In this document: one piece after another, positions 1-64,000 of the stretch | Position numbering within the stretch: the first letter of the stretch is position 1 | Layout of the letters: every line of letters starts with the position of its first letter | Translations under genes and position numbers: made by a program | Notes under the pieces: model-generated | What the model saw: the letters and a program-made list of their open reading frames with translations, nothing else | The model's database searches: none | What the model was told of the DNA's origin: nothing | NCBI GenBank assembly: GCA_024404025.1 | Contig: JAKSQP010000001.1 | Coordinates: 186,001-250,000 of the forward strand | Length of the DNA stretch: 64,000 nt | Reading direction: 5' to 3' | From: Clostridia bacterium | GTDB lineage: Bacteria; Bacillota; Clostridia; Oscillospirales; Acutalibacteraceae

Positions 1-2
1 CA

Positions 3-362
3 GTCAAGGTCAGCAAAAAGACATTAGGAACCGCTTTGCGTACGGCGAGAATTTTTACGGTTGCGGCAGTTCTGCTTGTGCTTTTTGCGGGAATTCTGCT
101 CACAAGAATAAATATCGAATCGCTCGATAAAGAAGCGACAAGGATTCAGAGCCTCATAAATGATGCGAACAGCGAGAATACGAGGCTCCGCAACCAGCTC
201 AGCTCAACGGTTTCAAAAGAAAAGGTTGAAGCCTATGCGACCGGAGTGCTCGGAATGCACAAGCTTGAACGTTATCAGATTCATTATTTTGAAGAAAAAG
301 CTGCCGATGAGGTCGTTATCGTCAACGGAAAAGCACCTGCGGAGAAATCCGAAAAAAGGTGA
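3..362 (+). CDS. FtsL-like cell-division protein, 5' end cut by window edge
   Basis: Small single-pass membrane protein of the septum-formation type. A hydrophobic segment (VAAVLLVLFAGILL) is followed by a polar, heptad-like stretch rich in E, N, R and L, the usual short-cytoplasmic-tail/TM/coiled-coil plan of FtsL and DivIC. A TTG at 36 could start a 108-residue protein, but the frame stays open to the left edge and the residues before it (VKVSKKTLGTAL) look like normal coding, so the true start is probably outside the window. It lies directly before the division transpeptidase gene, where ftsL sits in Firmicutes. Sequence conservation in FtsL is very low, so the call rests on topology and position. 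Expected role: scaffold of the FtsL/DivIC/FtsQ complex at the septum. Confidence 0.7.
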   Translation, partial: VKVSKKTLGTALRTARIFTVAAVLLVLFAGILLTRINIESLDKEATRIQSLINDANSENTRLRNQLSSTVSKEKVEAYATGVLGMHKLERYQIHYFEEKAADEVVIVNGKAPAEKSEKR

Positions 363-430
363 TTCCGTCTGCTTTTTGCGGCATAAAAATTTTATAGGGT
401 ACATAGAATCATTATGTGATTTTCTGCTTT

Positions 431-466
431 CCCGTGACCTTTTCAGGTCTCGGGATAAGATTTTTT
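431..466 (+). terminator. Terminator or attenuator between ftsL-like gene and spoVD/ftsI
   Basis: CCCG-T-GACC (431-439) pairs with GGTC-T-CGGG (446-454) around a six-base loop, with one T/T mismatch. The stem is followed by ATAAGA and six Ts. It lies in the 161-bp gap before the transpeptidase gene and could dampen read-through from the upstream genes. No convincing promoter was seen between it and the next start. Confidence 0.55.
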
Positions 467-523
467 ATATATAAAATAAAAATAAACGCTCAATTGTCGA
501 ATTTATGAAAGGATTGATGAACT

Positions 524-2890
524 TTGGAGAAGATTTCGCCGAGAAGAAAGCTCTTTCGGAGAGCGGTTATAGTTTTTCTGATTCTTGCAGTTGTGCTTTT
601 CGGCTTCCCCGCAGCCAACCTTTTCAGAATTCAGCTTGTTGACAGCGAAAAATATAAGGGTGAGGCAGAAAAGAATCAGCTTCACGATACCGAAATCGCC
701 GCCGAGCGTGGAATCATTTACGATGCCAACGGAACGATTCTTGCGCAGAGCGCATCCGTATGGAAGGTTTACATAAAGCCGAATGCAATTGAAGACGAAG
801 CCTTCAAAACCGAGGTTTGCAGAAGACTTTCGGAAATCACCGGCGTCAGCGAAGAAAACATCAAAGACAAGGCGGATAAATCGAAATATGCTTATCTCGT
901 TGTCAAAAGGCAGATTGAATATGCCGAGAAAGAGGAAATAAATGCTCTTCTCAAGGAAAAGGCCGAGATTCCATATCAAGTAACGAATGCGGACGGTTCA
1001 ACTGTTACCAAAACGAAAAAGATTTCGTTCGGAACGGCAATCGGAATCGACCCCGATGTCAAGAGATATTATCCTTACGGCTCACTTGCTTCCGCAGTTA
1101 TCGGATTCACCGGAGCAGACGATATAGGAAGATCGGGTATCGAGCTTAAATATGACACAAGCCTTACCGGCACTCCCGGCAGGATAGTTACTGCACAAAA
1201 CGGTCTTAACGGAAAGATGGATGAGGAATATCAGACCGTTTACGATGCGGTTCAGGGCAACAGCCTTGTGCTGACGATTGATGAAGTTATTCAGCGCTAT
1301 GTTGAAGAGGATATCAAGCAGCTTTATAAAGACAGCCTCGGAGCCGGCGCTTACGGCGTTGTTATGAGCGTCAAAACGGGCGCAATTCTCGCTATGGCGT
1401 GCGAAGAGAATTTTGACCTGAACGATCCGCAGGCTCTTAAGGATGAGGTCAGGGAATACATCGAAAAGGAAGCCGAAAACGAAGAAACCGAAGAGCTTAC
1501 CGAAAACGAACTCAAGGAAATCAACGAAAAATACGGCACGGTTGAAGAAAGAGCTGCTGCAAGAAAGCAGGTCATCACAAACAAGAAGCTCTATAAGCAA
1601 TGGAGAAATTTTGTTGTCAGCGATATTTACGATCCCGGATCGGTTTTCAAAATCATAACCGCTTCGGCGGCGCTTGAAGAAAATGCTGTTACTCCGGAAT
1701 TCTCATACACCTGCTACGGCAAGATTCAGGTTGCCGACAGAACGATAAAATGCCATAACCATTCCGGCCACGGAACGCAGGACCTTGAACACGGACTTAT
1801 GAACTCCTGCAACCCGTTCTTCATAACAGTCGGTCAGAAGCTCGGAGCCGAAAAATTCTATCAGTATTTTGAGGCATTCGGTTTTACCGAGAAAACGGGG
1901 ATTGATCTTCCTGCTGAAACGATGCCGGTTGGCGGAGTTAACTACCATACTCTTGACACGATGGGAATTGTTGAGCTTTCCAGCTCGTCGTTCGGTCAGT
2001 CGTTCCAGGTTACTCCGATTCAGATGATTACGGCAATAAGCGCAATTGCAAACGGCGGCTACCTTATGAAGCCCTATGTTGTTGCAAAAGAGCTTGACCA
2101 GAACGGAAATGTTGTGAGCGAAACAAAACCGACGGTCAGAAGGCAGGTCATTTCAAAAGAAACTGCCGCAATCGTTTCAAAAATGATGGAATCCGTTGTA
2201 ACAGACGGCACGGGTAAAAATGCCTATGTTTCCGGTTACAGAGTTGCAGGCAAAACCGGAACATCGCAGAAGCTTGACAGACAGGGCCATTATGTTGCTT
2301 CGTTCGGATGCTTTGCTCCGGCAAACGATCCGGAAATTGCAGTTCTCGTTATCGTTGACGACCCCGTAACAAATATCAACGGCGGTACGATATGCACCCC
2401 CGTTGCGGCAAAAATTGTTGAAAAAACGCTCGAATATCTCAGCGTTGAAAGGCAGTATTCGGAAGATGAGCTTGCAGAGCTTGATACGGTTGCTCCGAAT
2501 GTTGTCGGAACAGAGGTAGAGGATGCAAGAGAGCTTCTTGAAAGCGAAGGCTTTACGGTTAAAACATCCGGCTCCGGCGAAAAGGTCATAACTCAGGTTC
2601 CTGCGGCAACGCAGTCTATGCAGAGCGGCGGAGTTGTTGTGCTTTATACCGAAGCAGAAGCAGAAAGACTTTTGGTGGAGGTTCCGGATTTCAGCGGAAT
2701 GACACCGAATCAGGTAAATAAATATGCTCATTCGCTCGGACTTAATGTCAAGATTTCGGGCAATGTGCTTAACAGCAGCGAGCTTGTTTCGTATGAACAG
2801 AGCATCGAAGCAGGCGAAACGGTTGAATACGGCAGAACCGTTACCGTTTACTTTATGTCAAATACGGGAGTAATCGACTACGCTGATTAA
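524..2890 (+). CDS. spoVD/ftsI: Division/sporulation class B penicillin-binding protein with two PASTA domains
   Basis: Transpeptidase that cross-links septal peptidoglycan, paired with FtsW. It has a short basic N-terminus, one membrane anchor (about residues 12-31), a PBP dimerisation domain, and a transpeptidase domain with all three catalytic motifs: SVFK with the nucleophile S373, SCN at 428-430 and KTG at 577-579. Two C-terminal PASTA repeats follow (about 655-715 and 718-780). A Glu/Lys-rich insert lies near residues 305-350. The 788-residue length fits SpoVD/PbpB. The start is TTG at 524, chosen because AAAGGA lies about nine bases upstream and the membrane anchor follows at once. It is first of a tightly packed mur operon. 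Whether it serves vegetative division or spore cortex cannot be told from sequence alone. Confidence 0.9.
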   Translation: MEKISPRRKLFRRAVIVFLILAVVLFGFPAANLFRIQLVDSEKYKGEAEKNQLHDTEIAAERGIIYDANGTILAQSASVWKVYIKPNAIEDEAFKTEVCRRLSEITGVSEENIKDKADKSKYAYLVVKRQIEYAEKEEINALLKEKAEIPYQVTNADGSTVTKTKKISFGTAIGIDPDVKRYYPYGSLASAVIGFTGADDIGRSGIELKYDTSLTGTPGRIVTAQNGLNGKMDEEYQTVYDAVQGNSLVLTIDEVIQRYVEEDIKQLYKDSLGAGAYGVVMSVKTGAILAMACEENFDLNDPQALKDEVREYIEKEAENEETEELTENELKEINEKYGTVEERAAARKQVITNKKLYKQWRNFVVSDIYDPGSVFKIITASAALEENAVTPEFSYTCYGKIQVADRTIKCHNHSGHGTQDLEHGLMNSCNPFFITVGQKLGAEKFYQYFEAFGFTEKTGIDLPAETMPVGGVNYHTLDTMGIVELSSSSFGQSFQVTPIQMITAISAIANGGYLMKPYVVAKELDQNGNVVSETKPTVRRQVISKETAAIVSKMMESVVTDGTGKNAYVSGYRVAGKTGTSQKLDRQGHYVASFGCFAPANDPEIAVLVIVDDPVTNINGGTICTPVAAKIVEKTLEYLSVERQYSEDELAELDTVAPNVVGTEVEDARELLESEGFTVKTSGSGEKVITQVPAATQSMQSGGVVVLYTEAEAERLLVEVPDFSGMTPNQVNKYAHSLGLNVKISGNVLNSSELVSYEQSIEAGETVEYGRTVTVYFMSNTGVIDYAD

Positions 2891-2912
2891 CCCGGCAAAG
2901 GAGAGAACCGCA

Positions 2913-4358
2913 ATGAAACTCAATATTCTTGCCGCAGAGTTAGGAAAAGAAATTCCCTGCGACAGAGAAATAAGCCTTATAACCGATAATTCGGCAAAAA
3001 TCAGCGAAGGCTGCATTTTCGTTTGTATAGAGGGAAAGCATTTTGACGGACACACAAAAGCGGCGGAGGCTCTTGAAAAAGGAGCGGCGGCAGTTGTTGT
3101 TCAGAAGGATATGGGACTTGATAAGCAGATCCTTGTTGAAAACACAAGAAGCGCTTATACAAAGCTCTGCGCCGCATATTTCGGCCATCCCGAAAAGAAG
3201 CTCCGCATTATCGGAGTTACCGGCACAAACGGCAAAACAACATCCTGCTTTATTCTTAAATCAATGCTCGAAAAGCTCGGACATAAAACCGGACTTATCG
3301 GAACGGTCAAGAATATAGTCGGCGACAAAGAATATTCCGCTTCGCTCACAACTCCCGATTGCCTTGAGCTTTTCGGTCTGTTTGATGAAATGGTAAAGGC
3401 GGAATGCGAATTCTGCGTTATGGAGGTTTCTTCGCAGGCTCTCGATCAGCGCAGAGTTGACGGAATTCATTTTGAATCCGCAATATTCACGAATCTTACA
3501 AGAGACCATCTTGATTATCACGGAACTTTTGAAAACTATATGGCTGCAAAGCATATCCTTTTTGAAAATTCATCGCTTGCGATTATGAATGCAGATGATG
3601 AAGCTTCGGAATATATGATGCAGAACACATCTTGCAGGAATGTAACTTTTTCCGTTAAGAAGGATGATTCGGATTATACTGCAAAGAATATCAAGGTGGC
3701 GGCTTCGGGAGTTAAATATGAGCTTGTCAGCAGCAGCGACATAGCAAGAGTCAATTTTGCGGTTCCCGGTGAGTTTTCGGTTTATAATTCAATGGGTGCG
3801 GCTGTCTGCCTTGTTGAGCTGGGTATGGATTTCAGAAGCGTTGTTGATGCGCTTGCAGAATGTACCGGCGTTCCGGGCAGGATGGAGGTTGTACCGGCTG
3901 ACACGCCTTACACGGTCATAATAGACTATGCTCATTCTCCGGACGGACTTGAAAATGTTCTTTCATGCGTCAGAGAAATAACCGACGGCAAGGTGATCGC
4001 CGTTTTCGGCTGCGGAGGGGACAGAGATAAAACCAAGCGCCCGATAATGGGCAGAATCGGAACGGAGCTTTCGGACGTTGCGGTCATAACCTCCGACAAT
4101 CCGAGAAGCGAAGATCCCGATGAAATCATAAAAAATATTCTTGAGGGAGTTTCAAAGCATTCCTCAAAGCTCATTGTTGAAGCGGACCGCACGGAAGCTA
4201 TCAGAAAAGCTCTTAACATCGCCAGAGAGGGCGATGTGATCGTGCTTGCCGGCAAGGGACACGAAACCTATCAGATCCTTTCAACAGGAAAGATCCATTA
4301 TGATGAAAGAGAAATAGTTAAAAATATTCTTGCGGAAAAAACGGAGGCAGGCAAATGA
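2913..4358 (+). CDS. murE: UDP-MurNAc-tripeptide synthetase (meso-DAP adding)
   Basis: Cytoplasmic ATP-dependent ligase that adds the third stem-peptide residue to UDP-MurNAc-L-Ala-D-Glu. The Mur ligase layout is complete: N-terminal Mur_ligase domain, P-loop GVTGTNGKTT near residue 105, central domain with the HLDYHGT segment, and C-terminal domain. DNPR at 395-398 is the motif that in characterised MurE enzymes marks meso-diaminopimelate specificity, so the wall is predicted to be DAP type. The length (481) is normal. A good site (AAAGGAGAG) precedes the ATG. The stop overlaps the murF start by four bases (ATGA), indicating translational coupling. Confidence 0.95.
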   Translation: MKLNILAAELGKEIPCDREISLITDNSAKISEGCIFVCIEGKHFDGHTKAAEALEKGAAAVVVQKDMGLDKQILVENTRSAYTKLCAAYFGHPEKKLRIIGVTGTNGKTTSCFILKSMLEKLGHKTGLIGTVKNIVGDKEYSASLTTPDCLELFGLFDEMVKAECEFCVMEVSSQALDQRRVDGIHFESAIFTNLTRDHLDYHGTFENYMAAKHILFENSSLAIMNADDEASEYMMQNTSCRNVTFSVKKDDSDYTAKNIKVAASGVKYELVSSSDIARVNFAVPGEFSVYNSMGAAVCLVELGMDFRSVVDALAECTGVPGRMEVVPADTPYTVIIDYAHSPDGLENVLSCVREITDGKVIAVFGCGGDRDKTKRPIMGRIGTELSDVAVITSDNPRSEDPDEIIKNILEGVSKHSSKLIVEADRTEAIRKALNIAREGDVIVLAGKGHETYQILSTGKIHYDEREIVKNILAEKTEAGK

Positions 4359-5725
4359 TTCCTCTTACTTTCAAAGAAGCGGCTGAAGCCGTTCATTCCG
4401 TTTCGGAGCTTGAAGGCACTTTTGAAAACGTTTGCACCGACACAAGAAAAATAATCAAAGGCTGTCTTTTTATCTGCATTAAGGGCGAAAATTTTGACGG
4501 CAACGAGTTTGCCGCAAAAGCGATTGAAGGCGGAGCGGCCGCCGTTATCTGCGAAAGAGATACGGGGCTTAAGGAAAAGCAGATAATTGTTGAAAATTCA
4601 AGAACTGCGCTGCTTGAGCTTGCCGGATATTACAGAAGCCTTTTCAATATTCCGGTTATCGGAATCACGGGCAGCGTAGGCAAAACAACAACAAAGGAAA
4701 TGACTCATGCGGTCATGTCCGCAAAATTCAATACTCTCAAAAACGAGGGCAACCTCAATAACGAAATCGGCGTTCCGCTTACTCTTTTCAGGCTTGATAA
4801 AAGTCACGAGGCGGCGGTCATAGAAATGGGAATGAGCGGCTTCGGAGAAATTTCAAGAATGACTGCCGCAGTCAGACCCGATGCCGCAATCATTTCAAAT
4901 ATCGGCGTTTCCCATATTGAAAAGCTCGGCTCAAGAGAGGGCATTCTCAAGGCGAAGCTTGAAATTCTCGAAAGCATGAAAGCCGATTCTCCGCTGATCC
5001 TCAATGCGGATAACGATATGCTTAAAACCGTTGAAGCGAACGGCAGGCCGCTGATATGGTACGGAATCGAAAATGAAATCTGTGAATACAAAGCAAAAGA
5101 TGTTGTTTCGGATGAAAACGGATCGGATTTCATTCTGAAAAACGGCGAAAAAGAATTCAAAGCAAAGCTTCCCTGCTCGGGAATCCACAATGTTTATAAC
5201 GCTCTTGCCGCAGCTGCTGCCGGAAAACTTTTCGGAATATCCGAAGATGAGGCTCTTGAAGCTCTCAAAAAATATGTTCCGTCCGGAATGCGCCAGAGGA
5301 TCACAAAGAAAAACGACATCACATTCATTGAAGATTGCTATAATGCAAGCCCGGATTCGCAGGCGGCTGCAATGGCTGTTCTCGGCTCGATGAATGCAAA
5401 AAGAAAAATAGCCGTTGCCGGCGATATGCTTGAGCTCGGATGCGTCAGCGAAAAGGCTCATTACGATGTTGGCGTCAGAGCGGCTGAAAATAAAATCGAC
5501 ATTATGCTCACTTATGGCGAAAGAGCAAAAGAAACCGCCAGAGGAGCAAAGGAAAACGGAATTGAAAATGTTATGAGCTTCACAGACAAGGCGGAGCTTA
5601 CCGCAAAGCTTCTTGAAATGCTTTCGCAGGGCGATGCCGTTCTCTTTAAGGCAAGCAGAGCGATGAAGCTTGAAGATATTATTTATTCCGTCTATGAATC
5701 GCTTGAAAACGGAGAAAATAAATGA
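4355..5725 (+). CDS. murF: UDP-MurNAc-pentapeptide synthetase (D-Ala-D-Ala ligase)
   Basis: Adds D-Ala-D-Ala to the UDP-MurNAc-tripeptide, the last cytoplasmic step of precursor synthesis. It shows the Mur ligase N-domain, the P-loop GSVGKTT at residues 106-112, the NEIGVPLTLF segment typical of MurF, and the DCYNASPDS motif in the C-terminal half. The length (456) is normal. It overlaps murE and mraY by four bases on each side, so murE-murF-mraY are translationally coupled. No anomalies seen. Confidence 0.95.
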   Translation: MIPLTFKEAAEAVHSVSELEGTFENVCTDTRKIIKGCLFICIKGENFDGNEFAAKAIEGGAAAVICERDTGLKEKQIIVENSRTALLELAGYYRSLFNIPVIGITGSVGKTTTKEMTHAVMSAKFNTLKNEGNLNNEIGVPLTLFRLDKSHEAAVIEMGMSGFGEISRMTAAVRPDAAIISNIGVSHIEKLGSREGILKAKLEILESMKADSPLILNADNDMLKTVEANGRPLIWYGIENEICEYKAKDVVSDENGSDFILKNGEKEFKAKLPCSGIHNVYNALAAAAAGKLFGISEDEALEALKKYVPSGMRQRITKKNDITFIEDCYNASPDSQAAAMAVLGSMNAKRKIAVAGDMLELGCVSEKAHYDVGVRAAENKIDIMLTYGERAKETARGAKENGIENVMSFTDKAELTAKLLEMLSQGDAVLFKASRAMKLEDIIYSVYESLENGENK

Positions 5726-6747
5726 ATAATATTTCCGCAGCAGTTCTTGCCGCCGCAGCGGGACTTGTTGTGACGGGCGCATCCGGATTTACGGTAATAC
5801 CGTTTCTGCGAAAAGTGAATTTCGGAAAGATAACCGAGGGCTTTGAGCAAAAATGGTTTAAAAGCAGAATCAACATTCCGTCAATGGGCGGAATAATGAT
5901 CGTTCTCGGAACAGCGGCGGCTGTTGCTGCTGTGATCGTAACGGATAAGCTTACGGGAGGAGATATAATCGCTTCCGGCAGCTTCGTTCCGCAGGAAATG
6001 TATACAAAATTCTGGAGCGGTCTGATGACGGCAGGTGCATTTGCTCTTGCGGGAGCGGTTGATGATTATGCAAAAATCATAAACAATTCATCTCTCGGGC
6101 TGACCGTTTCAAGAAAATATGCGGCAATGTTTCTCATTGCTCTCTCATTCCTTTTGAGCAGTTATCTCGGAATGCAGGGAGAGCCGTATATGTTTATTCC
6201 TTTTGCGGGAATGACGGTCACCGGTTTGTTTTATTGGATATTCGGAATGATATTCATCCCGGCGTATGTTAATTCAGTTGATCTTGCGGACGGAATCGAC
6301 GGCTTGTGTGCAGTCAATTCTCTTATGACCTGCGTTTTTCTCGGCATTGCCTCGGCTTTGAGAGAAAATTACGGAGCGCTTATTCTGTGTGTTTCTCTTG
6401 CAGGCGCTTCAACAGGATTTCTGCTTTGGAATAAGAAAGTCAGGGCAGGGAGCATCGGCTCGCTGTTTATCGGCGGTGTAACTGCCGCAATCGCATATTC
6501 CCTCGGCTGTCCGCTTATGCTTATTCTCTGCGGAGCTTCGTATTCGGTTATCGGGATATGCGAAATAATAAGAGTCATTTATTACAGAATAAATGAAAAA
6601 AGACTTTTTAAAGCTTACCCTCTTCAATTTCATTTTAAAGAATGCGGAACGAAAGAGGGAAAAATAATCGGAATATTTATTATTGTTGATATAATCGGAG
6701 GAGTTGCTTCGCTTGTTCTTCTCAAAGCGGGAGGATTTTTCTTATAA
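5722..6747 (+). CDS. mraY: Phospho-MurNAc-pentapeptide transferase
   Basis: Integral membrane enzyme that moves phospho-MurNAc-pentapeptide from UDP onto undecaprenyl phosphate, forming lipid I. About ten hydrophobic segments alternate with the conserved acidic loops: AVDDYAK (about residues 112-118) and NSVDLADGIDGL (about 186-197), and a late FHFKECG segment in place of the HHHFE loop of many homologues. The length (341) is usual. The start overlaps the murF stop (ATGA). The next gene is ftsW; murD, which commonly follows mraY, is absent. Confidence 0.92.
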   Translation: MNNISAAVLAAAAGLVVTGASGFTVIPFLRKVNFGKITEGFEQKWFKSRINIPSMGGIMIVLGTAAAVAAVIVTDKLTGGDIIASGSFVPQEMYTKFWSGLMTAGAFALAGAVDDYAKIINNSSLGLTVSRKYAAMFLIALSFLLSSYLGMQGEPYMFIPFAGMTVTGLFYWIFGMIFIPAYVNSVDLADGIDGLCAVNSLMTCVFLGIASALRENYGALILCVSLAGASTGFLLWNKKVRAGSIGSLFIGGVTAAIAYSLGCPLMLILCGASYSVIGICEIIRVIYYRINEKRLFKAYPLQFHFKECGTKEGKIIGIFIIVDIIGGVASLVLLKAGGFFL

Positions 6748-6778
6748 CTATATCTTGTCTAAAGAAAGGAGAAACGAA

Positions 6779-8062
6779 ATGTCAGATTCATCTTTCGGAG
6801 CAGAGATCTCTTCGGCAATTTTGTCAAAGCTGAAATTTGAATTCAGGCGTGCTTTCGGGATTATTGACTGGATAAAAGATTTATTTGCGGGAAGAAAAAA
6901 ATTAAGAGATTTCTTCTCGGCGGCTCCTTTTGATATTACTTTTCTTACTCTTGTTATAGCTCTTCTCACCGTCGGCGTTGTTATGATGTTTTCGGCAAGC
7001 TATGTCAATGCGTGGAATTCGGCGTCATCAAAGAATGACCCTTATTATTATGTAAAAAGGCAGGCTCTTTTCGCAGTTATAGGAGTTGTTCTGATGATAG
7101 CGGTTTCGTTCATCAGAACGGATTTTTACCGTGACTGCGCCGGGTTTATTTATCTTGTTGCGATCCTCCTTTTGGTTTATGTTCTTATCAATCCTCATAT
7201 CATTCAGGGCAAAGAGGATTTCAAGCGTTGGATAAATCTCGGATTTACAACTTTCCAGCCGTCTGAAATAGGCAAGCTTGCAGTTATTATGATCCTTGCC
7301 TATATGCTTGAAAAATTTTCAAAATCGACTGAAAAGAACGCAATGATGATCGTGCCTCACGGAATTGCCGTTTGTATCATCTGCGGACTTGTTTATCTTG
7401 AAAATCATGTTTCCGGCACGATTCTTATTTTCCTTATCGGCGCCGCAATGATGTTCCTCGGCGGAGTTAAATGGCAGTGGTATGCCGTTGCCGGAATTGT
7501 CGGAATTCTTGCCGTAACGATAGTTGTTATGAAGCCGGATATAATTCTTAAAGGCTATTCCGCCGAAAGAATCGAAACATGGAAGAAGCTTCTGACCGGC
7601 GCAGAGCTGACAAGAGCCGAATCAACCGGCTCTGCATGGCAGAGCCTTCAATCGCTCTATGCAATCGGCTCCGGCGGTCTGTTCGGGCTCGGATTCGGCA
7701 ATTCAAGGCAGAAATATCTCTATCTTCCCGAGCCGCAGAATGACTTTGTTTTTGCAGTTGTCTGCGAAGAACTCGGCTTCATCAAATCCCTGCTTATAAT
7801 TATTCTTTTCGTACTCGTTGTTGCAAGAGGCTTTATTATCGGCATGAGAGCAAAATCGAAATTCGGAGCTTTGCTTGCGATGGGAATCAGCCTTCAGGTC
7901 GGATTCCAGGCGGCTCTGAATATCGGAGTTGTTACATCAACTCTGCCGAATACAGGCATCAGCCTCCCGTTTTTCAGCTACGGCGGCACTTCGCTCGTTA
8001 TGCTTCTGATTGAAATGGGAATGGTTCTTGCGGTTTCGAGAAACGAAGAAAGGAAGAGCTGA
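6779..8062 (+). CDS. ftsW: FtsW/SpoVE-type lipid II polymerase (SEDS family)
   Basis: SEDS glycosyltransferase that polymerises lipid II at the septum with the class B PBP. After a roughly 55-residue cytoplasmic N-terminus come about ten membrane segments. Diagnostic stretches are FKRWINLGFTTFQPSEIGK, the loop PEPQNDFVFAVVCEELGF, and GISLPFFSYGGTSL near the C-terminus. The start at 6779 is preferred because AAAGGAG sits seven bases upstream; the frame is open further upstream, but those codons overlap mraY. It could equally be named spoVE; the single copy in the cluster favours a general division role. Confidence 0.93.
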   Translation: MSDSSFGAEISSAILSKLKFEFRRAFGIIDWIKDLFAGRKKLRDFFSAAPFDITFLTLVIALLTVGVVMMFSASYVNAWNSASSKNDPYYYVKRQALFAVIGVVLMIAVSFIRTDFYRDCAGFIYLVAILLLVYVLINPHIIQGKEDFKRWINLGFTTFQPSEIGKLAVIMILAYMLEKFSKSTEKNAMMIVPHGIAVCIICGLVYLENHVSGTILIFLIGAAMMFLGGVKWQWYAVAGIVGILAVTIVVMKPDIILKGYSAERIETWKKLLTGAELTRAESTGSAWQSLQSLYAIGSGGLFGLGFGNSRQKYLYLPEPQNDFVFAVVCEELGFIKSLLIIILFVLVVARGFIIGMRAKSKFGALLAMGISLQVGFQAALNIGVVTSTLPNTGISLPFFSYGGTSLVMLLIEMGMVLAVSRNEERKS

Positions 8063-8063
8063 A

Positions 8064-9188
8064 ATGCTTAACGGAAAAAGAATTCTTATTGCGGCAGGCG
8101 GCACGGGCGGACATATCAATCCGGCGCTCGGAACTGCCGGCTATATTAAAAAAATGTGTCCCGATGCGGAAATAATTTTTGCGGGAACGGCAGATAAAAT
8201 GGAAGCAAAGCTTGTTCCCGAAGCGGGATATGAGCTTCGCACTATTGAAATAAGCGGATTTTACAGAAGCTTTTCAATGGAAGCCATAAAGCATAATCTT
8301 AAAACACTCATAAGAATTTTCAAGGCTTCAAGCCAGGCAAAGAAGATAATCAAAGATTTTAAGCCTGACCTTGTTATAGGCTTTGGCGGCTATGTCAGCG
8401 GGCCCGTTCTTCGCATGGCGGCAAAGATGCACATCCCGACGGCTGTTCATGAGCAGAACGCTTTCCCGGGCGTTACAAACAAAGCTCTTGCCGGCAAGGT
8501 GGACAGAGTTATGCTCACCGCTCCGCAGGCTGAAAAATATATGAAACCGAAAAATCCATGCGTGATAACCGGTCTTCCCATCAGAGGTGAAATGCTCACG
8601 GGCGACCGTGATTTCGCAAGAGCCGAAATGAATATCGGCAGCAAGCCTCTCATTCTTTCAATGGGCGGCAGCCTTGGCGCAAAGCCGGTCAACGATGCAG
8701 TCCTCGGACTTATTCTCAATAAATATAAAGATAACGACTGCGTATTTCTTCACGCAACGGGCAAAAACGGCGATTGGTTCAAAAAGGCTCTTGAAGAAAA
8801 CGGCGTTGATCCGGAAAAGAATCCTCATATCAGAGTTGTTGAATATATCGACATTCCGAAGTGTCTTCCTGCCGCAGATCTTGTTATTTCAAGGTCGGGC
8901 GCAAGCAGCCTGAGCGAGCTTCAGGCTCTCGGAAAGCCCTCGATCCTCATTCCGTCGCCCTATGTTACCGAAAATCACCAGTATCATAATGCAATGGCTC
9001 TTGTCAGCAACGGAGCCGCAGAAATTCTTGAAGAAAAAGACCTTTCGGCTGATACTCTGACCGAAAAGGTCAATGCTCTTATTGCCGACCCCACAAAGCT
9101 TGCCGTAATAGGCGAAAACGCAAAGAAAATGGCGGTTATGGATGCAACGCAGAGAATATATGAAACCCTTTGTGAAATAGTAAAATAA
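8064..9188 (+). CDS. murG: UDP-GlcNAc:lipid I N-acetylglucosaminyltransferase
   Basis: Peripheral membrane GT28 enzyme that adds GlcNAc to lipid I, giving lipid II. The glycine-rich N-terminal loop AAGGTGGHINPAL, the segment GFGGYVSGP and the acceptor-side motif HEQNAFPG are present. The donor-binding C-domain has SMGGSLGAKPVN, SRSGASSLSE and ENHQYHNA. The ATG at 8064 is one base after the ftsW stop, with AGGAAGAG upstream, and gives 374 residues, normal for MurG. The frame is open upstream inside ftsW but has no better start. Confidence 0.95.
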   Translation: MLNGKRILIAAGGTGGHINPALGTAGYIKKMCPDAEIIFAGTADKMEAKLVPEAGYELRTIEISGFYRSFSMEAIKHNLKTLIRIFKASSQAKKIIKDFKPDLVIGFGGYVSGPVLRMAAKMHIPTAVHEQNAFPGVTNKALAGKVDRVMLTAPQAEKYMKPKNPCVITGLPIRGEMLTGDRDFARAEMNIGSKPLILSMGGSLGAKPVNDAVLGLILNKYKDNDCVFLHATGKNGDWFKKALEENGVDPEKNPHIRVVEYIDIPKCLPAADLVISRSGASSLSELQALGKPSILIPSPYVTENHQYHNAMALVSNGAAEILEEKDLSADTLTEKVNALIADPTKLAVIGENAKKMAVMDATQRIYETLCEIVK

Positions 9189-9248
9189 ATCACCAACGCA
9201 CGGCTTCCGGAATAATATGTACCATGCAGATTATCGGGAGCGTGCAAG

Positions 9249-10511
9249 ATGAAAAAGTTGATCATAAACGGCGGAAGAAGACTTTGCGGAGAGGTTAATC
9301 TTCAAGGCGCAAAGAACAGCGTTCTGCCTATCCTTGCGGCAGCTGCTGCCGCCGACGGAATAAGCGTAATACATAATTGTCCGCATCTTTCGGATGTTGA
9401 TGCGTCAATAAAAATATTAAGACATATCGGGTGCAGGGTAGATATAGAGAATGAAACGGTCATCGTTGATTCGACCGATGCATCCGGATGGGAAATACCC
9501 GAAGCGCTCATGAGAGAAATGCGTTCTTCGATCATTTTTCTCGGCGCATTGCTTTCAAGATTCGGTAGGGGCACCGTTGCGGCACCCGGAGGCTGCGAAA
9601 TCGGATTAAGACCCATTGATTATCATCTTGAAGCATTTGCCGGAATGGGCGTTGAGATAAACGAAAACGGGGGGATAATCGAATGCATCTGCCCGAAAGG
9701 AATTTGCGGCAGAAGGCTTTCGCTGAATTTTCCGAGCGTAGGTGCAACCGAAAACATTATTCTCGCTTCAATAAAAGCAAAGGGCGAAACGGTTATCACA
9801 AATGCCGCAAGAGAGCCGGAAATAAAAGATCTTGCGGATTTTCTGAATAAGTGCGGAGCTGATATAAGAGGCGCAGGAGGGAGCATAATAACAATATGCG
9901 GAGTTGAAACGATTCATTCTGCGGAGCATTCTGTTATTCCTGACAGGATCATCGCTTCAACTTATATGGCTGCTGCTGCCTGCACCGGCGGAAAAATAAC
10001 AATAAACGGTGCAGAGAGAAAGCATCTTGCACCGATTATTCCCGTGTTTGAAGAATCGGGATGCTCCGTGAAATCCGATGAAAACAGAATCGAAATAGCT
10101 GCGCCCGAAAAGCTTCGCAGAATACGATATGTCAAAACAATGCCTTATCCGGGATTTCCGACCGATTCGCAGTCGCTGATAACGGTTATGGCTTCAATCG
10201 GAAAAGGAACAAGCGTTATTTCGGAAAGCATTTTCGAAAATCGCTTCAGATTCGTTCCCGAACTTATCCGGATGGGTGCGAATATAAGAGTTGAGAACGG
10301 CTGCCTTGCAATTGCAGAGGGTGTTGAAAAGCTTCACGGCGCAAATGTTGCGGCAACGGATCTTCGGGGCGGAACGGCGCTTGTTGTTGCCGGCCTCTGC
10401 GCAGAAGGAGAAACACGGATTGGAAAAATTTCCTGCATTTACAGAGGATTTTACGATATTGAAAAATACTTTTCGTCTCTCGGGGCGGATATAAGATCAG
10501 TGAACGGGTGA
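9249..10511 (+). CDS. murA: UDP-GlcNAc 1-carboxyvinyltransferase
   Basis: Transfers enolpyruvate from PEP to UDP-GlcNAc, the first committed step of peptidoglycan synthesis. The catalytic cysteine is present (C116 in PGGCEIGLRP); this is the residue fosfomycin alkylates, so sensitivity at the target level is expected. The N-terminal KNSVLPILAAA motif and the inside-out alpha/beta repeats are intact at 420 residues. It follows murG after 60 bp with no recognisable element, and GGGAG precedes the ATG. Many Firmicutes carry two paralogues (MurA and MurAB/MurZ); this is the copy in the division cluster. Confidence 0.93.
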   Translation: MKKLIINGGRRLCGEVNLQGAKNSVLPILAAAAAADGISVIHNCPHLSDVDASIKILRHIGCRVDIENETVIVDSTDASGWEIPEALMREMRSSIIFLGALLSRFGRGTVAAPGGCEIGLRPIDYHLEAFAGMGVEINENGGIIECICPKGICGRRLSLNFPSVGATENIILASIKAKGETVITNAAREPEIKDLADFLNKCGADIRGAGGSIITICGVETIHSAEHSVIPDRIIASTYMAAAACTGGKITINGAERKHLAPIIPVFEESGCSVKSDENRIEIAAPEKLRRIRYVKTMPYPGFPTDSQSLITVMASIGKGTSVISESIFENRFRFVPELIRMGANIRVENGCLAIAEGVEKLHGANVAATDLRGGTALVVAGLCAEGETRIGKISCIYRGFYDIEKYFSSLGADIRSVNG

Positions 10512-10515
10512 AAAG

Positions 10516-11568
10516 ATGGGAAACGAATTTGAAAATTCCGGCGAACGCCGGCTGACTGCCGAAGAGCGTGAAGAGCGCATAAAAAAAATGAAAAGAAAAA
10601 GGAAAAGAAGGCTGGCACTTGTTGTGACGGTTTTCTGCCTTATTATCATTCTGACGGCAGGTCCGATTATTGTGTTTGCCGCCTTGAGAGTCAGAAATTT
10701 CAGCCTTGAAGGTCAGAGCCCGTATACAAAAGACGAAATTATTCTTGCAAGCGGAGTTCCGGAGGGCAGAAGTCTTCTGTTTGTTGATGTTGATGATGTC
10801 AAAAACAGAATAGAATCCGGGCTTCCGTATATTGCGGATGTTAAAGTGCTTAAAAAATTCCCCGGAACAATTATCATAAGATACGGCGAAGCCGAAAAGC
10901 AGTTTGCGATTCAGGTGACTGAAAATTCGTATGCGGTTCTTTCGCCGTCATTCAGAGTGATAGAAACAACCGAAGTTTTCCCCGAAGGCGCAACCCTCAT
11001 TTCGGGCACTCCCGCCGTGCTTGCGGTCAAGGGAGAATATATTTCGTTTAACGGAAATGCCGCATCCTTTGACGAAAGCGGGAAACCGGTCGGCGATGAT
11101 TCGCTTTCGCTCCTTATGGAAATTTCAAATTCAATTGCGGAAAATGAGCTTGAGGATATAAACCTCATCAACATCGGCTCTCCTACTCATATTTATCTGA
11201 TTTATAATGAAAGAATAGTGATGAATCTGGGCGACAGCTCAAATATTTCAAGAAAAATAGCTCTCGGCAAAAAGGTTATCGAAGCCGAAAATCAAAATTC
11301 GATTTATCAGACGGGCGTTATTAATCTGACCGTTGATATGCAGGCGTTTTTCAGCGAAGAGGCAAAGAAAGATATTCCGGAGCTGCTTGAATATTTCGGC
11401 GATGAAGTTCCCGAAGAGGAAGAACCGCTGACGGATGAAGACGGCAATCCCGTTGAACCCGAAACCGATGAAAACGGTGAACCGGCAGAAAATGAAGAAG
11501 AAACCGGCGAAGATGAAGAGGAAGAAACGGCTGCCGAAAATAATGAGGATGAGGAAGAAGAGGAATAA
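10516..11568 (+). CDS. ftsQ: FtsQ/DivIB cell-division protein with very acidic tail
   Basis: Bitopic membrane protein of the FtsQ-FtsL-DivIC divisome subcomplex. A basic cytoplasmic N-terminus (KKMKRKRKRR) leads to one membrane segment (about residues 35-57), then a POTRA domain starting RVRNFSLEGQSPYTKDEI, and the extracellular beta domain. From about residue 298 the protein is a low-complexity tail dominated by Glu and Asp, about 50 residues long. Acidic tails occur in some Gram-positive DivIB proteins, but this one is unusually long and uniform. It starts four bases after murA; the ribosome site (GGGTG) is modest. Confidence 0.88.
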   Translation: MGNEFENSGERRLTAEEREERIKKMKRKRKRRLALVVTVFCLIIILTAGPIIVFAALRVRNFSLEGQSPYTKDEIILASGVPEGRSLLFVDVDDVKNRIESGLPYIADVKVLKKFPGTIIIRYGEAEKQFAIQVTENSYAVLSPSFRVIETTEVFPEGATLISGTPAVLAVKGEYISFNGNAASFDESGKPVGDDSLSLLMEISNSIAENELEDINLINIGSPTHIYLIYNERIVMNLGDSSNISRKIALGKKVIEAENQNSIYQTGVINLTVDMQAFFSEEAKKDIPELLEYFGDEVPEEEEPLTDEDGNPVEPETDENGEPAENEEETGEDEEEETAAENNEDEEEEE

Positions 11569-11643
11569 TCGGAATAAAAACGCAGAAAATGTTTACAAAT
11601 TGTAAAATATTCCGCATATAATAATGTTTTTTTATAATTATTC

Positions 11644-11672
11644 TTGTATTTTTAAAAATAATATGTTAATAT
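11644..11672 (+). promoter_or_regulatory. Candidate promoter for ftsZ
   Basis: TTGTAT, 17 bases, TAATAT, in the AT-rich 159-bp gap between ftsQ and ftsZ. It would give ftsZ its own transcript in addition to read-through from the mur operon. I saw no riboswitch-like structure in the gap. Confidence 0.45.
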
Positions 11673-11727
11673 GATTTCGTTTAAAATGCGAAAATTTACA
11701 GAAATTAAAATTTAGGAGGTCAACCAA

Positions 11728-12963
11728 ATGGCATTTGAAATTGACAACGATTTTGAAAGCGCAGTGCAGATAAAGGTAATCGGTGTCGGCGGCGGCGGCG
11801 GAAACGCAGTCAACAGAATGATAACCTCCGGCGTTCTCGGCGCAGAATTTATTGCAGTAAACACGGACAAGCAGGTTCTTGTTCATTCAAAGGCAACTCA
11901 TAAAATTCAGATCGGTGAAAAATCAACTCACGGTCAGGGCGCAGGCGGCAAGCCCGAAATCGGCGCAAAGGCTGCTGAAGAAAGCAGAGATTCCATTGCC
12001 GATGCTCTCAAGGGCACGGATATGGTATTCATTACTGCCGGTATGGGCGGCGGCACAGGCACGGGCGCAGCTCCCGTTATTGCTTCTGTTGCAAAGGATA
12101 TGGGATGCCTCACCATCGGTGTTGTTACAAAGCCCTTCAAGTTTGAAGGCAAAAAGAGAATGCTTCAGGCTCAGGACGGCATTTCAAAGCTTGCCGAATC
12201 CGTAGACAGCCTTATCGTTATTCCGAATGACAGACTTCGTGCGCTTGACGAAAAGAAAAAGACAATTGCAGAAGCTTTTGCAGAGGCTGATGAAGTTCTT
12301 CTTCAGGGCGTTAAGAGCATTTCAGAGCTTATCAAAGTTCCCGGCTTTATCAACCTTGACTTCGCTGATGTTACCAGCGTTATGAAGGAAGCCGGCTATG
12401 CTCACATGGGCGTAGGCAGAGCAAAGGGCAAAGACAAGGCAGAATGCGCAGCAAACGCAGCAGTTTCAAGCCCGCTTCTTGAAACCTCAATCGCAGGTGC
12501 AAAGGGCGTTATTATCAGCATTACCGCTTCAGAAGATGTTGATCTTGAAGAAGTTGAAAATGCAGCAGAAATCATCACCGAAAAGGCTCATGTTGATGCA
12601 AACATCACCTGGGGTATCGCATTTGATTCCGAGCTTGACGATGAAATGGTTATCACGGTTATCGCTACCGGTTTTGATTCAAAAACTCCCGCAGCTGAAG
12701 CTCCCAAGGCTCCCGCAGCAAGCGTTAATCCTTTTGCAGCGGCAAGAGCAGCTTCCACGGCGGCTCCTCAGGCAGCTCCCGCAGCTCCCAAAGCTCCCGC
12801 GGCTCCTTCGGCTCCCAGCATTCCGAAGTTCGGCTCGAACGCAGCTCCCGCAGCCGATGCGGCTCCCGCAGCTCCCGTTGTTCCCAAGGCAAATGACAAC
12901 GGCTTTGATGAAAACCAGTTTTATGTAATGATAAACGACATCATTAAGGATAACGACAAATAA
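11728..12963 (+). CDS. ftsZ: Tubulin-like division GTPase with atypical C-terminal tail
   Basis: Polymerises into the Z-ring at midcell. The GTP-binding signature [12 protein letters not shown] is at about residues 105-116, and the T7 loop (NLDFADV) is intact. After residue ~320 comes an Ala/Pro-rich linker (repeated APKAPAAP-like blocks). The C-terminus then reads [18 protein letters not shown] instead of the usual D-I-P-x-F-[LI] tail that binds FtsA, SepF, ZapD and similar partners. The ribosome site is AGGAGG. The length (411) is normal. It is last of the cluster and followed by a bidirectional terminator. No ftsA or sepF is seen in the window. Confidence 0.97.
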
Positions 12964-12980
12964 GCAATAAAAACAGTAAA

Positions 12981-13006
12981 ACGGGCACATCAATTGATGT
13001 GCCCGT
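12981..13006. terminator. Bidirectional terminator between ftsZ and the potassium-uptake operon
   Basis: A perfect 26-bp palindrome with each arm beginning ACGGGCACATC. It is followed by TAATTTTAT on the plus strand, and on the minus strand by a T-rich stretch (TTTTACTGTTTTTATT). It ends ftsZ from the left and ktrA from the right. Confidence 0.85.
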
Positions 13007-13027
13007 TAATTTTATCTTCCGGTTAAT

Positions 13028-13678
13028 TTATTTGGCGTTTCTGACCTTTTCAAGCGAATTATAATCGCCGAGAAGAATAAGAACGGAATCCTTTTCTATG
13101 ATATAATCCGCATCGGGTGAAATTTTTGTCTGATCGTTCATGCGTACTCCGATTATGAAAACGCCGAATTTTGCCCTGATATTCAATTCACGCAGAGAAT
13201 GACCGACCCATGTTTTCGGGGCTGAAAGCTCCGATATGCCGTAATCTTCGGAAAGCTCAATATGCTCAAGGATATTCGGAGCCGAAAGAATTCTTGCGGT
13301 TTTGTCTGCCATAATGTGTTCGGGAATTATGACCTTATCAGCTCCGAGCTTGCGGAGAATTTCGGAATGGGTTTCGTCATAGGTCTTGCAGATGATCTGC
13401 GGAATGCCCAAATTCTTCAGATTCATTGTAACGAGCACCGAAGCGGCAAGATCCGAGCCGATGGCAACTATTGCGCAATCGCAGCTCTGAACTCCGAGAC
13501 CCTTGAGAACATCAATATCCTTTGCGTCGGCAATGACCGCCTTTGAAACATTATCCGCAATGTCGTTGATGACGGCTTCGTTTGTGTCGATTGCCAGCAC
13601 ATCCTCGCCAAGCTCATAAAGCTTTGCTGCAATTCTTGTGCCGAATCTGCCGAGACCGATTACTACATAAGACTTCAT
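13028..13678 (-). CDS. ktrA: KtrA/TrkA-type potassium uptake regulator, single RCK
   Basis: Cytoplasmic nucleotide-binding ring subunit that gates a Ktr potassium channel. The N-terminal Rossmann motif GLGRFGTRIA binds NAD(H)/ATP-type ligands, the acidic residue AIDTNE follows strand 2, and a C-terminal TrkA_C domain lies at about residues 135-216. The length (216) is that of the KtrA/C family with one RCK unit, unlike the double-RCK protein at 16624-17982. It is eight bases after the ktrB-like gene on the minus strand, preceded by AGGTG. Confidence 0.88.
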   Translation of the reverse strand: MKSYVVIGLGRFGTRIAAKLYELGEDVLAIDTNEAVINDIADNVSKAVIADAKDIDVLKGLGVQSCDCAIVAIGSDLAASVLVTMNLKNLGIPQIICKTYDETHSEILRKLGADKVIIPEHIMADKTARILSAPNILEHIELSEDYGISELSAPKTWVGHSLRELNIRAKFGVFIIGVRMNDQTKISPDADYIIEKDSVLILLGDYNSLEKVRNAK

Positions 13679-13686
13679 ATTTACAC

Positions 13687-15054
13687 CTATCCTATAAGAA
13701 GATTCGTTTCTGCAAATTTGTGGTTGGCTTTGCTGCTGTCATTTTTAAGGAATCCGATGCTGACCGTCAGAATTCCGACTCTGCCGAAATACATATATAT
13801 GATCATCAGAAGCTGTGCCGGCAGAGAAAGCGATGATGTTATTCCCGTTGAAAGGCCTACCGTTGCGAGAGCGGAAACGGATTCATAAAGTCCTTCCGTG
13901 AAGCCGATTCCCGAACGGAAGCTGATAACGGTAGATCCGAAGAACGAAAGAATAACCATAATCATCGAAACGGTTACTGCATCGAGAATGCTTTTGTTGG
14001 GAATTGTTCTGTTGAAAATATTAACGGATTTGTTTCCCCGTATTCGTGAATAAAGGAAGAGGAAAAGAACAATGAATGTGACGGTTTTAAGACCGCCTGC
14101 AGTTGAGCCGGAGCTGCCGCCGATGAACATAAGAAAAATTGTTATTGCCTTTCCGCCTTCGGTCATTGCGCCCTGATTGATTCCCGCAAAACCCGCCGTT
14201 CTTGTTGTTGCCGATTGGAAAAAGCCCGCAATGATTTTTCCCGGAACGGACATTTTGCCGATAGTGAGCGGATTATTCCATTCAGTTATGCAGAATAAAA
14301 CCGTTCCGATGAAAAGCAGGGCGGCGGTGGTAAGAATAACAAGCTTTGTGTAAACGCTCCATTTTTTGGGGGAATGGTTGCTGCCGATTTCGTCCCAAAC
14401 GAGGAAGCCGAGTCCGCCAATGATGATCAGAAACGAAAGAATCAGGCATACCGCAGGATCTGAGCCGAATTTTATAAGGCTCCGGCCGGGAACTTCAAAT
14501 CCGAAAATATCGAAGCCGGCATTGCAGAATGCGGAAATCGAATGGAAGATTCCGAGAACAACAGATTTTTTCAGCCCGTATTCAGGGAAAAAACGGATCG
14601 CAAGCAACAGAGCGCCTATTCCTTCAACCGAAAGACAATATTTGATAATGCTTTTCTGAATCCTTGTTGCGCTGAAAAGATTATCCGAGCCGAAGGATTG
14701 AGCCATAACCATCCTCTGGTTGATGTTTACCTTCCTTTTCAGGCTGAAAATAACAAGCGATGCGGCGGACATAAATCCGAGTCCGCCGATTTCGATCAAT
14801 CCGAGCAGAACTGCCTGGCCGAAGCCGCTCCACTGCGTCCACGTATCAACAAGAGAAAGACCGGTTACGCAGGTGGCAGAGGTTGCGGTGAAAATCGCAA
14901 TCCTCAATCCGCAGCTTTCACCGTTTCTTGAAGAAAAGGGGAGAAGCAGAAGAAATGTTCCGAGAATGATGATTCCGAGAAAAACAAGCGAAATAAACTG
15001 ACTTATATTCAGCGGCTTTCGCCTTTTGCTTTTTTGATTTGTGAAAAAATTCAA
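13687..15054 (-). CDS. ktrB: KtrB-type potassium channel subunit
   Basis: Membrane pore subunit of the superfamily of K+ transporters, with four M1-P-M2 repeats. Pore loops are visible, such as TATSATCVTGLSLVDTW and the SGSTAGGLKT region near the third repeat. It lacks the longer N-terminal extension of TrkH and is followed directly by a single-RCK KtrA, so a KtrAB system is the best fit. The start is probably TTG at 15054 with GGTGA upstream. A weak minus-strand promoter (TATAAT near 15076) may lie in front, after the terminator of the neighbouring trk operon. Confidence 0.88.
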   Translation of the reverse strand: MNFFTNQKSKRRKPLNISQFISLVFLGIIILGTFLLLLPFSSRNGESCGLRIAIFTATSATCVTGLSLVDTWTQWSGFGQAVLLGLIEIGGLGFMSAASLVIFSLKRKVNINQRMVMAQSFGSDNLFSATRIQKSIIKYCLSVEGIGALLLAIRFFPEYGLKKSVVLGIFHSISAFCNAGFDIFGFEVPGRSLIKFGSDPAVCLILSFLIIIGGLGFLVWDEIGSNHSPKKWSVYTKLVILTTAALLFIGTVLFCITEWNNPLTIGKMSVPGKIIAGFFQSATTRTAGFAGINQGAMTEGGKAITIFLMFIGGSSGSTAGGLKTVTFIVLFLFLYSRIRGNKSVNIFNRTIPNKSILDAVTVSMIMVILSFFGSTVISFRSGIGFTEGLYESVSALATVGLSTGITSSLSLPAQLLMIIYMYFGRVGILTVSIGFLKNDSSKANHKFAETNLLIG

Positions 15055-15099
15055 ATTAAAATCACCGGTATTATAAAAATTTTGCTTGATAAAATGAAA

Positions 15100-15127
15100 A
15101 TCGGACCCGGATTCAACCGGATCCGAT
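15100..15127 (-). terminator. Terminator of the trkA-trkH operon
   Basis: ATCGGACCCGG (15100-15110) pairs with CCGGATCCGAT (15117-15127) with one mismatch and a six-base loop. The minus-strand transcript continues into TTTTCATTTT. It separates the two potassium operons. Confidence 0.75.
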
Positions 15128-15164
15128 ATTCTATTTTAACACACAGAGAGATATAATTCAATAT

Positions 15165-16607
15165 TTATTTTCTTGACCAGGTTGCGGGAGTAAAGAGGAT
15201 AAGAATAGGAATAAGCTCAAGTCTGCCTGCAAGCATATCAATTGACAAAACGACCTTGCTGAGCGACGAAAGATCGGCAAAGTTGGAAGCCGGCCCGAAA
15301 TGACCGAGTCCGGGGCCGATGTTGCTTATGCAGGCAAGCACCGCCGTAAAAGTCGATTCGAGGCTGAATCCGTCAAGCGAAACGATGAGGCAGGATGCAA
15401 AAATAACGATTATATACGATGCTCCGAAAACGAAAACACCCTTTACGATGTTTTCATCAACCGTTTTCTTGTCTATCTTGATGGTTTCAATGCTCCTGGG
15501 ATTCAGAGCTTTTTTGAGGTCTCTTGCAAAGCCCTTAAAGAATATCATGGTTCTTGAAACCTTAAGGCCGCCGCCGGTTGAGCCTGCGCAGGCTCCCATA
15601 AACATAAGCAGAACGAGAATACCCTTTGAAAGCACGGGCCACTTATTGAAATCTATTGAAGAAAAGCCCGTTGTTGTTACAATTGATGAAACCTGGAAGA
15701 ATGCGTGCCTGAAGGCTTCGCCGATGTGATATGTTGTGGCGGTCAGATTAAGACCGATAATAAGAACACTTGCGGTCACAAGTCCGAGATACCAATGAAG
15801 CTCTTCGCTTTTGAGAGCCTGTTTGATATTGCCTTTTATAACGAGATAATAGAGGTTGAAGTTAACGCCGAATATCAGCATAAAAATGCCGATAACTATT
15901 TCCGAATAAAGGCTGTTATAGCCCTCAATGCTGTTGTTGAGAACTGCAAAGCCGCCGGTACCTGCGGTTGCGAATGAGTTGACAATGCTGTCAAACAAGG
16001 GCATTCCGCCGGCAAAAAGGAGAATGATTTCAATAACCGTAAGCACGCAGTAGATTCCGTAAAGAATTCTTGCCGATGCGCCGAGCTTTGAAACAAGCTT
16101 GCCGACTGTCGGCCCGGGGACCTCCGCTCTCATTATGTGCATGGCTGTTCTTTCGGTTTTCGGCATAATGGCAATTACGAAAACAAGGATGCCCATGCCG
16201 CCTATCCAATGGGTGAAGCTTCGCCAGAAAAGAAGACTTTTCGGGAGAGATTCTATTTCCGAAAGAATGGTTGAGCCGGTTGTTGTAAAGCCGGAAACGG
16301 TTTCAAAAAAAGCATCAACAAGATTCGGAATATATCCGCTGATAACAAACGGAAGAGCGCCGAAAAGCGACATTGTGATCCACGAAATTGCAACTATCAG
16401 ATAGCCTTCCTTTGCGTAAAGGGAGGTTTTTTCAGGCTTTTTATGCGTTGAAATCAAACCGATTGCCGCAAGCGCTGCAATTGTGAGCGCAAAAGCAAAA
16501 AACGTATTTTCGCCGTAGATTAACGAACCTATCGCAGGCAGTACAAGCAGAACCGCTTCAACAAGCAAAATTCTGCCAACATTATAAATTACAATTCGAT
16601 GATTCAT
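15165..16607 (-). CDS. trkH: TrkH/TrkG-type potassium transporter membrane subunit
   Basis: Pore-forming subunit of a Trk system. Two extra N-terminal membrane helices precede the four M1-P-M2 units, the feature that separates TrkH from KtrB. Filter-loop glycines are seen in ETVSGFTTTGST, NSFATAGTGGF and SSIVTTTGFSS. The frame opens further upstream (16652), but that part overlaps trkA and lacks a ribosome site, so ATG at 16607 (MNHRIV...) is preferred, giving about 480 residues. It starts 16 bases after the trkA stop. Confidence 0.88.
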   Translation of the reverse strand: MNHRIVIYNVGRILLVEAVLLVLPAIGSLIYGENTFFAFALTIAALAAIGLISTHKKPEKTSLYAKEGYLIVAISWITMSLFGALPFVISGYIPNLVDAFFETVSGFTTTGSTILSEIESLPKSLLFWRSFTHWIGGMGILVFVIAIMPKTERTAMHIMRAEVPGPTVGKLVSKLGASARILYGIYCVLTVIEIILLFAGGMPLFDSIVNSFATAGTGGFAVLNNSIEGYNSLYSEIVIGIFMLIFGVNFNLYYLVIKGNIKQALKSEELHWYLGLVTASVLIIGLNLTATTYHIGEAFRHAFFQVSSIVTTTGFSSIDFNKWPVLSKGILVLLMFMGACAGSTGGGLKVSRTMIFFKGFARDLKKALNPRSIETIKIDKKTVDENIVKGVFVFGASYIIVIFASCLIVSLDGFSLESTFTAVLACISNIGPGLGHFGPASNFADLSSLSKVVLSIDMLAGRLELIPILILFTPATWSRK

Positions 16608-16623
16608 TTCTTTTTCCCGATTC

Positions 16624-17982
16624 TTATACAAATATGTCGTGCAGATCTTCAACGATTCTGCCTGCGGTTATGACGATGACGCTGTCATTTGTTTTCATAA
16701 CATCGGAGCCGCAGGGGAAGATGATTTTGCCGTTGCGGATGATGCAGGCGATGAGAAGATTCGGAAGGAAACACAGATCCTTAAAGGGGATATCGGTATA
16801 TTGCGCATCATCGGGAACGATGAATTCAACCGCCTCAACTCTTCCGCCGACAAGCTTATAGAGAGTCTGCATACTTGAATTTCCGTCTGAATTATGAAGC
16901 GCACGAACATACCTTGTAACAAGGTTACTTGCAACGACCTGGGGAGAAACGATGGTTTCGAGTCCGATTTCGTTGAGGAGCGAGGATGAATGGCGGTTGA
17001 CCTTTGTCAGAACCTTGTTTACGCCCTTTGATTCGGCATACATCGAAACAATGATGTTTTCTTCGTCGATTCCCGTCAGAGCAACAAGCGCATCCTGCCT
17101 GTCGATTCCCAGCTCTTCGAGAATATCCTGGTCTGTTCCGTCGCCGTGGATGATCGAAACATCGTCGGGAAGAAGTTCACTCATTTCACGGCATCTGTTT
17201 TCGTTCATTTCAATGAGTTTGATGTTTCTGCCTGTGTCGGCAAGGAGAGTTGAAAGATAATATGCAATTCTTCCGCCGCCGATTATCATAACATTTTTGA
17301 TTTTTTGCTTATAAACTCCGGTCTGCTTCATAAAGACCGAAAGCTCCGCTCTGATGCCGGTAATGCTGATGATGTCATCCTTGCGCAGAACAAAATCGCC
17401 GGAGGGGATATACACTTCATCTTCACGCTGAACGGCGCATATAAGCACGAATGCCCTGACCTTTTTGCGTATGTCACGGATCGCAACATCGCAGAGCGGG
17501 TTATCCGAATGAATTCTTACACGGGCGATTTCGATTTTGCCTCTTGCAAATGAATCAAGATTTGCGGCAGAGGGAAAGCGGATGATTCTCGATAATTCGT
17601 TTGCCGTTTCAAATTCTGGATTAACTATCATATTTATGCCGAGCTCGGAGCGAAGAAAATGCGTCTGTTTAGCATAGTCCGGGTTGCGAACTCTTGCTAT
17701 GGTATGCTCCGTGCCCATTTTCTTTGCGATAAGGCAGCAGAGAATATTAAGCTCATCAGAGGTCGTAACTGCGATTATGAGCTTTGCCTTTTCGGCACCT
17801 GCTTCCTGAAGCACCGAGCAGTCGGCGCCGTTTCCGCAGATTCCCATAACATCGTAAGCATTGACGGTTGATTCAACAACCTCATCAAGCTTATCAACAA
17901 CAACAATATCATGTCCTTCGGTTGAAAGCATTTTGGTAAGGGTTACGCCGAGCTTGCCCTGGCCGACAATGATAATATGCAT
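16624..17982 (-). CDS. trkA: TrkA potassium uptake regulator, tandem RCK
   Basis: Peripheral gating subunit for TrkH. Two complete RCK units are present: N-terminal GQGKLGVTLTKML with VVDK after strand 2, and a second unit near residue 229 (MIIGGGRIAYYLS) with LIEMNE. Each is followed by a TrkA_C domain. The length (452) is typical of double-domain TrkA. Its promoter overlaps the stop codon of the MFS gene upstream. It forms an operon with trkH. Confidence 0.9.
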   Translation of the reverse strand: MHIIIVGQGKLGVTLTKMLSTEGHDIVVVDKLDEVVESTVNAYDVMGICGNGADCSVLQEAGAEKAKLIIAVTTSDELNILCCLIAKKMGTEHTIARVRNPDYAKQTHFLRSELGINMIVNPEFETANELSRIIRFPSAANLDSFARGKIEIARVRIHSDNPLCDVAIRDIRKKVRAFVLICAVQREDEVYIPSGDFVLRKDDIISITGIRAELSVFMKQTGVYKQKIKNVMIIGGGRIAYYLSTLLADTGRNIKLIEMNENRCREMSELLPDDVSIIHGDGTDQDILEELGIDRQDALVALTGIDEENIIVSMYAESKGVNKVLTKVNRHSSSLLNEIGLETIVSPQVVASNLVTRYVRALHNSDGNSSMQTLYKLVGGRVEAVEFIVPDDAQYTDIPFKDLCFLPNLLIACIIRNGKIIFPCGSDVMKTNDSVIVITAGRIVEDLHDIFV

Positions 17983-18019
17983 AATTGATAATTCTTCCTT
18001 TTTTCAGTAGTAATTATGT

Positions 18020-18047
18020 ATTTTAGCCAATAATCCGGAAATGTCAA
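18020..18047 (-). promoter_or_regulatory. Promoter of trkA-trkH
   Basis: On the minus strand TTGACA, 16 bases, TAAAAT. The -35 box overlaps the MFS stop codon at 18044-18046, so the potassium operon starts immediately after the MFS gene. Confidence 0.6.
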
Positions 18048-19375
18048 CTGTTTTTTGATTTTTTCCATTCTTTGACAAGGAAAACAAGCGGAATAAGAAT
18101 GAAAATTCCGACTATTGCGGAAGCGAGGAAGATATGCGGAGGGGGAACAAGAACCGTTTCGCCGTATTCGTTGGTATAATTTGTTGTTGAGAAGTTTTCG
18201 GTTACGATCGAGCCGATTTTCGGGCCGATGATCATCGGAAGCATAACTGCGAATATCATTCTTACGCCCTGGAACTGGCCGGCTTTGTCTTCGGGAGTGA
18301 AGTCACGGATCGCAGCTCCGAGAAGAATCATAAGCATTCCGTAGCCGCCGATCGCAATAACCATCGAAACCGCAAATTTTATGAGATGGCTGCCGGCAAA
18401 ATGAAGAGCAGTGAGTCCGACGCAGAAAAGGACAACTGCCGGATAGGCAAATTTTGCCTTGCCGAGCTTATCCATAAGGAATATCGAAGCAACAACGCCT
18501 GCAAGAACAGCAATAATGATTATGCCTGCGATTATTGCCGAGGGGATGCTGAACTGCGTTTTGAAATCGACCTGATGTTCAAGATAGATGAAGATATAGG
18601 GGAAGAATATCTGGCTTGCAATTGCATAGATTCCCATGCAGCAGAGCGAAAGATAAAGGCTTTTGTGGCTCTTTATAACGCTCGGTCTGAAGCCGTAAAT
18701 GAGGTCGCTCCGGAAGTTGCTTTCTGTCTTTTCGCCCGAGAGTGATTCTTTGACTGTGAAAATGCCGAGAATGCCGCAGATAACAACAACGATGCCGAGG
18801 CCGAGGAAGCAGGGGGCATAGTTGTTGCTGTCGCCTGCAACAGCGCCGAAAACTGCGGTAACAAGCACGAGAGCAACAACGGGGAAGATCGCAAGAAGAC
18901 CTTCAACCTTTGCTCTGTTTGAGGTTGAGGTAACATCTGTTACCCAGGCATTGAAAGCCGAATCGTTGCTGGTTGAGCCCATAAAGGTCATAAGGCAGTC
19001 CATAATGATAACCGTTGTTACCGTTGCGGAAAGAGCTGCCGCAGAGGAAGCCTCTTTGCCGATAAGAGCGCCGAGGTTTTCTCTTGAAATGAAGGCGAAA
19101 GCCATAACGGTTATGCCCCATGCGATATATCCGGCATTAAGAAAAACTTTTCTTCTGCCGAGTTTGTCACTTAATGTGCCCATAAGGAATGTTGCAATAA
19201 CCGCAACAACCGAGCTTGCGGCAACCATTGTTGAAATATCTTCTGTTGTGCCGCCGAATGAGAAAAGGAATGTGTTGAAAAAGTTGTTTTCAACCGCCCA
19301 TGCGATCTGACCGATAAATCCGAAAAGAATTATGTTGAACATTGTGAGCTTGCCGAGCTTTTCGCTTTTAGCCAT
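18044..19375 (-). CDS. MFS transporter, substrate unknown
   Basis: Twelve hydrophobic segments in two halves. The MFS loop 2-3 signature is GTLSDKLGRRKVFLNAG at about residues 61-77, with a degenerate counterpart (MDKLGKAKFAYP) in the second half. The length is 443. The wide spacing and long polar loop (about residues 205-230) suggest a sugar or sugar-phosphate/cation symporter group, but nothing fixes the substrate. A strong site (AAAGGAGG) precedes the ATG. Its start overlaps the end of the metallophosphoesterase gene by eight bases, so the two are co-translated and probably act in one pathway. Confidence 0.8.
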   Translation of the reverse strand: MAKSEKLGKLTMFNIILFGFIGQIAWAVENNFFNTFLFSFGGTTEDISTMVAASSVVAVIATFLMGTLSDKLGRRKVFLNAGYIAWGITVMAFAFISRENLGALIGKEASSAAALSATVTTVIIMDCLMTFMGSTSNDSAFNAWVTDVTSTSNRAKVEGLLAIFPVVALVLVTAVFGAVAGDSNNYAPCFLGLGIVVVICGILGIFTVKESLSGEKTESNFRSDLIYGFRPSVIKSHKSLYLSLCCMGIYAIASQIFFPYIFIYLEHQVDFKTQFSIPSAIIAGIIIIAVLAGVVASIFLMDKLGKAKFAYPAVVLFCVGLTALHFAGSHLIKFAVSMVIAIGGYGMLMILLGAAIRDFTPEDKAGQFQGVRMIFAVMLPMIIGPKIGSIVTENFSTTNYTNEYGETVLVPPPHIFLASAIVGIFILIPLVFLVKEWKKSKNS

Positions 19376-20507
19376 TTTTTCTTCCTCCTTTGGATTTTAT
19401 GAGTTTTGTTCCGATAACGGCAGCCGCAATGCCGCCGGCGGCATAAAGTATATCTGCCGCAATGTGAATATTTCTGCTTTCTCTGTCCGTTAAATTTCTG
19501 AATATCGGGCCTAAGCATTCGCATTTCAGGCCGAATTCCTTGAAATGTTTGATTTCATCGGTGAATGCTTCGGGATTCTTTTCGTCAATGGTGACGCATC
19601 TTACCATTGAGTGGCATCCGTCCGTGTAGACTCTGAAACCGCTTGTTTTATGTTGGGCAAGGTAGATTCCGTCAACGAAGCCGCTGAAATCATTGAGATG
19701 GTCATGGCCGAAGAATGCGGCGAGAATTCCGCCGACTCTCTTCCAGCTCGCAAACTGACCGTTATTTATATCCGGGGAGCAGGGACCTTCGCCGAGATAG
19801 CCCTTGCAGCCTTTTTTGAGCATATAGAAATTTGATGATTTATTACGGAAGCCTCTTGTTGCCCACGGAAGCTCCCATAATTTTGCTTTTCTGAATAACT
19901 GATATTCCTCGGGGACGGGAATATGCTGAAAAATGAATGCAGGCATCGGTTTGCCGCCGTTCATTTCTTTAAGCTTTGCGCTTTCGTCTTCAAACCATTT
20001 TATCTGGTCGCTGTGAACGAAATCATAGTGGCAGACCTCTTTATCTTCTCCGCAGTTGTTTGAATCAATGAACCAAAGGCAGAATTCGGGAGTTGAGCCG
20101 TCTGCTGAATAAATAAGCTCCTTGAAATTTGCAGATCCGGTGATTTCTTCGGGCGCATCGTTGCGCATGATCAAGCCTTTTGTTGAGCCGCAGATTTCAA
20201 CAACCTCTTTTTCAAAGCCGTGATCGTGTTCATGATTGCCGAGAATCACGGCAGCGGGAATTTTTCTTTCTCTTATGGGAGCTGTGACCGCTTCCATCAT
20301 TTTTCTGAATCCGTCAGGATCTTTGCCGATATTGCCGGTTGAGCAGTTGTCGCCCATAAGCACGCAGAGATCGGGCTTATATTCATCAAGAGCCGCATTC
20401 ATCAGCTTTTGCATATCTTTGAAATTGGGGCTCGTTTTATAATCTTCACATTCGTGTATATCGCCGAATATGAGTATTTTGAATTTTCCGTTATTGAATT
20501 TTAACAT
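19368..20507 (-). CDS. Calcineurin-like metallophosphoesterase with C-terminal membrane segment
   Basis: The metallophosphatase motifs are in order: GDIHE (near residue 16), GDN (about 54), GNHEHD (about 90), and GHDHLND for the last metal site. This supports a dimetal phosphoesterase. Near the C-terminus a hydrophobic stretch (AADILYAAGGIAAAVIGTKL) could anchor it. The start is set at 20507 (MLKFNN) because GGAGG lies seven bases before it; an upstream ATG at 20525 would overlap that site. It is co-transcribed with the MFS gene. The substrate is unknown; relatives hydrolyse purine nucleotides or phosphodiesters. Confidence 0.8.
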   Translation of the reverse strand: MLKFNNGKFKILIFGDIHECEDYKTSPNFKDMQKLMNAALDEYKPDLCVLMGDNCSTGNIGKDPDGFRKMMEAVTAPIRERKIPAAVILGNHEHDHGFEKEVVEICGSTKGLIMRNDAPEEITGSANFKELIYSADGSTPEFCLWFIDSNNCGEDKEVCHYDFVHSDQIKWFEDESAKLKEMNGGKPMPAFIFQHIPVPEEYQLFRKAKLWELPWATRGFRNKSSNFYMLKKGCKGYLGEGPCSPDINNGQFASWKRVGGILAAFFGHDHLNDFSGFVDGIYLAQHKTSGFRVYTDGCHSMVRCVTIDEKNPEAFTDEIKHFKEFGLKCECLGPIFRNLTDRESRNIHIAADILYAAGGIAAAVIGTKLIKSKGGRKNG

Positions 20508-20521
20508 TTTGCGCCTCCGAA

Positions 20522-20555
20522 ACATATATGTTATATACTATCATATATGTAACAT
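20522..20555. promoter_or_regulatory. Palindromic operator-like region upstream of the phosphoesterase/MFS operon
   Basis: ACATATATGT (20522-20531) is a perfect 10-bp palindrome. ATGTTA (20528-20533) and TAACAT (20550-20555) form a dyad separated by 16 bases, and a second ATATATGT copy is at 20543-20550. The block overlaps a possible minus-strand promoter (TTGAAA, 17 bases, TAGTAT), as expected for a repressor site. The factor is unknown. Confidence 0.35.
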
Positions 20556-20581
20556 ATTTTCAATGAGTTGTCAAAATAATC

Positions 20582-20610
20582 TTGTATAAGGTGAAAAGAT
20601 ATGATAAAAT
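20582..20610 (+). promoter_or_regulatory. Promoter of the secreted hydrolase gene
   Basis: TTGTAT, 17 bases, TAAAAT, 36 bases upstream of the ATG at 20646. Confidence 0.5.
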
Positions 20611-20645
20611 GACAGGCAAAGAGAATAATTCAAGAGGTGAAGAAA

Positions 20646-22172
20646 ATGAAAAAAGTTTTTTCCGTTATTCTTGCTCTCGCAATCGTATTCGCTCTTGCAG
20701 CCCCTGCCGCAAACGCAGAATCGGGCAAATGCACCTGCGGAGTGAATCCCACCATCTATGTTGGTCCGCTCGGCAACACGGATATTTATGAAAATCCCGG
20801 CGCCGAAAACGAAAGGATACTTTTCAGACCCGAAACAAAGTCGATTCTCGGCATAGTCGGAAAGATTCTTCCTTCTCTTCTTTTGCTTCCGGTTTTCAGA
20901 AATTATGACAGATTCGGAACAGCTCTTATCAACGCAGTAGACGATGCAATGGGGGCTATGGCTCTTGACGGAAACGGAAATTCCGCTCCGAATGTCAGCG
21001 TTAAGCTTTCAAAGCCCACCGGAAGCGACCACGGAATCAACAAGGATTATTATTTCCATTATGACTGGCGACTTGACCCGGTTGAGGTTGCCGCCCAGCT
21101 CAAGGATTTTGTTGAAAAAGTCAAAAAACTTACCCGCCATGATACCGTTAATTTCAGAGCGTCATCAATGGGCGGCGTTGTTGCAATGGCTTATTTCAAT
21201 GAATACGGCTATGATGATGTTGATGTCTGCATCTTCCAATGCTGTCCGCTTCTCGGCACAGCCGTTGCAGGTGACCTGCTTTGCAGAAAGCTCAAGCTTG
21301 ACGGCAGAGCGCTTTATGATTACGGCACGGGTGCTTTCCCGCCGGCAGATGCAGAAGGCTTCGCTCTTACTCTTCTTTTCAATATTCTCTATTATTCGGG
21401 ACTTGTTGATGTTGTTATGGGAGCAGGAGAAAAGATTCTCGACAAGCTTCAGACAAGAGTATTTGATGAGCTTATGACGCCGGTTTTCGGCACGCTTCTC
21501 GGCTTATGGGCATTCGTTCCCGACGATTCATACGAGCAGGCAAAAGAAATCAACCTTGACCCCGAAAAGCAGGCCGGTCTTATTGCAAAGGCAGATTATT
21601 ATCATTATAATGTTCAGTGCAAAGCAAAAGAAATTCTTAACGGCGCAATTGAATCGGGAACAAAAATCATGATAGTTGCCGGTTATGATATTCAGAGAAC
21701 TCCGCTTGTTGAATCAATGACCTCTGACAGTGACGGAACTGTTGACACAAAATATGCATCGGCAGGCGCAACCGTTGCCGAAAGAGGCACAACTCTCGGA
21801 GACGGTTATGTTCAGAAGATTCAGGACGGTCATAATCATGTTTCACCCGACGGCAGAATTGATGCTTCAACCTGCATCCTGCCCGAATACACCTGGTTTA
21901 TCAAGGGAATGCTCCACGCAAACTGCCACGACGGAATAAGAGAGCTTTATAACTGGTTCGCATATTCCGATGAAGATTTAACGGTTTTCAGCAATCCGAA
22001 GTTTACCCAGTTTCTTCAGAATGATAAGCCGAATCTTCGTGTTATAGCTCTCGGCAATTTTGCAGACGGCGCTGTTCCACCGACCTATGAAAAGATCAAT
22101 TCCGTTTATACGGATGTGCTTGCCCCGGCAATGGCGGCAGTCTTCGGATTTGTTGATAAGATAAAAAGATAA
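20646..22172 (+). CDS. Secreted alpha/beta-hydrolase, lipase/LCAT-like
   Basis: Exported protein with a clear signal peptide (MKKVFSVILALAIVFALAAP, cut probably after ANA near residue 24). The nucleophile elbow appears as FRASSMGGVVAMAY near residue 178, a GxSxG variant with Ala in the first place. A later conserved block contains HNHVSPDGRIDAS and LPEYTWFIKG, with the His and Asp that could complete the triad. The start is ATG 20646 after AGAGGTGA; a GTG at 20637 overlaps that site. It is a paralogue of the gene at 44799-46655, sharing the HNH(V/I)SP...IDAS...LPE(Y/N)TWF pattern. Lipase or acyltransferase activity is inferred from the fold only. A strong terminator follows. Confidence 0.75.
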   Translation: MKKVFSVILALAIVFALAAPAANAESGKCTCGVNPTIYVGPLGNTDIYENPGAENERILFRPETKSILGIVGKILPSLLLLPVFRNYDRFGTALINAVDDAMGAMALDGNGNSAPNVSVKLSKPTGSDHGINKDYYFHYDWRLDPVEVAAQLKDFVEKVKKLTRHDTVNFRASSMGGVVAMAYFNEYGYDDVDVCIFQCCPLLGTAVAGDLLCRKLKLDGRALYDYGTGAFPPADAEGFALTLLFNILYYSGLVDVVMGAGEKILDKLQTRVFDELMTPVFGTLLGLWAFVPDDSYEQAKEINLDPEKQAGLIAKADYYHYNVQCKAKEILNGAIESGTKIMIVAGYDIQRTPLVESMTSDSDGTVDTKYASAGATVAERGTTLGDGYVQKIQDGHNHVSPDGRIDASTCILPEYTWFIKGMLHANCHDGIRELYNWFAYSDEDLTVFSNPKFTQFLQNDKPNLRVIALGNFADGAVPPTYEKINSVYTDVLAPAMAAVFGFVDKIKR

Positions 22173-22200
22173 CGGAATAAAATCACATAAAAAGCAAAAA

Positions 22201-22228
22201 ATATTCGGGAGAGTTTTCTCCCGAATAT
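22201..22228 (+). terminator. Terminator after the secreted hydrolase gene
   Basis: A perfect 12-bp stem (ATATTCGGGAGA / TCTCCCGAATAT) with a GTTT loop, followed by a T-rich stretch. The A-run before it suggests it may also work leftward. Confidence 0.85.
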
Positions 22229-22246
22229 TTTTTATGGAATGATATT

Positions 22247-22966
22247 ATGTTTGCTCAGGTAAAATTATCCGCCCGCCGTGCGCTTCTCGGAGAAGAGCTG
22301 TCTGTTCTGCCGGGTACATTTCTGCTGATGTTTTTCTTCCTGCTTTTTTCGCTCTGCAATGCCGGATTGACGGCTGTTCCTTATGAGATACCGCCTTATC
22401 TGCTTTCTGCGGCGGCATTTTTAAGCGCTCCGCTTGCACTTTTCTGCATTTCACCGCTGAAACTGAAAATGCAGAGGAGATATATCCTGCTTTATTCCGG
22501 AGCCCGTTCGTCAGATAAAGTAGATTTTGAAAGCGCAGTCAATTCCTGCATTCTCAATCTTTTTCTGATGTTTATCAGATTTTTCTATTTTGCGGTTTAT
22601 GAGGCTCTGCCGTTTGCGGCAATGCTTTTTCTTCTGAAAAAACTTCGTGAAGAGAATATAAGTGAAAAAGCGGTGATTTCCGTTTTGCTCGGAATAACAG
22701 CAGCCTTTCTTATCGGCGCAGCCGCATTTTTTGTTCATATTCAGAAATATTCAAGAGCCGAATTCTATCTTGCGGCATACAGAGGGATTTCGCCCGTTGA
22801 AGCAATACGCCTCAGCATAAAGCATACCGAAGGCAAGCTGATGAACACCGCTCTTTTCAAGGCGGGATTTTTTCTGTGGTTTGCGCTCTGCATTTTCGGA
22901 CTTCCCGTGCTTTATGTTCTGCCGTATTATAAGCAGAGCCTGACGGCATTCTTTATTGAATATTGA
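22247..22966 (+). CDS. Unrecognised polytopic membrane protein
   Basis: 239 residues with about five hydrophobic segments (roughly 25-42, 48-68, 98-125, 143-163 and 205-225) and short charged loops, among them the amphipathic stretch PVEAIRLSIKHTEGK. The architecture recalls small DUF975-like integral membrane proteins, but I do not recognise the family with certainty. The ribosome site is weak (GGAATGAT). It lies between the hydrolase terminator and the convergent uvrA gene, apparently as a single gene. Confidence 0.6.
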   Translation: MFAQVKLSARRALLGEELSVLPGTFLLMFFFLLFSLCNAGLTAVPYEIPPYLLSAAAFLSAPLALFCISPLKLKMQRRYILLYSGARSSDKVDFESAVNSCILNLFLMFIRFFYFAVYEALPFAAMLFLLKKLREENISEKAVISVLLGITAAFLIGAAAFFVHIQKYSRAEFYLAAYRGISPVEAIRLSIKHTEGKLMNTALFKAGFFLWFALCIFGLPVLYVLPYYKQSLTAFFIEY

Positions 22967-22975
22967 GATTTTATT

Positions 22976-25798
22976 TTAAAGCATTTTCTTAAGATAAATT
23001 CCCGTGTAGGATTTTGGATTTTCCGCAACTTTCTCCGGAGTGCCCTCGGCAACGATCGTTCCGCCGCCGTCTCCGCCTTCGGGGCCGAGGTCGATTATGT
23101 GGTCGGCAACCTTGATAACATCGAGATTATGCTCAATCACTATGACCGTATTGCCGGAATCAACGAACCTCTGAAGCACATCTATCAGTCTGTGAACATC
23201 GGCGGTGTGAAGACCCGTTGTCGGCTCATCAAGAATATAGCAGGTTCTGCCGGTTGAATGCTTTGAAAGCTCTGTTGCAAGCTTAACTCTCTGCGCTTCG
23301 CCTCCCGAAAGAGTTGTTGCCGGCTGACCGATTTTGATGTATCCGAGGCCGACATCGTAAAGCGTTTTGAGCTTGCTGCATATTTTCGGCTGCGCTTCAA
23401 AGAAATGCATTCCCTCTTCAACCGTCATTTCAAGCACATCATAGATGGTTTTGCCTTTATATTTAACTTCAAGTGTTTCGTGATTATATCTTTTTCCGCC
23501 GCAGACCTCACACGGAACATAGATGTCGGCAAGAAAGTGCATTTCGATTTTAACTATGCCGTCGCCTTGGCAGGCTTCGCATCTGCCGCCCTTGACGTTG
23601 AACGAGAAACGGTTTGCCTTATAGCCTCTCTTTTTGGAATCGACTGTTGCGGCAAAAAGTTCACGGATATCGGTGAAAACTCCCGTATAAGTTGCGGGAT
23701 TTGAACGGGGAGTTCTGCCGATGGGGGACTGGTCGATATTTATGACCTTGTCAAGATATTCTGTGCCCTCTATTCTGTCGAAGGAGCCGCAGATTTTTTT
23801 TGCCTTGTTGAGCTCGCAGGCAAGATGCTTATTGAGAATTTCATTGACGAGCGAGGATTTTCCGCTGCCGGAAACACCCGTTACGCATATAAATTTGCCG
23901 AGCGGGAAATTGACATCAATATTTTGCAGATTGTTTTCCCTTGCGCCGTAAACGGTGAGCATTTTTCCGCTGCCCTCTCTTCTCTTTTCGGGCACGGGAA
24001 TGGATTTCTTTCCGCTTAAATACTGACCGGTTATTGATTTTTCGCATTCCATAATGTCCTGCGCCGTTCCGCAGCATATAATTTCGCCGCCGTGGATTCC
24101 CGCACCGGGACCGACGTCAACTATATAATCGGCGGCACGCATTGTGTCCTCATCGTGTTCAACAACAATAAGGGTATTGCCCAGGTCACGAAGCTCCTTG
24201 AGCGTGTTTAGAAGCTTTTCATTATCTCTCTGATGAAGACCGATGCTCGGCTCATCGAGGATATAAAGCACTCCCATAAGAGAAGAGCCTATCTGCGTTG
24301 CAAGCCTTATTCTCTGCGCTTCGCCGCCGGACAGAGTTGCCGCAGAACGGGCGAGAGAAAGATAATCAAGACCGACGCTTGAAAGAAATTTGAGCCTGCT
24401 TCTGATTTCACGCAGGATCATATCCGCAATCATCTTTTCACGCTCCGAAAGCTCAAGATTTTCAACGAATTTAATTTCTTCTTTTATTGACTTGTTTACG
24501 AATTCGTTTATATTTATGCCGCCGACCGTTACGCCGAGGGATTCCTTTCTGAGCCTTGCTCCGCCGCATTCGTGACATTTTTCAATTGTCATCAGCGATT
24601 CAATATCCGCTCTTGAAGCTTCACTGGTGCTCTCGTTATATCTGCGTTCAAGGTTGTTGATTATTCCCTCAAAATCGGTCATATATGTGCCCGAACCATA
24701 TTCCGTGCTTCGTGAAAGCTTGATTTTTTTGCCGTCTGTTCCGTAGAAAATAACATTCTTCGCCTTTTCGGAAAGCTTGTCAAACGGAGTGTCAAGCGAA
24801 AAATCATAGGCACTCGCAAGTCCCTCCATATACATCTGCGAAATAGTTCCGCCGTCATTTTTTGACCATCCGCTCGCCTTGATTGCACCGTCACGCAGAG
24901 AAAGACTGCCGTCCGGAACAACGAGCGACGGGTTGATTTTGGAAAACACTCCGAGACCCATACATTTCGGGCAGGCGCCGAAGGGGTTATTGAATGAGAA
25001 TGAGCGAGGCTCAAGCTCTTCCATGCTTACTCCGTGTTCGGGGCAGGCGTAATTGAGCGAAAAGAGAAGCTCTTCGCCGCCGATAATGTCGATCATAAGC
25101 AGACCGTCGGAAAGACCCGTTGCGGTTTCAACGGATTCGGCAAGCCTTGAACGGATGCCGTCTTTAATAACAAGGCGGTCAACGATAACTTCGATATTGT
25201 GTTTTATATTTTTATCAAGCCTGATTTCTTCGGAAAGGTCATAGGTTATGGAGTCAACTCTTACCCTTGCAAATCCGCTTTTTCTTATGCTTTCGAATTC
25301 TTTGGTGTATTCGCCCTTTTTGCCTCTTGCAATGGGGGCGAGGATCTGTATTTTCGTGCCTTCTTCAAGCTCGAGAATTTTTGTTGTCACATCGTCAACA
25401 GTCTGCCTGCGGATCTCTCTGCCGCAGACGGGGCAATGCGGGATGCCGATTCTTGCATAAAGAAGACGCAGATAGTCATAGATTTCCGTAACCGTGCCGA
25501 CGGTTGAGCGGGGATTCTTTGAGGTCGTCTTCTGGTCGATGGATATGGCAGGGGAAAGCCCTTCAATGGCTTCAACATTGGGCTTTTCCATCTGACCGAG
25601 AAACTGCCTCGCATAAGATGAAAGCGATTCAACATATCTGCGCTGACCCTCGGCATATATTGTATCAAATGCGAGCGATGATTTGCCCGAGCCCGAAAGA
25701 CCCGTAAAAACAACGAGCTTATCTCTGGGAATGCTCACATCAACATTTTTGAGGTTGTGTTCTTTGGCACCTCTGACAACTAAATTTTTGAATGCCAT
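22976..25798 (-). CDS. uvrA: Excinuclease ABC subunit A
   Basis: Damage-recognition ATPase of nucleotide excision repair. It has two ABC ATPase modules, each with Walker A (GLSGSGKSS near residue 31 and GVSGSGKSS near 640), signature LSGGEAQR in both halves, and zinc-finger cysteine pairs ([24 protein letters not shown]). The frame opens at 25837, but ATG 25798 ([16 protein letters not shown]) matches the normal UvrA start and has AGGTG upstream, giving 940 residues. It lies 48 bp after uvrB and shares its transcript. Confidence 0.96.
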
Positions 25799-25846
25799 AT
25801 TATTGCACCTGCAACAAGGCTCTGAAATGCAACACATTTCAGGTTC

Positions 25847-27805
25847 TCATTTTCCTTTCCGGAGCTTTTCTATTCTGTCACGAAGATAGGCGGCGTGCTC
25901 AAATTCGAGAATCTTTGCGGCTGCCTTCATTTCAGCGGTGAGTCTGTTGATAAGGATTTCTCTTTCTTTTCTGCTCATTCTTGAAACATCGCCGTCGGAA
26001 TCCGCTTTTGTTGAAATTTCGATAATTTCATGAACATCCTTGACTATCGTCTTTGGCGTTATTCCGTTTTCTTCATTATATTTCATCTGTTTTCTGCGGC
26101 GGCGTTCCGTTTCAGTTATTGCTCTTTCCATTGATGGGGTAACGGAATCGGCATACATGATAACCGTTCCCTCGCTGTTTCTTGCAGCTCTGCCGACGGT
26201 CTGAATGAGCGATGTTTCGGAACGCAGGAAGCCTTCTTTATCGGCATCAAGGATCGCAACGAGCGAAACTTCGGGAATATCAAGACCTTCACGCAGAAGA
26301 TTGATGCCCACAAGCACATCAAATTCACCCAGTCGAAGACCTCTGATGATTTCCATGCGCTCAATTGTATCAATATCGTGATGCATATATCTGACTTTTA
26401 TATCGAGATTTTCAAGATAATCGGTCAGATCTTCCGCCATTTTCTTTGTAAGTGTGGTGACGAGAACTCTTTCTCCTTTTCCCGTGCGGATATTTATTTC
26501 CGAAACGAGGTCGTCTATCTGGCCTTCAACGGGTCTGACGGAAATTTCGGGGTCAAGAAGTCCGGTCGGTCTGATTACCTGTTCGGCGATCTGTGCGCTG
26601 TGTTCTTTTTCAAAGTCGCCGGGAGTTGCGCTGACAAATATTTTCTGATGAGTCCGCTCATAGAATTCATCAAATGTGAGCGGCCTGTTATCATAAGCGG
26701 ACGGAAGACGGAAGCCGAAATCAATAAGGCTCGTTTTTCTCGCTCTGTCGCCGCCGTACATCGCTCTGACTTGCGGCAGAGTGACATGGGATTCATCAAC
26801 GAAAAGCAGATAATCATCGGGGAAATAATTCAGAAGCGTAAACGGAGCAGAGCCGGGCTCTCTGCCGGACATAACTCTTGAATAGTTTTCGATTCCCTTG
26901 CAGAAGCCGGTTTCACGGAGCATCTCTATATCGTGCTCGGTTCTTTCTCTGATTCTCTGCGCTTCAAGGAGTTTGCCCTGACTTTCAAATTCCTTAACTC
27001 TCTCAAGCATTTCGCCGTAAATTTCGGAAATTGATCTTTCCATTTTATCGGGGCTGATAACATAATGTGAAGCTGGATAAATCGCAACGTGGGAAAGCAC
27101 AGCCTTGACCTGGCCGGTGAGAGCGTTGATTTCGTTTATTCTGTCTATTTCGTCGCCGAAAAATTCAATGCGGATCGCATTCTCGTTTGAATATACGGGA
27201 AAGACTTCGATAACATCGCCTCTGACCCGGAATTTGTTTCGGCTGAAATCAATATCGTTTCTTTCATACTGAATCGAAACAAGCTTTTCAATCAGCTCAT
27301 CTCTGTTTTTTTCCATACCCGTGCGCAGAGAAATGACCATGCTGCGGTAGTCGATCGGATCGCCGAGGGTATATATGCAGGAAACGCTGGCAACGATGAT
27401 AACATCCCTTCGTTCCGAAAGGGCTGATGTTGCCGAATGGCGGAGTTTATCAATTTCATCGTTGACCGCCGAATCTTTTTCAATATAGGTATCGGTTGTT
27501 GCAATATATGCTTCCGGCTGGTAATAATCATAGTATGAAACAAAATACTCAACGGCATTTTCCGGAAAAAATTCTCTGAATTCGCTGCAGAGCTGCGCCG
27601 CAAGAGTTTTGTTATGAGCGAGAACGAGCGTGGGTCTGTTGACCTCGGCAATAACATTCGCCATCGTAAAGGTTTTGCCCGAACCGGTAACGCCGAGCAG
27701 GGTCTGCTCCGCATAGCCTTTATTTATGCCGTCAACAAGCTCACGGATAGCTTTTGGCTGATCGCCCGTCGGCGCATATTTTGAATGCAGAATGAATCTG
27801 TCCAA
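25847..27805 (-). CDS. uvrB: Excinuclease ABC subunit B
   Basis: Helicase-like damage verifier that loads UvrC. Walker A GVTGSGKT is near residue 40, the beta-hairpin region contains [11 protein letters not shown], the DEAD-like box is DESHVTLPQ, helicase motifs V/VI are [10 protein letters not shown] and QTVGRAARN, and the C-terminal UVR domain ([17 protein letters not shown]...) contacts UvrC. The start is TTG at 27805 with GGGAGG seven bases before it. The length (652) is normal. It is probably SOS-controlled (see 27837-27866). Confidence 0.96.
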
Positions 27806-27836
27806 GCTGAAACCTCCCTGAAGCCGGATTTCTCAT

Positions 27837-27866
27837 ATTATAGCACAAATGTTCAGCAAATGTAAA
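27837..27866 (-). promoter_or_regulatory. uvrBA promoter with candidate LexA (SOS) box
   Basis: On the minus strand TTTACA, 18 bases, TATAAT. Immediately before the -10 box lies GAACATTTGTGC (27843-27854), which matches the Gram-positive LexA/DinR consensus GAAC-N4-GTTC at seven of eight fixed positions. Its place inside the promoter spacer fits repression by LexA. Confidence 0.6.
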
Positions 27867-27900
27867 TATTATTATAATATTTTTTCTGAAGAATGTCTGT

Positions 27901-27929
27901 TTGACATCAATAAAGAATAGTGATATTAT
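27901..27929 (+). promoter_or_regulatory. Promoter of rfbC
   Basis: TTGACA, 17 bases, TATTAT, with the rfbC ATG 57 bases downstream. It diverges from the uvrBA promoter. Confidence 0.7.
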
Positions 27930-27986
27930 ATTTGACATCCGGAGCAAGAGTATGCTCATTTTAAAGTTTAATAAGAGGTTTAAATT

Positions 27987-28538
27987 ATGGATTTTATCAG
28001 AACGGAAATAGACGGATGCTTCGAGGTTTTGCCGAAGGTTTTCGGCGATAGCAGGGGATGGTTTTATGAATCATATTCCGAAAAAGCATTTGAAGAAAAC
28101 GGGATAAATATTGATTTTGTTCAGGATAACCGTTCGTTTTCTGCAAAAAAAGGTACTCTTCGGGGCCTTCACTGCCAAAAAGAGCCTTATGCGCAGGCAA
28201 AAATCGTTACCTGCCTCAGGGGCGAAATCATTGATGTTGCGGTCGATATCCGTGAAGGTTCGCCGACATTTATGAAAAAAGTCATGGTAAAGCTTACGGG
28301 CGAAAACAAAAAAATGCTTTTCATTCCGAGAGGCTGTCTTCACGGCTTCGTTTCGCTGACCGATGATGTTGAAATTTCATATAAGGTAGATAATTTCTAT
28401 GAACCGTCAGCCGACAGAAGCATCAGATTCAACGATCCCGAAATCGGCGTTGAATGGAACGAAGAGAATCCCGTGCTTTCGGAAAAAGACAAAAATGCAC
28501 CGTTTCTTAAAGAAAGCGATGTTAAATTCAAATATTAA
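27987..28538 (+). CDS. rfbC: dTDP-4-dehydrorhamnose 3,5-epimerase
   Basis: Cupin enzyme for the third step of dTDP-L-rhamnose synthesis. The RGLHCQ segment carries the catalytic His, and the FIPRGCLHGFVSL and SYKVDNFYEP strands are typical. The length (183) is normal. rfbD, the next pathway enzyme, is in this window but 20 kb away (48574-49404); rfbA and rfbB are not present. A clear sigma-A promoter precedes it, and a small DUF378 gene follows. Confidence 0.92.
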   Translation: MDFIRTEIDGCFEVLPKVFGDSRGWFYESYSEKAFEENGINIDFVQDNRSFSAKKGTLRGLHCQKEPYAQAKIVTCLRGEIIDVAVDIREGSPTFMKKVMVKLTGENKKMLFIPRGCLHGFVSLTDDVEISYKVDNFYEPSADRSIRFNDPEIGVEWNEENPVLSEKDKNAPFLKESDVKFKY

Positions 28539-28609
28539 AATGTGCAATGAATATCGGCAGAATTTCGGCCAATAATATCTGTGAAAAAGCAGATAAGGAG
28601 TTGAAACTT

Positions 28610-28834
28610 ATGCTTGATAAAATTTCATTGGCTCTCGTCATTATCGGCGCAATCAACTGGGGCAGCATCGGTCTTTTTCAGTTTGATATCGTTGCATGGA
28701 TATTCGGCGGTCAGGGAGCGATTCTCAGCAGAATCATCTATACTCTCGTTGCTCTTGCAGGTATCTGGTGCATTTCGCTTCTCTTCAGAGATTCCGAAGG
28801 CGTTGCGATAACTGATAATGATTCGGACAATTAA
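28610..28834 (+). CDS. DUF378 small membrane protein
   Basis: 74 residues with two membrane helices. The start MLDKISLALVIIGAINWGSI with the INWG motif and the short C-terminal hydrophilic tail are the hallmark of the DUF378 (YuzA-like) family, whose function is unknown. ATG 28610 is chosen because AAGGAG lies eight bases upstream; the frame is open earlier but without a site. It is co-directional with rfbC and followed by a terminator. Confidence 0.85.
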   Translation: MLDKISLALVIIGAINWGSIGLFQFDIVAWIFGGQGAILSRIIYTLVALAGIWCISLLFRDSEGVAITDNDSDN

Positions 28835-28845
28835 AAAAGGAAACC

Positions 28846-28874
28846 GCCTCATCGGATGATGGGGCAGTTTTTTT
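28846..28874 (+). terminator. Terminator after the DUF378 gene
   Basis: GCCTCATC (28846-28853), loop GGAT, GATGGGGC (28858-28865) with one G-T pair, then CAG and seven Ts. Confidence 0.75.
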
Positions 28875-28876
28875 GC

Positions 28877-29323
28877 CTACTTTATAATTTCGATTTTAAA
28901 CACGGCCTTGCGGATTTTGTTGCTTGTTGTTTTGATGCAGGGCTTGTGGGCATCCTGCGGAGCAAGAAAGGCGAAAGTGCCTTCGTCAAGAGAAACTCTT
29001 GAAACGCCGCAGGTTTTTTCTTTGAAAAATTCTATGTCGGGTTTATAGCCGGTCGATTCTCTGCAATCGGAGGCAGGCACAACATCAATCGCTTCGCAGC
29101 CAGTGATCGCATACTGAAGATCATTGAAGCATCTGTGAGCTTCATAGTCTCCTCCGAGAGCAGGCTCATATTCCGAAATGCCCGCTTTAACGCCTTCGCA
29201 GACCTCATAGCTGCCCGTCGGGATGGTTTTCAGATCGCTTTTTTCGATAAAATCGGCAATTGCATTGAAACGCTCGTCGATGCCGGCATATTGTCTTAAG
29301 TTTTCAATTTTATCATAAATCAT
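28877..29323 (-). CDS. YhcH/YjgK/YiaL-family protein (DUF386)
   Basis: 148-residue cupin-like protein. The family motif region EAHRCFNDLQYAITG (around residue 83) and the later PQDAHKPC carry the conserved His residues of the metal-containing pocket. In relatives (TabA, YhcH, NanQ) it acts in carbohydrate processing, such as anomerisation of sialic acid. Convergent with DUF378 and divergent from the HD/Gfo-Idh/rhamnosidase genes, so a sugar-related role is plausible here. AAAGGA lies upstream of the ATG. Confidence 0.8.
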   Translation of the reverse strand: MIYDKIENLRQYAGIDERFNAIADFIEKSDLKTIPTGSYEVCEGVKAGISEYEPALGGDYEAHRCFNDLQYAITGCEAIDVVPASDCRESTGYKPDIEFFKEKTCGVSRVSLDEGTFAFLAPQDAHKPCIKTTSNKIRKAVFKIEIIK

Positions 29324-29345
29324 TTTTATCAGTCCTTTCGGTTAT

Positions 29346-29373
29346 ATTTTAGTCTTTTTTTGCCGAATGTCAA
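29346..29373 (-). promoter_or_regulatory. Promoter of the YhcH-like gene
   Basis: Minus strand TTGACA, 16 bases, TAAAAT, 23 bases before the ATG. It faces away from the promoter at 29388. Confidence 0.6.
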
Positions 29374-29387
29374 CATAAATATGCTGA

Positions 29388-29416
29388 TTGACACAGCTTT
29401 AAAGATGTGATAATAT
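29388..29416 (+). promoter_or_regulatory. Promoter of the HD hydrolase / sugar gene group
   Basis: TTGACA, 17 bases, TAATAT; the ATG is 30 bases downstream. It is divergent from the YhcH promoter, with only 14 bp between their -35 boxes, so one regulator could serve both. Confidence 0.7.
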
Positions 29417-29445
29417 TACATAAATATAATAAAAGGGGTATTGTT

Positions 29446-29994
29446 ATGATTTCGAGAGAAGAAGCGCTTGATTTTCTTAAAGAATATAACAAAGAGCCGT
29501 TCCATATTCTCCACGGCGAAACCGTTGAGGGCGTTATGAGATGGTATGCAAAAGAACTCGGTTACGGCGATGAAGCCGATTTCTGGGCTCTTGTCGGTCT
29601 TCTTCATGATATTGATTTTGAAATGTATCCCGAAGAACATTGCGTCAAGTGCGTTGAAATTCTCAAATCAAAGGGCATTGACGATGCCGTTATTCACGGC
29701 GTGTGCAGCCACGGCTGCGGCAGATGCTCCGATGTTGAGCCTGCTCATCAGATGGAAAAGGTGCTTTATGCGGCTGATGAGCTTACGGGACTTATCGGCG
29801 CAGCGGCGCTGATGAGACCTTCAAAAAGTGTTCAGGATATGGAACTTAAATCCCTTAAGAAAAAATTCAAGGATAAAAAGTTTGCGGCAGGCTGTTCAAG
29901 AGAGGTCATCTCCGAGGGAGCCGAAATGCTCGGCTGGGAGATCGATGAACTGCTTGAAAAAACTCTTGAAGCTATGAAAAGCTTCTGCGACTGA
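29446..29994 (+). CDS. HD-domain phosphohydrolase (HDIG-type)
   Basis: 182 residues with a single HD domain: H in HILHGETVEG, the HD pair in GLLHDIDFEMYPEEHC, and a later acidic metal ligand. Members hydrolyse nucleotides or other phosphates; the substrate here is unknown. The ATG at 29446 has AAAAGGGG eight bases before it, so the longer upstream frame is rejected. It lies 15 bp before the Gfo/Idh gene and shares its promoter. Confidence 0.8.
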   Translation: MISREEALDFLKEYNKEPFHILHGETVEGVMRWYAKELGYGDEADFWALVGLLHDIDFEMYPEEHCVKCVEILKSKGIDDAVIHGVCSHGCGRCSDVEPAHQMEKVLYAADELTGLIGAAALMRPSKSVQDMELKSLKKKFKDKKFAAGCSREVISEGAEMLGWEIDELLEKTLEAMKSFCD

Positions 29995-30009
29995 CGGGAG
30001 GAAAATAAT

Positions 30010-31068
30010 ATGGCTAAATTCAGAGTAGGAATCATCGGATGCGGCGGAATATGCAAAGCAGCTCATATTCCCGCATATCTTCTTGAAAAAAGAGCGGAGA
30101 TAGTTGCTGTTTGTGATATTAAACCCGAAAGAGCGGAATTTGTCAGAAAAACTTTTTTCAGAAACGCAAAAACATATACGGATTATAAAGAGCTTCTTAA
30201 GGATGAAAGCATAGATTATGTTGATATATGCACTCCGAATTATCTTCATTCGATAATTGCCGTTGATGCTCTCAACGCAGGGAAAAATGTTCTCTGCGAA
30301 AAGCCCGATGCTGTCAGCGTTGAAGAAGCGCTTAAAATGAAAGAGGCTTCCGAGAAAAACGGAAAGCGCCTTATGATCATCAGAAACAACAGATATATCG
30401 GCACCTCACAGAATGTAAGAAAGCTCATTGATGCAGGAGAATTCGGTGAATTTTATGCCGGCAGATGCGGATGGGTGCGCCGCAGAGGAATCCCCGGCAA
30501 GGGCGGATGGTTCACAACAAAGGCAATGTCCGGCGGCGGACCGCTTATTGATCTCGGCGTTCACATGATCGACCTTGCAATATGGTTTATGGGAAATCCC
30601 AAGCCGGTGAGCGTCAGCGGAAACACTTTCTGCAAGTTTGCCGACTGCGATGTCAGTGATTCGCCGGAATCGAAATTCGGCGATAAGGTCGAGGGCGGCA
30701 CATTCGATGTTGAAGACCTTGCAATGGGCTTTATCAGATTCGATAACGGCGCCGTGCTTCAGATTGAATTTTCGTGGGCATCAAACATAAAAAAAGAGCG
30801 CAGATTCGTTGAACTTCGTGGCGATAAGGCCGGACTTTCGTGGCACGGAGGAAAAGCCGATGTTTTCTATGAGGTCAACGGAAAGCAGAAAAACAAAAAG
30901 GTCAGCGGCAGAACGCTTGACGGACATAAAAACAATATCAGCCACTTTATTGATGTGCTTGAAGGCTCGGCGGAACCGATATTCGTTCCCGAACAGGGTA
31001 TCGATATGATAAAAATCCTCTCGGCAATTTATGAATCCGCAAAAACCGGAAAAGAAGTTTTACTTTAA
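30010..31068 (+). CDS. Gfo/Idh/MocA-family NAD(P)-dependent oxidoreductase
   Basis: N-terminal Rossmann fold with GIIGCGGICKAAHIPAY, the family motif CEKP (about residues 97-100) and the catalytic-site region DLGVHMIDLAIWFMG. 352 residues, typical length. Such enzymes oxidise sugars or inositols. It is transcribed with a GH78-like rhamnosidase, so its substrate may be a sugar released by that enzyme (inference). GGGAGG precedes the ATG. Confidence 0.87.
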   Translation: MAKFRVGIIGCGGICKAAHIPAYLLEKRAEIVAVCDIKPERAEFVRKTFFRNAKTYTDYKELLKDESIDYVDICTPNYLHSIIAVDALNAGKNVLCEKPDAVSVEEALKMKEASEKNGKRLMIIRNNRYIGTSQNVRKLIDAGEFGEFYAGRCGWVRRRGIPGKGGWFTTKAMSGGGPLIDLGVHMIDLAIWFMGNPKPVSVSGNTFCKFADCDVSDSPESKFGDKVEGGTFDVEDLAMGFIRFDNGAVLQIEFSWASNIKKERRFVELRGDKAGLSWHGGKADVFYEVNGKQKNKKVSGRTLDGHKNNISHFIDVLEGSAEPIFVPEQGIDMIKILSAIYESAKTGKEVLL

Positions 31069-31078
31069 GAGGTAATTT

Positions 31079-33205
31079 ATGAATAAGTTTGAAATGTTTT
31101 CGGGAGCGAAATTTCTCAAATCTGCCGAAGGCTCAATGTCTCCGAGATTCAGAGGCCGATTCGGCGCAAAGAAAGGCGAAAAAGCGGAAATAACCGTTTG
31201 CGGACTCGGCTTTTTCAGACTTTATATCAACGGAAAAAGAACGGATGATTCCGTTTTTGCTCCTGTAACGAGCTTTTATCATCATTTTGAAGGATGCTTC
31301 TGTGAGGAAGAACTCGGCGAGGAGCTTGCCTGCCGTGTTTACTGCATGAAATACGATATTTCCGATCTGCTTGTTGACGGAGAAAATGTTCTCTGCGTTG
31401 AGGTCGGACCGGGCTGGTATTTCAATTACAAGGGAGAATGCACTCTCTGCTATAAGATCGAAATTGCAGACAGAGTTGTTCTTTCGGATGAATCGGTTAA
31501 GGTTAATGACGGTCCGCTTACCTTCTTTAAATTCACCAAGGGTGAAAAACAGGATTTCACGAAGCCCTGCCTTGACGATAACTGGATAAATCCCGATTTT
31601 GATGACGGTGCATGGCAGAATGCGGTTGAATATGCCATGCCGGAAACCGAATTTTATATTCAGGATTGTCCGAATGACAGAGTTATCAGAACGATCAAGC
31701 CGCTTCTTATCGGCGAAACCGAGAATACACTTATATATGACGCCGGCGAAAACATCACCGGCAGCTATGTTTTTACCTGCGATAAGGCAAACGAAAAGAT
31801 TTCCGTTGTTGTTTCCGAAGAACTTGATTCCGACGGAAAGCCTCACGAGGATTGGACCCAGGGTCAGTTTGCCGAATTCATAACAGACGGAAAAGACAGA
31901 GAATATAAGCTTCTTTTCACCTGGCACGCATTCAGATATTTTGAAATCAGCAAGGGTGCGGATGTTATCGGAGTTGATGTTATTCATTGCGATGCTCCCG
32001 TAACATCGTCTTTCAAATGTGAAAATGAAGTGCTTAACTGGATGTATAACGCTTTCATCAGAACGCAGCTTTGCAATATGCACGCAGGCATTCCCTCCGA
32101 CTGCCCTCACCTTGAACGCAGAGGATATACCGGCGACGGACAACTCACCTGCGAAGCGGTTATGATGATGCTTGAAACCGAAAAATTCTATCGCAAATGG
32201 ATGGAGGATATTTCAGACTGCCGGGACAGAAAATCCGGCAATGTTCAGTATACAGCTCCTTATGCTCATTGCGGCGGCGGTCCCGGCGGATGGGGAAGCG
32301 CAATTTCGGAGGTCCCTTATGTTTTTTATAAGCATTTCGGGGACATAAAGCCTGCCGAAAAATATTTTGATGGTATGTTAAGATACCTTGATTATCTTGA
32401 GAATCACAGCGAAAACGATCTTGTGACGAGCGGTCAACCGACATTGTGGTGCCTCGGAGAATGGTGCTCTCCCCAGCTTGTTCACGGTTCGAGACCCGAT
32501 ATTCCCGAGCCTTTTGTCAATACATATTTCTATATCAGAATGATAGATAAAATGTGCGAGATAGCGGATGTCCTCGGAAAAAGCGAAATAAGAACGGAGC
32601 TTGTCTTTATAAGAAAGAGAAAGGTCAAGGCAATTTACGATAAGTATTTTGACGAAGCAACCGGAGATTTTGCAAACAATCTCAACAGCGCAAATGCGTT
32701 TGCTCTTGAAATCGGAATCGGCGACGAAAGAACGCTTCTTAATCTCGTTGAAAAGGTCAGAACGCAGCCGCTTGACACGGGCATATTCGGAACGGAGCTT
32801 GTTGCAAAGAACCTTTTCAAAAACGGCTATTTTGACGAAGCGGTGGAATTCCTTTCAAGGGAGGAATATCCGTCATTCGGCTTTATGATGAAATCGGGCG
32901 CAACAACGCTCTGGGAGGAATGGAAAAATCCCCGTTCAATGTCGCATCCGATGTTCGGAAGCGCAGTTAAATTCCTGTTCTCATATATCCTCGGCATCCG
33001 TCAGCCCGAAAATTCGGCAGGATATAAAAAGCTGATAATCGAGCCGAAAACAAATGATGTTACGGGCAGCGCAGAGGGATATTTTGAGATCCCCGCCGGC
33101 AGAGTTTCCGTCAGCATCAACCGTGAAAAGAACGAATGCACCGTCAGCGTTCCCGCAGGCGTTGAATATGAAGTTGTTTTTGACGGTAAGGTCAACATAA
33201 AATAA
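31079..33205 (+). CDS. GH78-like alpha-L-rhamnosidase, probably intracellular
   Basis: 708 residues without a signal peptide. A beta-sandwich N-terminal part with the typical FRLYINGKRTDD strand is followed by an (alpha/alpha)6 catalytic region. The motif SDCPHLERRGYTGDGQ (around residue 343) corresponds to the GH78 consensus DCPQRDERLGWTGD that bears the catalytic acid, and the late segment SGATTLWEEW matches the family's second acidic site. It is shorter than most GH78 proteins, mainly in the N-terminal domains. It lies ten bases after the oxidoreductase gene with GAGGT upstream. Substrate assignment is by family. Confidence 0.78.
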   Translation: MNKFEMFSGAKFLKSAEGSMSPRFRGRFGAKKGEKAEITVCGLGFFRLYINGKRTDDSVFAPVTSFYHHFEGCFCEEELGEELACRVYCMKYDISDLLVDGENVLCVEVGPGWYFNYKGECTLCYKIEIADRVVLSDESVKVNDGPLTFFKFTKGEKQDFTKPCLDDNWINPDFDDGAWQNAVEYAMPETEFYIQDCPNDRVIRTIKPLLIGETENTLIYDAGENITGSYVFTCDKANEKISVVVSEELDSDGKPHEDWTQGQFAEFITDGKDREYKLLFTWHAFRYFEISKGADVIGVDVIHCDAPVTSSFKCENEVLNWMYNAFIRTQLCNMHAGIPSDCPHLERRGYTGDGQLTCEAVMMMLETEKFYRKWMEDISDCRDRKSGNVQYTAPYAHCGGGPGGWGSAISEVPYVFYKHFGDIKPAEKYFDGMLRYLDYLENHSENDLVTSGQPTLWCLGEWCSPQLVHGSRPDIPEPFVNTYFYIRMIDKMCEIADVLGKSEIRTELVFIRKRKVKAIYDKYFDEATGDFANNLNSANAFALEIGIGDERTLLNLVEKVRTQPLDTGIFGTELVAKNLFKNGYFDEAVEFLSREEYPSFGFMMKSGATTLWEEWKNPRSMSHPMFGSAVKFLFSYILGIRQPENSAGYKKLIIEPKTNDVTGSAEGYFEIPAGRVSVSINREKNECTVSVPAGVEYEVVFDGKVNIK

Positions 33206-33209
33206 TATT

Positions 33210-34097
33210 ATGCCGAGAAAAATTGATTATACGGTGCCGGAGCAGTATGACGGCAAAAAAGCAATATCATTTCTGCGGGGCTTCTGCGGACTTTCAACAA
33301 GGCTTGTTCGCTCGCTCAAATTCAGCGAAGGCGGAATGAAGCTCAACGGGATTCATGTCAGAACGATCGACAGAGTGAAATGCGGGGATGTTATAAGCAT
33401 CTGTATCCCCGATGACGGAAACGGAATCGAGCCTCTGCGGGCAGAGCTTGATATTGTCTATGAGGATGACGATATAATTGTAATAAATAAAAGCCCGTTT
33501 ATGGCTATGCATCCGACCCACAACCATCAGGGGGATACTCTTGCCAACGCCCTTTGCGCCTATATGAATGATAAGGGCAAAAATCCGACCTTCAGAGCGG
33601 TCGGAAGGCTTGATAAGGGCACTTCGGGGCTTGTTGTCTGCGCTCTCAATCAGCTTTCGGCGTGCAGGCTTTCGGGAAAGGTCAAAAAGGAGTATGCCGC
33701 TCTTGTTGAAGGAAGGATCGGGAAATCAGGCACGGTTGATGTGCCGATTTTCAGACCCGATCCGATGAAAACCCTGCGTGCCTGCTCGTATGAACTCGGC
33801 AATGAGCCGGCGGTTACCCATTGGAAAACTGAAAAGCAGTTTGAAAATGCGGCGCTGATAAGGCTGAATCTTGAAACGGGCAGAACACATCAGATAAGAG
33901 TTCATATGGCGTATATCGGCCATCCGCTTGCGGGAGATAATATGTACGGGAGCTTTATGCCGGAGATAGGGCATCAGCTTTTGCATTGCGCAAAATGCAC
34001 ATTTATACATCCCGTAACAAATAAAGAAATGGTTTTTGAGGGCGATTTCTGCTCCGATTTCAAGGAAATTCTGTATAAAATGAATAACAAGGCGTAA
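33210..34097 (+). CDS. RluA-family pseudouridine synthase
   Basis: An N-terminal S4-like RNA-binding segment (residues about 15-75, RLVRSLKFSEGGMKLNG) is followed by the catalytic domain with GRLDKGTSGLVV (Asp near 134) and the C-terminal GRTHQIRVHMAYIGHPLAGD motif. 295 residues. The target uridine in rRNA or tRNA cannot be assigned. It begins four bases after the rhamnosidase stop without a good ribosome site, so translation may be coupled to the preceding gene. Confidence 0.88.
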   Translation: MPRKIDYTVPEQYDGKKAISFLRGFCGLSTRLVRSLKFSEGGMKLNGIHVRTIDRVKCGDVISICIPDDGNGIEPLRAELDIVYEDDDIIVINKSPFMAMHPTHNHQGDTLANALCAYMNDKGKNPTFRAVGRLDKGTSGLVVCALNQLSACRLSGKVKKEYAALVEGRIGKSGTVDVPIFRPDPMKTLRACSYELGNEPAVTHWKTEKQFENAALIRLNLETGRTHQIRVHMAYIGHPLAGDNMYGSFMPEIGHQLLHCAKCTFIHPVTNKEMVFEGDFCSDFKEILYKMNNKA

Positions 34098-34154
34098 ATA
34101 TACGGCGAATATTGCATATTGTGCATAATGTTTACAAATATTGTATTTTTATAC

Positions 34155-34182
34155 TTGACAAGCAAAAAATTGATGTTATAAT
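34155..34182 (+). promoter_or_regulatory. Promoter of the amino-acid ABC importer operon
   Basis: TTGACA, 16 bases, TATAAT. The binding-protein ATG is 34 bases downstream, after ACGGAGGT. No T-box or riboswitch features were seen in the 118-bp gap. Confidence 0.75.
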
Positions 34183-34215
34183 TAAAACATCCTAAATTTT
34201 ACGGAGGTAATATAA

Positions 34216-34980
34216 ATGAAAAAACTTGCAAAAATTCTTGCTGTTGTAATGGTTATTGCGGTTGCAGCATCAATGTTCGCTTCATGCGGAAAAGAAGAAC
34301 CCGAAGCTCCCGTTGAAAAGACAAAGCTCGTTATGGGCACAAGCGCAGACTTCCCTCCCTATGAATATGTTGAAGATAACGGCGACTATGCAGGCATCGA
34401 CATCGAAATAATCAGAGGCTTTGCCGACGCTTATAATTATGACCTTGAAATTCAGGATATGGATTTCAAATCAATCATCACCGCTGTTAATTCAAAGGCT
34501 GTTGACTTCGGTATGTCCGGATTCACAATTACCGACGAAAGAAAGCTCAGCGTTAACTTCTCCGATCCTTACGAAATCACCTGCCAGTCGATCCTCGTTC
34601 TTGAAGGATCAGACATCAAGACAAAAGAAGATCTTGCCGGTAAGCTTATCGGCGTTCAGGCAGGCACAACCGGTGACGATTTCGTTACAGAAGATTTCGG
34701 TCAGGATGCTGTTAACCAGTATGATAAATATTCACTTGCCATTCAGGCTCTCTTAAACAAGCAGGTTGACTGCGTTGTTCTCGATGAGCAGACCGCAGTT
34801 GAATTCCTTAAAGCCAACCCCAGCATCAAGAAGCTTGACACAGCTTACGGCGAAGAGCAGTATGCAGTTGCATTCAACTTTGAAGACACAGAGCTTCTCG
34901 GTCAGTTCAACGAATATCTTGCAAAGATTAAGGCAGACGGTTCTCTCGATGCTATCTTCGCAAAGTATAAAGAAGCATAA
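34216..34980 (+). CDS. Polar amino-acid ABC transporter substrate-binding lipoprotein
   Basis: Lipoprotein with a signal peptide ending in the lipobox MFASC (Cys at residue 24). The mature part is a type II periplasmic-binding fold of the SBP_bac_3 family: GTSADFPPYEY, YAGIDIEIIRGFA, the ligand-site region DFGMSGFTITDERK and GVQAGTTGDDF. The conserved Asp and Arg in these stretches bind the alpha-amino and carboxyl groups. 254 residues. It forms one operon with permease and ATPase. The amino acid transported is not clear. Confidence 0.9.
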   Translation: MKKLAKILAVVMVIAVAASMFASCGKEEPEAPVEKTKLVMGTSADFPPYEYVEDNGDYAGIDIEIIRGFADAYNYDLEIQDMDFKSIITAVNSKAVDFGMSGFTITDERKLSVNFSDPYEITCQSILVLEGSDIKTKEDLAGKLIGVQAGTTGDDFVTEDFGQDAVNQYDKYSLAIQALLNKQVDCVVLDEQTAVEFLKANPSIKKLDTAYGEEQYAVAFNFEDTELLGQFNEYLAKIKADGSLDAIFAKYKEA

Positions 34981-35072
34981 TTTTAACAGCATGGCATAAT
35001 GATTTGAGGCATCGGATCAAACCCCGATGTCTCAATTTCGGTTTAATACTTTTTTCGAAAGAAGGTATGAAT

Positions 35073-35852
35073 ATGGGAGTTCTGAGTTTCTCAAAATGGA
35101 TTGCGGAAGCTCCCGCATGGGTCCTTTCTCTGCCTGAAGGATTACAAAATCTTGTTTTTCAGCTTTATCAGACTTTTATCTATAAAGACAGATGGCAGTT
35201 CTTTACATCCGGCCTTAAAATAACATTTATCGTTACTATCGGTGCGCTTTTAATGGGCGTTGTTATCGGCCTTGTGCTTGCTATCATCAGAACTATGAAA
35301 GAAAGCTATACCGCCACGAAGCCGCCTGTTATTTTAAGAATTCTGAATTTCTTTACTGAAATATATCTTACCGTCATCAGAGGAACTCCTATGATGGTTC
35401 AGCTTCTTATTATGGGATTCGTTATTATGGTTCCCAAAACGGAAGAGGGCAGAATTATATGCGGTATTCTTACTCTCGGCATAAATTCAGGCGCCTATGT
35501 TGCCGAAATAGTCCGTTCCGGTCTTATGTCGGTTGATAAAGGTCAGGCGGAAGCAGGCAGAAGCCTCGGATTCAGCTATGCCCAGACAATGTGGTATATC
35601 GTTATTCCTCAGGCAATCAAGAATATTCTTCCTGCTCTCGGCAACGAAATGATAACTCTTCTCAAGGATACTTCTCTTGTTTCGGTTATCGCTCTTCGTG
35701 ATGTAACAAAGCAGACGCAGAATATTATCAGCAAAACATATTCAGCGATGGTGCCCTATATTTCGCTGGCAATTATCTATCTCGTTATAGTTATAGCAAT
35801 GACCAAGCTGCTCAGAGCATTTGAAAAGAGGTTGAGAAAGAGTGACCATTGA
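35073..35852 (+). CDS. Polar amino-acid ABC transporter permease
   Basis: HisM/GlnP-type permease: about five membrane helices, [11 protein letters not shown], and the EAA loop [22 protein letters not shown] that contacts the ATPase. Two nearby ATGs exist (35067, 35073); 35073 is preferred since AAGG ends seven bases before it. A single permease gene implies a homodimer. It overlaps the ATPase gene by 11 bases. Confidence 0.88.
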
Positions 35853-36588
35853 GAATAATACGGTTATAAAGGTTGAAAATCTGCAAAAATCCTTTGGAAA
35901 AAATCATGTTCTCAAGGGTATTTCAACCGAAATCAAAAAGGGCGAGGTTGTTGTTATTATCGGCGCTTCCGGTTCGGGCAAATCAACATTTCTGAGATGC
36001 CTCAACTGCCTTGAAGACCCTACCGGCGGCAACATCTATTTTGACGGCGTTGACATTGCGGACACATCCGTTGATATAAATATCCACCGCCAGAAAATGG
36101 GAATGGTTTTTCAGCAGTTCAATCTTTTCCCTCACATGACTATTATGCGCAATATGACAATTGCTCCGATGAAGCTGCTTAAAATGAGCAAAGAGGAAGC
36201 CGAAGCGAAGGCACTTGAGCTTCTTGACAGAGTCGGACTTAAGGACAGAGCGAACGATTACCCGAGTATGCTTTCGGGCGGCCAGAAGCAGAGAATCGCA
36301 ATAGTGCGTGCGCTTGCAATGAATCCGCAGGTTATGCTTTTTGATGAGCCGACCTCGGCGCTTGACCCCGAAATGGTAGGCGAAGTTCTTGATGTTATGA
36401 AGAAGCTTGCAAACGAAGGCATGACGATGGTTATCGTTACTCACGAGATGGGCTTTGCAAAGGAAGTTGCTTCAAGAGTGGTCTTCATTGATGACGGTGT
36501 TATCGCAGAAGAAAACGCTCCTGCGGAATTCTTTTCGAATCCGCAGAATCCGAGACTTAAAGAGTTCCTTTCAAAAGTTCTTGCATAA
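35842..36588 (+). CDS. Polar amino-acid ABC transporter ATPase
   Basis: GlnQ/HisP-type ATPase: Walker [11 protein letters not shown]-loop [11 protein letters not shown], signature [15 protein letters not shown], Walker [15 protein letters not shown], and H-loop VTHEMGFA. 248 residues, standard length. The start is GTG at 35842 overlapping the permease end, with GAGG ten bases upstream. It is the last gene of the importer operon and followed by a strong terminator. Confidence 0.93.
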
Positions 36589-36594
36589 AAATTC

Positions 36595-36632
36595 AGAGAC
36601 GGATTACCGAATCGGCAATCCGTCTCTTTTGC
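36595..36632 (+). terminator. Terminator of the amino-acid importer operon
   Basis: AGAGACGGATT (36595-36605) pairs with AATCCGTCTCT (36617-36627), followed by TTTT. The minus-strand rqcH gene ends just beyond, so it may serve both directions. Confidence 0.8.
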
Positions 36633-36643
36633 TATATTGAATA

Positions 36644-38401
36644 TTATTTTTTCTTTTTGAGTTTTTCACAGAGCTCTCTGTCCGGCGTGACCCACATCGT
36701 GTTATATGTATGATAAATGACCTTGCCGGGCTTTGCGCCGTTAGGCTTTTTCAGCTCTCTGACCTCGGTATAGTCAACCGCAACCTGTGCTGATTCTCTT
36801 GCGCTGCTGTGATATGCGGCAAGTATCGCCGCCTGGCGGCAGGTCCTTTCGGGAATGATTTCACCGTTTCCGATAACAACAACATGAGAGCCGGGCATTT
36901 TCTGAACATGAAACCACGAATCGTCTTTTCTTGCTGTTTTGAATGTCAGAAGCTCATTCTGAATATTGTTTCTGCCAACGAGAATCGTATATCCGTCATC
37001 GGAAATATATTCCATCGGAGGCATCGGCTTGATTTTTTTTGATTTATCGTTTTTGGCACGCTTGAGATAACCCTGCTCATAAAGCTCCGAACGGATTTCG
37101 GCAAGTTCCGCATATCCGTCTGCTCTGTTGACCGCATCAATAACGCTTTCAAGGTAATTCAGTTCCTGCTCGCTCTGCTCAATCAGCTCGCCGAGCATGG
37201 ATTCCGCTGTTTTGGATTTGCGATATTCTTTAAAATATTTCTGCGCATTTGCCGATGGCGAAAGGGCTGGGTCGGCGGGAATGCGGATAATATTGTTGTT
37301 GTCATAAAAATTTGCAAGGTCGTAATAAAATGAGCCTTTCTGAAGCTGATATTGATTTGCAAAAATCAGCTCTGCGTTGATGCGCAGCTTATCTTTATCG
37401 GCGCAGGCTTCAAGTTCCGCTTTTCTGCTCTGCAGTTTTCTTGAAGCTCTTGCGGATGCGTTTGTTATTGTTTTCAGAAGCGACTGGCTTCTCTGCTTTG
37501 TGCGTTCAAAACGGTCTTTTTCATAATAAAAACCGTCAAGAAGCTCTGAAAAACTTCCGTATGTTTTAGCAGAAACCGTGAATCCGTATTGCGTTATATC
37601 CGTGAATGTAAAGTCAAATGGCTTTACATTTTCACGAATGAGCATAGTCGGCTCGGCTTTTCCGCTTTCAAGTATTTTTCTGATTGCTTCAAGTTCTTTT
37701 TCAAGCTTTTCGATATGAATCGGCAGAAGCTCTTCAACCGCAATGTCATTTCCGGCGCATTTTTCGGCGAGTTCACGGCATATCAACGGAGAGAAGCCCT
37801 GAAGAGTATCAAGAATTGCGCCTGAAAGGCGCTTGCCTTTGCATTCTTTTATTGCGGAAATGAGGCCTGAAATTTCGCTTTCGGCAATATTCAGCTTGTT
37901 CTGCTGCGGCGGAAGCTCATATATGAATCCGGGCAGAATCTGCCTTACGGAAGATTGCGTAAAGTCAATTCGCTTTACAGAATCAACAATTATTCCATCC
38001 GAATTTACGAGAATGATATTGCTGTGTTTTGCCATTATTTCAACGCAGAGGGTGAAAGTTACGGCATCTCCGATTTCGTTTGTGCCTGCAATGTCAAAAA
38101 ACAGCACTCTGTCAAGCCCGAGCTGGCGGATATTCGTTATCGCTGCAGATGAAAGATGTTTTCGCAGAAGCATGCAGAGCATCGGAGGGGCTGCTGGGTT
38201 TTCGGGCGCAGTTGAGGTGAGGTGCGCTCTGGGGCTATTTGCCGATGCGGAGATCAGCAGACGGTAAGCGCCCTCTCTCGTGCGCAGATGAAACACCAGT
38301 TCATCTTTGGATGGCTGGTGTATTTTTTCTATTCTGCTTCCGGTTATCTTTTCTGAAAGTTCCTGCTTCAATAAGCAGAGAGTAAGTCCGTCAAGGGGCA
38401 T
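36644..38401 (-). CDS. rqcH: Ribosome quality-control protein RqcH (NFACT family)
   Basis: Bacterial NEMF/Rqc2 homologue that binds obstructed 50S subunits and recruits tRNA-Ala to add C-terminal alanine tails. The NFACT-N domain begins MPLDGLTLCLLKQEL, a coiled-coil middle runs at about residues 295-440, and the NFACT-R region is ISDDGYTILVGRNNIQNELL...WFHVQKMPGSHVVV. 585 residues, normal. Older annotation calls this family fibronectin-binding protein. It lies 12 bp after the Nif3-like gene. Confidence 0.9.
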   Translation of the reverse strand: MPLDGLTLCLLKQELSEKITGSRIEKIHQPSKDELVFHLRTREGAYRLLISASANSPRAHLTSTAPENPAAPPMLCMLLRKHLSSAAITNIRQLGLDRVLFFDIAGTNEIGDAVTFTLCVEIMAKHSNIILVNSDGIIVDSVKRIDFTQSSVRQILPGFIYELPPQQNKLNIAESEISGLISAIKECKGKRLSGAILDTLQGFSPLICRELAEKCAGNDIAVEELLPIHIEKLEKELEAIRKILESGKAEPTMLIRENVKPFDFTFTDITQYGFTVSAKTYGSFSELLDGFYYEKDRFERTKQRSQSLLKTITNASARASRKLQSRKAELEACADKDKLRINAELIFANQYQLQKGSFYYDLANFYDNNNIIRIPADPALSPSANAQKYFKEYRKSKTAESMLGELIEQSEQELNYLESVIDAVNRADGYAELAEIRSELYEQGYLKRAKNDKSKKIKPMPPMEYISDDGYTILVGRNNIQNELLTFKTARKDDSWFHVQKMPGSHVVVIGNGEIIPERTCRQAAILAAYHSSARESAQVAVDYTEVRELKKPNGAKPGKVIYHTYNTMWVTPDRELCEKLKKKK

Positions 38402-38413
38402 AGATATTTCCTC

Positions 38414-39175
38414 TTATTTTATGTATTTTACGGGTGAGCATTGCGGAATGAGAATGGTTTCGATGTTATATTTCTTTCCGATCTCTTCTGCAAGAAGGCT
38501 CATCACGGGATTTTCCGTTTCAAAATGTCCTGCGGCTATGAGGGTTATTCCCGATGCAAGAGCATCAAGAAAATTACGGTGAGAAGCGTCGCCGGTAATG
38601 AAGGCATCGCAGCCCGCATCAACGGTATTCTGAATGAAGTCGCAGCCCGAGCCGCCGCACATTGCGATTTTTCTGATTTCTTTTCCGCAGTCCGCAAGTC
38701 TTATTTCGGCGTTGAGCTTTCTGCCGACATATTCCGCAAGTTCCACGCCGCTCATTGCTTCGGTTTCTGCAATTCTGACCATTGCCTCATCGCCGGAATC
38801 GGTAAGCGGATATGCCTTGAAGCCGAGTTTTGCGGCAAGGGCATCGTTTACTCCGCCGGAGGCTTTGTCAAGGCAGGTGTGAGCGCAGATTGCGGAAATG
38901 TTATTGTTTATCATCGTATAAACCGGATTTCCCTTTGCAACCGAGCGCACGGGCTTAAAGATAACGGGATGATGGCTGATGATGAGGTCTATTCCGTTTT
39001 TTGATGCGAATTCAGCCGCTTCGTTTGTTATGTCAAGAGCAAAGCCGATTTTGGCAACTTTTTGAGAAGCATCTCCGACCAGAAGACCGCAGTTATCCCA
39101 TTCACATTTTGTTTCAAACGGGCAGTATGTATTCATAAAGTCAACGATATTCTGAACCGTAATTTCATTTGCCAT
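38414..39175 (-). CDS. Nif3-like dinuclear metal-centre protein
   Basis: NIF3/YqfO family: metal-ligand motifs ISHHPVIFKPVR and CAHTCLDKASGGVNDALA near the N-terminal half, and GDASHRN plus AAGHFETE near the C-terminus. 253 residues, the short form without the inserted PII-like domain of YqfO. Molecular function is unsettled, though it is often described as GTP cyclohydrolase 1 type 2-like. It overlaps trmK by 11 bases, a conserved pairing in Firmicutes. Confidence 0.88.
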   Translation of the reverse strand: MANEITVQNIVDFMNTYCPFETKCEWDNCGLLVGDASQKVAKIGFALDITNEAAEFASKNGIDLIISHHPVIFKPVRSVAKGNPVYTMINNNISAICAHTCLDKASGGVNDALAAKLGFKAYPLTDSGDEAMVRIAETEAMSGVELAEYVGRKLNAEIRLADCGKEIRKIAMCGGSGCDFIQNTVDAGCDAFITGDASHRNFLDALASGITLIAAGHFETENPVMSLLAEEIGKKYNIETILIPQCSPVKYIK

Positions 39176-39848
39176 TGATAACCGCCTCCAGTTTTTCGGT
39201 TAATAATTCAAGCTTCTGATATTCTTCGTGTGTGCCGTGATCCTTTGCGGCATCAAGCTTGATTTTCAGCCTTTCGAGGGCTTTCAGAAGAATCTGTTTC
39301 GCTTCCGGTTTTTCGCATTCGATCAGTTTGCCGCAGTAATAATATGCTTCGTCAACATCCTGCTTTTCGCCGGTGTATTGCGCCGAAAGAGCGGAATAAA
39401 GCTTGCCGTCATCGGTGCAGGCATCCTCGCAAAGAATGGCGAACCCGTTTTCAACAAGAAACTTTCTTATATCTTCCGAATGTGACTGCGGCTGAAGAAT
39501 GAGTTTTTTTGAAGGATCCTTCAGCCAGTATGCACGGCTGACAAGCTCCGCCATAAGAGTTCCGCCCATTCCGCACATTATGAAATCATCTGCTTCAAAC
39601 GGCTCAATTTCATCAAATCCGTCCGAAAGGCGAAGCGTTATTTTATCCTGAATTCCGAAAAGCTCAACGGTTTTTTGAGCATTTGAAAGAGGACCCCTGC
39701 GCACATCGCACGCAAGAGCCTCTGAAGCAATTCCTTTTTCGATAAGATAAGCGGGGAGATAGGCATGGTCGGTGCCGATGTCGGCAATTCTGCTTCCGTG
39801 CCTGACCATATTCGCCGCCATCATCATTCTTTCGGAAAGCTTAATCAT
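39165..39848 (-). CDS. trmK: tRNA (adenine-22-N1)-methyltransferase
   Basis: SAM-dependent enzyme methylating A22 of tRNA. Motif I is IADIGTDHAYLPAYLI and the catalytic-site region is DFIMCGMGGTLMAELV, both TrmK hallmarks. 227 residues, normal. Its start shares one base with the stop of the DUF1858 gene, and it overlaps the Nif3-like gene, forming a tightly coupled three-gene unit. Confidence 0.9.
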   Translation of the reverse strand: MIKLSERMMMAANMVRHGSRIADIGTDHAYLPAYLIEKGIASEALACDVRRGPLSNAQKTVELFGIQDKITLRLSDGFDEIEPFEADDFIMCGMGGTLMAELVSRAYWLKDPSKKLILQPQSHSEDIRKFLVENGFAILCEDACTDDGKLYSALSAQYTGEKQDVDEAYYYCGKLIECEKPEAKQILLKALERLKIKLDAAKDHGTHEEYQKLELLTEKLEAVINGK

Positions 39849-40048
39849 TATTTTGCAAGGAAAGCGTTGACTTTTGCAACGAGTTCGTCAGCATTTACGC
39901 CGTGAACCATGCAGGCCTGAGCAACGGTTTCGTTTCTTGCCGAGGGGCATCCGAGGCAGTGCATTCCCATTTCGAGGAAGAAGGGAGCAACTTCACGGTT
40001 TTCATCAAGGATTTCGCCGATTTTCATATCTTTTGTAATTTCAGTCAT
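39848..40048 (-). CDS. DUF1858 domain protein
   Basis: 66 residues beginning MTEITKDMKIGEILDENREVA... with the conserved motif GMHCLGCPSA. DUF1858 proteins are small, redox-looking CxxC proteins of unknown function often paired with hybrid-cluster or tRNA-modification genes. Preceded by GGAAAGGAAG and a promoter at 40080-40108; it starts the trmK-nif3 transcript. Confidence 0.85.
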   Translation of the reverse strand: MTEITKDMKIGEILDENREVAPFFLEMGMHCLGCPSARNETVAQACMVHGVNADELVAKVNAFLAK

Positions 40049-40079
40049 TTTAAAAACTTCCTTTCCGGTTTATGCGTTT

Positions 40080-40108
40080 ATTATATCACTTATTTATAAT
40101 AATATCAA
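40080..40108 (-). promoter_or_regulatory. Promoter of DUF1858-trmK-nif3
   Basis: Minus strand TTGATA, 17 bases, TATAAT, 32 bases before the start codon. Confidence 0.7.
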
Positions 40109-40118
40109 TAGCTTGCGA

Positions 40119-40147
40119 TTGACAAAATTCACGGCACACTATATAAT
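40119..40147 (+). promoter_or_regulatory. Promoter of the flavoprotein gene group
   Basis: TTGACA, 17 bases, TATAAT. It is back-to-back with the minus-strand promoter, with 10 bp between the -35 boxes. Confidence 0.75.
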
Positions 40148-40191
40148 ACCTTATAATGGATTATTTTTTGCTTATGAATGGACGAGGATGA

Positions 40192-41403
40192 ATGAGGAAT
40201 TTTGATGTTACGGTCATCGGCGGATGCTCCGCAGGCCTTGCGGCGGCAATCAACGCAAAGAGACTTCATGAAAATCTGAATATCGCAGTTATGGAAAAGC
40301 TTCCGAGAATCGGCAAAAAAATTCTCGCAACAGGCAACGGAAGATGCAATCTCACAAATGAGAATGCGCTTTCGCATCCTTATCATAATTACGGATTTGC
40401 TTCATCTGCGCTGAATGACTATGACCCCGAAGCGGTCAAAGCCTTTTTCGTAAGTATGGGAATGCTTACGAAAACTGACGGTGAGGGCAGGGTATATCCG
40501 AGGAGCAATGCCGCTTCGTCGGTGCTTGATGCGTTGAGGTTTGAAGTTGAAAAATGCGGAATTTCCGTTTTCTGCGATACTGCGGCAAGAAAAATCCGAA
40601 AAACAAAAGACGGATTTATTATCAATGATGAATTTTTCTCAAAAAAGATAATTATTGCCTGCGGAGGAAAATCTTCTCCGGCGCAGGGTTCCGACGGCAG
40701 CATATTTGAAGCAGTCAGAGCTCTCGGGCATTCATTTACTCCGCTTTATCCGGCGCTTGTGCCGCTCACATCTCTCCCCGAACAAACAAAAGCTTTGAAA
40801 GGCCTGAGAGCGTCGGGAGTTAAACTGACCGCCGAATGCGAAGGCAGAAAAATTGCGGAATCAGGCGGCGAAATTCTCTTCACGGATAACGGGATTTCGG
40901 GCATAGCGGCGATGGAGTTGGCGGCTGAAATCAACGAAAATGTAAAGGAAAATATCTTTACACATATTGATTTTTTGCCGGAAATGAGCGCCGGTGAGCT
41001 TTCGGATTACATAAAAAGGCAATCAAAAATCAGAGGAAATCTCCCGGTTGATGAATTGCTGACGGGAATTCTTCCGAAAATGATAGGAATACAGATTTGT
41101 AAAGCAATAAACCTTTACAAGTCGGATAAAAAAGCATCATCATTAACAGAGGACGAATGCGAAAAACTTGCAGAGAAAATCAAGGATTTTTCTCTCGCCG
41201 TAACGGGAACAAAGGATTTTAAAGATTCGCAGGTAACAAGAGGCGGTATCAGAGTGAATGAAATTGATCCCGGAACGATGGAATCGAAAATCAGCAGAGG
41301 ATTATATTTTGCAGGGGAAATAATTGATGTTGACGGCGGCTGCGGAGGCTTCAATCTTCAATGGGCGTGGTCATCGGGTCTGCTTGCAGGCGAATTGAAA
41401 TAA
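40192..41403 (+). CDS. HI0933/BaiN-like NAD(P)/FAD-dependent oxidoreductase
   Basis: Flavoprotein with an N-terminal dinucleotide fold (TVIGGCSAGLAAAINAKR), the family motif GRCNLTN near residue 53, and the C-terminal FAD contact GEIIDVDGGCGGFNLQWAWSSG. 403 residues, typical. The family includes bile-acid-related BaiN and proteins of unknown function; no bile-acid operon is seen here, so the substrate is left open. GAGG lies upstream of the ATG. It is 10 bp before a second flavoprotein gene. Confidence 0.87.
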   Translation: MRNFDVTVIGGCSAGLAAAINAKRLHENLNIAVMEKLPRIGKKILATGNGRCNLTNENALSHPYHNYGFASSALNDYDPEAVKAFFVSMGMLTKTDGEGRVYPRSNAASSVLDALRFEVEKCGISVFCDTAARKIRKTKDGFIINDEFFSKKIIIACGGKSSPAQGSDGSIFEAVRALGHSFTPLYPALVPLTSLPEQTKALKGLRASGVKLTAECEGRKIAESGGEILFTDNGISGIAAMELAAEINENVKENIFTHIDFLPEMSAGELSDYIKRQSKIRGNLPVDELLTGILPKMIGIQICKAINLYKSDKKASSLTEDECEKLAEKIKDFSLAVTGTKDFKDSQVTRGGIRVNEIDPGTMESKISRGLYFAGEIIDVDGGCGGFNLQWAWSSGLLAGELK

Positions 41404-41413
41404 GGAGCGCAAT

Positions 41414-43021
41414 ATGCTTAAAATCAGCGAAATAAAGCTCTGCCTTGACAGCGGAGATGAAGAACTGAAGTCAGCCGCTTCAAAGGCGTTGAAATGCAAA
41501 GAAGAAAACATAAAATCAATAAAGATTCTCAAAAAGGCGGTTGACTGCCGCAAAAAAGAGAATATCTTTTTCGTCTACAATGTTGCGGTTGAGCTTAATT
41601 CGGATGAAAAATCCGTTCTTAACCGCTGCGGAAATCCCAGAGTTGAAAAATACACGGAATATGTGTATGAAATGCCCGAAAACAAAAGAACAAGCGGGTT
41701 AAGACCTATCATAGCGGGATTCGGGCCGGCAGGTTTTTTTGCCGCTCTTATTCTTGCAAGATCCGGGCTTAAGCCGATAGTTATCGAAAGAGGCAACGAT
41801 GTTGAAACAAGGACTGCCGATGTAAAGGGCTTTTGGAAAAGCGGAAATCTCAACACCGAAAGCAATGTTCAGTTCGGAGAAGGCGGCGCCGGAACTTTTT
41901 CCGACGGCAAGCTCACAACGGGAATCAAAGATCCTCTTTGCTCAAAGGTCGTTGAGGAACTTGTGAAGCACGGAGCGCCGGAAGAAATCGCATATTCATC
42001 TCATCCGCACATCGGAACGGACAGACTTGGCGGAGTAGTCAGAAAATTCAGAGAAGAAATAATTTCTCTCGGAGGCGAGGTGCGTTTCGGATGCCGCCTT
42101 TCGGATATAATCATTGCAAACGGCTATGTTCAGGGAATCAGTTATGTTGATAAAAACGGCGGAAGCGGAGATATTGAAACAGATACTCTTTTGCTCTGCA
42201 TCGGTCATTCAGCCCGTGATACCCTTGAAATGCTTCACAGAAAAGGCATTAATATGATTCAGAAGCCGTTTTCGGTAGGAGTCAGAATCGAGCATCCGAG
42301 GGAAATGATCGATAAAGCGCAATATGGCTCGTTTGCCGGCCACCCGGCTCTCGGAGCGGCGAATTATAAAATGGCTTGCCATCCCGAACACGGCAGGGGA
42401 GCCTATACTTTCTGTATGTGTCCGGGCGGCACGGTTGTTGCGGCGGCATCGGAGGAAAAAAGAGTTGTTGTCAACGGTATGAGCGAATATGCCCGTGATG
42501 CCGAAAATTCAAACACGGCTCTGCTCGTCGGCATTGAGCCTGCGGATTTTGGAAGCGAGCATCCTCTTGCGGGAATGCAGATGCAGAGAGAAATCGAAAG
42601 CACGGCTTTTGAGCTTGGCGGCGGAGATTATGCCGCTCCCGGCCAGACCGTAGGAGATTTTCTCAACGAAACGCCGTCAAAGAAATTCGGAAGCGTTAAG
42701 CCGTCATGCCCGACTGGTGTTGTTCCGTCGGATATCAGAAGAGTTCTCCCGAAGAAAGTTACGGATACGCTCGCTTCGGCAATAGTCCGGATGGATAAAA
42801 GTCTTAACGGTTTTGCCTTGTCCGATGCGATGCTGACTGCTCCCGAAACAAGAAGCTCATCGCCGGTCAGAATTCTTCGTGATGATCTTCTTCAGTCGAA
42901 CATCAGAGGACTTTATCCATGCGGAGAGGGAGCAGGCTATGCCGGAGGAATCGTTTCAGCTGCGGTTGACGGGATCCGCTGTGCGCACGCCGTGCTTGAG
43001 GATGAAAATGATGACTGGTAA
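41414..43021 (+). CDS. Uncharacterised FAD-dependent dehydrogenase (COG2509-like)
   Basis: 535 residues. A short N-terminal alpha/beta domain (about 1-85) precedes the FAD-binding fold IIAGFGPAGFFAALILARSG at about residue 97. Also typical are NVQFGEGGAGTFSDGKL and the C-terminal PCGEGAGYAGGIVSAAVDG. These features match the widespread flavoprotein group often labelled FAD-dependent dehydrogenase, of unknown substrate. AAGGAG precedes the ATG. The 3' end overlaps the next small gene by 14 bases. Confidence 0.85.
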   Translation: MLKISEIKLCLDSGDEELKSAASKALKCKEENIKSIKILKKAVDCRKKENIFFVYNVAVELNSDEKSVLNRCGNPRVEKYTEYVYEMPENKRTSGLRPIIAGFGPAGFFAALILARSGLKPIVIERGNDVETRTADVKGFWKSGNLNTESNVQFGEGGAGTFSDGKLTTGIKDPLCSKVVEELVKHGAPEEIAYSSHPHIGTDRLGGVVRKFREEIISLGGEVRFGCRLSDIIIANGYVQGISYVDKNGGSGDIETDTLLLCIGHSARDTLEMLHRKGINMIQKPFSVGVRIEHPREMIDKAQYGSFAGHPALGAANYKMACHPEHGRGAYTFCMCPGGTVVAAASEEKRVVVNGMSEYARDAENSNTALLVGIEPADFGSEHPLAGMQMQREIESTAFELGGGDYAAPGQTVGDFLNETPSKKFGSVKPSCPTGVVPSDIRRVLPKKVTDTLASAIVRMDKSLNGFALSDAMLTAPETRSSSPVRILRDDLLQSNIRGLYPCGEGAGYAGGIVSAAVDGIRCAHAVLEDENDDW

Positions 43022-43406
43022 TATAAAGCTTGAAAAGCTTGATGACAAAGCGCTTGCATTGAGAATGGTAAAATATATATCAACTCTTGAGAGCATCAAA
43101 GTCAGAGCGGAATATTTTTCATTGGGAGGCTGCCCGCAGAAAGAAATGAACGAGCTTCTTTCGGATTTCAGCAAAGTTCGTGATGCAGTCAGGAGCGATG
43201 CGCAATATCTAAATTTCAATAAAAATATCGGCGAAAAGCTTCTTCGTGATAAATATTTTCCGTCGATCTCGGAGGCTTCCGCCTGGGGACTTTATGCGGA
43301 GCCGGACGGATTTTCAAAAGATTTTTTCAAGGGCATTGATGATGCTCTTGAAAGGCTGACAAAATATTATTCGTTTGATTACTGGCAGATAATTGCCGAG
43401 CTTTAA
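43008..43406 (+). CDS. Small unrecognised protein
   Basis: About 132 residues, mostly helical in appearance and charged, with no signal or membrane segment; I do not recognise the family. Visible features are an N-terminal helix with KVRAEYFSLGGCPQKEMNEL and a Trp-containing end YSFDYWQIIAEL. GAGG lies six bases before ATG 43008, and an adjacent ATG at 43011 is equally possible. It overlaps the flavoprotein gene and ends a few bases before the MATE gene, so it is part of that operon. Confidence 0.6.
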   Translation: MMTGNIKLEKLDDKALALRMVKYISTLESIKVRAEYFSLGGCPQKEMNELLSDFSKVRDAVRSDAQYLNFNKNIGEKLLRDKYFPSISEASAWGLYAEPDGFSKDFFKGIDDALERLTKYYSFDYWQIIAEL

Positions 43407-43421
43407 CAGAGAGTGTGGAAA

Positions 43422-44777
43422 ATGAAAAGAGATTTTAAAGACGGAGCATTTTATAAGGCGTTTTTTGTGATGACCTTTACAATGGCTCTTCAGAATTTAA
43501 TAGTTTTCGGAGTTAACCTTGCGGATTCCGTTATGATGGGCGCTTACAGCGAAACGGCTTTGAGCGGGGTCGGGATCTGCAACAATATTCAGTATTTTCT
43601 GATGATGGCGGCAACCGGTACGGCTTCCGGAATGACGGTCATCGCATCGCAGTATTGGGGCAAAAACGAGATAAAGCCGATTCACAGAGTTTCTGCCGTT
43701 GCCATGTGGGTCGCAATTATTTTTGCGGCGGGAATAACAATTGTTTCCACTGCCGCTCCCGAATGGCTTATCAGACTTTTTACAGATAAGCAGGCGGTTA
43801 TTGAGCAGGCTGTTGAATACCTTGATGTCATAAAATATTCTTACATAGTTTATGCTGTTTCAACCATAATACTTTCCATATTGCGAAGCGTTGAAACGGT
43901 AAAAATCGGATTTTATGTTTCGCTTTCATCATTCGCAATCAATATTCTGCTGAATTACGCACTTATTTACGGCAGATTGGGTATGCCTGAAATGGGAATC
44001 AGGGGAGCAGCTGTTGCAACTCTCGTTTCGAGGGTTATTGAGCTTGTTGTGGTTGTTATTTATCTTCTGTTCATTGATAAAAAGCTTCGGTTCAGGATCC
44101 GTGATCTTTTCATAACCGATGCGGAAATGATAAAGGATTATTTCAAAACCGGCGCTCCGCTTATGTTCAGCTCTGTTTCCTGGGGAATTGCAATGAGCAT
44201 CCAGGGCGCAATCATCGGCAGACTTGTTGAATCCGCAATTGCCGCAAACAGCATTGCAACAACGATATTCCAGATAGCAACGGTTATCTGCTATGCTTCG
44301 AGCAACGCTGCCTGCGTGCTTATAGGAAAGACCATAGGCGAAGACGGAAGCATTGAGCTTATAAAACAAAGGAGCAGAAAGCTTCAGCTCATTTTCGTGT
44401 GTATAGGTGTTTGCTCAAGCGCAATTCTTTTGCTTTGCAAAACACTTATTATTGATTTTTATGATGCTTCTCCCGAAACCGTTATGTATACGAATCAGTT
44501 TATCTGGGTGCTTTCGGTTTCAATTATCGGCACGGCTTATGAAGCACCCTCGCTCTGCGGAATTGTTTCCGGAGGCGGTGCAACGAGCTTCGTGCTGAAA
44601 AATGATTTCATTTTTATGTGGCTTATCGTTCTGCCGGTTTCGGCGCTGAGCGCATTCGTTTTCAAATGGCCTGTTGTTGTTACCTTTGCATGCCTCAAGG
44701 CGGACCAGGTGCTCAAATGTGTTGTTGCATTCTTTAAGGTCAGAAGCTATAACTGGATCAAAAAAATCACAAGGTAA
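43422..44777 (+). CDS. MATE-family multidrug/metabolite exporter
   Basis: Twelve membrane segments in two six-helix halves. The first half has the MATE-typical NLADSVMMGAYSETALSGVG and GTASGMTVIASQYWG stretches, and the second half AIAANSIATTIFQIATV. About 451 residues, normal. MATE proteins use sodium or proton gradients to expel cationic compounds; the substrate is unknown. ATG 43422 is chosen over a GTG at 43413. Last or second-to-last gene of the flavoprotein operon. Confidence 0.85.
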   Translation: MKRDFKDGAFYKAFFVMTFTMALQNLIVFGVNLADSVMMGAYSETALSGVGICNNIQYFLMMAATGTASGMTVIASQYWGKNEIKPIHRVSAVAMWVAIIFAAGITIVSTAAPEWLIRLFTDKQAVIEQAVEYLDVIKYSYIVYAVSTIILSILRSVETVKIGFYVSLSSFAINILLNYALIYGRLGMPEMGIRGAAVATLVSRVIELVVVVIYLLFIDKKLRFRIRDLFITDAEMIKDYFKTGAPLMFSSVSWGIAMSIQGAIIGRLVESAIAANSIATTIFQIATVICYASSNAACVLIGKTIGEDGSIELIKQRSRKLQLIFVCIGVCSSAILLLCKTLIIDFYDASPETVMYTNQFIWVLSVSIIGTAYEAPSLCGIVSGGGATSFVLKNDFIFMWLIVLPVSALSAFVFKWPVVVTFACLKADQVLKCVVAFFKVRSYNWIKKITR

Positions 44778-44798
44778 TTCTTGAAAGGAGGGATAACA

Positions 44799-46655
44799 TT
44801 GAAAAGGATCATCAGCCTTGCAGTATGTCTGCTGATTGTGTTTTCAACAGTCTGCATTGATGCTTCTGCGGCAAAAACTCCCGATCCTGTTATCCTGATT
44901 TCCGGATTTATGTGTTCGCAGCTCTTTACGGATTTCGGCACGGGTTCGCAGAAAAAAGTCTGGGGACCGGATGTTTCAAAAATTCTTTCGTATGCAAAAA
45001 ATGATTTCGGCGGCATGGTTTCCGATTTGTTCAAAGGAAAAGCCGAAGATTTCGGAGAAAAAATTGCAGACGGAGCCGGCGCAGCTCTCGAAGCGCTTCA
45101 ATGCAATCCCGACGGAACTTCAAAATATGAGGTTCAGCATTATCCGAATCATCCCGAAACCTCAAATGTTGAATATCTGCTGAAAAAAGACGGCGGAAAG
45201 TATCTTTACGAAAAGAATTTCTGCGTCTATATGGCGGAAAGAGTCGGAGGAAAAAGAGTTTTCTGTTTCCAGTATGATTCAAGGCTTGAGGCGAAGGAGC
45301 TTGCAGACGAGCTGCATCAATTCATCAAAGAGGTCAAAGGATTTACCGAAAGTGACAAGGTCAGTCTTGTTGCGCTCAGCTACGGAGGTCTCATAACCTC
45401 AACCTATCTGACTTTTTACGGAAACGAAAACGATGTCGGCAGAGTTGTTATGAGCGTTCCGGCTCTCGGCGGAACGAATATTCCGGCTAAAATTCTGCGT
45501 GGAGATATTGAGGTTTCGGAGGATTCGGTAACAACCTTTGTTGAAACCGCTCTCGGCGGCAGTTCAAATATGGCAAAAATATTTGAATCGAAAAGAATAG
45601 AATGGATAGACAGATTCGCAGCGGGCTTTGCCGATAAGCTGAGCCTTCTTGCAAAAAACTGGGGCAGCTTCTGGTGCCTTTGCTCGCAGGAGGAATATGA
45701 AAGCCTTAAGGCGGATTATCTTGACCCCGTAAAAAATGCGGAGCTTATCAGAAAAATTGATGTTATCCATAACGAGGTAATGCCGAAGCTTTCGGAAACC
45801 TATTCAAAGCTTATGGCGCAGGGAATGCAGATTTCGATAATCTGCGGCACGGGAAGCAGGCTTTGCCTCGGAGGTGACCTTAACGGAGATGTTATTCTTC
45901 CTGCAAGCGGTGTCAGCGGAGCAACAACGGCTCCTCTCGGAAGCAGATTTGCAGACGGCTACATGGGAATTCATTCTGCCTGCAAAGATAAAACGCATAA
46001 TCATATTTCACCTTCAATGGAAATTGACGCTTCAAGCGCATATTTGCCGGAAAACACATGGTTTGTTGAAAATCATTATCACGGGCAGTATTATTATGAA
46101 AATTATACCCGCTCGCTCGTTACAAAGCTTCTCACTTCCGATGAGATAAAGGATGTGTATTCTGACCCGGATTTTCCGCAGTTTGCGAATTCCGATAACA
46201 GTTACCGTTCAATAGATATCGGCTTTTCATCGGAAGATAAATCGGTTTTATCTTCTGAAAATAATGTGCTTATAATAAAAAATGTTACCGATAAGGATTA
46301 TATAAAGGTTATATCGGTTGTTTCGGATGAAACAGAGCTTGATTTTGATGCGCTCGGCTCGGAAATCATTTCGCCGGGAGAATCGGTTGAAATTCCGTTC
46401 AGCGGAAAAATCCCCGAAAAGGGGGCGTCAACAGCCGGAATCACAATTAATTTTATCCGTATCGGAACTCTCAATCCTTTCAGGTCACTTAAGTTTGATG
46501 TTAAACTCGAAAACGGAAAAGCTCCCGGATTTTCAAAGGCAATAGTGCCTGCCGAAACGGATTACAGAATGAAAATCAGATTTTCGGACAGAATCCTTTC
46601 AAAGCTTCGGGATTTCTCTCTGAAAGAAAAATTTGAATCCTTAATAGGAAAATGA
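44799..46655 (+). CDS. Secreted alpha/beta-hydrolase, lipase/LCAT-like, with C-terminal beta domain
   Basis: 618 residues starting at TTG 44799 (AAAGGAGGG six bases upstream), with a signal peptide (KRIISLAVCLLIVFSTVC) cut near residue 25. PVILISGFMCSQLF marks the first strand and oxyanion region, and VALSYGGLITSTYL near residue 203 is the nucleophile elbow. The block THNHISPSMEIDASSAYLPE matches the paralogue at 20646-22172. About 150 extra residues at the C-terminus look like a beta-sandwich ending in a basic stretch. Lipid or ester substrates outside the cell are likely; the precise activity is unknown. Confidence 0.75.
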   Translation: MKRIISLAVCLLIVFSTVCIDASAAKTPDPVILISGFMCSQLFTDFGTGSQKKVWGPDVSKILSYAKNDFGGMVSDLFKGKAEDFGEKIADGAGAALEALQCNPDGTSKYEVQHYPNHPETSNVEYLLKKDGGKYLYEKNFCVYMAERVGGKRVFCFQYDSRLEAKELADELHQFIKEVKGFTESDKVSLVALSYGGLITSTYLTFYGNENDVGRVVMSVPALGGTNIPAKILRGDIEVSEDSVTTFVETALGGSSNMAKIFESKRIEWIDRFAAGFADKLSLLAKNWGSFWCLCSQEEYESLKADYLDPVKNAELIRKIDVIHNEVMPKLSETYSKLMAQGMQISIICGTGSRLCLGGDLNGDVILPASGVSGATTAPLGSRFADGYMGIHSACKDKTHNHISPSMEIDASSAYLPENTWFVENHYHGQYYYENYTRSLVTKLLTSDEIKDVYSDPDFPQFANSDNSYRSIDIGFSSEDKSVLSSENNVLIIKNVTDKDYIKVISVVSDETELDFDALGSEIISPGESVEIPFSGKIPEKGASTAGITINFIRIGTLNPFRSLKFDVKLENGKAPGFSKAIVPAETDYRMKIRFSDRILSKLRDFSLKEKFESLIGK

Positions 46656-46660
46656 TATGA

Positions 46661-46693
46661 AAAAGGCAGAGTGCGCTGGGCACTCTGCCTTTT
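46661..46693. terminator. Terminator between second hydrolase and ispE
   Basis: AAAAGGCAGAGTG (46661-46673) pairs perfectly with CACTCTGCCTTTT (46681-46693). Flanking A and T runs make it suitable for both convergent transcripts. Confidence 0.85.
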
Positions 46694-46704
46694 GTATGTT
46701 CTGC

Positions 46705-47565
46705 TTATATAATTTCCGCTCCGTGGCGGCAAGGCATTGCGAGAAATGAATCGGGGCATATCTTTCTGACTTTTTCAAGGCAGGCTTCGGCATCGGTTTT
46801 GCTGCCGAACAAGCCGAAAACAGTCGGTCCGCTTCCGCTCATCTGGCAGAGCGATGCGCCGGATGAACGCATAATTTCCTTTATTTCAACCCTTTCGGGG
46901 ACTTCAACGACCTGCTCAAAAACATTTCCGGCATAGCGGCAGATATTTTCAAAATCGCCATTTTCGCAGGCATCAAGCATTTTCATACAGTCGGGATGAT
47001 AAATGTGGGTGCTGTCCGCATCGGCGTAAGCCTGCGCAGTTGAAACGCCTCTGTCCGGCTTTGAAAGCACAATAAAGCACTCTTTAAGCGGAGCGAGCGG
47101 GGCAAGCACTCCGCCCGTGTTCAGGGCAAGCCTTGTGCCGCCGAGAATGCAGAACGGGATGTCACTTCCGACGGAAAGACCCGTTTTCAGCAGCTCCTCC
47201 TCAGTCAGAGCATTATCATACAGTCTGTTCAGAGCAGCAAGAACTGCCGCTCCGTCTGCGCTTCCGCCTGCAAGACCTGCGGCAAAAGGAATCCTTTTTT
47301 CTATGTGAATCTTAACGGCAGGCTCAATATTTGCTTTTTTGAAAAATGCGTCAGCCGCTTTATATGCGATGTTTTTTTCGTTGCAGGGAAGTCTTTCGTC
47401 AGAGCAGGTAAGAGCAATTCCGCTTTCGGCATTTTCAACCGTTACCGTGTCACAAAGGTCAACGGACTGCATAACCATAAAAAGACTGTGGTACCCGTTA
47501 TCAAGTTTTCCGACTATATCAAGAAAAAGATTGATTTTTGCCGGCGCATCAACGGTTATTTTCAT
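46705..47565 (-). CDS. ispE: 4-diphosphocytidyl-2-C-methyl-D-erythritol kinase
   Basis: GHMP kinase of the MEP isoprenoid pathway. N-terminal APAKINLFLDI, the GHMP ATP-loop PFAAGLAGGSADGAAVLAAL (about residues 89-108), and a C-terminal MSGSGPTVFGLF motif. 286 residues, normal. AAGGAG precedes the ATG. It supplies isopentenyl precursors, hence undecaprenyl phosphate for the wall enzymes encoded earlier in the window. Confidence 0.93.
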   Translation of the reverse strand: MKITVDAPAKINLFLDIVGKLDNGYHSLFMVMQSVDLCDTVTVENAESGIALTCSDERLPCNEKNIAYKAADAFFKKANIEPAVKIHIEKRIPFAAGLAGGSADGAAVLAALNRLYDNALTEEELLKTGLSVGSDIPFCILGGTRLALNTGGVLAPLAPLKECFIVLSKPDRGVSTAQAYADADSTHIYHPDCMKMLDACENGDFENICRYAGNVFEQVVEVPERVEIKEIMRSSGASLCQMSGSGPTVFGLFGSKTDAEACLEKVRKICPDSFLAMPCRHGAEII

Positions 47566-47604
47566 TTTATTCTCCTTATTTGGGCAAATTGTTTCGGATT
47601 ATCG

Positions 47605-48426
47605 TCACTCAATTATCGGGATAAGAGTCGGCGTTCTGTTCTGATAAATCGCAATTTTGTCAAATCCGCATTTCAGAGCAAGCTCATAGCCTTTGTCGAT
47701 TCCCGCTCCGAGATCCTTTGCATAGTGTGCGTCCGAGCCGATAGTGATAAGCTTTCCACCGAGTTCTTTGTATCTTCTGACTATTGATTCGTTCGGGGAT
47801 GTTTCGCCTATCTGCTGGCGAAGGCCTGCGGTGTTGATTTCAAGAGCTTTTTCATTTTTTATGAGAGTTATCAGAATTTCATCAATGATTTCGCTGAATC
47901 TGCTCATATCAACGGCAATTCCGTATTTGCCGGTTATGTAGCGCAGGGGATAGGTTATATGGGCGAGAGTGTCAAACTTTGCCCATTGAGCAAGCTCAAG
48001 CTCGCATTCAAAATATCTTCGGAGCAGTTCAATATGGTCAACGCTTTCGTCGCTGAAATCCATATAGTAAGGATCGTCCTGATTCGGCAGATTATGAATT
48101 GCTCCGATGACAATATCATATTTCATTGCGTCTATGAGTTTTTCGGCAACGGGTTTATCATAGACTGCCTGGCCGAGCTCTGCGCCGACGCAGACGAGGA
48201 GCTTGCCTTCAAACGCCGATTTTGCCTTGGAAATTTCAAAAAAAGACTGGATTGCGGTGCGGTCAAAACGGTCTCTGTAAAAAGCGTCTATCTCAAGATG
48301 ATCCGTGAACGCAACCGCTCTCATTCCTTTCATGCAGGCGGTTTCGCAGAGAAACATCGTTGAATGGTGGCCGTCAAATGAGCAGTCGGTATGTGTGTGT
48401 AAATCAATGATATTTTTAAATGCCAA
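47605..48426 (-). CDS. PHP-domain phosphatase, histidinol-phosphatase-like
   Basis: The PHP-type metal site is visible: DLHTHTDCSFDGHH at the N-terminus, AFTDHLE, IGAIHNL, and SDAH near the C-terminus. The start is best set at TTG 48426 (LAFKNIIDLHTHTD), with GGGAAG upstream; the frame is open further upstream without a site. 273 residues fits HisK-type histidinol phosphate phosphatases, but no other his genes are nearby, so the substrate is uncertain. It is 39 bp upstream of ispE and probably co-transcribed. Confidence 0.8.
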   Translation of the reverse strand: MAFKNIIDLHTHTDCSFDGHHSTMFLCETACMKGMRAVAFTDHLEIDAFYRDRFDRTAIQSFFEISKAKSAFEGKLLVCVGAELGQAVYDKPVAEKLIDAMKYDIVIGAIHNLPNQDDPYYMDFSDESVDHIELLRRYFECELELAQWAKFDTLAHITYPLRYITGKYGIAVDMSRFSEIIDEILITLIKNEKALEINTAGLRQQIGETSPNESIVRRYKELGGKLITIGSDAHYAKDLGAGIDKGYELALKCGFDKIAIYQNRTPTLIPIIE

Positions 48427-48502
48427 GTCATCGCTTCCCAAATATTTCTTAAATATATAATAACACATTTTTCTGAAATATAAAGGTATTTTCAAAAAAA
48501 TA

Positions 48503-48531
48503 TTGAGTATTATATTGATTTGTGATAAAAT
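48503..48531 (+). promoter_or_regulatory. Promoter of rfbD
   Basis: TTGAGT, 17 bases, TAAAAT, with the ATG 42 bases downstream; divergent from the PHP gene. Confidence 0.55.
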
Positions 48532-48573
48532 AATTTAAAATATCGGGCAGTGTTGTCAATAAGGAAGCGAAAC

Positions 48574-49404
48574 ATGAAAGTTATCGTTACCGGCGCCGGC
48601 GGTCAGCTCGGCACCGATGTTATGAAAGAACTGAAAAAGCTCGGATGCGAAGCGATTCCCGCAGATCTTCCGGAGCTTGATATAACAGACAAAGAAAAAA
48701 CAATCGGCGTTATCTCCGGGAATCATCCCGATGCGGTTATTCACTGTGCGGCTTTTACCGCCGTTGACCTTGCAGAAACGGAAAGAGAAAAATGCCGCTC
48801 GATAAATGTTGACGGAACGGAGAACATCGCTTATGCGTGCAGGCTCTGCGGCGCAAAGCTTCTCTATTTAAGCACCGATTATGTTTTCGGCGGCAGGGGA
48901 GATGTTCCCTATGAAACCGATTCCGAAATTTCCCCCTGCAACTATTACGGCGAAACAAAGTATCTCGGCGAAGAAGCTGTTCGTAAAAACGGAAAACACT
49001 TTATAGTCCGTATTTCGTGGGTGTTCGGAAAGAGCGGAAAGAATTTCGTGAAAACGATGCTTCGCCTTTCGCAGGAAAAAGATGAAATCAGCGTTGTTAA
49101 CGATCAGGTCGGCTCCCCGACCTATACGCCTGACCTTGCTTCGCTGCTCTGCAAAATGATTGCAACCGAAAAATACGGCACATATCATGCGACCAACGAG
49201 GGCTTTTGCTCATGGGCGGAATTCGCAGAGAAGATCATGGAACTGTCCGGCAGCAAAACGAAGATAGTTCCGATCAGCTCCGCAGAATATAAGTCTGCCG
49301 CAGCAAGACCCGAAAATTCAAGAATGTCCAAAGTATCGCTTGACGAAAACGGCTTTGACCGTCTGCCCTCATGGCAAGATGCGCTTGAGAGATATTTTAA
49401 ATAG
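48574..49404 (+). CDS. rfbD: dTDP-4-dehydrorhamnose reductase
   Basis: Short-chain dehydrogenase fold for the last step of dTDP-L-rhamnose synthesis. Nucleotide motif VTGAGGQLGTD, the segment VIHCAAFTAVDLAE, catalytic-site STDYVFGG and YYGETKYLGE (Tyr/Lys pair), and VNDQVGSPTY. 276 residues. ATG 48574 has AAGGAAG upstream. It works with rfbC (27987-28538). The M23 peptidase gene follows after 8 bp. Confidence 0.93.
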   Translation: MKVIVTGAGGQLGTDVMKELKKLGCEAIPADLPELDITDKEKTIGVISGNHPDAVIHCAAFTAVDLAETEREKCRSINVDGTENIAYACRLCGAKLLYLSTDYVFGGRGDVPYETDSEISPCNYYGETKYLGEEAVRKNGKHFIVRISWVFGKSGKNFVKTMLRLSQEKDEISVVNDQVGSPTYTPDLASLLCKMIATEKYGTYHATNEGFCSWAEFAEKIMELSGSKTKIVPISSAEYKSAAARPENSRMSKVSLDENGFDRLPSWQDALERYFK

Positions 49405-49412
49405 GAGTTTAT

Positions 49413-51608
49413 ATGGATAACGAAAACAACAAAGCTCCGGAAAACGAAAGCCAAAACGCCTTTGATGAAATAATGGCGGACTTTCGCAATCTGACGATGC
49501 TTTATTCCGATTCTCCGCCCGAGCCGGAGCCCGAAAAGCCTGCCGAGCCGGTTTCGAGAGAAGACGAGCTTCGTTTGAAGGAAGAACAAAGAAGAAAAGC
49601 GGAAATGAACGCTATCCGTGAGGATATTGAGAGAAGATATTCGTTTCAGCTTGAAAATGCGAAAAGCAGATCCGAAGAAACTCCGCCGCCGCCGAAAAAG
49701 ACCTATATAGAGGTTCCTTCTGCCGAAGAAACGGTCAGAGAGGAAATCGAAAGAATAGACAGTCTGATTGATTCGGGCATTGACGGCGAAGAGAAAAAAG
49801 CGGAAGAGGCTTTGCCCGCAGCCGAAGAAAAACCGGGAAAAAGCAAAAGAGCAAAGAAACCGAAAAAAGAAAAAAAGAAAAAACAGCCCGAATATATCAC
49901 CGATACGGGAGATTTATATTATTTCATCTATTCTTTCGGAGATGTTATTTACAGATTCTTTTTGAGAATATTTGAAATTGTTTTCGGAATTATAAAATTC
50001 CCGTTTGTGAAGCTCGGCAAGGCTTTAAGCTCTGCAACCGCAGGCACAAAGCTCCGCTTGAGAAGATACCTCAAAGCAACGGCTGAAGAAGCGGCATATT
50101 TCAGAAAAGAAATCAGATCGGCGAGAAAAAATATCAGAATCGCCTTGAAAAAGCCGAAGGTTCTTCCGTCCGTGCTCGGCCACTATTTCAAAAAAGCATG
50201 GACAAGGCACAAGGATCTTCTGCGCACGGCGGTCAATATCGCCCTGCCTGCCGCTTCGCTTACCCTGCTTATATTTACAATCAACTATTGGAACAGCGTT
50301 ACTTTTGCTCTTGAGGTTATATATAATGAAAAGAGCATAGGCTATATCAGCGATGAATCGGTCTATATCGAAGCAAAAAAGCTTGTTAAAGACCGCTTGA
50401 GCAACACATCAACGGCAGAAATCAACTATTCGGGCACGGCGAATCTCAACGCCCGCTATGCGCTTTCGCTTGTTTCAATTCAGGATATAAATGACGCAAG
50501 AACAATTTCCGATAAGATAGTTGAAAATTCTGTTGATAATCTTACCCATGCCTGCGGCGTTTATATTGACGATAAATTTGTCTGCGCAGTAAAAAATGAA
50601 TCCGATGCAAAAACGGCTTTCTATAATATACTTGAGCCGTATGAAGAAGAGGCAAAGAAAGGCAATTATACCGTCAGCTTTGCCGAAAATATAGACTATA
50701 TTCAGGGACTTTACAGCGACGATGAAAGCATAATATGGGATGCTTCAAGGCTAGAATCGGCATTGAGAGGCGAGGCCGAAAAGCAATATCTTTATACTGT
50801 TCAGGGCAATGAAACGATTGACGAAATCTGTTCAAAATACGGCGTTTCTTATGAAAAGGTCGTTCAGGATAATCCGGATGCAGATCTGAATAATCTCAAG
50901 AAGGGCGATATGGTTATCGTCAGGATCTCAACAAAATATATCAGCTTCAAAAAGACCGTTACAACTTCATCGGTCAGAGAGGTTGAATTTGAAACTGTTC
51001 AGAGAAGAGATGCAACAAAGTTCAGCGGATACAGAGTTGTTCATCAGGAAGGCGTCAACGGAACGGAAAGAGTTATCAAAACGGTCACATATATCGACGG
51101 CGAGCTTGATGACACTCAATATTCTTATGAAATCATCAAGGAGCCGGTTGACGAAATCGTTACCGTAGGAACAAAGACAACAGTCAACGGAGTTTATGTC
51201 GGCTATGCAACGAAGATGGGATTCCTGTGGCCTGCGCCGAGCTGCCATTATGTCAGCTCTCCTTACGGCTGGCGAAGCAGCGGCTGGCACAACGGAATTG
51301 ATCTTTGCCGCTCCGGCGGCGGAGCATACGGAACACCTGTTATTGCTTCAAAGGGCGGAATTGTTGAAAGGGTTCAGCGCAGCAATTCAAGCTACGGTTA
51401 TATGGTTCTCATTGACCACGAAGACGGATATATGACAAGATATGCGCACATGGTTGCAGGCTCTATTCTTGTTTCGGTAGGTCAGAGAGTTGAAGCGGGC
51501 CAGACAATCGGCAAGGTCGGCTCAACCGGCAACTCAACCGGTCCGCATCTTCATTTTGAAGTTATCTGGCAGGGAGAAACACAGAATCCGGCAAAATATA
51601 TATCATAG
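49413..51608 (+). CDS. Membrane-anchored M23 peptidase with LysM and G5 domains
   Basis: 731 residues. A long N-terminal cytoplasmic part (about 1-270), first acidic and then Lys/Arg rich, precedes one membrane helix (about 276-296). Outside follow a sensor-like region, LysM (YTVQGNETIDEICSKYGVSY, about 467-515), a G5 domain (FKKTVTTSSVREVEFETVQ..., about 515-595) and a C-terminal M23 domain. Zinc ligands are seen in HNGIDL, RYAHM and GPHLHFEV, so the endopeptidase is probably active. Expected role is peptidoglycan cross-link hydrolysis in growth or division. AGGAG precedes the ATG. Confidence 0.87.
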   Translation: MDNENNKAPENESQNAFDEIMADFRNLTMLYSDSPPEPEPEKPAEPVSREDELRLKEEQRRKAEMNAIREDIERRYSFQLENAKSRSEETPPPPKKTYIEVPSAEETVREEIERIDSLIDSGIDGEEKKAEEALPAAEEKPGKSKRAKKPKKEKKKKQPEYITDTGDLYYFIYSFGDVIYRFFLRIFEIVFGIIKFPFVKLGKALSSATAGTKLRLRRYLKATAEEAAYFRKEIRSARKNIRIALKKPKVLPSVLGHYFKKAWTRHKDLLRTAVNIALPAASLTLLIFTINYWNSVTFALEVIYNEKSIGYISDESVYIEAKKLVKDRLSNTSTAEINYSGTANLNARYALSLVSIQDINDARTISDKIVENSVDNLTHACGVYIDDKFVCAVKNESDAKTAFYNILEPYEEEAKKGNYTVSFAENIDYIQGLYSDDESIIWDASRLESALRGEAEKQYLYTVQGNETIDEICSKYGVSYEKVVQDNPDADLNNLKKGDMVIVRISTKYISFKKTVTTSSVREVEFETVQRRDATKFSGYRVVHQEGVNGTERVIKTVTYIDGELDDTQYSYEIIKEPVDEIVTVGTKTTVNGVYVGYATKMGFLWPAPSCHYVSSPYGWRSSGWHNGIDLCRSGGGAYGTPVIASKGGIVERVQRSNSSYGYMVLIDHEDGYMTRYAHMVAGSILVSVGQRVEAGQTIGKVGSTGNSTGPHLHFEVIWQGETQNPAKYIS

Positions 51609-51611
51609 TTA

Positions 51612-51657
51612 AAAAGAGAGATGAAATTCGGAATTTTTCGAAAATCATCTCTCTTTT
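51612..51657 (+). terminator. Terminator of rfbD-M23 operon
   Basis: AAAAGAGAGATGA (51612-51624) pairs perfectly with TCATCTCTCTTTT (51645-51657), with a short inner hairpin. Confidence 0.85.
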
Positions 51658-51682
51658 GTTTGGCCAATATCATTTCCCGCAG

Positions 51683-51836
51683 GGTAAGTATTTATGCTTA
51701 CCGAAAAAGTGACAAGGCAAACATCGTAGGGCAAGCATTTAAGCTTGCCGAAAAAATCGTAGGGTAAGCATTTATGCTTGCCGTCATTCTGCAAAATCAA
51801 TTGTAAATTTATACACGGCACGGATAAATCCGTGCC
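51683..51836. repeat. Cluster of four short palindromic repeats
   Basis: Four 20-bp palindromic units: 51683-51702 (GGTAAGTATTTATGCTTACC), 51730-51749, 51763-51782 and 51817-51836 (GGCACGGATAAATCCGTGCC). The middle two follow the same CGTAGGG lead-in. They resemble the REP-like palindromes scattered in clostridial genomes. They fill most of the 239-bp gap between the M23 gene and the decayed kinase; no coding seen. Confidence 0.75.
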
Positions 51837-51847
51837 CTTCAATTCTG

Positions 51848-53347
51848 TTATCCGAAAATATCGGAAAGGGTGTTAAACAGCTTCGGAATATCAATCGGCT
51901 TTGCAAGGTGTCCGTTCATTCCGGCATCAAATGCGTTTTGCTTATCCTCGTCAAATGCGTTTGCCGTCATCGCAATAATCGGGATTCCGGAGGCATATTG
52001 ATTCGGAAGCGCTCTGATGGCTCTTGTTGAATCATAGCCGTTCATTCTCGGCATCTGGATATCCATCAGAATGAGGTCATACTGACCCTGCGCCGCATTC
52101 TGCATCTTTTCAACGGCAATGTCACCGTCTTCTGCGGTGTCAACAATGATTCCCTCTTCTTCAAGGATTTCCGTTGCGATTTCACGGTTAAGCTCGTTAT
52201 CTTCAACAAGAAGAATCTTCTTTCCGCTGAAATTCAAAGGAACATTTTTGGGAATCTCTTCCTTGGGTGAAACAGGCTCTGCAATGCGATATTCAAATTC
52301 CAGAACAACTGTTGTGCCGGCTCCGAGCTTGCTTTCGATTGCAATCGTGCCGCCCATCAGTTTTTCCTGCTTCGATATGATCGTGATTAAAAGGAAAATA
52401 CCGCTGAGGCTTATCGCAAGGAAAATCAAAAGAATGATAGCATTGTTTTTGACATTTCGATATAAGTGATTCGATTGCTCGCAGATTCCGATTTCATATT
52501 GTTCAAAGTCAAACAGGGTGTAAACATATTTCGTTCCGTTAACTTTGATTCTTTTGATTTCTTCGGAAGAAACGCTGAAATCTATCGGGGCTTCATTATC
52601 CGAAAGGCCGTATAATTTATCGTTGGTTGAAGAAACGATTTTGTCCCGCCTGGAGTCATAGATGAAATACATTGTGTTTTCCAGGGGCATCTTGTAGAGG
52701 ATCTTTGAAATATTGCTCCTGTTCAGCGCATTAAGAAGACGAGCGGGAGATACGCCTATCTGAACGATGCTGTCTCTGTCTGCACGCCATACCGCTGCAC
52801 ACATAATAAGCTTGCCGTCCTTTGAATTCGGGGTAAGGTCCTGGCAGATTTCAAGATTCATATTGTCCATCATGCGCTCAAAGAATGCAATCTGACCGCC
52901 GCTGTAAATGCCGTATCCGACATAATCGGGAACGGTGCTGTAAGTGATCAGACCGTTCTGGCCGAAAATGTTGATTTCATCAATATTCAGAATTGATGCC
53001 AGCTCGCAAAGCTCATCGTAATTTTTCTGAAGGTCGGGATTGTTTTCGAGAATATAGGCAACGGCTTTGGCTCTGTCAATATATTCTTCCTTCAGCGATG
53101 TTTGAAGAGCATCGTTGTCGTTATCGTTATTTTCGATCAGCTTTCCGATCTGCGAAGAAAGGACCTCCGCCGAGCTTAAGAAATGCTGTTCGGTACCTCT
53201 TACGATCACAAACTGGCAGCAGATGAACATTATGATAAAAATAGCCGCCATAGCAACAAGAAGACGAAGCTTATTCGCTTTGTTGATTTTCAGATTATAA
53301 GTTTTTTCTTTGCCGCCCCTCTACTGAAGCGCTGATTTGTTTTTCAT
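51848..53347 (-). pseudogene. Decayed hybrid sensor histidine kinase: early stop and missing kinase core
   Basis: Reading from the likely original ATG at 53347 (AAAGGGATTG upstream), codon 9 is TAG (53323-53321) and the frame then continues unbroken; the next possible start is ATG 53251. The remaining product has a membrane helix, an extracellular sensor region (about 230 residues), a second helix (AIILLIFLAISLSGIFLL) and a short linker SKQEK. It then jumps straight to LMGGTIAIESKLGAGTTVV, the last part of a HATPase_c domain. The phosphorylated-His helix and the N, G1 and most G2 boxes are absent. The C-terminal receiver domain is intact (Asp in DLILMDIQMPRMNG, Lys in AKPID). It could still make a membrane-tethered receiver, but kinase activity is lost. 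Confidence 0.8.
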
Positions 53348-53545
53348 ATTCTCAATCCCTTTGAATATTTTTATCGGCAATACACAATTCGGGGTTATTG
53401 CGTTTAAAGAAAAATCTCCATTTGTAATAATAACATATATGTTTTAAATATCAACATACTACTTGTTTTTTTGCTGTATAGTTTTTTCAGCATCGTATTT
53501 TGTATAAGTTTCATAAGAGAATGACGATGACGAAACAGAAAAAAA

Positions 53546-53572
53546 CTGCCTGATTTTTAAAAAATCAGGCAG
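53546..53572 (-). terminator. Minus-strand terminator without a gene in front, possibly that of a displaced guaA
   Basis: CTGCCTGATTTTT (53546-53558) pairs with AAAAATCAGGCAG (53560-53572) around one base. On the minus strand the stem is followed by TTTTTTTCTG. No minus-strand gene lies to its right until after 60.7 kb. The guaA-end-like att core lies 80 bp upstream, so this would be the natural place for the guaA terminator. The rest of the 198 bp between the decayed kinase and this hairpin holds nothing recognisable. Confidence 0.6.
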
Positions 53573-53652
53573 CTCACGGTTTTTATATCAGATGATGCCA
53601 AAAGCCGTTTTCGGATTTTAAAAGTCCTTTGTTATCAAGGCTTTAAGGCATT

Positions 53653-53671
53653 CTTGGTATTATTCCCACTC
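53653..53671. repeat. att core copy 1 (19-bp direct repeat, guaA-end-like)
   Basis: CTTGGTATTATTCCCACTC, identical to 60621-60639. On the minus strand it contains GAG TGG GAA TAA, the codons E-W-E-stop that end many GMP synthase (guaA) genes; guaA 3' ends are known integration sites of genomic islands. Upstream codons here do not encode GMP synthase. Confidence 0.6.
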
Positions 53672-53769
53672 AACTCTTGTTAAACATCTTTGTTAAAGGA
53701 ATATGGTAACTGATGTTTAATATCCAATGACAGCAAACATTTCCTGTATTATCCTCGCTGCCGGAGTGT

Positions 53770-53800
53770 TTGTTATCATTTTGTTATCATGTGATAACAA
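53770..53800. repeat. Candidate integrase arm sites, element A
   Basis: TTGTTATCA at 53770-53778 and again at 53781-53789, then its inverted form TGATAACAA at 53792-53800, all on an 11-bp period. A further copy lies at 53629-53637 on the other side of the att core. Regular helical spacing around the core suggests binding by a recombinase or its directionality factor. Apart from these repeats, the operator and the promoter, the 660 bp between 53348 and 54007 contain no recognisable gene. Confidence 0.5.
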
Positions 53801-53917
53801 TTTTTGCTGTTAATAGACTTAAATCATTTTCTGACTAATAGTATAGCAGAAATAACAGATATTTTCAACTGTTTTTTCTGATAATCAGTTGATTCGATTT
53901 CAAATGTACTGTTTAAA

Positions 53918-53951
53918 GCAAAAGTGATGTGATAATCTGCAAAAGTGATGT
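53918..53951 (+). promoter_or_regulatory. Candidate LytTR operator, regulator operon
   Basis: Two identical 13-bp direct repeats, GCAAAAGTGATGT at 53918-53930 and 53939-53951, start-to-start 21 bp, ending on the -35 box. Paired direct repeats about two helical turns apart next to a promoter are typical of LytTR regulators. Near-identical, inverted copies lie at 56736-56767. Confidence 0.6.
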
Positions 53952-53979
53952 TGACTTTATTTCTTATATTGCTTATACT
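53951..53979 (+). promoter_or_regulatory. Promoter of leader peptide-GNAT-LytTR-GHKL
   Basis: TTGACT, 17 bases, TATACT. The start point is expected near 53986, giving about 20 bases before the leader-peptide ATG. Confidence 0.75.
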
Positions 53980-53998
53980 TATAGAAAAACGAAAGGAG

Positions 53999-54148
53999 GC
54001 GGACAAAATGACAATGAAATATATCGATCAGCGTGAACTTACCATAGTTATTGTTAATAATGAAGTGCCGTTTTGTCTGCGTTCTTAGGTGATTTGCAAC
54101 CGGACAAAACCGTATTTTCGGCACTTCCGTTTTCGGAGGTGTTTTTTT
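53999..54148 (+). promoter_or_regulatory. Three-state transcription attenuator with leader peptide
   Basis: Four RNA segments can pair in competing ways. 1:2, GCGGACAAAA (53999-54008) with TTTTGTCTGC (54071-54080), ten pairs including one wobble. 2:3, AAGTGCCGTTTTGTC (54063-54077) with GACAAAA (54103-54109) and CGGCACTT (54119-54126), 15 pairs around a nine-base bulge. 3:4, the terminator CACTTCC (54122-54128) with GGAGGTG (54135-54141) plus seven Ts. 2:3 excludes both others. Segment 1 lies at the leader ribosome site and start; segment 2 is the end of the leader coding region. A ribosome stalled early would free segment 2 and allow read-through; no ribosome, or one that reaches the stop, would allow termination. 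Confidence 0.65.
54008..54088 (+). CDS. 26-residue leader peptide
   Basis: ATG 54008 to TAG 54086-54088 behind a very strong ribosome site (AAAGGAGG, nine bases before). The peptide starts MTMKYIDQRELT, has a hydrophobic middle (IVIV) and ends NNEVPFCLRS. It has no signal-peptide or double-glycine leader features, so a leader peptide whose translation controls the attenuator is preferred to a secreted pheromone. Which residues cause stalling, if any, is not evident. Confidence 0.6.
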   Translation: MTMKYIDQRELTIVIVNNEVPFCLRS

Positions 54149-54165
54149 ATTTTGGAGGTATAAAA

Positions 54166-54747
54166 ATGATATTGGAAGAAAAGAAAATTATATTAAAAAA
54201 CGGCACAGAGGCGATTCTGAAAACGCCCGAAATCGAAGATGCCGAAACAATGCTTGAAAACATACGGATCTGCTCGGGCGAAACGGATTTTCTTTCTATG
54301 TATCCCGAGGATTGGTCAAAAGCAACCGTTGAAAGTGAGAAAGAGTGGATAAGACATCATCGTGAAAATAATAACACTTTGCTGATTACCTGCTTCATTG
54401 ACGGAAAAGCAGCAGGAAGCAGTGAGATAAGTTTTATGACCGGCATCAAAACATCTCACCGAGCGATATTGGGCATTGCCATACAAAAAAAATACTGGAA
54501 TATCGGCATAGGTTCTGCCATGCTTGGGGAGCTTATGAAAGCGACAGAAGAAAACGAAAAAGCCGAAATCGTTGAGCTTGAATTTGTTGAGGGAAATGAC
54601 CGGGCAAAAGCACTCTATGAAAAATTTGGACTGAAAGTTGTTTCGGTAAGTCCGAAAAAATTTAAACTTAAAGACGGAACATATCAGAATGTCGGTTATA
54701 TGCAAAAAGAAATAAGAAAGCCAAAAATAAAAAAACGGGGTGATTAA
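54166..54747 (+). CDS. GNAT-family N-acetyltransferase
   Basis: 193 residues with the acetyl-CoA site around AILGIAIQKKYWNIGIGSAM (about residues 100-119), where the Q/R-x-x-G-x-G/A consensus appears as KKYWNIGIGSA, then YEKFGLKVV. The N-terminal part resembles RimJ/RimL-type enzymes. The substrate is unknown; in this setting it could modify a toxic compound or a peptide (inference). Start ATG 54166 with GGAGGT six bases upstream. The stop is one base before the LytTR gene start, so the two are translationally coupled. Confidence 0.85.
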   Translation: MILEEKKIILKNGTEAILKTPEIEDAETMLENIRICSGETDFLSMYPEDWSKATVESEKEWIRHHRENNNTLLITCFIDGKAAGSSEISFMTGIKTSHRAILGIAIQKKYWNIGIGSAMLGELMKATEENEKAEIVELEFVEGNDRAKALYEKFGLKVVSVSPKKFKLKDGTYQNVGYMQKEIRKPKIKKRGD

Positions 54748-54748
54748 G

Positions 54749-55459
54749 ATGCACATCTGCATTTGTGATGACGATAAAAGTCAGCACGAGATAATCAAGA
54801 ACTACATAAACGGTTTTTTTCTGCTTACACAGAAGCCTGAAATCGTTTCACGGTTCAATGGTAATGATTTGATTAAAGACTGTATGTCGGGAATCAGTTA
54901 TGACATACTTTTTATGGATATTCAGCTTGATTCCATAAGCGGACTTGAGGTTGCTCAGACGGTAAGACGGCTTAATCCCAACGCCATTATCATTTTTATT
55001 TCCAACCATCCGGATTATGTCTTTGAGGCTTTCAGCGTGGAGGCTTTGCATTTTATGGTAAAGCCCATAACCGAGCTTGAATTCGAGCGGGTATTTGTCC
55101 GTGCCATAAGCAAATATAACTCGCTCCATTCCTTTCTGCCATCACGGTTTTTGAGCGACAGAGCGGTTATCTGCATCAATGACATATTGTACTGTGAGGG
55201 CTATAACCGCCATGTAATGATTTATACGGACAACGGTAAATATGAAAGTGTTGCCAAGCTCAGCGATATTTATGAAATGCTTTCCACGCACGGATTTGTA
55301 CAGACACATCAGGGTTTTGTTGTAAATATGAGCCGAATCCGCCGTTTTGATAAAGAAAGCGTAACGCTGAATAACGGCACCTCCGTTCCGGTCAGTCAGC
55401 GCAGAAGAACTCAGGCACTCAGGATATTTGATGATTATCTGAAAGGGGTTCTTTGGTGA
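54749..55459 (+). CDS. LytTR-family response regulator (AgrA-like)
   Basis: 236 residues. Receiver domain (1-120) with acidic pair CDDD near the start and phospho-acceptor D57 in LFMDIQLD, and Lys in MVKPITE. C-terminal LytTR DNA-binding domain (about 135-232) with the typical YCEGYNRHVMIYT...FVQTHQGFVVNMSRI...VPVSQRRR. It is predicted to bind the paired repeats upstream of its own operon and of the exporter operon. ATG 54749 is preferred over GTG 54740, since GGGGTGA sits just before it. Its stop overlaps the kinase start (TGATG). Confidence 0.92.
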   Translation: MHICICDDDKSQHEIIKNYINGFFLLTQKPEIVSRFNGNDLIKDCMSGISYDILFMDIQLDSISGLEVAQTVRRLNPNAIIIFISNHPDYVFEAFSVEALHFMVKPITELEFERVFVRAISKYNSLHSFLPSRFLSDRAVICINDILYCEGYNRHVMIYTDNGKYESVAKLSDIYEMLSTHGFVQTHQGFVVNMSRIRRFDKESVTLNNGTSVPVSQRRRTQALRIFDDYLKGVLW

Positions 55460-56736
55460 TGAAAGAAGCCGCAACCGCTTTATCGGGAATGTTTGAAATA
55501 TTTATTGCGTATATGCTGTTTGGCAAATTCGGGAAAGTGAAATATAAAAAATCCGTCAGCATTCCCGTTATAATCGCAGCAATGCTCCTTGAAGGCGGAA
55601 TGACTTTTATTTTCAGCATGACGCCTTATATGTCTCTGTTCTATTTCACTTCTGTGTTCCTGATAACGCTGATTTTTGATTTCGGATTTTTGAAAAAACT
55701 GCTTTTATGCTTATTGTTTCTCGCCATAACCATCGCAGCAGAAACCGTTGGTATCTATGGTGTTTGTACCGTTTCGGGCGTCTCCATAGACGAAACGAAA
55801 TCCAGCATTCAGCTGAATACGCTTTCGCTTATTATTTCGCTTTTTCTCACCTTGCTGTTTGAACAAATGATTCGAAGCGGAAAAAACCGAAAAACAAAGC
55901 TTCCTCCAGTTTTTGTAATCGGTATATCCGCACTGCCTGCGGCAAGTATGTTTGCTCTTTTCCTTTTCTTCTTTCTGATATACCGGAACGGGAATGAAGC
56001 TTATTATATTCCGACGGTGATCTGTTCCCTGCTTCTTCTTGCCGCAAATATGAGTACATTCTTTATCATCAATAAGCAGGAGGATTTTTATGAGGAAAAG
56101 GCGGAGCTTGAACAGACAAAGTCGATGCTTGAGCTTGAAAGAACACACTATTCCGAGCTGTTTGCCGCACAGGAGGAGCTGAAGCAATTCCGTCACGATT
56201 CCAAAAACCTTTACACTTCATTGATGGCTTCGCTTCGGGAAAACGGAGCGGAAAGTGCGGCGGAGCTTATAGAAAAAAGCTTTAACTTTGACGGATTGAA
56301 GAATATGGCTTATTCGGGCAATGCCGCACTTGACGCCGTGATAAGCTCAAAAATCGCACTGGCAAAAACTCAGCAGGTTGAAATCATTCCTTATGTGCGT
56401 ATAGCTTCACCGATTCGGATTGATGATATAGACATCGGAATTCTTGTGGGCAACGCCCTTGACAACGCTATTGAAGCGGCGGCAAAGCAGGAAAACCGGC
56501 AGGTACTTTTAAGCGTTATCACTTACGGTGATATGCTTTCGGTTGAGGTGAAAAATCCCATTTCCGCTGATTTTGAAATCGGCAGTTTGAAAACCACAAA
56601 AACAGATGCGGGTAATCACGGCTACGGTCTGAAAAGTATTGAGGCGATTGCGGAAAAATATTCCGGAACGCTGTCTGTTAAAGCGGAAAACGGTGAATTT
56701 ATACTTTCGGTTATTCTTTGCAATGACAAGATTTAA
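55459..56736 (+). CDS. GHKL sensor histidine kinase (AgrC-like)
   Basis: 425 residues. About six membrane helices in the first 200 residues, a coiled linker, then the phosphorylated H246 in FRHDSKNLYTS, the N-box GNALDNAIEAA (about 331-341) and the glycine-rich KTDAGNHGYGLKSIE. The polytopic sensor is the design of AgrC/ComD-type kinases that sense peptides within the membrane, but similar kinases sense antibiotics with the help of ABC exporters. Start ATG 55459 overlaps the LytTR stop. No pheromone precursor or AgrB-like protease gene is nearby. Confidence 0.9.
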   Translation: MKEAATALSGMFEIFIAYMLFGKFGKVKYKKSVSIPVIIAAMLLEGGMTFIFSMTPYMSLFYFTSVFLITLIFDFGFLKKLLLCLLFLAITIAAETVGIYGVCTVSGVSIDETKSSIQLNTLSLIISLFLTLLFEQMIRSGKNRKTKLPPVFVIGISALPAASMFALFLFFFLIYRNGNEAYYIPTVICSLLLLAANMSTFFIINKQEDFYEEKAELEQTKSMLELERTHYSELFAAQEELKQFRHDSKNLYTSLMASLRENGAESAAELIEKSFNFDGLKNMAYSGNAALDAVISSKIALAKTQQVEIIPYVRIASPIRIDDIDIGILVGNALDNAIEAAAKQENRQVLLSVITYGDMLSVEVKNPISADFEIGSLKTTKTDAGNHGYGLKSIEAIAEKYSGTLSVKAENGEFILSVILCNDKI

Positions 56737-56767
56737 TCACTTTTGTATTTGAAATTATCACCTTTGC
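56736..56767 (-). promoter_or_regulatory. Candidate LytTR operator, exporter operon
   Basis: ATCACTTTTGT (56736-56746) and ATCACCTTTGC (56757-56767), start-to-start 21 bp. These are the reverse complement of the core CAAAAGTGAT found upstream of the regulator operon, with one or two changes. The block begins at the kinase stop codon and ends eight bases before a -35 box. Confidence 0.55.
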
Positions 56768-56775
56768 AAAACCCG

Positions 56776-56804
56776 TTGAATACAAACATAATATTATTTA
56801 TCAT
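56776..56804 (+). promoter_or_regulatory. Promoter of the ABC exporter pair
   Basis: TTGAAT, 17 bases, TATCAT. The expected start point (about 56811) lies inside the left arm of the hairpin at 56805-56829. Confidence 0.6.
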
Positions 56805-56836
56805 AGGCACATCGGCTATCGGTGTGTCTATTTTTT
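56805..56836 (+). terminator. Terminator of the regulator operon, nested with the exporter promoter
   Basis: AGGCACATCG (56805-56814) pairs with CGGTGTGTCT (56820-56829) with two G-T pairs, followed by A and six Ts. Transcripts from the upstream operon contain both arms and should stop here; transcripts begun at the local promoter would lack most of the left arm and pass. Confidence 0.55.
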
Positions 56837-56866
56837 ATCCCATATACTTTAACAGGAGGAAAACAG

Positions 56867-58678
56867 ATGTCAAAAAACAAAGACAAAAAATACGGCGTTA
56901 TCAGTAATCTTAAATTCATGATAAAAGAGCATAACGCCTATGACAAAAGGTTTATTCCGTGTGATATTGCTTCGGCACCGCTTGCGGCAATAACCTCGGT
57001 TATTACAGCCTATCTGCCTAAATTCGTGCTTGACTGCCTCGAAAATGACAAATCACCAAGTTTTATGGTTACGGTGATAGCTCTTCTCTCGGTTGTAATA
57101 ATCGTTTTCGGTTATGCACAGTTCTTTTTATCGCAGTATTATTTTCGCAATTTCAGAGAAATGAACAATGTATGGTTTTATTCCCGCATCAACAAAAAGC
57201 TTATGAATATGGAGTATATGAAATACATCAGCGGCGAAACAAGAGTAAAGCGTGAAAAGGCGTGGACTGCCCTTGAAAGCTGGGAGGACGGAATCTGCGG
57301 TTATGTGACAAGAGCAGTTGAGATTTTATCATCGCTGTTCGGTTTTACGGCTTTCACGGCAATCATCGTTCAGGCCTCGTGGTTATTCATTCCCGTGCTT
57401 ATTGTAAGCTATGGTCTGAGTATGGTCGGTTGGCTCCTTTTGCAGAAATACAAGGATAAGCTGAAGGATGAACGCAGCGCAGTCAAACTTAAGCTCGGTT
57501 ATGTTACCTACAATTCAAAGGATTTTACCTCGGCAAAGGATATCCGTGTTTACGGCATGACGGATTTTATTATGAGCAAAATTAACCGCCATGTTGCCGA
57601 TATCACCGATATCAACAGGCGTGTCAACGTCGGTCACATTTCAAATACCGTTTTGGAGGATGTTCTGAAATTTGCCATAGGCATTGCGGCTTATGTGTAT
57701 CTTGTTAAGCTGAAAATAAGCAGTTCAATGACGATTGGTGATTTTTCGCTTTATTTCGGAGCGATAACGGGCTTCGGAATGTGGCTTGCAAAGCTTGTTG
57801 ACGGAATATCAACATTCATAGAGGCTGACCATAAGGTGAACGATTTCAGAAATTTTCTTGATATTTCCGAAGAGCCTGAAACCGAAAATCCCGTTCCCGT
57901 GCCGACGGGTGAATGTGAAATTGAGCTTAAAGATGTGAGCTTTGCCTATGAGGAGCAGGAAAAGGATACGCTGAACAATGTATCTTTGAAAATCGGAAAA
58001 GGTGAAAAAATAGCGATAGTCGGCGTGAACGGAGCAGGAAAATCAACGCTTGTAAAACTGATTTGCGGACTTTTAAAACCCAAAAGCGGCGAAATACTCG
58101 TAAACGGCGTGAACATATCCGACTATGACAGAAATGACTATTATTCTCTCCTTTCAACCGTATTTCAGGAGGCTTCGATTCTGCCGTCAAGCATCGCAAA
58201 GAATATTGCTCTATGTGAGGAATCGGAGATCGACCGTGACCGCCTTTTTGAATGTATGCGTCTTTCGGGTATCCTTGAAAAAGTGAATTCTCTGCCGCAA
58301 AAGGAAAACACCCTGCTTGTGCGTGAGGTGCACGAGGGAGGAATTGCGCTTTCCGGCGGTGAAACACAGCGTTTGCTGCTTGCGAGAGCACTTTATAAAA
58401 ACTCGCCGATACTCATTCTTGATGAGCCGACGGCAGCTCTTGACCCCATAGCCGAAAACGATATGTATATGAAATACGGTGAATTCTGCACGGGCAAAAC
58501 TGCGATTTATATTTCTCACCGTCTTTCCTCAACACGATTCTGCGACAGAATTTATCTTTTGGGCGACGGCAGAATTATTGAGGAAGGTACTCACGAAGAA
58601 CTGCTTTCACTCGGCGGAAGATACGCCGAAATGTTTAATACACAAAGCCGCTACTACAAAGAGGAGGCGATATTTTGA
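56867..58678 (+). CDS. ABC exporter half-transporter A
   Basis: 603 residues: N-terminal six-helix type IV (exporter) membrane domain, then an ATPase domain. Walker A GVNGAGKST at about 386-394, Q-loop FQEASILP, signature LSGGETQRLLLARAL at about 495, Walker B PILILDEPTAALDP, and H-loop SHRLSS. There is no C39 peptidase domain, so it is not a self-processing bacteriocin exporter. AGGAGG precedes ATG 56867. It overlaps the next gene by four bases and probably forms a heterodimer with it. The substrate is unknown; self-protection or peptide export is plausible from the linked sensor kinase. Confidence 0.88.
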   Translation: MSKNKDKKYGVISNLKFMIKEHNAYDKRFIPCDIASAPLAAITSVITAYLPKFVLDCLENDKSPSFMVTVIALLSVVIIVFGYAQFFLSQYYFRNFREMNNVWFYSRINKKLMNMEYMKYISGETRVKREKAWTALESWEDGICGYVTRAVEILSSLFGFTAFTAIIVQASWLFIPVLIVSYGLSMVGWLLLQKYKDKLKDERSAVKLKLGYVTYNSKDFTSAKDIRVYGMTDFIMSKINRHVADITDINRRVNVGHISNTVLEDVLKFAIGIAAYVYLVKLKISSSMTIGDFSLYFGAITGFGMWLAKLVDGISTFIEADHKVNDFRNFLDISEEPETENPVPVPTGECEIELKDVSFAYEEQEKDTLNNVSLKIGKGEKIAIVGVNGAGKSTLVKLICGLLKPKSGEILVNGVNISDYDRNDYYSLLSTVFQEASILPSSIAKNIALCEESEIDRDRLFECMRLSGILEKVNSLPQKENTLLVREVHEGGIALSGGETQRLLLARALYKNSPILILDEPTAALDPIAENDMYMKYGEFCTGKTAIYISHRLSSTRFCDRIYLLGDGRIIEEGTHEELLSLGGRYAEMFNTQSRYYKEEAIF

Positions 58679-60552
58679 AAGAAAAGTTTATAGCCTTAAA
58701 GAATGATATTTCGGTTATTCTCAAAAGCTTAGGTTTGATAAATGATTATCTCGGCAATCATTATCTGCTGATAAATACCGTGCAGATGACGCTTCGCACT
58801 GTTGCGCCGTATATCACCGTTTACTGCACAGGACTTGTAATAACTGCGTTGACTCAAGGCAAAGAATTTTCGGTAATACTTCGATATGTGCTGATTGCAT
58901 CATTTTCAACTCTCATAAGCGATCTTATAATGCGTTGGATGAATTTTTACAGACTCACAATGCTCAATTCCTGCTACTACAAGCATTGTGCCGTGCTTTC
59001 ACGAAAAGCACTTTCGCTTGACTACGCCAAGGCGGAAAGCTCGTCCGTTCAGACGCTTCGGGGAAAAATTGAAGAAACGGCTAATCACGGCGACGGAATA
59101 GCGTGGGTTGCCGATATGGCGGCGCAGATAATCGCAAATGCCGCATCCATTGTCATTGCAATTATTATGGTGTCGGGAATGGCTTTCGGCAGAGCAACGA
59201 AGTCTCTAAGTGGAGCGATGAAATTTGCTGATACGCCTTATTTTACCGCTCTGCTTGCGGTGATAACCGTTTTGTGCATTTCGCTCACGGTTAAATATCA
59301 AAGCATTGCTGAAAAGAAAAACTTTAAAAGCTATAATTCCGTCAAATGCTGGCCTCTTAAAGAACATTACGATAAAAAATATCTCAACGAAACCGACTGC
59401 GGCAAGGATGTGAGAATATATAACGAAGCGCCGCTGCTCAACGAAGAGCTGAAAACCAAAGTTTATGAGCCGATCACCCGTAATGTCAAAGAACGCTTTA
59501 AAATCTGGGCAACCTACGGCAGCGTTACCGGGATTATTTCAAATGTGCTCGGCGGTACGGTTTATATTTTTGTGGGGTTAAAGGCTTTTACGGGAGCATT
59601 TGGTGCAGGCAAAGTCGTTGAATACTACGGCGCAATAACAAAGCTCATAAATTCCTGCTCTGATATTGCGGGCTGTTTCGGTTATCTGAGGGCAAACTGT
59701 CCGCAGATGAAGCAGGAGCTTGAATACCTTGCACTTACCTCCGATATGGAAAACGGCACAAGAAAAGCGGACGAAATCGACACGGATAACCTTGAATTTG
59801 AATTTCACAATGTCAGCTTCCGCTATCCCGAAACCGAGCCGCTTGTGCTGAAAAATATTTCTCTTAAAATAACTCAGGGTGAACACCTTGCTGTTGTCGG
59901 CATGAATGGCAGCGGTAAATCTACAATGATAAAGCTGCTTGCCCGTCTGTATGACCCGAATGAAGGTTATATCACCGTCAACGGAATCGACATCCGTGAG
60001 TTTGACTACACAGAATACCTGAAGCTGTTTTCGATCGTTTTTCAGGATTTCAAGCTGCTTGCGTTTTCGGTGGGTGAGAATATCGCCTGCTCTGAAGAAT
60101 ATGATGAGCAAAAGGTATGGAACTGCCTTAAAATGTCGGGAGCGTATGACAGAGTTAAGGAATTCCCGAACGGACTCAAACAGTCAATTTACAAGCTCTA
60201 TGAAAAAGACGGTGTTGATTTGTCCGGCGGTGAAGAACAAAAGCTTGCCATTGCAAGAGCTTTGTATAAAGACGGAGCTTTTGTGGTACTTGACGAACCG
60301 ACAGCGGCACTTGATCCCATTGCCGAAAGTGAGATTTATTCAAAATTCAATGAAATCGTCGGCAGTAAAACCGCTGTCTATATCTCACACCGTTTATCTT
60401 CCTGCCGCTTCTGCTCACGCATAATCGTTTTTGATAAGGGAGAAATCATTCAACAGGGCACTCATGAAGAACTGCTCGCACAGCCTGATGGTAAATACTA
60501 TAAATTATGGAACGCCCAGGCACAGTATTATAACGAAAAAACAACGGCATAA
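58675..60552 (+). CDS. ABC exporter half-transporter B
   Basis: 625 residues with the same plan: six-helix membrane domain with a longer loop near residues 165-190, then ATPase with Walker A GMNGSGKST (about 409-417), Q-loop FQDFKLLAFS, signature LSGGEEQKLAIARAL, Walker B AFVVLDEPTAALDP and H-loop SHRLSS. Both nucleotide sites look complete in sequence. The start is TTG 58675 inside the end of the partner gene, with GAGGAGG upstream, so the partners are made in equal amounts. Last gene of element A before the second att core. Confidence 0.88.
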   Translation: MKEKFIALKNDISVILKSLGLINDYLGNHYLLINTVQMTLRTVAPYITVYCTGLVITALTQGKEFSVILRYVLIASFSTLISDLIMRWMNFYRLTMLNSCYYKHCAVLSRKALSLDYAKAESSSVQTLRGKIEETANHGDGIAWVADMAAQIIANAASIVIAIIMVSGMAFGRATKSLSGAMKFADTPYFTALLAVITVLCISLTVKYQSIAEKKNFKSYNSVKCWPLKEHYDKKYLNETDCGKDVRIYNEAPLLNEELKTKVYEPITRNVKERFKIWATYGSVTGIISNVLGGTVYIFVGLKAFTGAFGAGKVVEYYGAITKLINSCSDIAGCFGYLRANCPQMKQELEYLALTSDMENGTRKADEIDTDNLEFEFHNVSFRYPETEPLVLKNISLKITQGEHLAVVGMNGSGKSTMIKLLARLYDPNEGYITVNGIDIREFDYTEYLKLFSIVFQDFKLLAFSVGENIACSEEYDEQKVWNCLKMSGAYDRVKEFPNGLKQSIYKLYEKDGVDLSGGEEQKLAIARALYKDGAFVVLDEPTAALDPIAESEIYSKFNEIVGSKTAVYISHRLSSCRFCSRIIVFDKGEIIQQGTHEELLAQPDGKYYKLWNAQAQYYNEKTTA

Positions 60553-60560
60553 ATTGAAAA

Positions 60561-60600
60561 AAGCCTTGAAACTGCTGAAAATCAAGCAATTTCAAGGCTT
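60561..60600 (+). terminator. Terminator of the exporter operon
   Basis: AAGCCTTGAAA (60561-60571) pairs with TTTCAAGGCTT (60590-60600), with a short inner GC/GC pairing. The T-run after it is weak. Confidence 0.65.
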
Positions 60601-60620
60601 TATCATTTAATTAAAAACCA

Positions 60621-60639
60621 CTTGGTATTATTCCCACTC
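60621..60639. repeat. att core copy 2 (19-bp direct repeat, guaA-end-like)
   Basis: CTTGGTATTATTCCCACTC, identical to 53653-53671 and in the same orientation. Beyond it the flanks differ, except for a loosely shared TTAAACA(T/G)CTTTGTT 27 and 37 bp downstream. It marks the junction between element A and the mobilizable element B. Confidence 0.6.
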
Positions 60640-60738
60640 GCTCAAGGAATTCTAAACTTAAACAGCTTTGTTTATGAATTTTAGCTCGTGGTATTTGTAT
60701 CATCTGTATTACCCCAAAAACTTGGGCTATCAGAATTT

Positions 60739-60758
60739 TTGTTGCCAATATGTTGCCA
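60739..60758. repeat. Candidate integrase arm sites, element B
   Basis: TTGTTGCCA (60739-60747) and ATGTTGCCA (60750-60758), 11-bp period, starting 118 bp after att core 2. The motif differs from the TTGTTATCA set of element A at two positions, while period and distance are nearly the same (117 bp there). Confidence 0.45.
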
Positions 60759-60778
60759 GAATCTTGGCTTGTTTCAAA

Positions 60779-61594
60779 TCATTGATAAACGGCTATTGGT
60801 AGCACAATAAAAGCGGGCCCTTTAATAACATCACGAATCTCTGCGGGGTTGTCCATATTCTGAGGCATACTTCTACGCTGGGCTCTGTTAAGGGGCATCT
60901 TTTTTATATCATCAAAGATTTCGTCAAGTTTAATATTCTGACCTTTTGGTATTTTCCTAATGATCTTACAAAGCATATAGGCTTGTCCCACAAAATTCTC
61001 TTTTGCGCATCGGAAGTAGCTTTCATCAAGATATGCCACCATAGGATAGCTACCATCTTCAAACTGGAAAATGCAAGAAATCTCTTTTCCGGATTTTAGT
61101 TGACCCAATGCTGAAAAGCCATTGACTGCATCTGAAGTCTTTTTATCTAAAATCTGTTGATCTGTAATTGTTTCAAATACAGATGCCAGTTCGGCAATTT
61201 TTGAAATACTATCAGTCAATTCTTTCATCTTTGAAAAGCGGGCTGTAACTAAAACTTCGAGAAAATCGTCTCGGCTTAGCTGTGTGTATATATCATCTGA
61301 AATGAATTCATAGTATTTCAAGCCTGATTCGTCATCTTCGTTTTGAAGATAATTATATATTTTTTCAAATTTTGCTGCATCACTTATCTTAACGGATCTT
61401 TTTATCTCCTCGGCTTGTGTGCCTTTATGTTCTCCAGATCCTCCGATAAGTGACGCACCAGCTTTACCAGCAAGTGTTTTTTCGGTACTGGTGGCTATTT
61501 CCTGCGATTCTTCATCATATGTATAGCCATCTATAGCCGCGATGTAGTCTTCAAGGACTTTTGTGTTAAGATACAAGAAATTTCTTAATTTCAT
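60779..61594 (-). CDS. DUF6414-like protein
   Basis: 271 residues, soluble. The start MKLRNFLYLNTKVLEDYIAA resembles the uncharacterised DUF6414 family, which has a similar N-terminus; the assignment is from memory and moderate. Middle features are the repeated acidic helices and GKEISCIFQFEDGSYPMVAYL. ATG 61594 is preferred since GGGGGCG lies upstream; an ATG five codons earlier overlaps it. Promoter at 61619-61648. Proteins of this sort are often found in mobile or defence-rich regions, but I know no demonstrated role. Confidence 0.55.
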   Translation of the reverse strand: MKLRNFLYLNTKVLEDYIAAIDGYTYDEESQEIATSTEKTLAGKAGASLIGGSGEHKGTQAEEIKRSVKISDAAKFEKIYNYLQNEDDESGLKYYEFISDDIYTQLSRDDFLEVLVTARFSKMKELTDSISKIAELASVFETITDQQILDKKTSDAVNGFSALGQLKSGKEISCIFQFEDGSYPMVAYLDESYFRCAKENFVGQAYMLCKIIRKIPKGQNIKLDEIFDDIKKMPLNRAQRRSMPQNMDNPAEIRDVIKGPAFIVLPIAVYQ

Positions 61595-61618
61595 AGTAAG
61601 CGCCCCCATCAGTTACTT

Positions 61619-61648
61619 ATTGTATGTAGACTTTTAGTATTCACTCAA
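61619..61648 (-). promoter_or_regulatory. Promoter of the DUF6414-like gene
   Basis: Minus strand TTGAGT, 18 bases, TACAAT, 24 bases before the start codon, so the gene is transcribed separately from mobV. Confidence 0.5.
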
Positions 61649-61737
61649 ATTATAATATATTATTGGAGGATTGTAAAGATGGACATGTTTGTTTTCTTGA
61701 CTATACTTTATCTGTTACAAAAAGCCAATTATCAACC

Positions 61738-63072
61738 TTATCGTTCCTGCCCGGTGCGTTTAACCGTGCGGGAATTGTTTTTGTTCTGGTCAGCCTGCTT
61801 TTGTGCTTCGGAAAGGCGTTCTGTGACTGATGTTTTTTCTCTGCGTTTTTCGGATTCAAGTCTACGTTTTTCACGGTATTCGGCAAGCTTTTCTCTGAGG
61901 GTTTGTCTGCCGTAGATTTGACATAAGTCTTCATAATCTTTTGTCAGATTCATGTTTTCATCTGTAAGAGCTTTGATCTTTTCATCCTTTTCGGGTATGC
62001 TGCCGACCTTCTCTTTCAAAGCTTTGTTTTCTTTAACAAGGTCAATCATTGTTCGGTGCCAGCTTCGGGATTTGCTGATGATTTTATCAATGGCTTTGTT
62101 GATTATCGGAATGACTCTTGCTCTGTAATCGGATGCAGTTTCTTTCTTTTCCGGTAAAGGTAATATCTTTGAAGCTGTCGGCATTTCTTCATCAAAATCA
62201 CTTATAATTTTGTTGATTCTCGGTGCAATTTCATCAAGCTCATTTTTTGCAACTTGCTTGTCATGCTTCAATTCCGTTATCTCATCCTCAAGCTCGGATT
62301 TTTGATTTTCCAATGAATCAAGAACAGATAATGTGTCTCTGATTTTGGTTTGCCTTGTTTCTTCCAATTCGGATATTTCGGCTTCAAGTTTTTCTATTTG
62401 CCTTTCAAGAATGTATTGCTCTTTTTCCTGATGTTCTCTGCCGGTCATGGGATGATAAACTTCAATGCCGTGATCATTGCAGATTTCTTCAAGTCTCGCA
62501 TTTTCGGAATGTATCCATTTTGTCTGTGCAGTATTGTTGCAGCCGTCACTGACAAATCCCATTTCTTTGAGAGCCTGGGTTGAACTTACCTGCTTTGATA
62601 ATCCTTTTCTGAATTCTGTTCCTACGGGAATATAGTCAATGTGAATATGCGGTACTCCCTGTTCATCGGCATGATAATAACAGCCGAACATAATCATATT
62701 CGGATTCTTATCTATCCATCCATTTGCAAATTCTTTTAAGATTTCATAACCGACTTCTTCGGGTATTCGTTCATCCATATTACCGACGGAAACGATCATT
62801 TCATAGGCGGTATGTTTCTGCTTATCCGATTTTATCTTTTCGTAGTAATCCGCAATCTTTCTGTCGTTACGCTTCTGTTTCATATTGTATTCCGAAACGG
62901 CTGTATCAAAAATTTTATGATACGCTTCACGCTCGGTTAAATCAGCACCGAGCCATACTTCGTGTATGCCGTTTGGATCAATATGACTTTCCTTATCCGT
63001 AATTCTTTTATCTCTGATATTATGCTGACGGGCAATGTTTGTTCCTACATGGGTCGCTATGGTAAAGGGCAT
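61738..63072 (-). CDS. mobV: MobV-family relaxase (Mob/Pre)
   Basis: 444 residues. N-terminal motif I region HNIRDKRITDKESHID and the metal-binding motif HADEQGVPHIHIDYIPV (H-x-D-E-x-x-P-H-x-H form) at about residues 132-148 identify a MobV relaxase, which nicks oriT and leads single-stranded transfer. The C-terminal half is a long coiled coil (about 215-300 and 345-420) with a basic tail, as in other Mob/Pre proteins. GAGGT precedes the ATG. It follows the small HTH gene by three bases on the minus strand and is probably co-transcribed. Confidence 0.92.
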   Translation of the reverse strand: MPFTIATHVGTNIARQHNIRDKRITDKESHIDPNGIHEVWLGADLTEREAYHKIFDTAVSEYNMKQKRNDRKIADYYEKIKSDKQKHTAYEMIVSVGNMDERIPEEVGYEILKEFANGWIDKNPNMIMFGCYYHADEQGVPHIHIDYIPVGTEFRKGLSKQVSSTQALKEMGFVSDGCNNTAQTKWIHSENARLEEICNDHGIEVYHPMTGREHQEKEQYILERQIEKLEAEISELEETRQTKIRDTLSVLDSLENQKSELEDEITELKHDKQVAKNELDEIAPRINKIISDFDEEMPTASKILPLPEKKETASDYRARVIPIINKAIDKIISKSRSWHRTMIDLVKENKALKEKVGSIPEKDEKIKALTDENMNLTKDYEDLCQIYGRQTLREKLAEYREKRRLESEKRREKTSVTERLSEAQKQADQNKNNSRTVKRTGQER

Positions 63073-63075
63073 ATT

Positions 63076-63393
63076 TTACCTCTTCAATGTTCTGCAAATT
63101 GTAGCTTTGCTGACGCAGAATAAACATGAAAGATCATCGAGGGTATAACCTTCATCATAGTGTTTCAGTTTGATTTCCGATTCATCTTCGGGAGAGAGAA
63201 TTCTTTTTCTGCCGAGTTTGGATTTGTCTTTGAGAGTAAGCTCATATTGCAGATATTTCTTGTTTGCGTAAGATGAATTTTCCTTAATGAATCTTATCTC
63301 ATAATTTCTTCTGAGACATTTCATCAATTCATCTCTTTTTGAATAATCCTCGTTTTCAATTTCGATACTTATTCTGATTTCATTCAAATACAT
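63076..63393 (-). CDS. Small helix-turn-helix protein, probable regulator of mobV
   Basis: About 105 residues. The C-terminus holds a resolvase/Hin-type helix-turn-helix: GRKRILSPEDESEIKLKHYD then YTLDDLSCLFCVSKATICRT. The N-terminal half (about 55 residues) is charged and unrecognised. The start is uncertain: ATG 63393 is adopted, with AAAGG only three bases before it, and an ATG at 63414 has no site. It lacks a catalytic serine domain, so it is a DNA-binding protein rather than a recombinase. The repeats at 63416-63498 are its likely target. Confidence 0.6.
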   Translation of the reverse strand: MYLNEIRISIEIENEDYSKRDELMKCLRRNYEIRFIKENSSYANKKYLQYELTLKDKSKLGRKRILSPEDESEIKLKHYDEGYTLDDLSCLFCVSKATICRTLKR

Positions 63394-63415
63394 CATCCTT
63401 TCTGTTTGTATCATA

Positions 63416-63498
63416 TTGTTTCATAATTGGTTTTTATTGCCGTGTCATATTTGTTGCATAATTCAGATATACGGTGTGTCTCAGAAATGTTGCATAAT
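63416..63498. repeat. Three 12-bp direct repeats upstream of the HTH/mobV genes
   Basis: TTGTTTCATAAT (63416-63427), TTGTTGCATAAT (63451-63462) and ATGTTGCATAAT (63487-63498), spaced 35 and 36 bp. They lie directly before the HTH gene, where an operator or relaxosome-protein binding array would be. Confidence 0.5.
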
Positions 63499-63571
63499 AC
63501 GGATTTTTAACAGAAATTTGCGGTAAGAATACGGTTACTGCACCTGTCTTGTCAAAAGCAGTAACTCAATA

Positions 63572-63782
63572 CCGGTTATGACATACTATCATAACCCGGA
63601 TTGAGGTCTTCAGCAGACTGCCGTGGGATATTGAGGATTGCTTCCTCAAACTCCGCAGTGATGCCGAAACGATTTTGTTGTGTACAAAATCTGTTTGAGC
63701 ATCACCACACGACAGATACAAAACGCAATTATCTGCCGTGTGCTTATTTTTCACATTCTGTTTTGAGACAGAGTGTGAAAAA
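63572..63782. other. Structured non-coding region, candidate oriT
   Basis: Four main hairpins in a row. GGTTATGA/TCATAACC (63574-63596). TTGAGGA/TCCTCAA (63631-63649). A long one with GTGATGC/GCATCAC outside and GATTTTGT/ACAAAATC inside (63658-63705). Then CACACG-CAGATA/TATCTG-CGTGTG (63706-63742) and a 15-bp stem with one wobble (63747-63782). No coding potential was seen in the 410-bp gap. Strong single-strand structure next to a relaxase gene suggests oriT or a single-strand origin. Confidence 0.5.
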
Positions 63783-63784
63783 AC

Positions 63785-63814
63785 AGCAGGAACCAAATTG
63801 CTTCGGCTCCTGCT
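63785..63814 (-). terminator. Terminator of the tnpV-like gene
   Basis: AGCAGGAACC (63785-63794) pairs with GGCTCCTGCT (63805-63814). On the minus strand it is followed by GTTTTTTC, 11 bp after the tnpV stop. Confidence 0.75.
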
Positions 63815-63824
63815 TTCATGTTTA

Positions 63825-64000
63825 TCACGCATATACAATTTCTTTCAGTACCATTTCGGCTGCACGGTCACGGATGCTGTTCATTTTCTGAACCCATTCC
63901 AGACCGTTGTTTTTCATTTCCTCATTGATATTCTCTGATACTTTTAACTGAGAAATTATTTCTTCCATACGGATTTCCGACTTATCATTAATGTCAGTAA
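63825..64000 (-). CDS. TnpV-like protein, 3' end only
   Basis: About 58 C-terminal residues of a minus-strand gene whose start lies beyond the window. The end GLEWVQKMNSIRDRAAE followed by VLKEIVYA matches the C-terminus of TnpV-type proteins carried by Tn4451-like and related mobilizable elements. The function of TnpV is unknown. Together with MobV it suggests that element B is a mobilizable transposon-like unit. Confidence 0.7.
   Translation of the reverse strand, partial: TDINDKSEIRMEEIISQLKVSENINEEMKNNGLEWVQKMNSIRDRAAEMVLKEIVYA

Follow-up and report, generated by a model that had tools for sequence, protein, structure and literature searches.

A leader ORF and terminator element in front of a GNAT-LytTR-GHKL-ABC operon belongs to a family of probable ribosome-controlled attenuators in gut Clostridia

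The operon and its leader region

The window, i.e. the whole 64,000 bp stretch analysed (positions 186,001-250,000 of contig JAKSQP010000001.1, GenBank assembly GCA_024404025.1, a Clostridia bacterium of the family Acutalibacteraceae), was found to carry a forward-strand operon that begins with a gene for a GNAT acetyltransferase (54166-54747, 193 aa; PF00583, 1.3e-14). It is followed by genes for a LytTR response regulator (54749-55459, 236 aa; PF04397, 4.5e-19, and PF00072, 1.4e-13), a GHKL sensor kinase (55459-56736, 425 aa; PF14501, 1.6e-22) and the two halves of an ABC exporter (56864-58678, PF00005, 4.6e-33, and 58675-60552, PF00005, 2.1e-28). Homologues of the first half, 57% identical, occupy the same place of the operon in six genomes, and those of the second half in six genomes are about 65% identical.

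Upstream of the GNAT gene, and on the same strand, lies a leader element spanning 53988-54149. It is preceded by a sigma-70 promoter (TTGACT-17-TATACT, 53951-53979), matched in most relatives by a similar promoter in the corresponding position, and by two direct repeats of GCAAAAGTGATG (53918-53929 and 53939-53950) with a 21-bp period, which constitute a candidate LytTR operator. An earlier note on this DNA had described a 26-codon leader frame with a very strong ribosome site, and both are present: the ribosome-binding site is AAAGGAGG (53992-53999), conserved as AAAGGMRGG across the leader family described below, and the ORF (54008-54088) encodes MTMKYIDQRELTIVIVNNEVPFCLRS from an ATG at 54008-54010 to a TAG at 54086-54088, in a frame that is kept in relatives. 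An intrinsic terminator, GGCACTTCCG-TTTT-CGGAGGTGTT followed by a U-run (54120-54148), lies between this ORF and the GNAT gene.

The flanking genes are on the reverse strand. The ORF at 51848-53251 has a sensor-like N-terminus joined straight to the apparent end of a kinase ATPase domain and to a receiver domain, the latter being its sole Pfam match, and looks like a hybrid kinase without its catalytic core. Directly behind the operon, the segment 60779-63414 contains a DUF6414 gene, a Mob/Pre relaxase-like ORF (no match in Pfam) and a small HTH-like ORF, and is possibly a mobilisable element.

Three competing helices

Segment 1 (GGCGGACAAAATG, 53998-54010) covers the leader ribosome site and start codon. 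Segment 2 (54063-54080) can pair with segment 1 through 54071-54080 or with segment 3 through 54063-54077. Segment 3b is the 5' arm of the terminator, and segment 3a (GACAAAAC, 54103-54110), a copy of segment 1, lengthens the antiterminator; its counterpart in leader L006 is the segment 1-like copy GGGCAGG. The resulting helices are the anti-antiterminator 1:2 (53999-54008 with 54071-54080, ten pairs including one G-U), the antiterminator 2:3 (54063-54069 with 54120-54126 and 54070-54077 with 54103-54110, 15 pairs, with AAGTGCC contacting GGCACTT) and the terminator 3:4 (stem 54120-54129/54134-54143, ten pairs, after which the T-run reaches 54148). The three mutually exclusive structures proposed earlier are real at the places named, within a base or two. 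Helix 1:2 was found at the same coordinates; the fifteen pairs of helix 2:3 stood, with the bounds of segment 3 shifted to 54103-54110 and 54120-54126, and the terminator and its T-run were recovered with stem bounds of 54120-54143 rather than 54122-54141.

In 2000 approximately dinucleotide-preserving shuffles the energies of helices 1:2, 2:3 and 3:4 were matched singly by 1, 14 and 0 sequences, respectively, and jointly by none. The minimum free energy of the window segment is -44.5 kcal/mol (z -2.6), and its terminator is strong by itself (-14.2 kcal/mol).

The leader family and its spread

Comparison of the window leader DNA with the genus gave partial matches elsewhere, several of which are other leaders in front of other genes. 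A degenerate pattern located leaders in 15 of 45 genus genomes, with a few chance matches among them, and the reversed pattern located none. Applied to an 84,980-species collection, pattern scanning returned 67 stretches, most of them leaders that belong to gut Clostridia of ruminants, deer, horse and comparable hosts; about a dozen were dropped as chance matches within coding genes. Because the first pattern contained ATGACAATG, a second one without it was run on 398 genomes of the bacterial family, and gave 31 matches in 22 genomes and 9 genera, in which codons 2-3 vary. Altogether 82 unique leaders, chiefly from gut Clostridia, were collected.

A covariance model, R1, used with a cut-off of E 1e-3 and with weak matches counted, matched in 24 of 45 genus genomes, 11 of 197 at order level (about 5%) and 5 of 291 at class level, the window's own genome being counted in each, and at phylum level in 1 of 199, which is the window's own genome. 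The E-values of R1 overstate, because several weak matches proved false on reading: L186, L189, L203, L205 and L209 were read as ordinary terminators or coding sequence, at a fixed offset with which a match may have been missed in L186 and L205, which are near contig ends. L174 and L207, also near contig ends, were left out of this reading.

No Rfam family reached its gathering score in the window, where Phe_leader scored below threshold (26.7 of 55 bits), and the leaders of six relatives gave chance-level Rfam matches only. The openly licensed literature, searched for attenuating leaders of GNAT, LytTR or Clostridia genes, yielded no description of the family. The leader pattern was not matched in viral contigs, and a reading of the leaders as phage cargo was set aside. 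The RNA family, its GNAT targets and its coupling to LytTR genes look new; the proposed mechanism is of a known kind.

By-eye comparison of L021, L035 and L039 revealed a similar non-coding stretch of about 160 nt that separates the terminator from the gene, with different genes after it; the leader cassette is possibly mobile. A separate leader class, with GGACACAAT or GGACTCAAT as segment 1, occurs before similar large proteins (L003, L007, L008, L181, L182 and L184). The L003 protein has an ABC transporter membrane domain, and three such domains were present in the Pfam scan of downstream genes.

Genes behind the leaders

GNATs (PF00583) account for 35 of the 58 distinct downstream proteins, with relatives counted individually, against a background of 15 in the window's whole genome (about 0.7% of roughly 2000 genes, a number estimated from 2.23 Mb). 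These GNATs include several groups without BLAST similarity to each other. Outside the bacterial family, a GNAT-fold gene stands behind seven of eight readable leaders, assigned by Pfam for L197, L198, L199, L202 and L204 and by likeness to L198 and L204 for L206 and L208, and the L200 leader precedes a P-loop ATPase. Further downstream genes within the bacterial family encode histidine phosphatases, GrpB, DUF4037, phosphorylase and ABC proteins. None of ten proteins scanned against NCBIfam, GNATs included, reached the cut-off of a known resistance enzyme, and the first downstream genes scanned included no recognisable ABC-F gene. The earlier note had presented the element as the attenuator of a GNAT-LytTR-GHKL operon; the attenuator reading held up, and the specific tie to LytTR did not, the leader family mostly preceding GNAT genes.

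Co-variation across relatives

Alignment tests were carried out on 39 representative leaders. In helix 1:2 and the terminator taken together, 98.3% of the cells are paired, and shifting one side by one to three columns lowers this value to 46-53%. Both partners have changed in 57 cells, compared with 14.6 in shuffles, and such changes affect nine pairs. Over the family terminator, 8 of 11 pairs changed on both sides. Helix 1:2, which involves the spacer of the ribosome site and the ATG, is 99% paired and shows an A-U to C-G change, and in class C segment 1 has changed in step with its partner (GGACACAAT with GTTGTG). Unguided RNAalifold recovered helix 1:2 and the terminator.

For the antiterminator, pairing in this alignment reaches 78%, and sliding reduces it to 34-49%. 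Its MAFFT columns are slightly misaligned in classes B-D, for which the duplex test is the better evidence: leaders paired with their own terminator arm at a mean of -15.0 kcal/mol, and with the arms of other classes at -9.5 kcal/mol. Partners that changed together are CGGAGAGCC with GGCATCTCCG, CGAAGTGCC with GGCATCTTCG and AAATCAGA with TCTGATTT, and those of L208 are GATGAAATCG with CGATTTCATC. On this comparative evidence the antiterminator varies in step with the terminator arm, and the mutual exclusion of antiterminator and terminator is conserved by co-variation. The compensatory changes that the earlier note had proposed to look for in homologous leaders are present. It had also held that homologues keeping the genes and losing the leader or its pairing would speak against an attenuator; six other genomes keep LytTR-GHKL-ABC genes together with a leader of this kind, with pairing segments that have diverged together.

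Leader frame and early codons

The canonical segment 2 lies 34, 37, 40, 46, 52 or 73 nt from the ATG and falls in one frame in 72 of 72 leaders; judged from these spacings, the leader frame survives changes of length. The window leader departs from most relatives in the frame in which its segment 2 is read; it is nevertheless open and stops right after segment 2. Leader lengths are mostly 16-26 codons, with a maximum of 41, and the start codon is ATG in 81 of 82. If the leader ORF were incidental, the element could be a plain terminator that separates promoter from operon, which would accord with the strength of the window terminator in isolation. Such a terminator needs neither an ORF nor an antiterminator, so the conserved frame and ribosome site and the co-variation of three exclusive helices make this explanation extremely improbable.

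What is conserved is the ribosome site, the start codon and the spacing, not the peptide sequence. Thr occupies codon 2 in 69 of the 82 leaders, it occurs somewhere in codons 2-5 in 70 of 82, and Thr or Met is frequent there, as would be expected of an amino-acid attenuator in which early codons, chiefly the Thr codon ACA at position 2, stall ribosomes when aminoacyl-tRNA is short. However, no residue is common to codons 2-5 of all 82 leaders (leaders without early Thr include those that begin MMKRIYLV, MKRKVLIK and MPKYISMK), runs of one residue are absent, and the downstream genes are not amino-acid genes. The excess of MTM is moreover owed in part to search patterns that contained ATGACAATG; with the pattern lacking it, MT was still found at codons 1-2 in most loci among the matches listed. 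Amino-acid sensing was ruled out as a general explanation on the absence of a common early residue, and we regard an amino-acid attenuator as improbable. With no such shared residue, the likely trigger is early stalling itself, for example by antibiotics that stall ribosomes on start codons.

Leaders before LytTR-only genes (L004, L006, L187 and L188) differ from the GNAT leaders in a shared peptide start that carries YSD or YSE around residue 4; a constraint at the peptide level is possible in this subgroup.

Modelled effect of ribosome position

The hold of the leader on the terminator 5' arm was modelled for the moment when synthesis of the 3' arm is about to begin, and the ribosome was taken to mask 31 nt. 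In the 47 leaders that have 18 codons, the modelled hold stands at about 12 kcal/mol while the ribosome occupies codons 1-3, declines to 10 at codon 4 and to 6.5 at codon 5, and stays at about 3 from codon 6 to 15, compared with 3.6 without a ribosome. For the window leader it is 7.4-8.5 kcal/mol at codons 1-6 versus 4.0 without a ribosome, a weaker modelled switch than in the relatives. From these holds it is predicted that early stalling favours read-through most and that a leader without translation terminates. A ribosome on the stop codon gave an intermediate hold (7.7 kcal/mol in the 18-codon leaders, 7.4 in the window), a model result that counts against the attenuator explanation.

A fully transcribed window terminator is energetically favoured over the antiterminator in each of the ribosome states tested, so the antiterminator could work only kinetically, by forming first. 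Kinetic switching is usual for attenuators.

The leader might instead report the general rate of initiation or translation, with nutrients, initiation factors or (p)ppGpp setting the dwell of ribosomes on the leader start and no drug-specific signal involved. The conservation of ribosome site, start codon and spacing rather than peptide would suit such a sensor, as would the additional dependence of vmlR expression on (p)ppGpp (PMC9226507). The targets, however, are GNATs, LytTR systems and ABC exporters, not growth genes, and the model predicts that an empty leader terminates; we consider a rate sensor unlikely.

The LytTR operon and its candidate operator

Synteny of the operon extends to six genus genomes. 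The order leader-GNAT-LytTR-GHKL-ABC-ABC was found in three of them, where the GNAT is a different one and the leader is of class B; the other three have leader-LytTR-GHKL-ABC-ABC without the GNAT. A LytTR-only gene follows the leader at four more loci (L004, L006, L187 and L188; by Pfam for L006 and L187), and G016 and G017 carry homologous LytTR-GHKL pairs in a different setting, without leader and ABC genes. At L147 a second homologue of the window GNAT, 62% identical (1476-2279, reverse strand), sits at the 3' end of a related ABC operon, which suggests that GNAT genes move around this operon.

The repeat CACTTTTGN-N10-13-CACTTTTGC has 11 matches in the 45 genus genomes, all 11 with the 21-bp period and all 11 followed by a leader at a distance of 45-65 bp, against a single match for the reversed control pattern. 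Seven of the eight genomes carrying the repeats have a leader-linked LytTR regulator. The window repeats are in reverse orientation relative to those of the relatives and abut the -35 element, from which the relatives' repeats lie further away. If bound by LytTR proteins, this candidate operator probably adds a second layer of control, namely autoregulation by the operon's own response regulator.

Proposed mechanism and its meaning

The retention of the leader before the operon in six genomes and the co-variation of its three helices support the leader-attenuator interpretation. We consider it likely that the element is a ribosome-controlled transcription attenuator opened by early stalling in the leader, most likely by inhibitors that stall ribosomes at the start codon. 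When the leader is freely translated or untranslated, segment 2 would be covered by ribosomes or paired with segment 1, the terminator would form and transcription would stop near 54148. A ribosome stalled on the start codon, or no further than about codon four to six, would cover segment 1 and leave segment 2 free to catch the terminator 5' arm before the 3' arm is made, giving read-through into the GNAT, LytTR, GHKL and ABC genes. Inhibitors that stall ribosomes at or just past the start codon would be the most likely signals, and we infer an antibiotic-like trigger, with the GNATs as presumed detoxifying enzymes; the leader family may then be an inducible defence against ribosome inhibitors. 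Points against this explanation are the equilibrium advantage of the window terminator, the intermediate hold at the stop codon, the deviating frame of the window's segment 2 with its weaker modelled switch, and the lack of known resistance enzymes among the ten proteins scanned.

More tentatively, the leaders could define a dedicated, horizontally shared stress regulon of gut Clostridia, in which one stall-sensing cassette switches on many unrelated GNATs that inactivate translation inhibitors. In some species a LytTR/ABC operon under the same ribosome check would control the same promoters and thereby integrate export signalling with the state of the ribosome; we hold this broader picture to be possible rather than probable.

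Should the trigger be as proposed, the leader would mark a set of inducible genes, for the most part uncharacterised GNATs with ribosome inhibitors as their probable substrates, and R1 would provide a sequence handle on candidate inducible resistance genes in metagenomes. The hosts are gut bacteria of ruminants and horses that are genetically hard to study. The operon would also be a rare case of a LytTR two-component system gated by ribosome stalling.

Comparison with known systems

The earlier note had invoked trp-type and tet/erm-type logic; the closest type is that of vmlR, with an anti-antiterminator over the leader start. In Bacillus subtilis vmlR, a drug-stalled ribosome lets the antiterminator form, and intrinsic termination is prevented (PMC9226507). 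Both vmlR and the present leaders have a short leader ORF within the anti-antiterminator helix and a stalled ribosome that leads, or here would lead, to the antiterminator. In contrast, vmlR has a 3-codon leader and an ABC-F target, whereas the leaders described here have mostly 16-26 codons and precede GNATs and a LytTR/GHKL/ABC operon, the likeness being one of logic. The present leaders are also conserved in sequence as a family. Trp-type attenuators likewise have three exclusive helices and depend on ribosome position; however, control codons for one amino acid are absent here, and a stall that causes read-through must sit at the very start of the leader.

The Escherichia coli gene yjhQ encodes a GNAT. 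It lies downstream of the uORF toiL, which precedes topAI-yjhQ and senses several ribosome inhibitors, tetracycline and retapamulin stalling ribosomes at its start codon (PMC12121999). The same paper gives start-codon stalling as the probable way in which lincosamides, streptogramin A and pleuromutilins act on the vmlR leader and the related cplR and vga(A) leaders. Stalling on toiL exposes a ribosome-binding site and lifts Rho termination, whereas the present leaders have an intrinsic terminator with its own antiterminator.

Published LytTR operators consist of two direct repeats with 9-12-9 spacing upstream of the -35 element (PMC6193735). The arrangement found here resembles these systems in its 9-12-9 repeats upstream of the -35 element, in the presumed autoregulation, as known from LytTR operons, and, at L006/L153, in a LytTR-only gene with a small ORF after it (PMC6193735). 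It differs in the repeat core, CACTTTTGC instead of ACCNCTTAT, and in the combination of the repeats with an attenuator.
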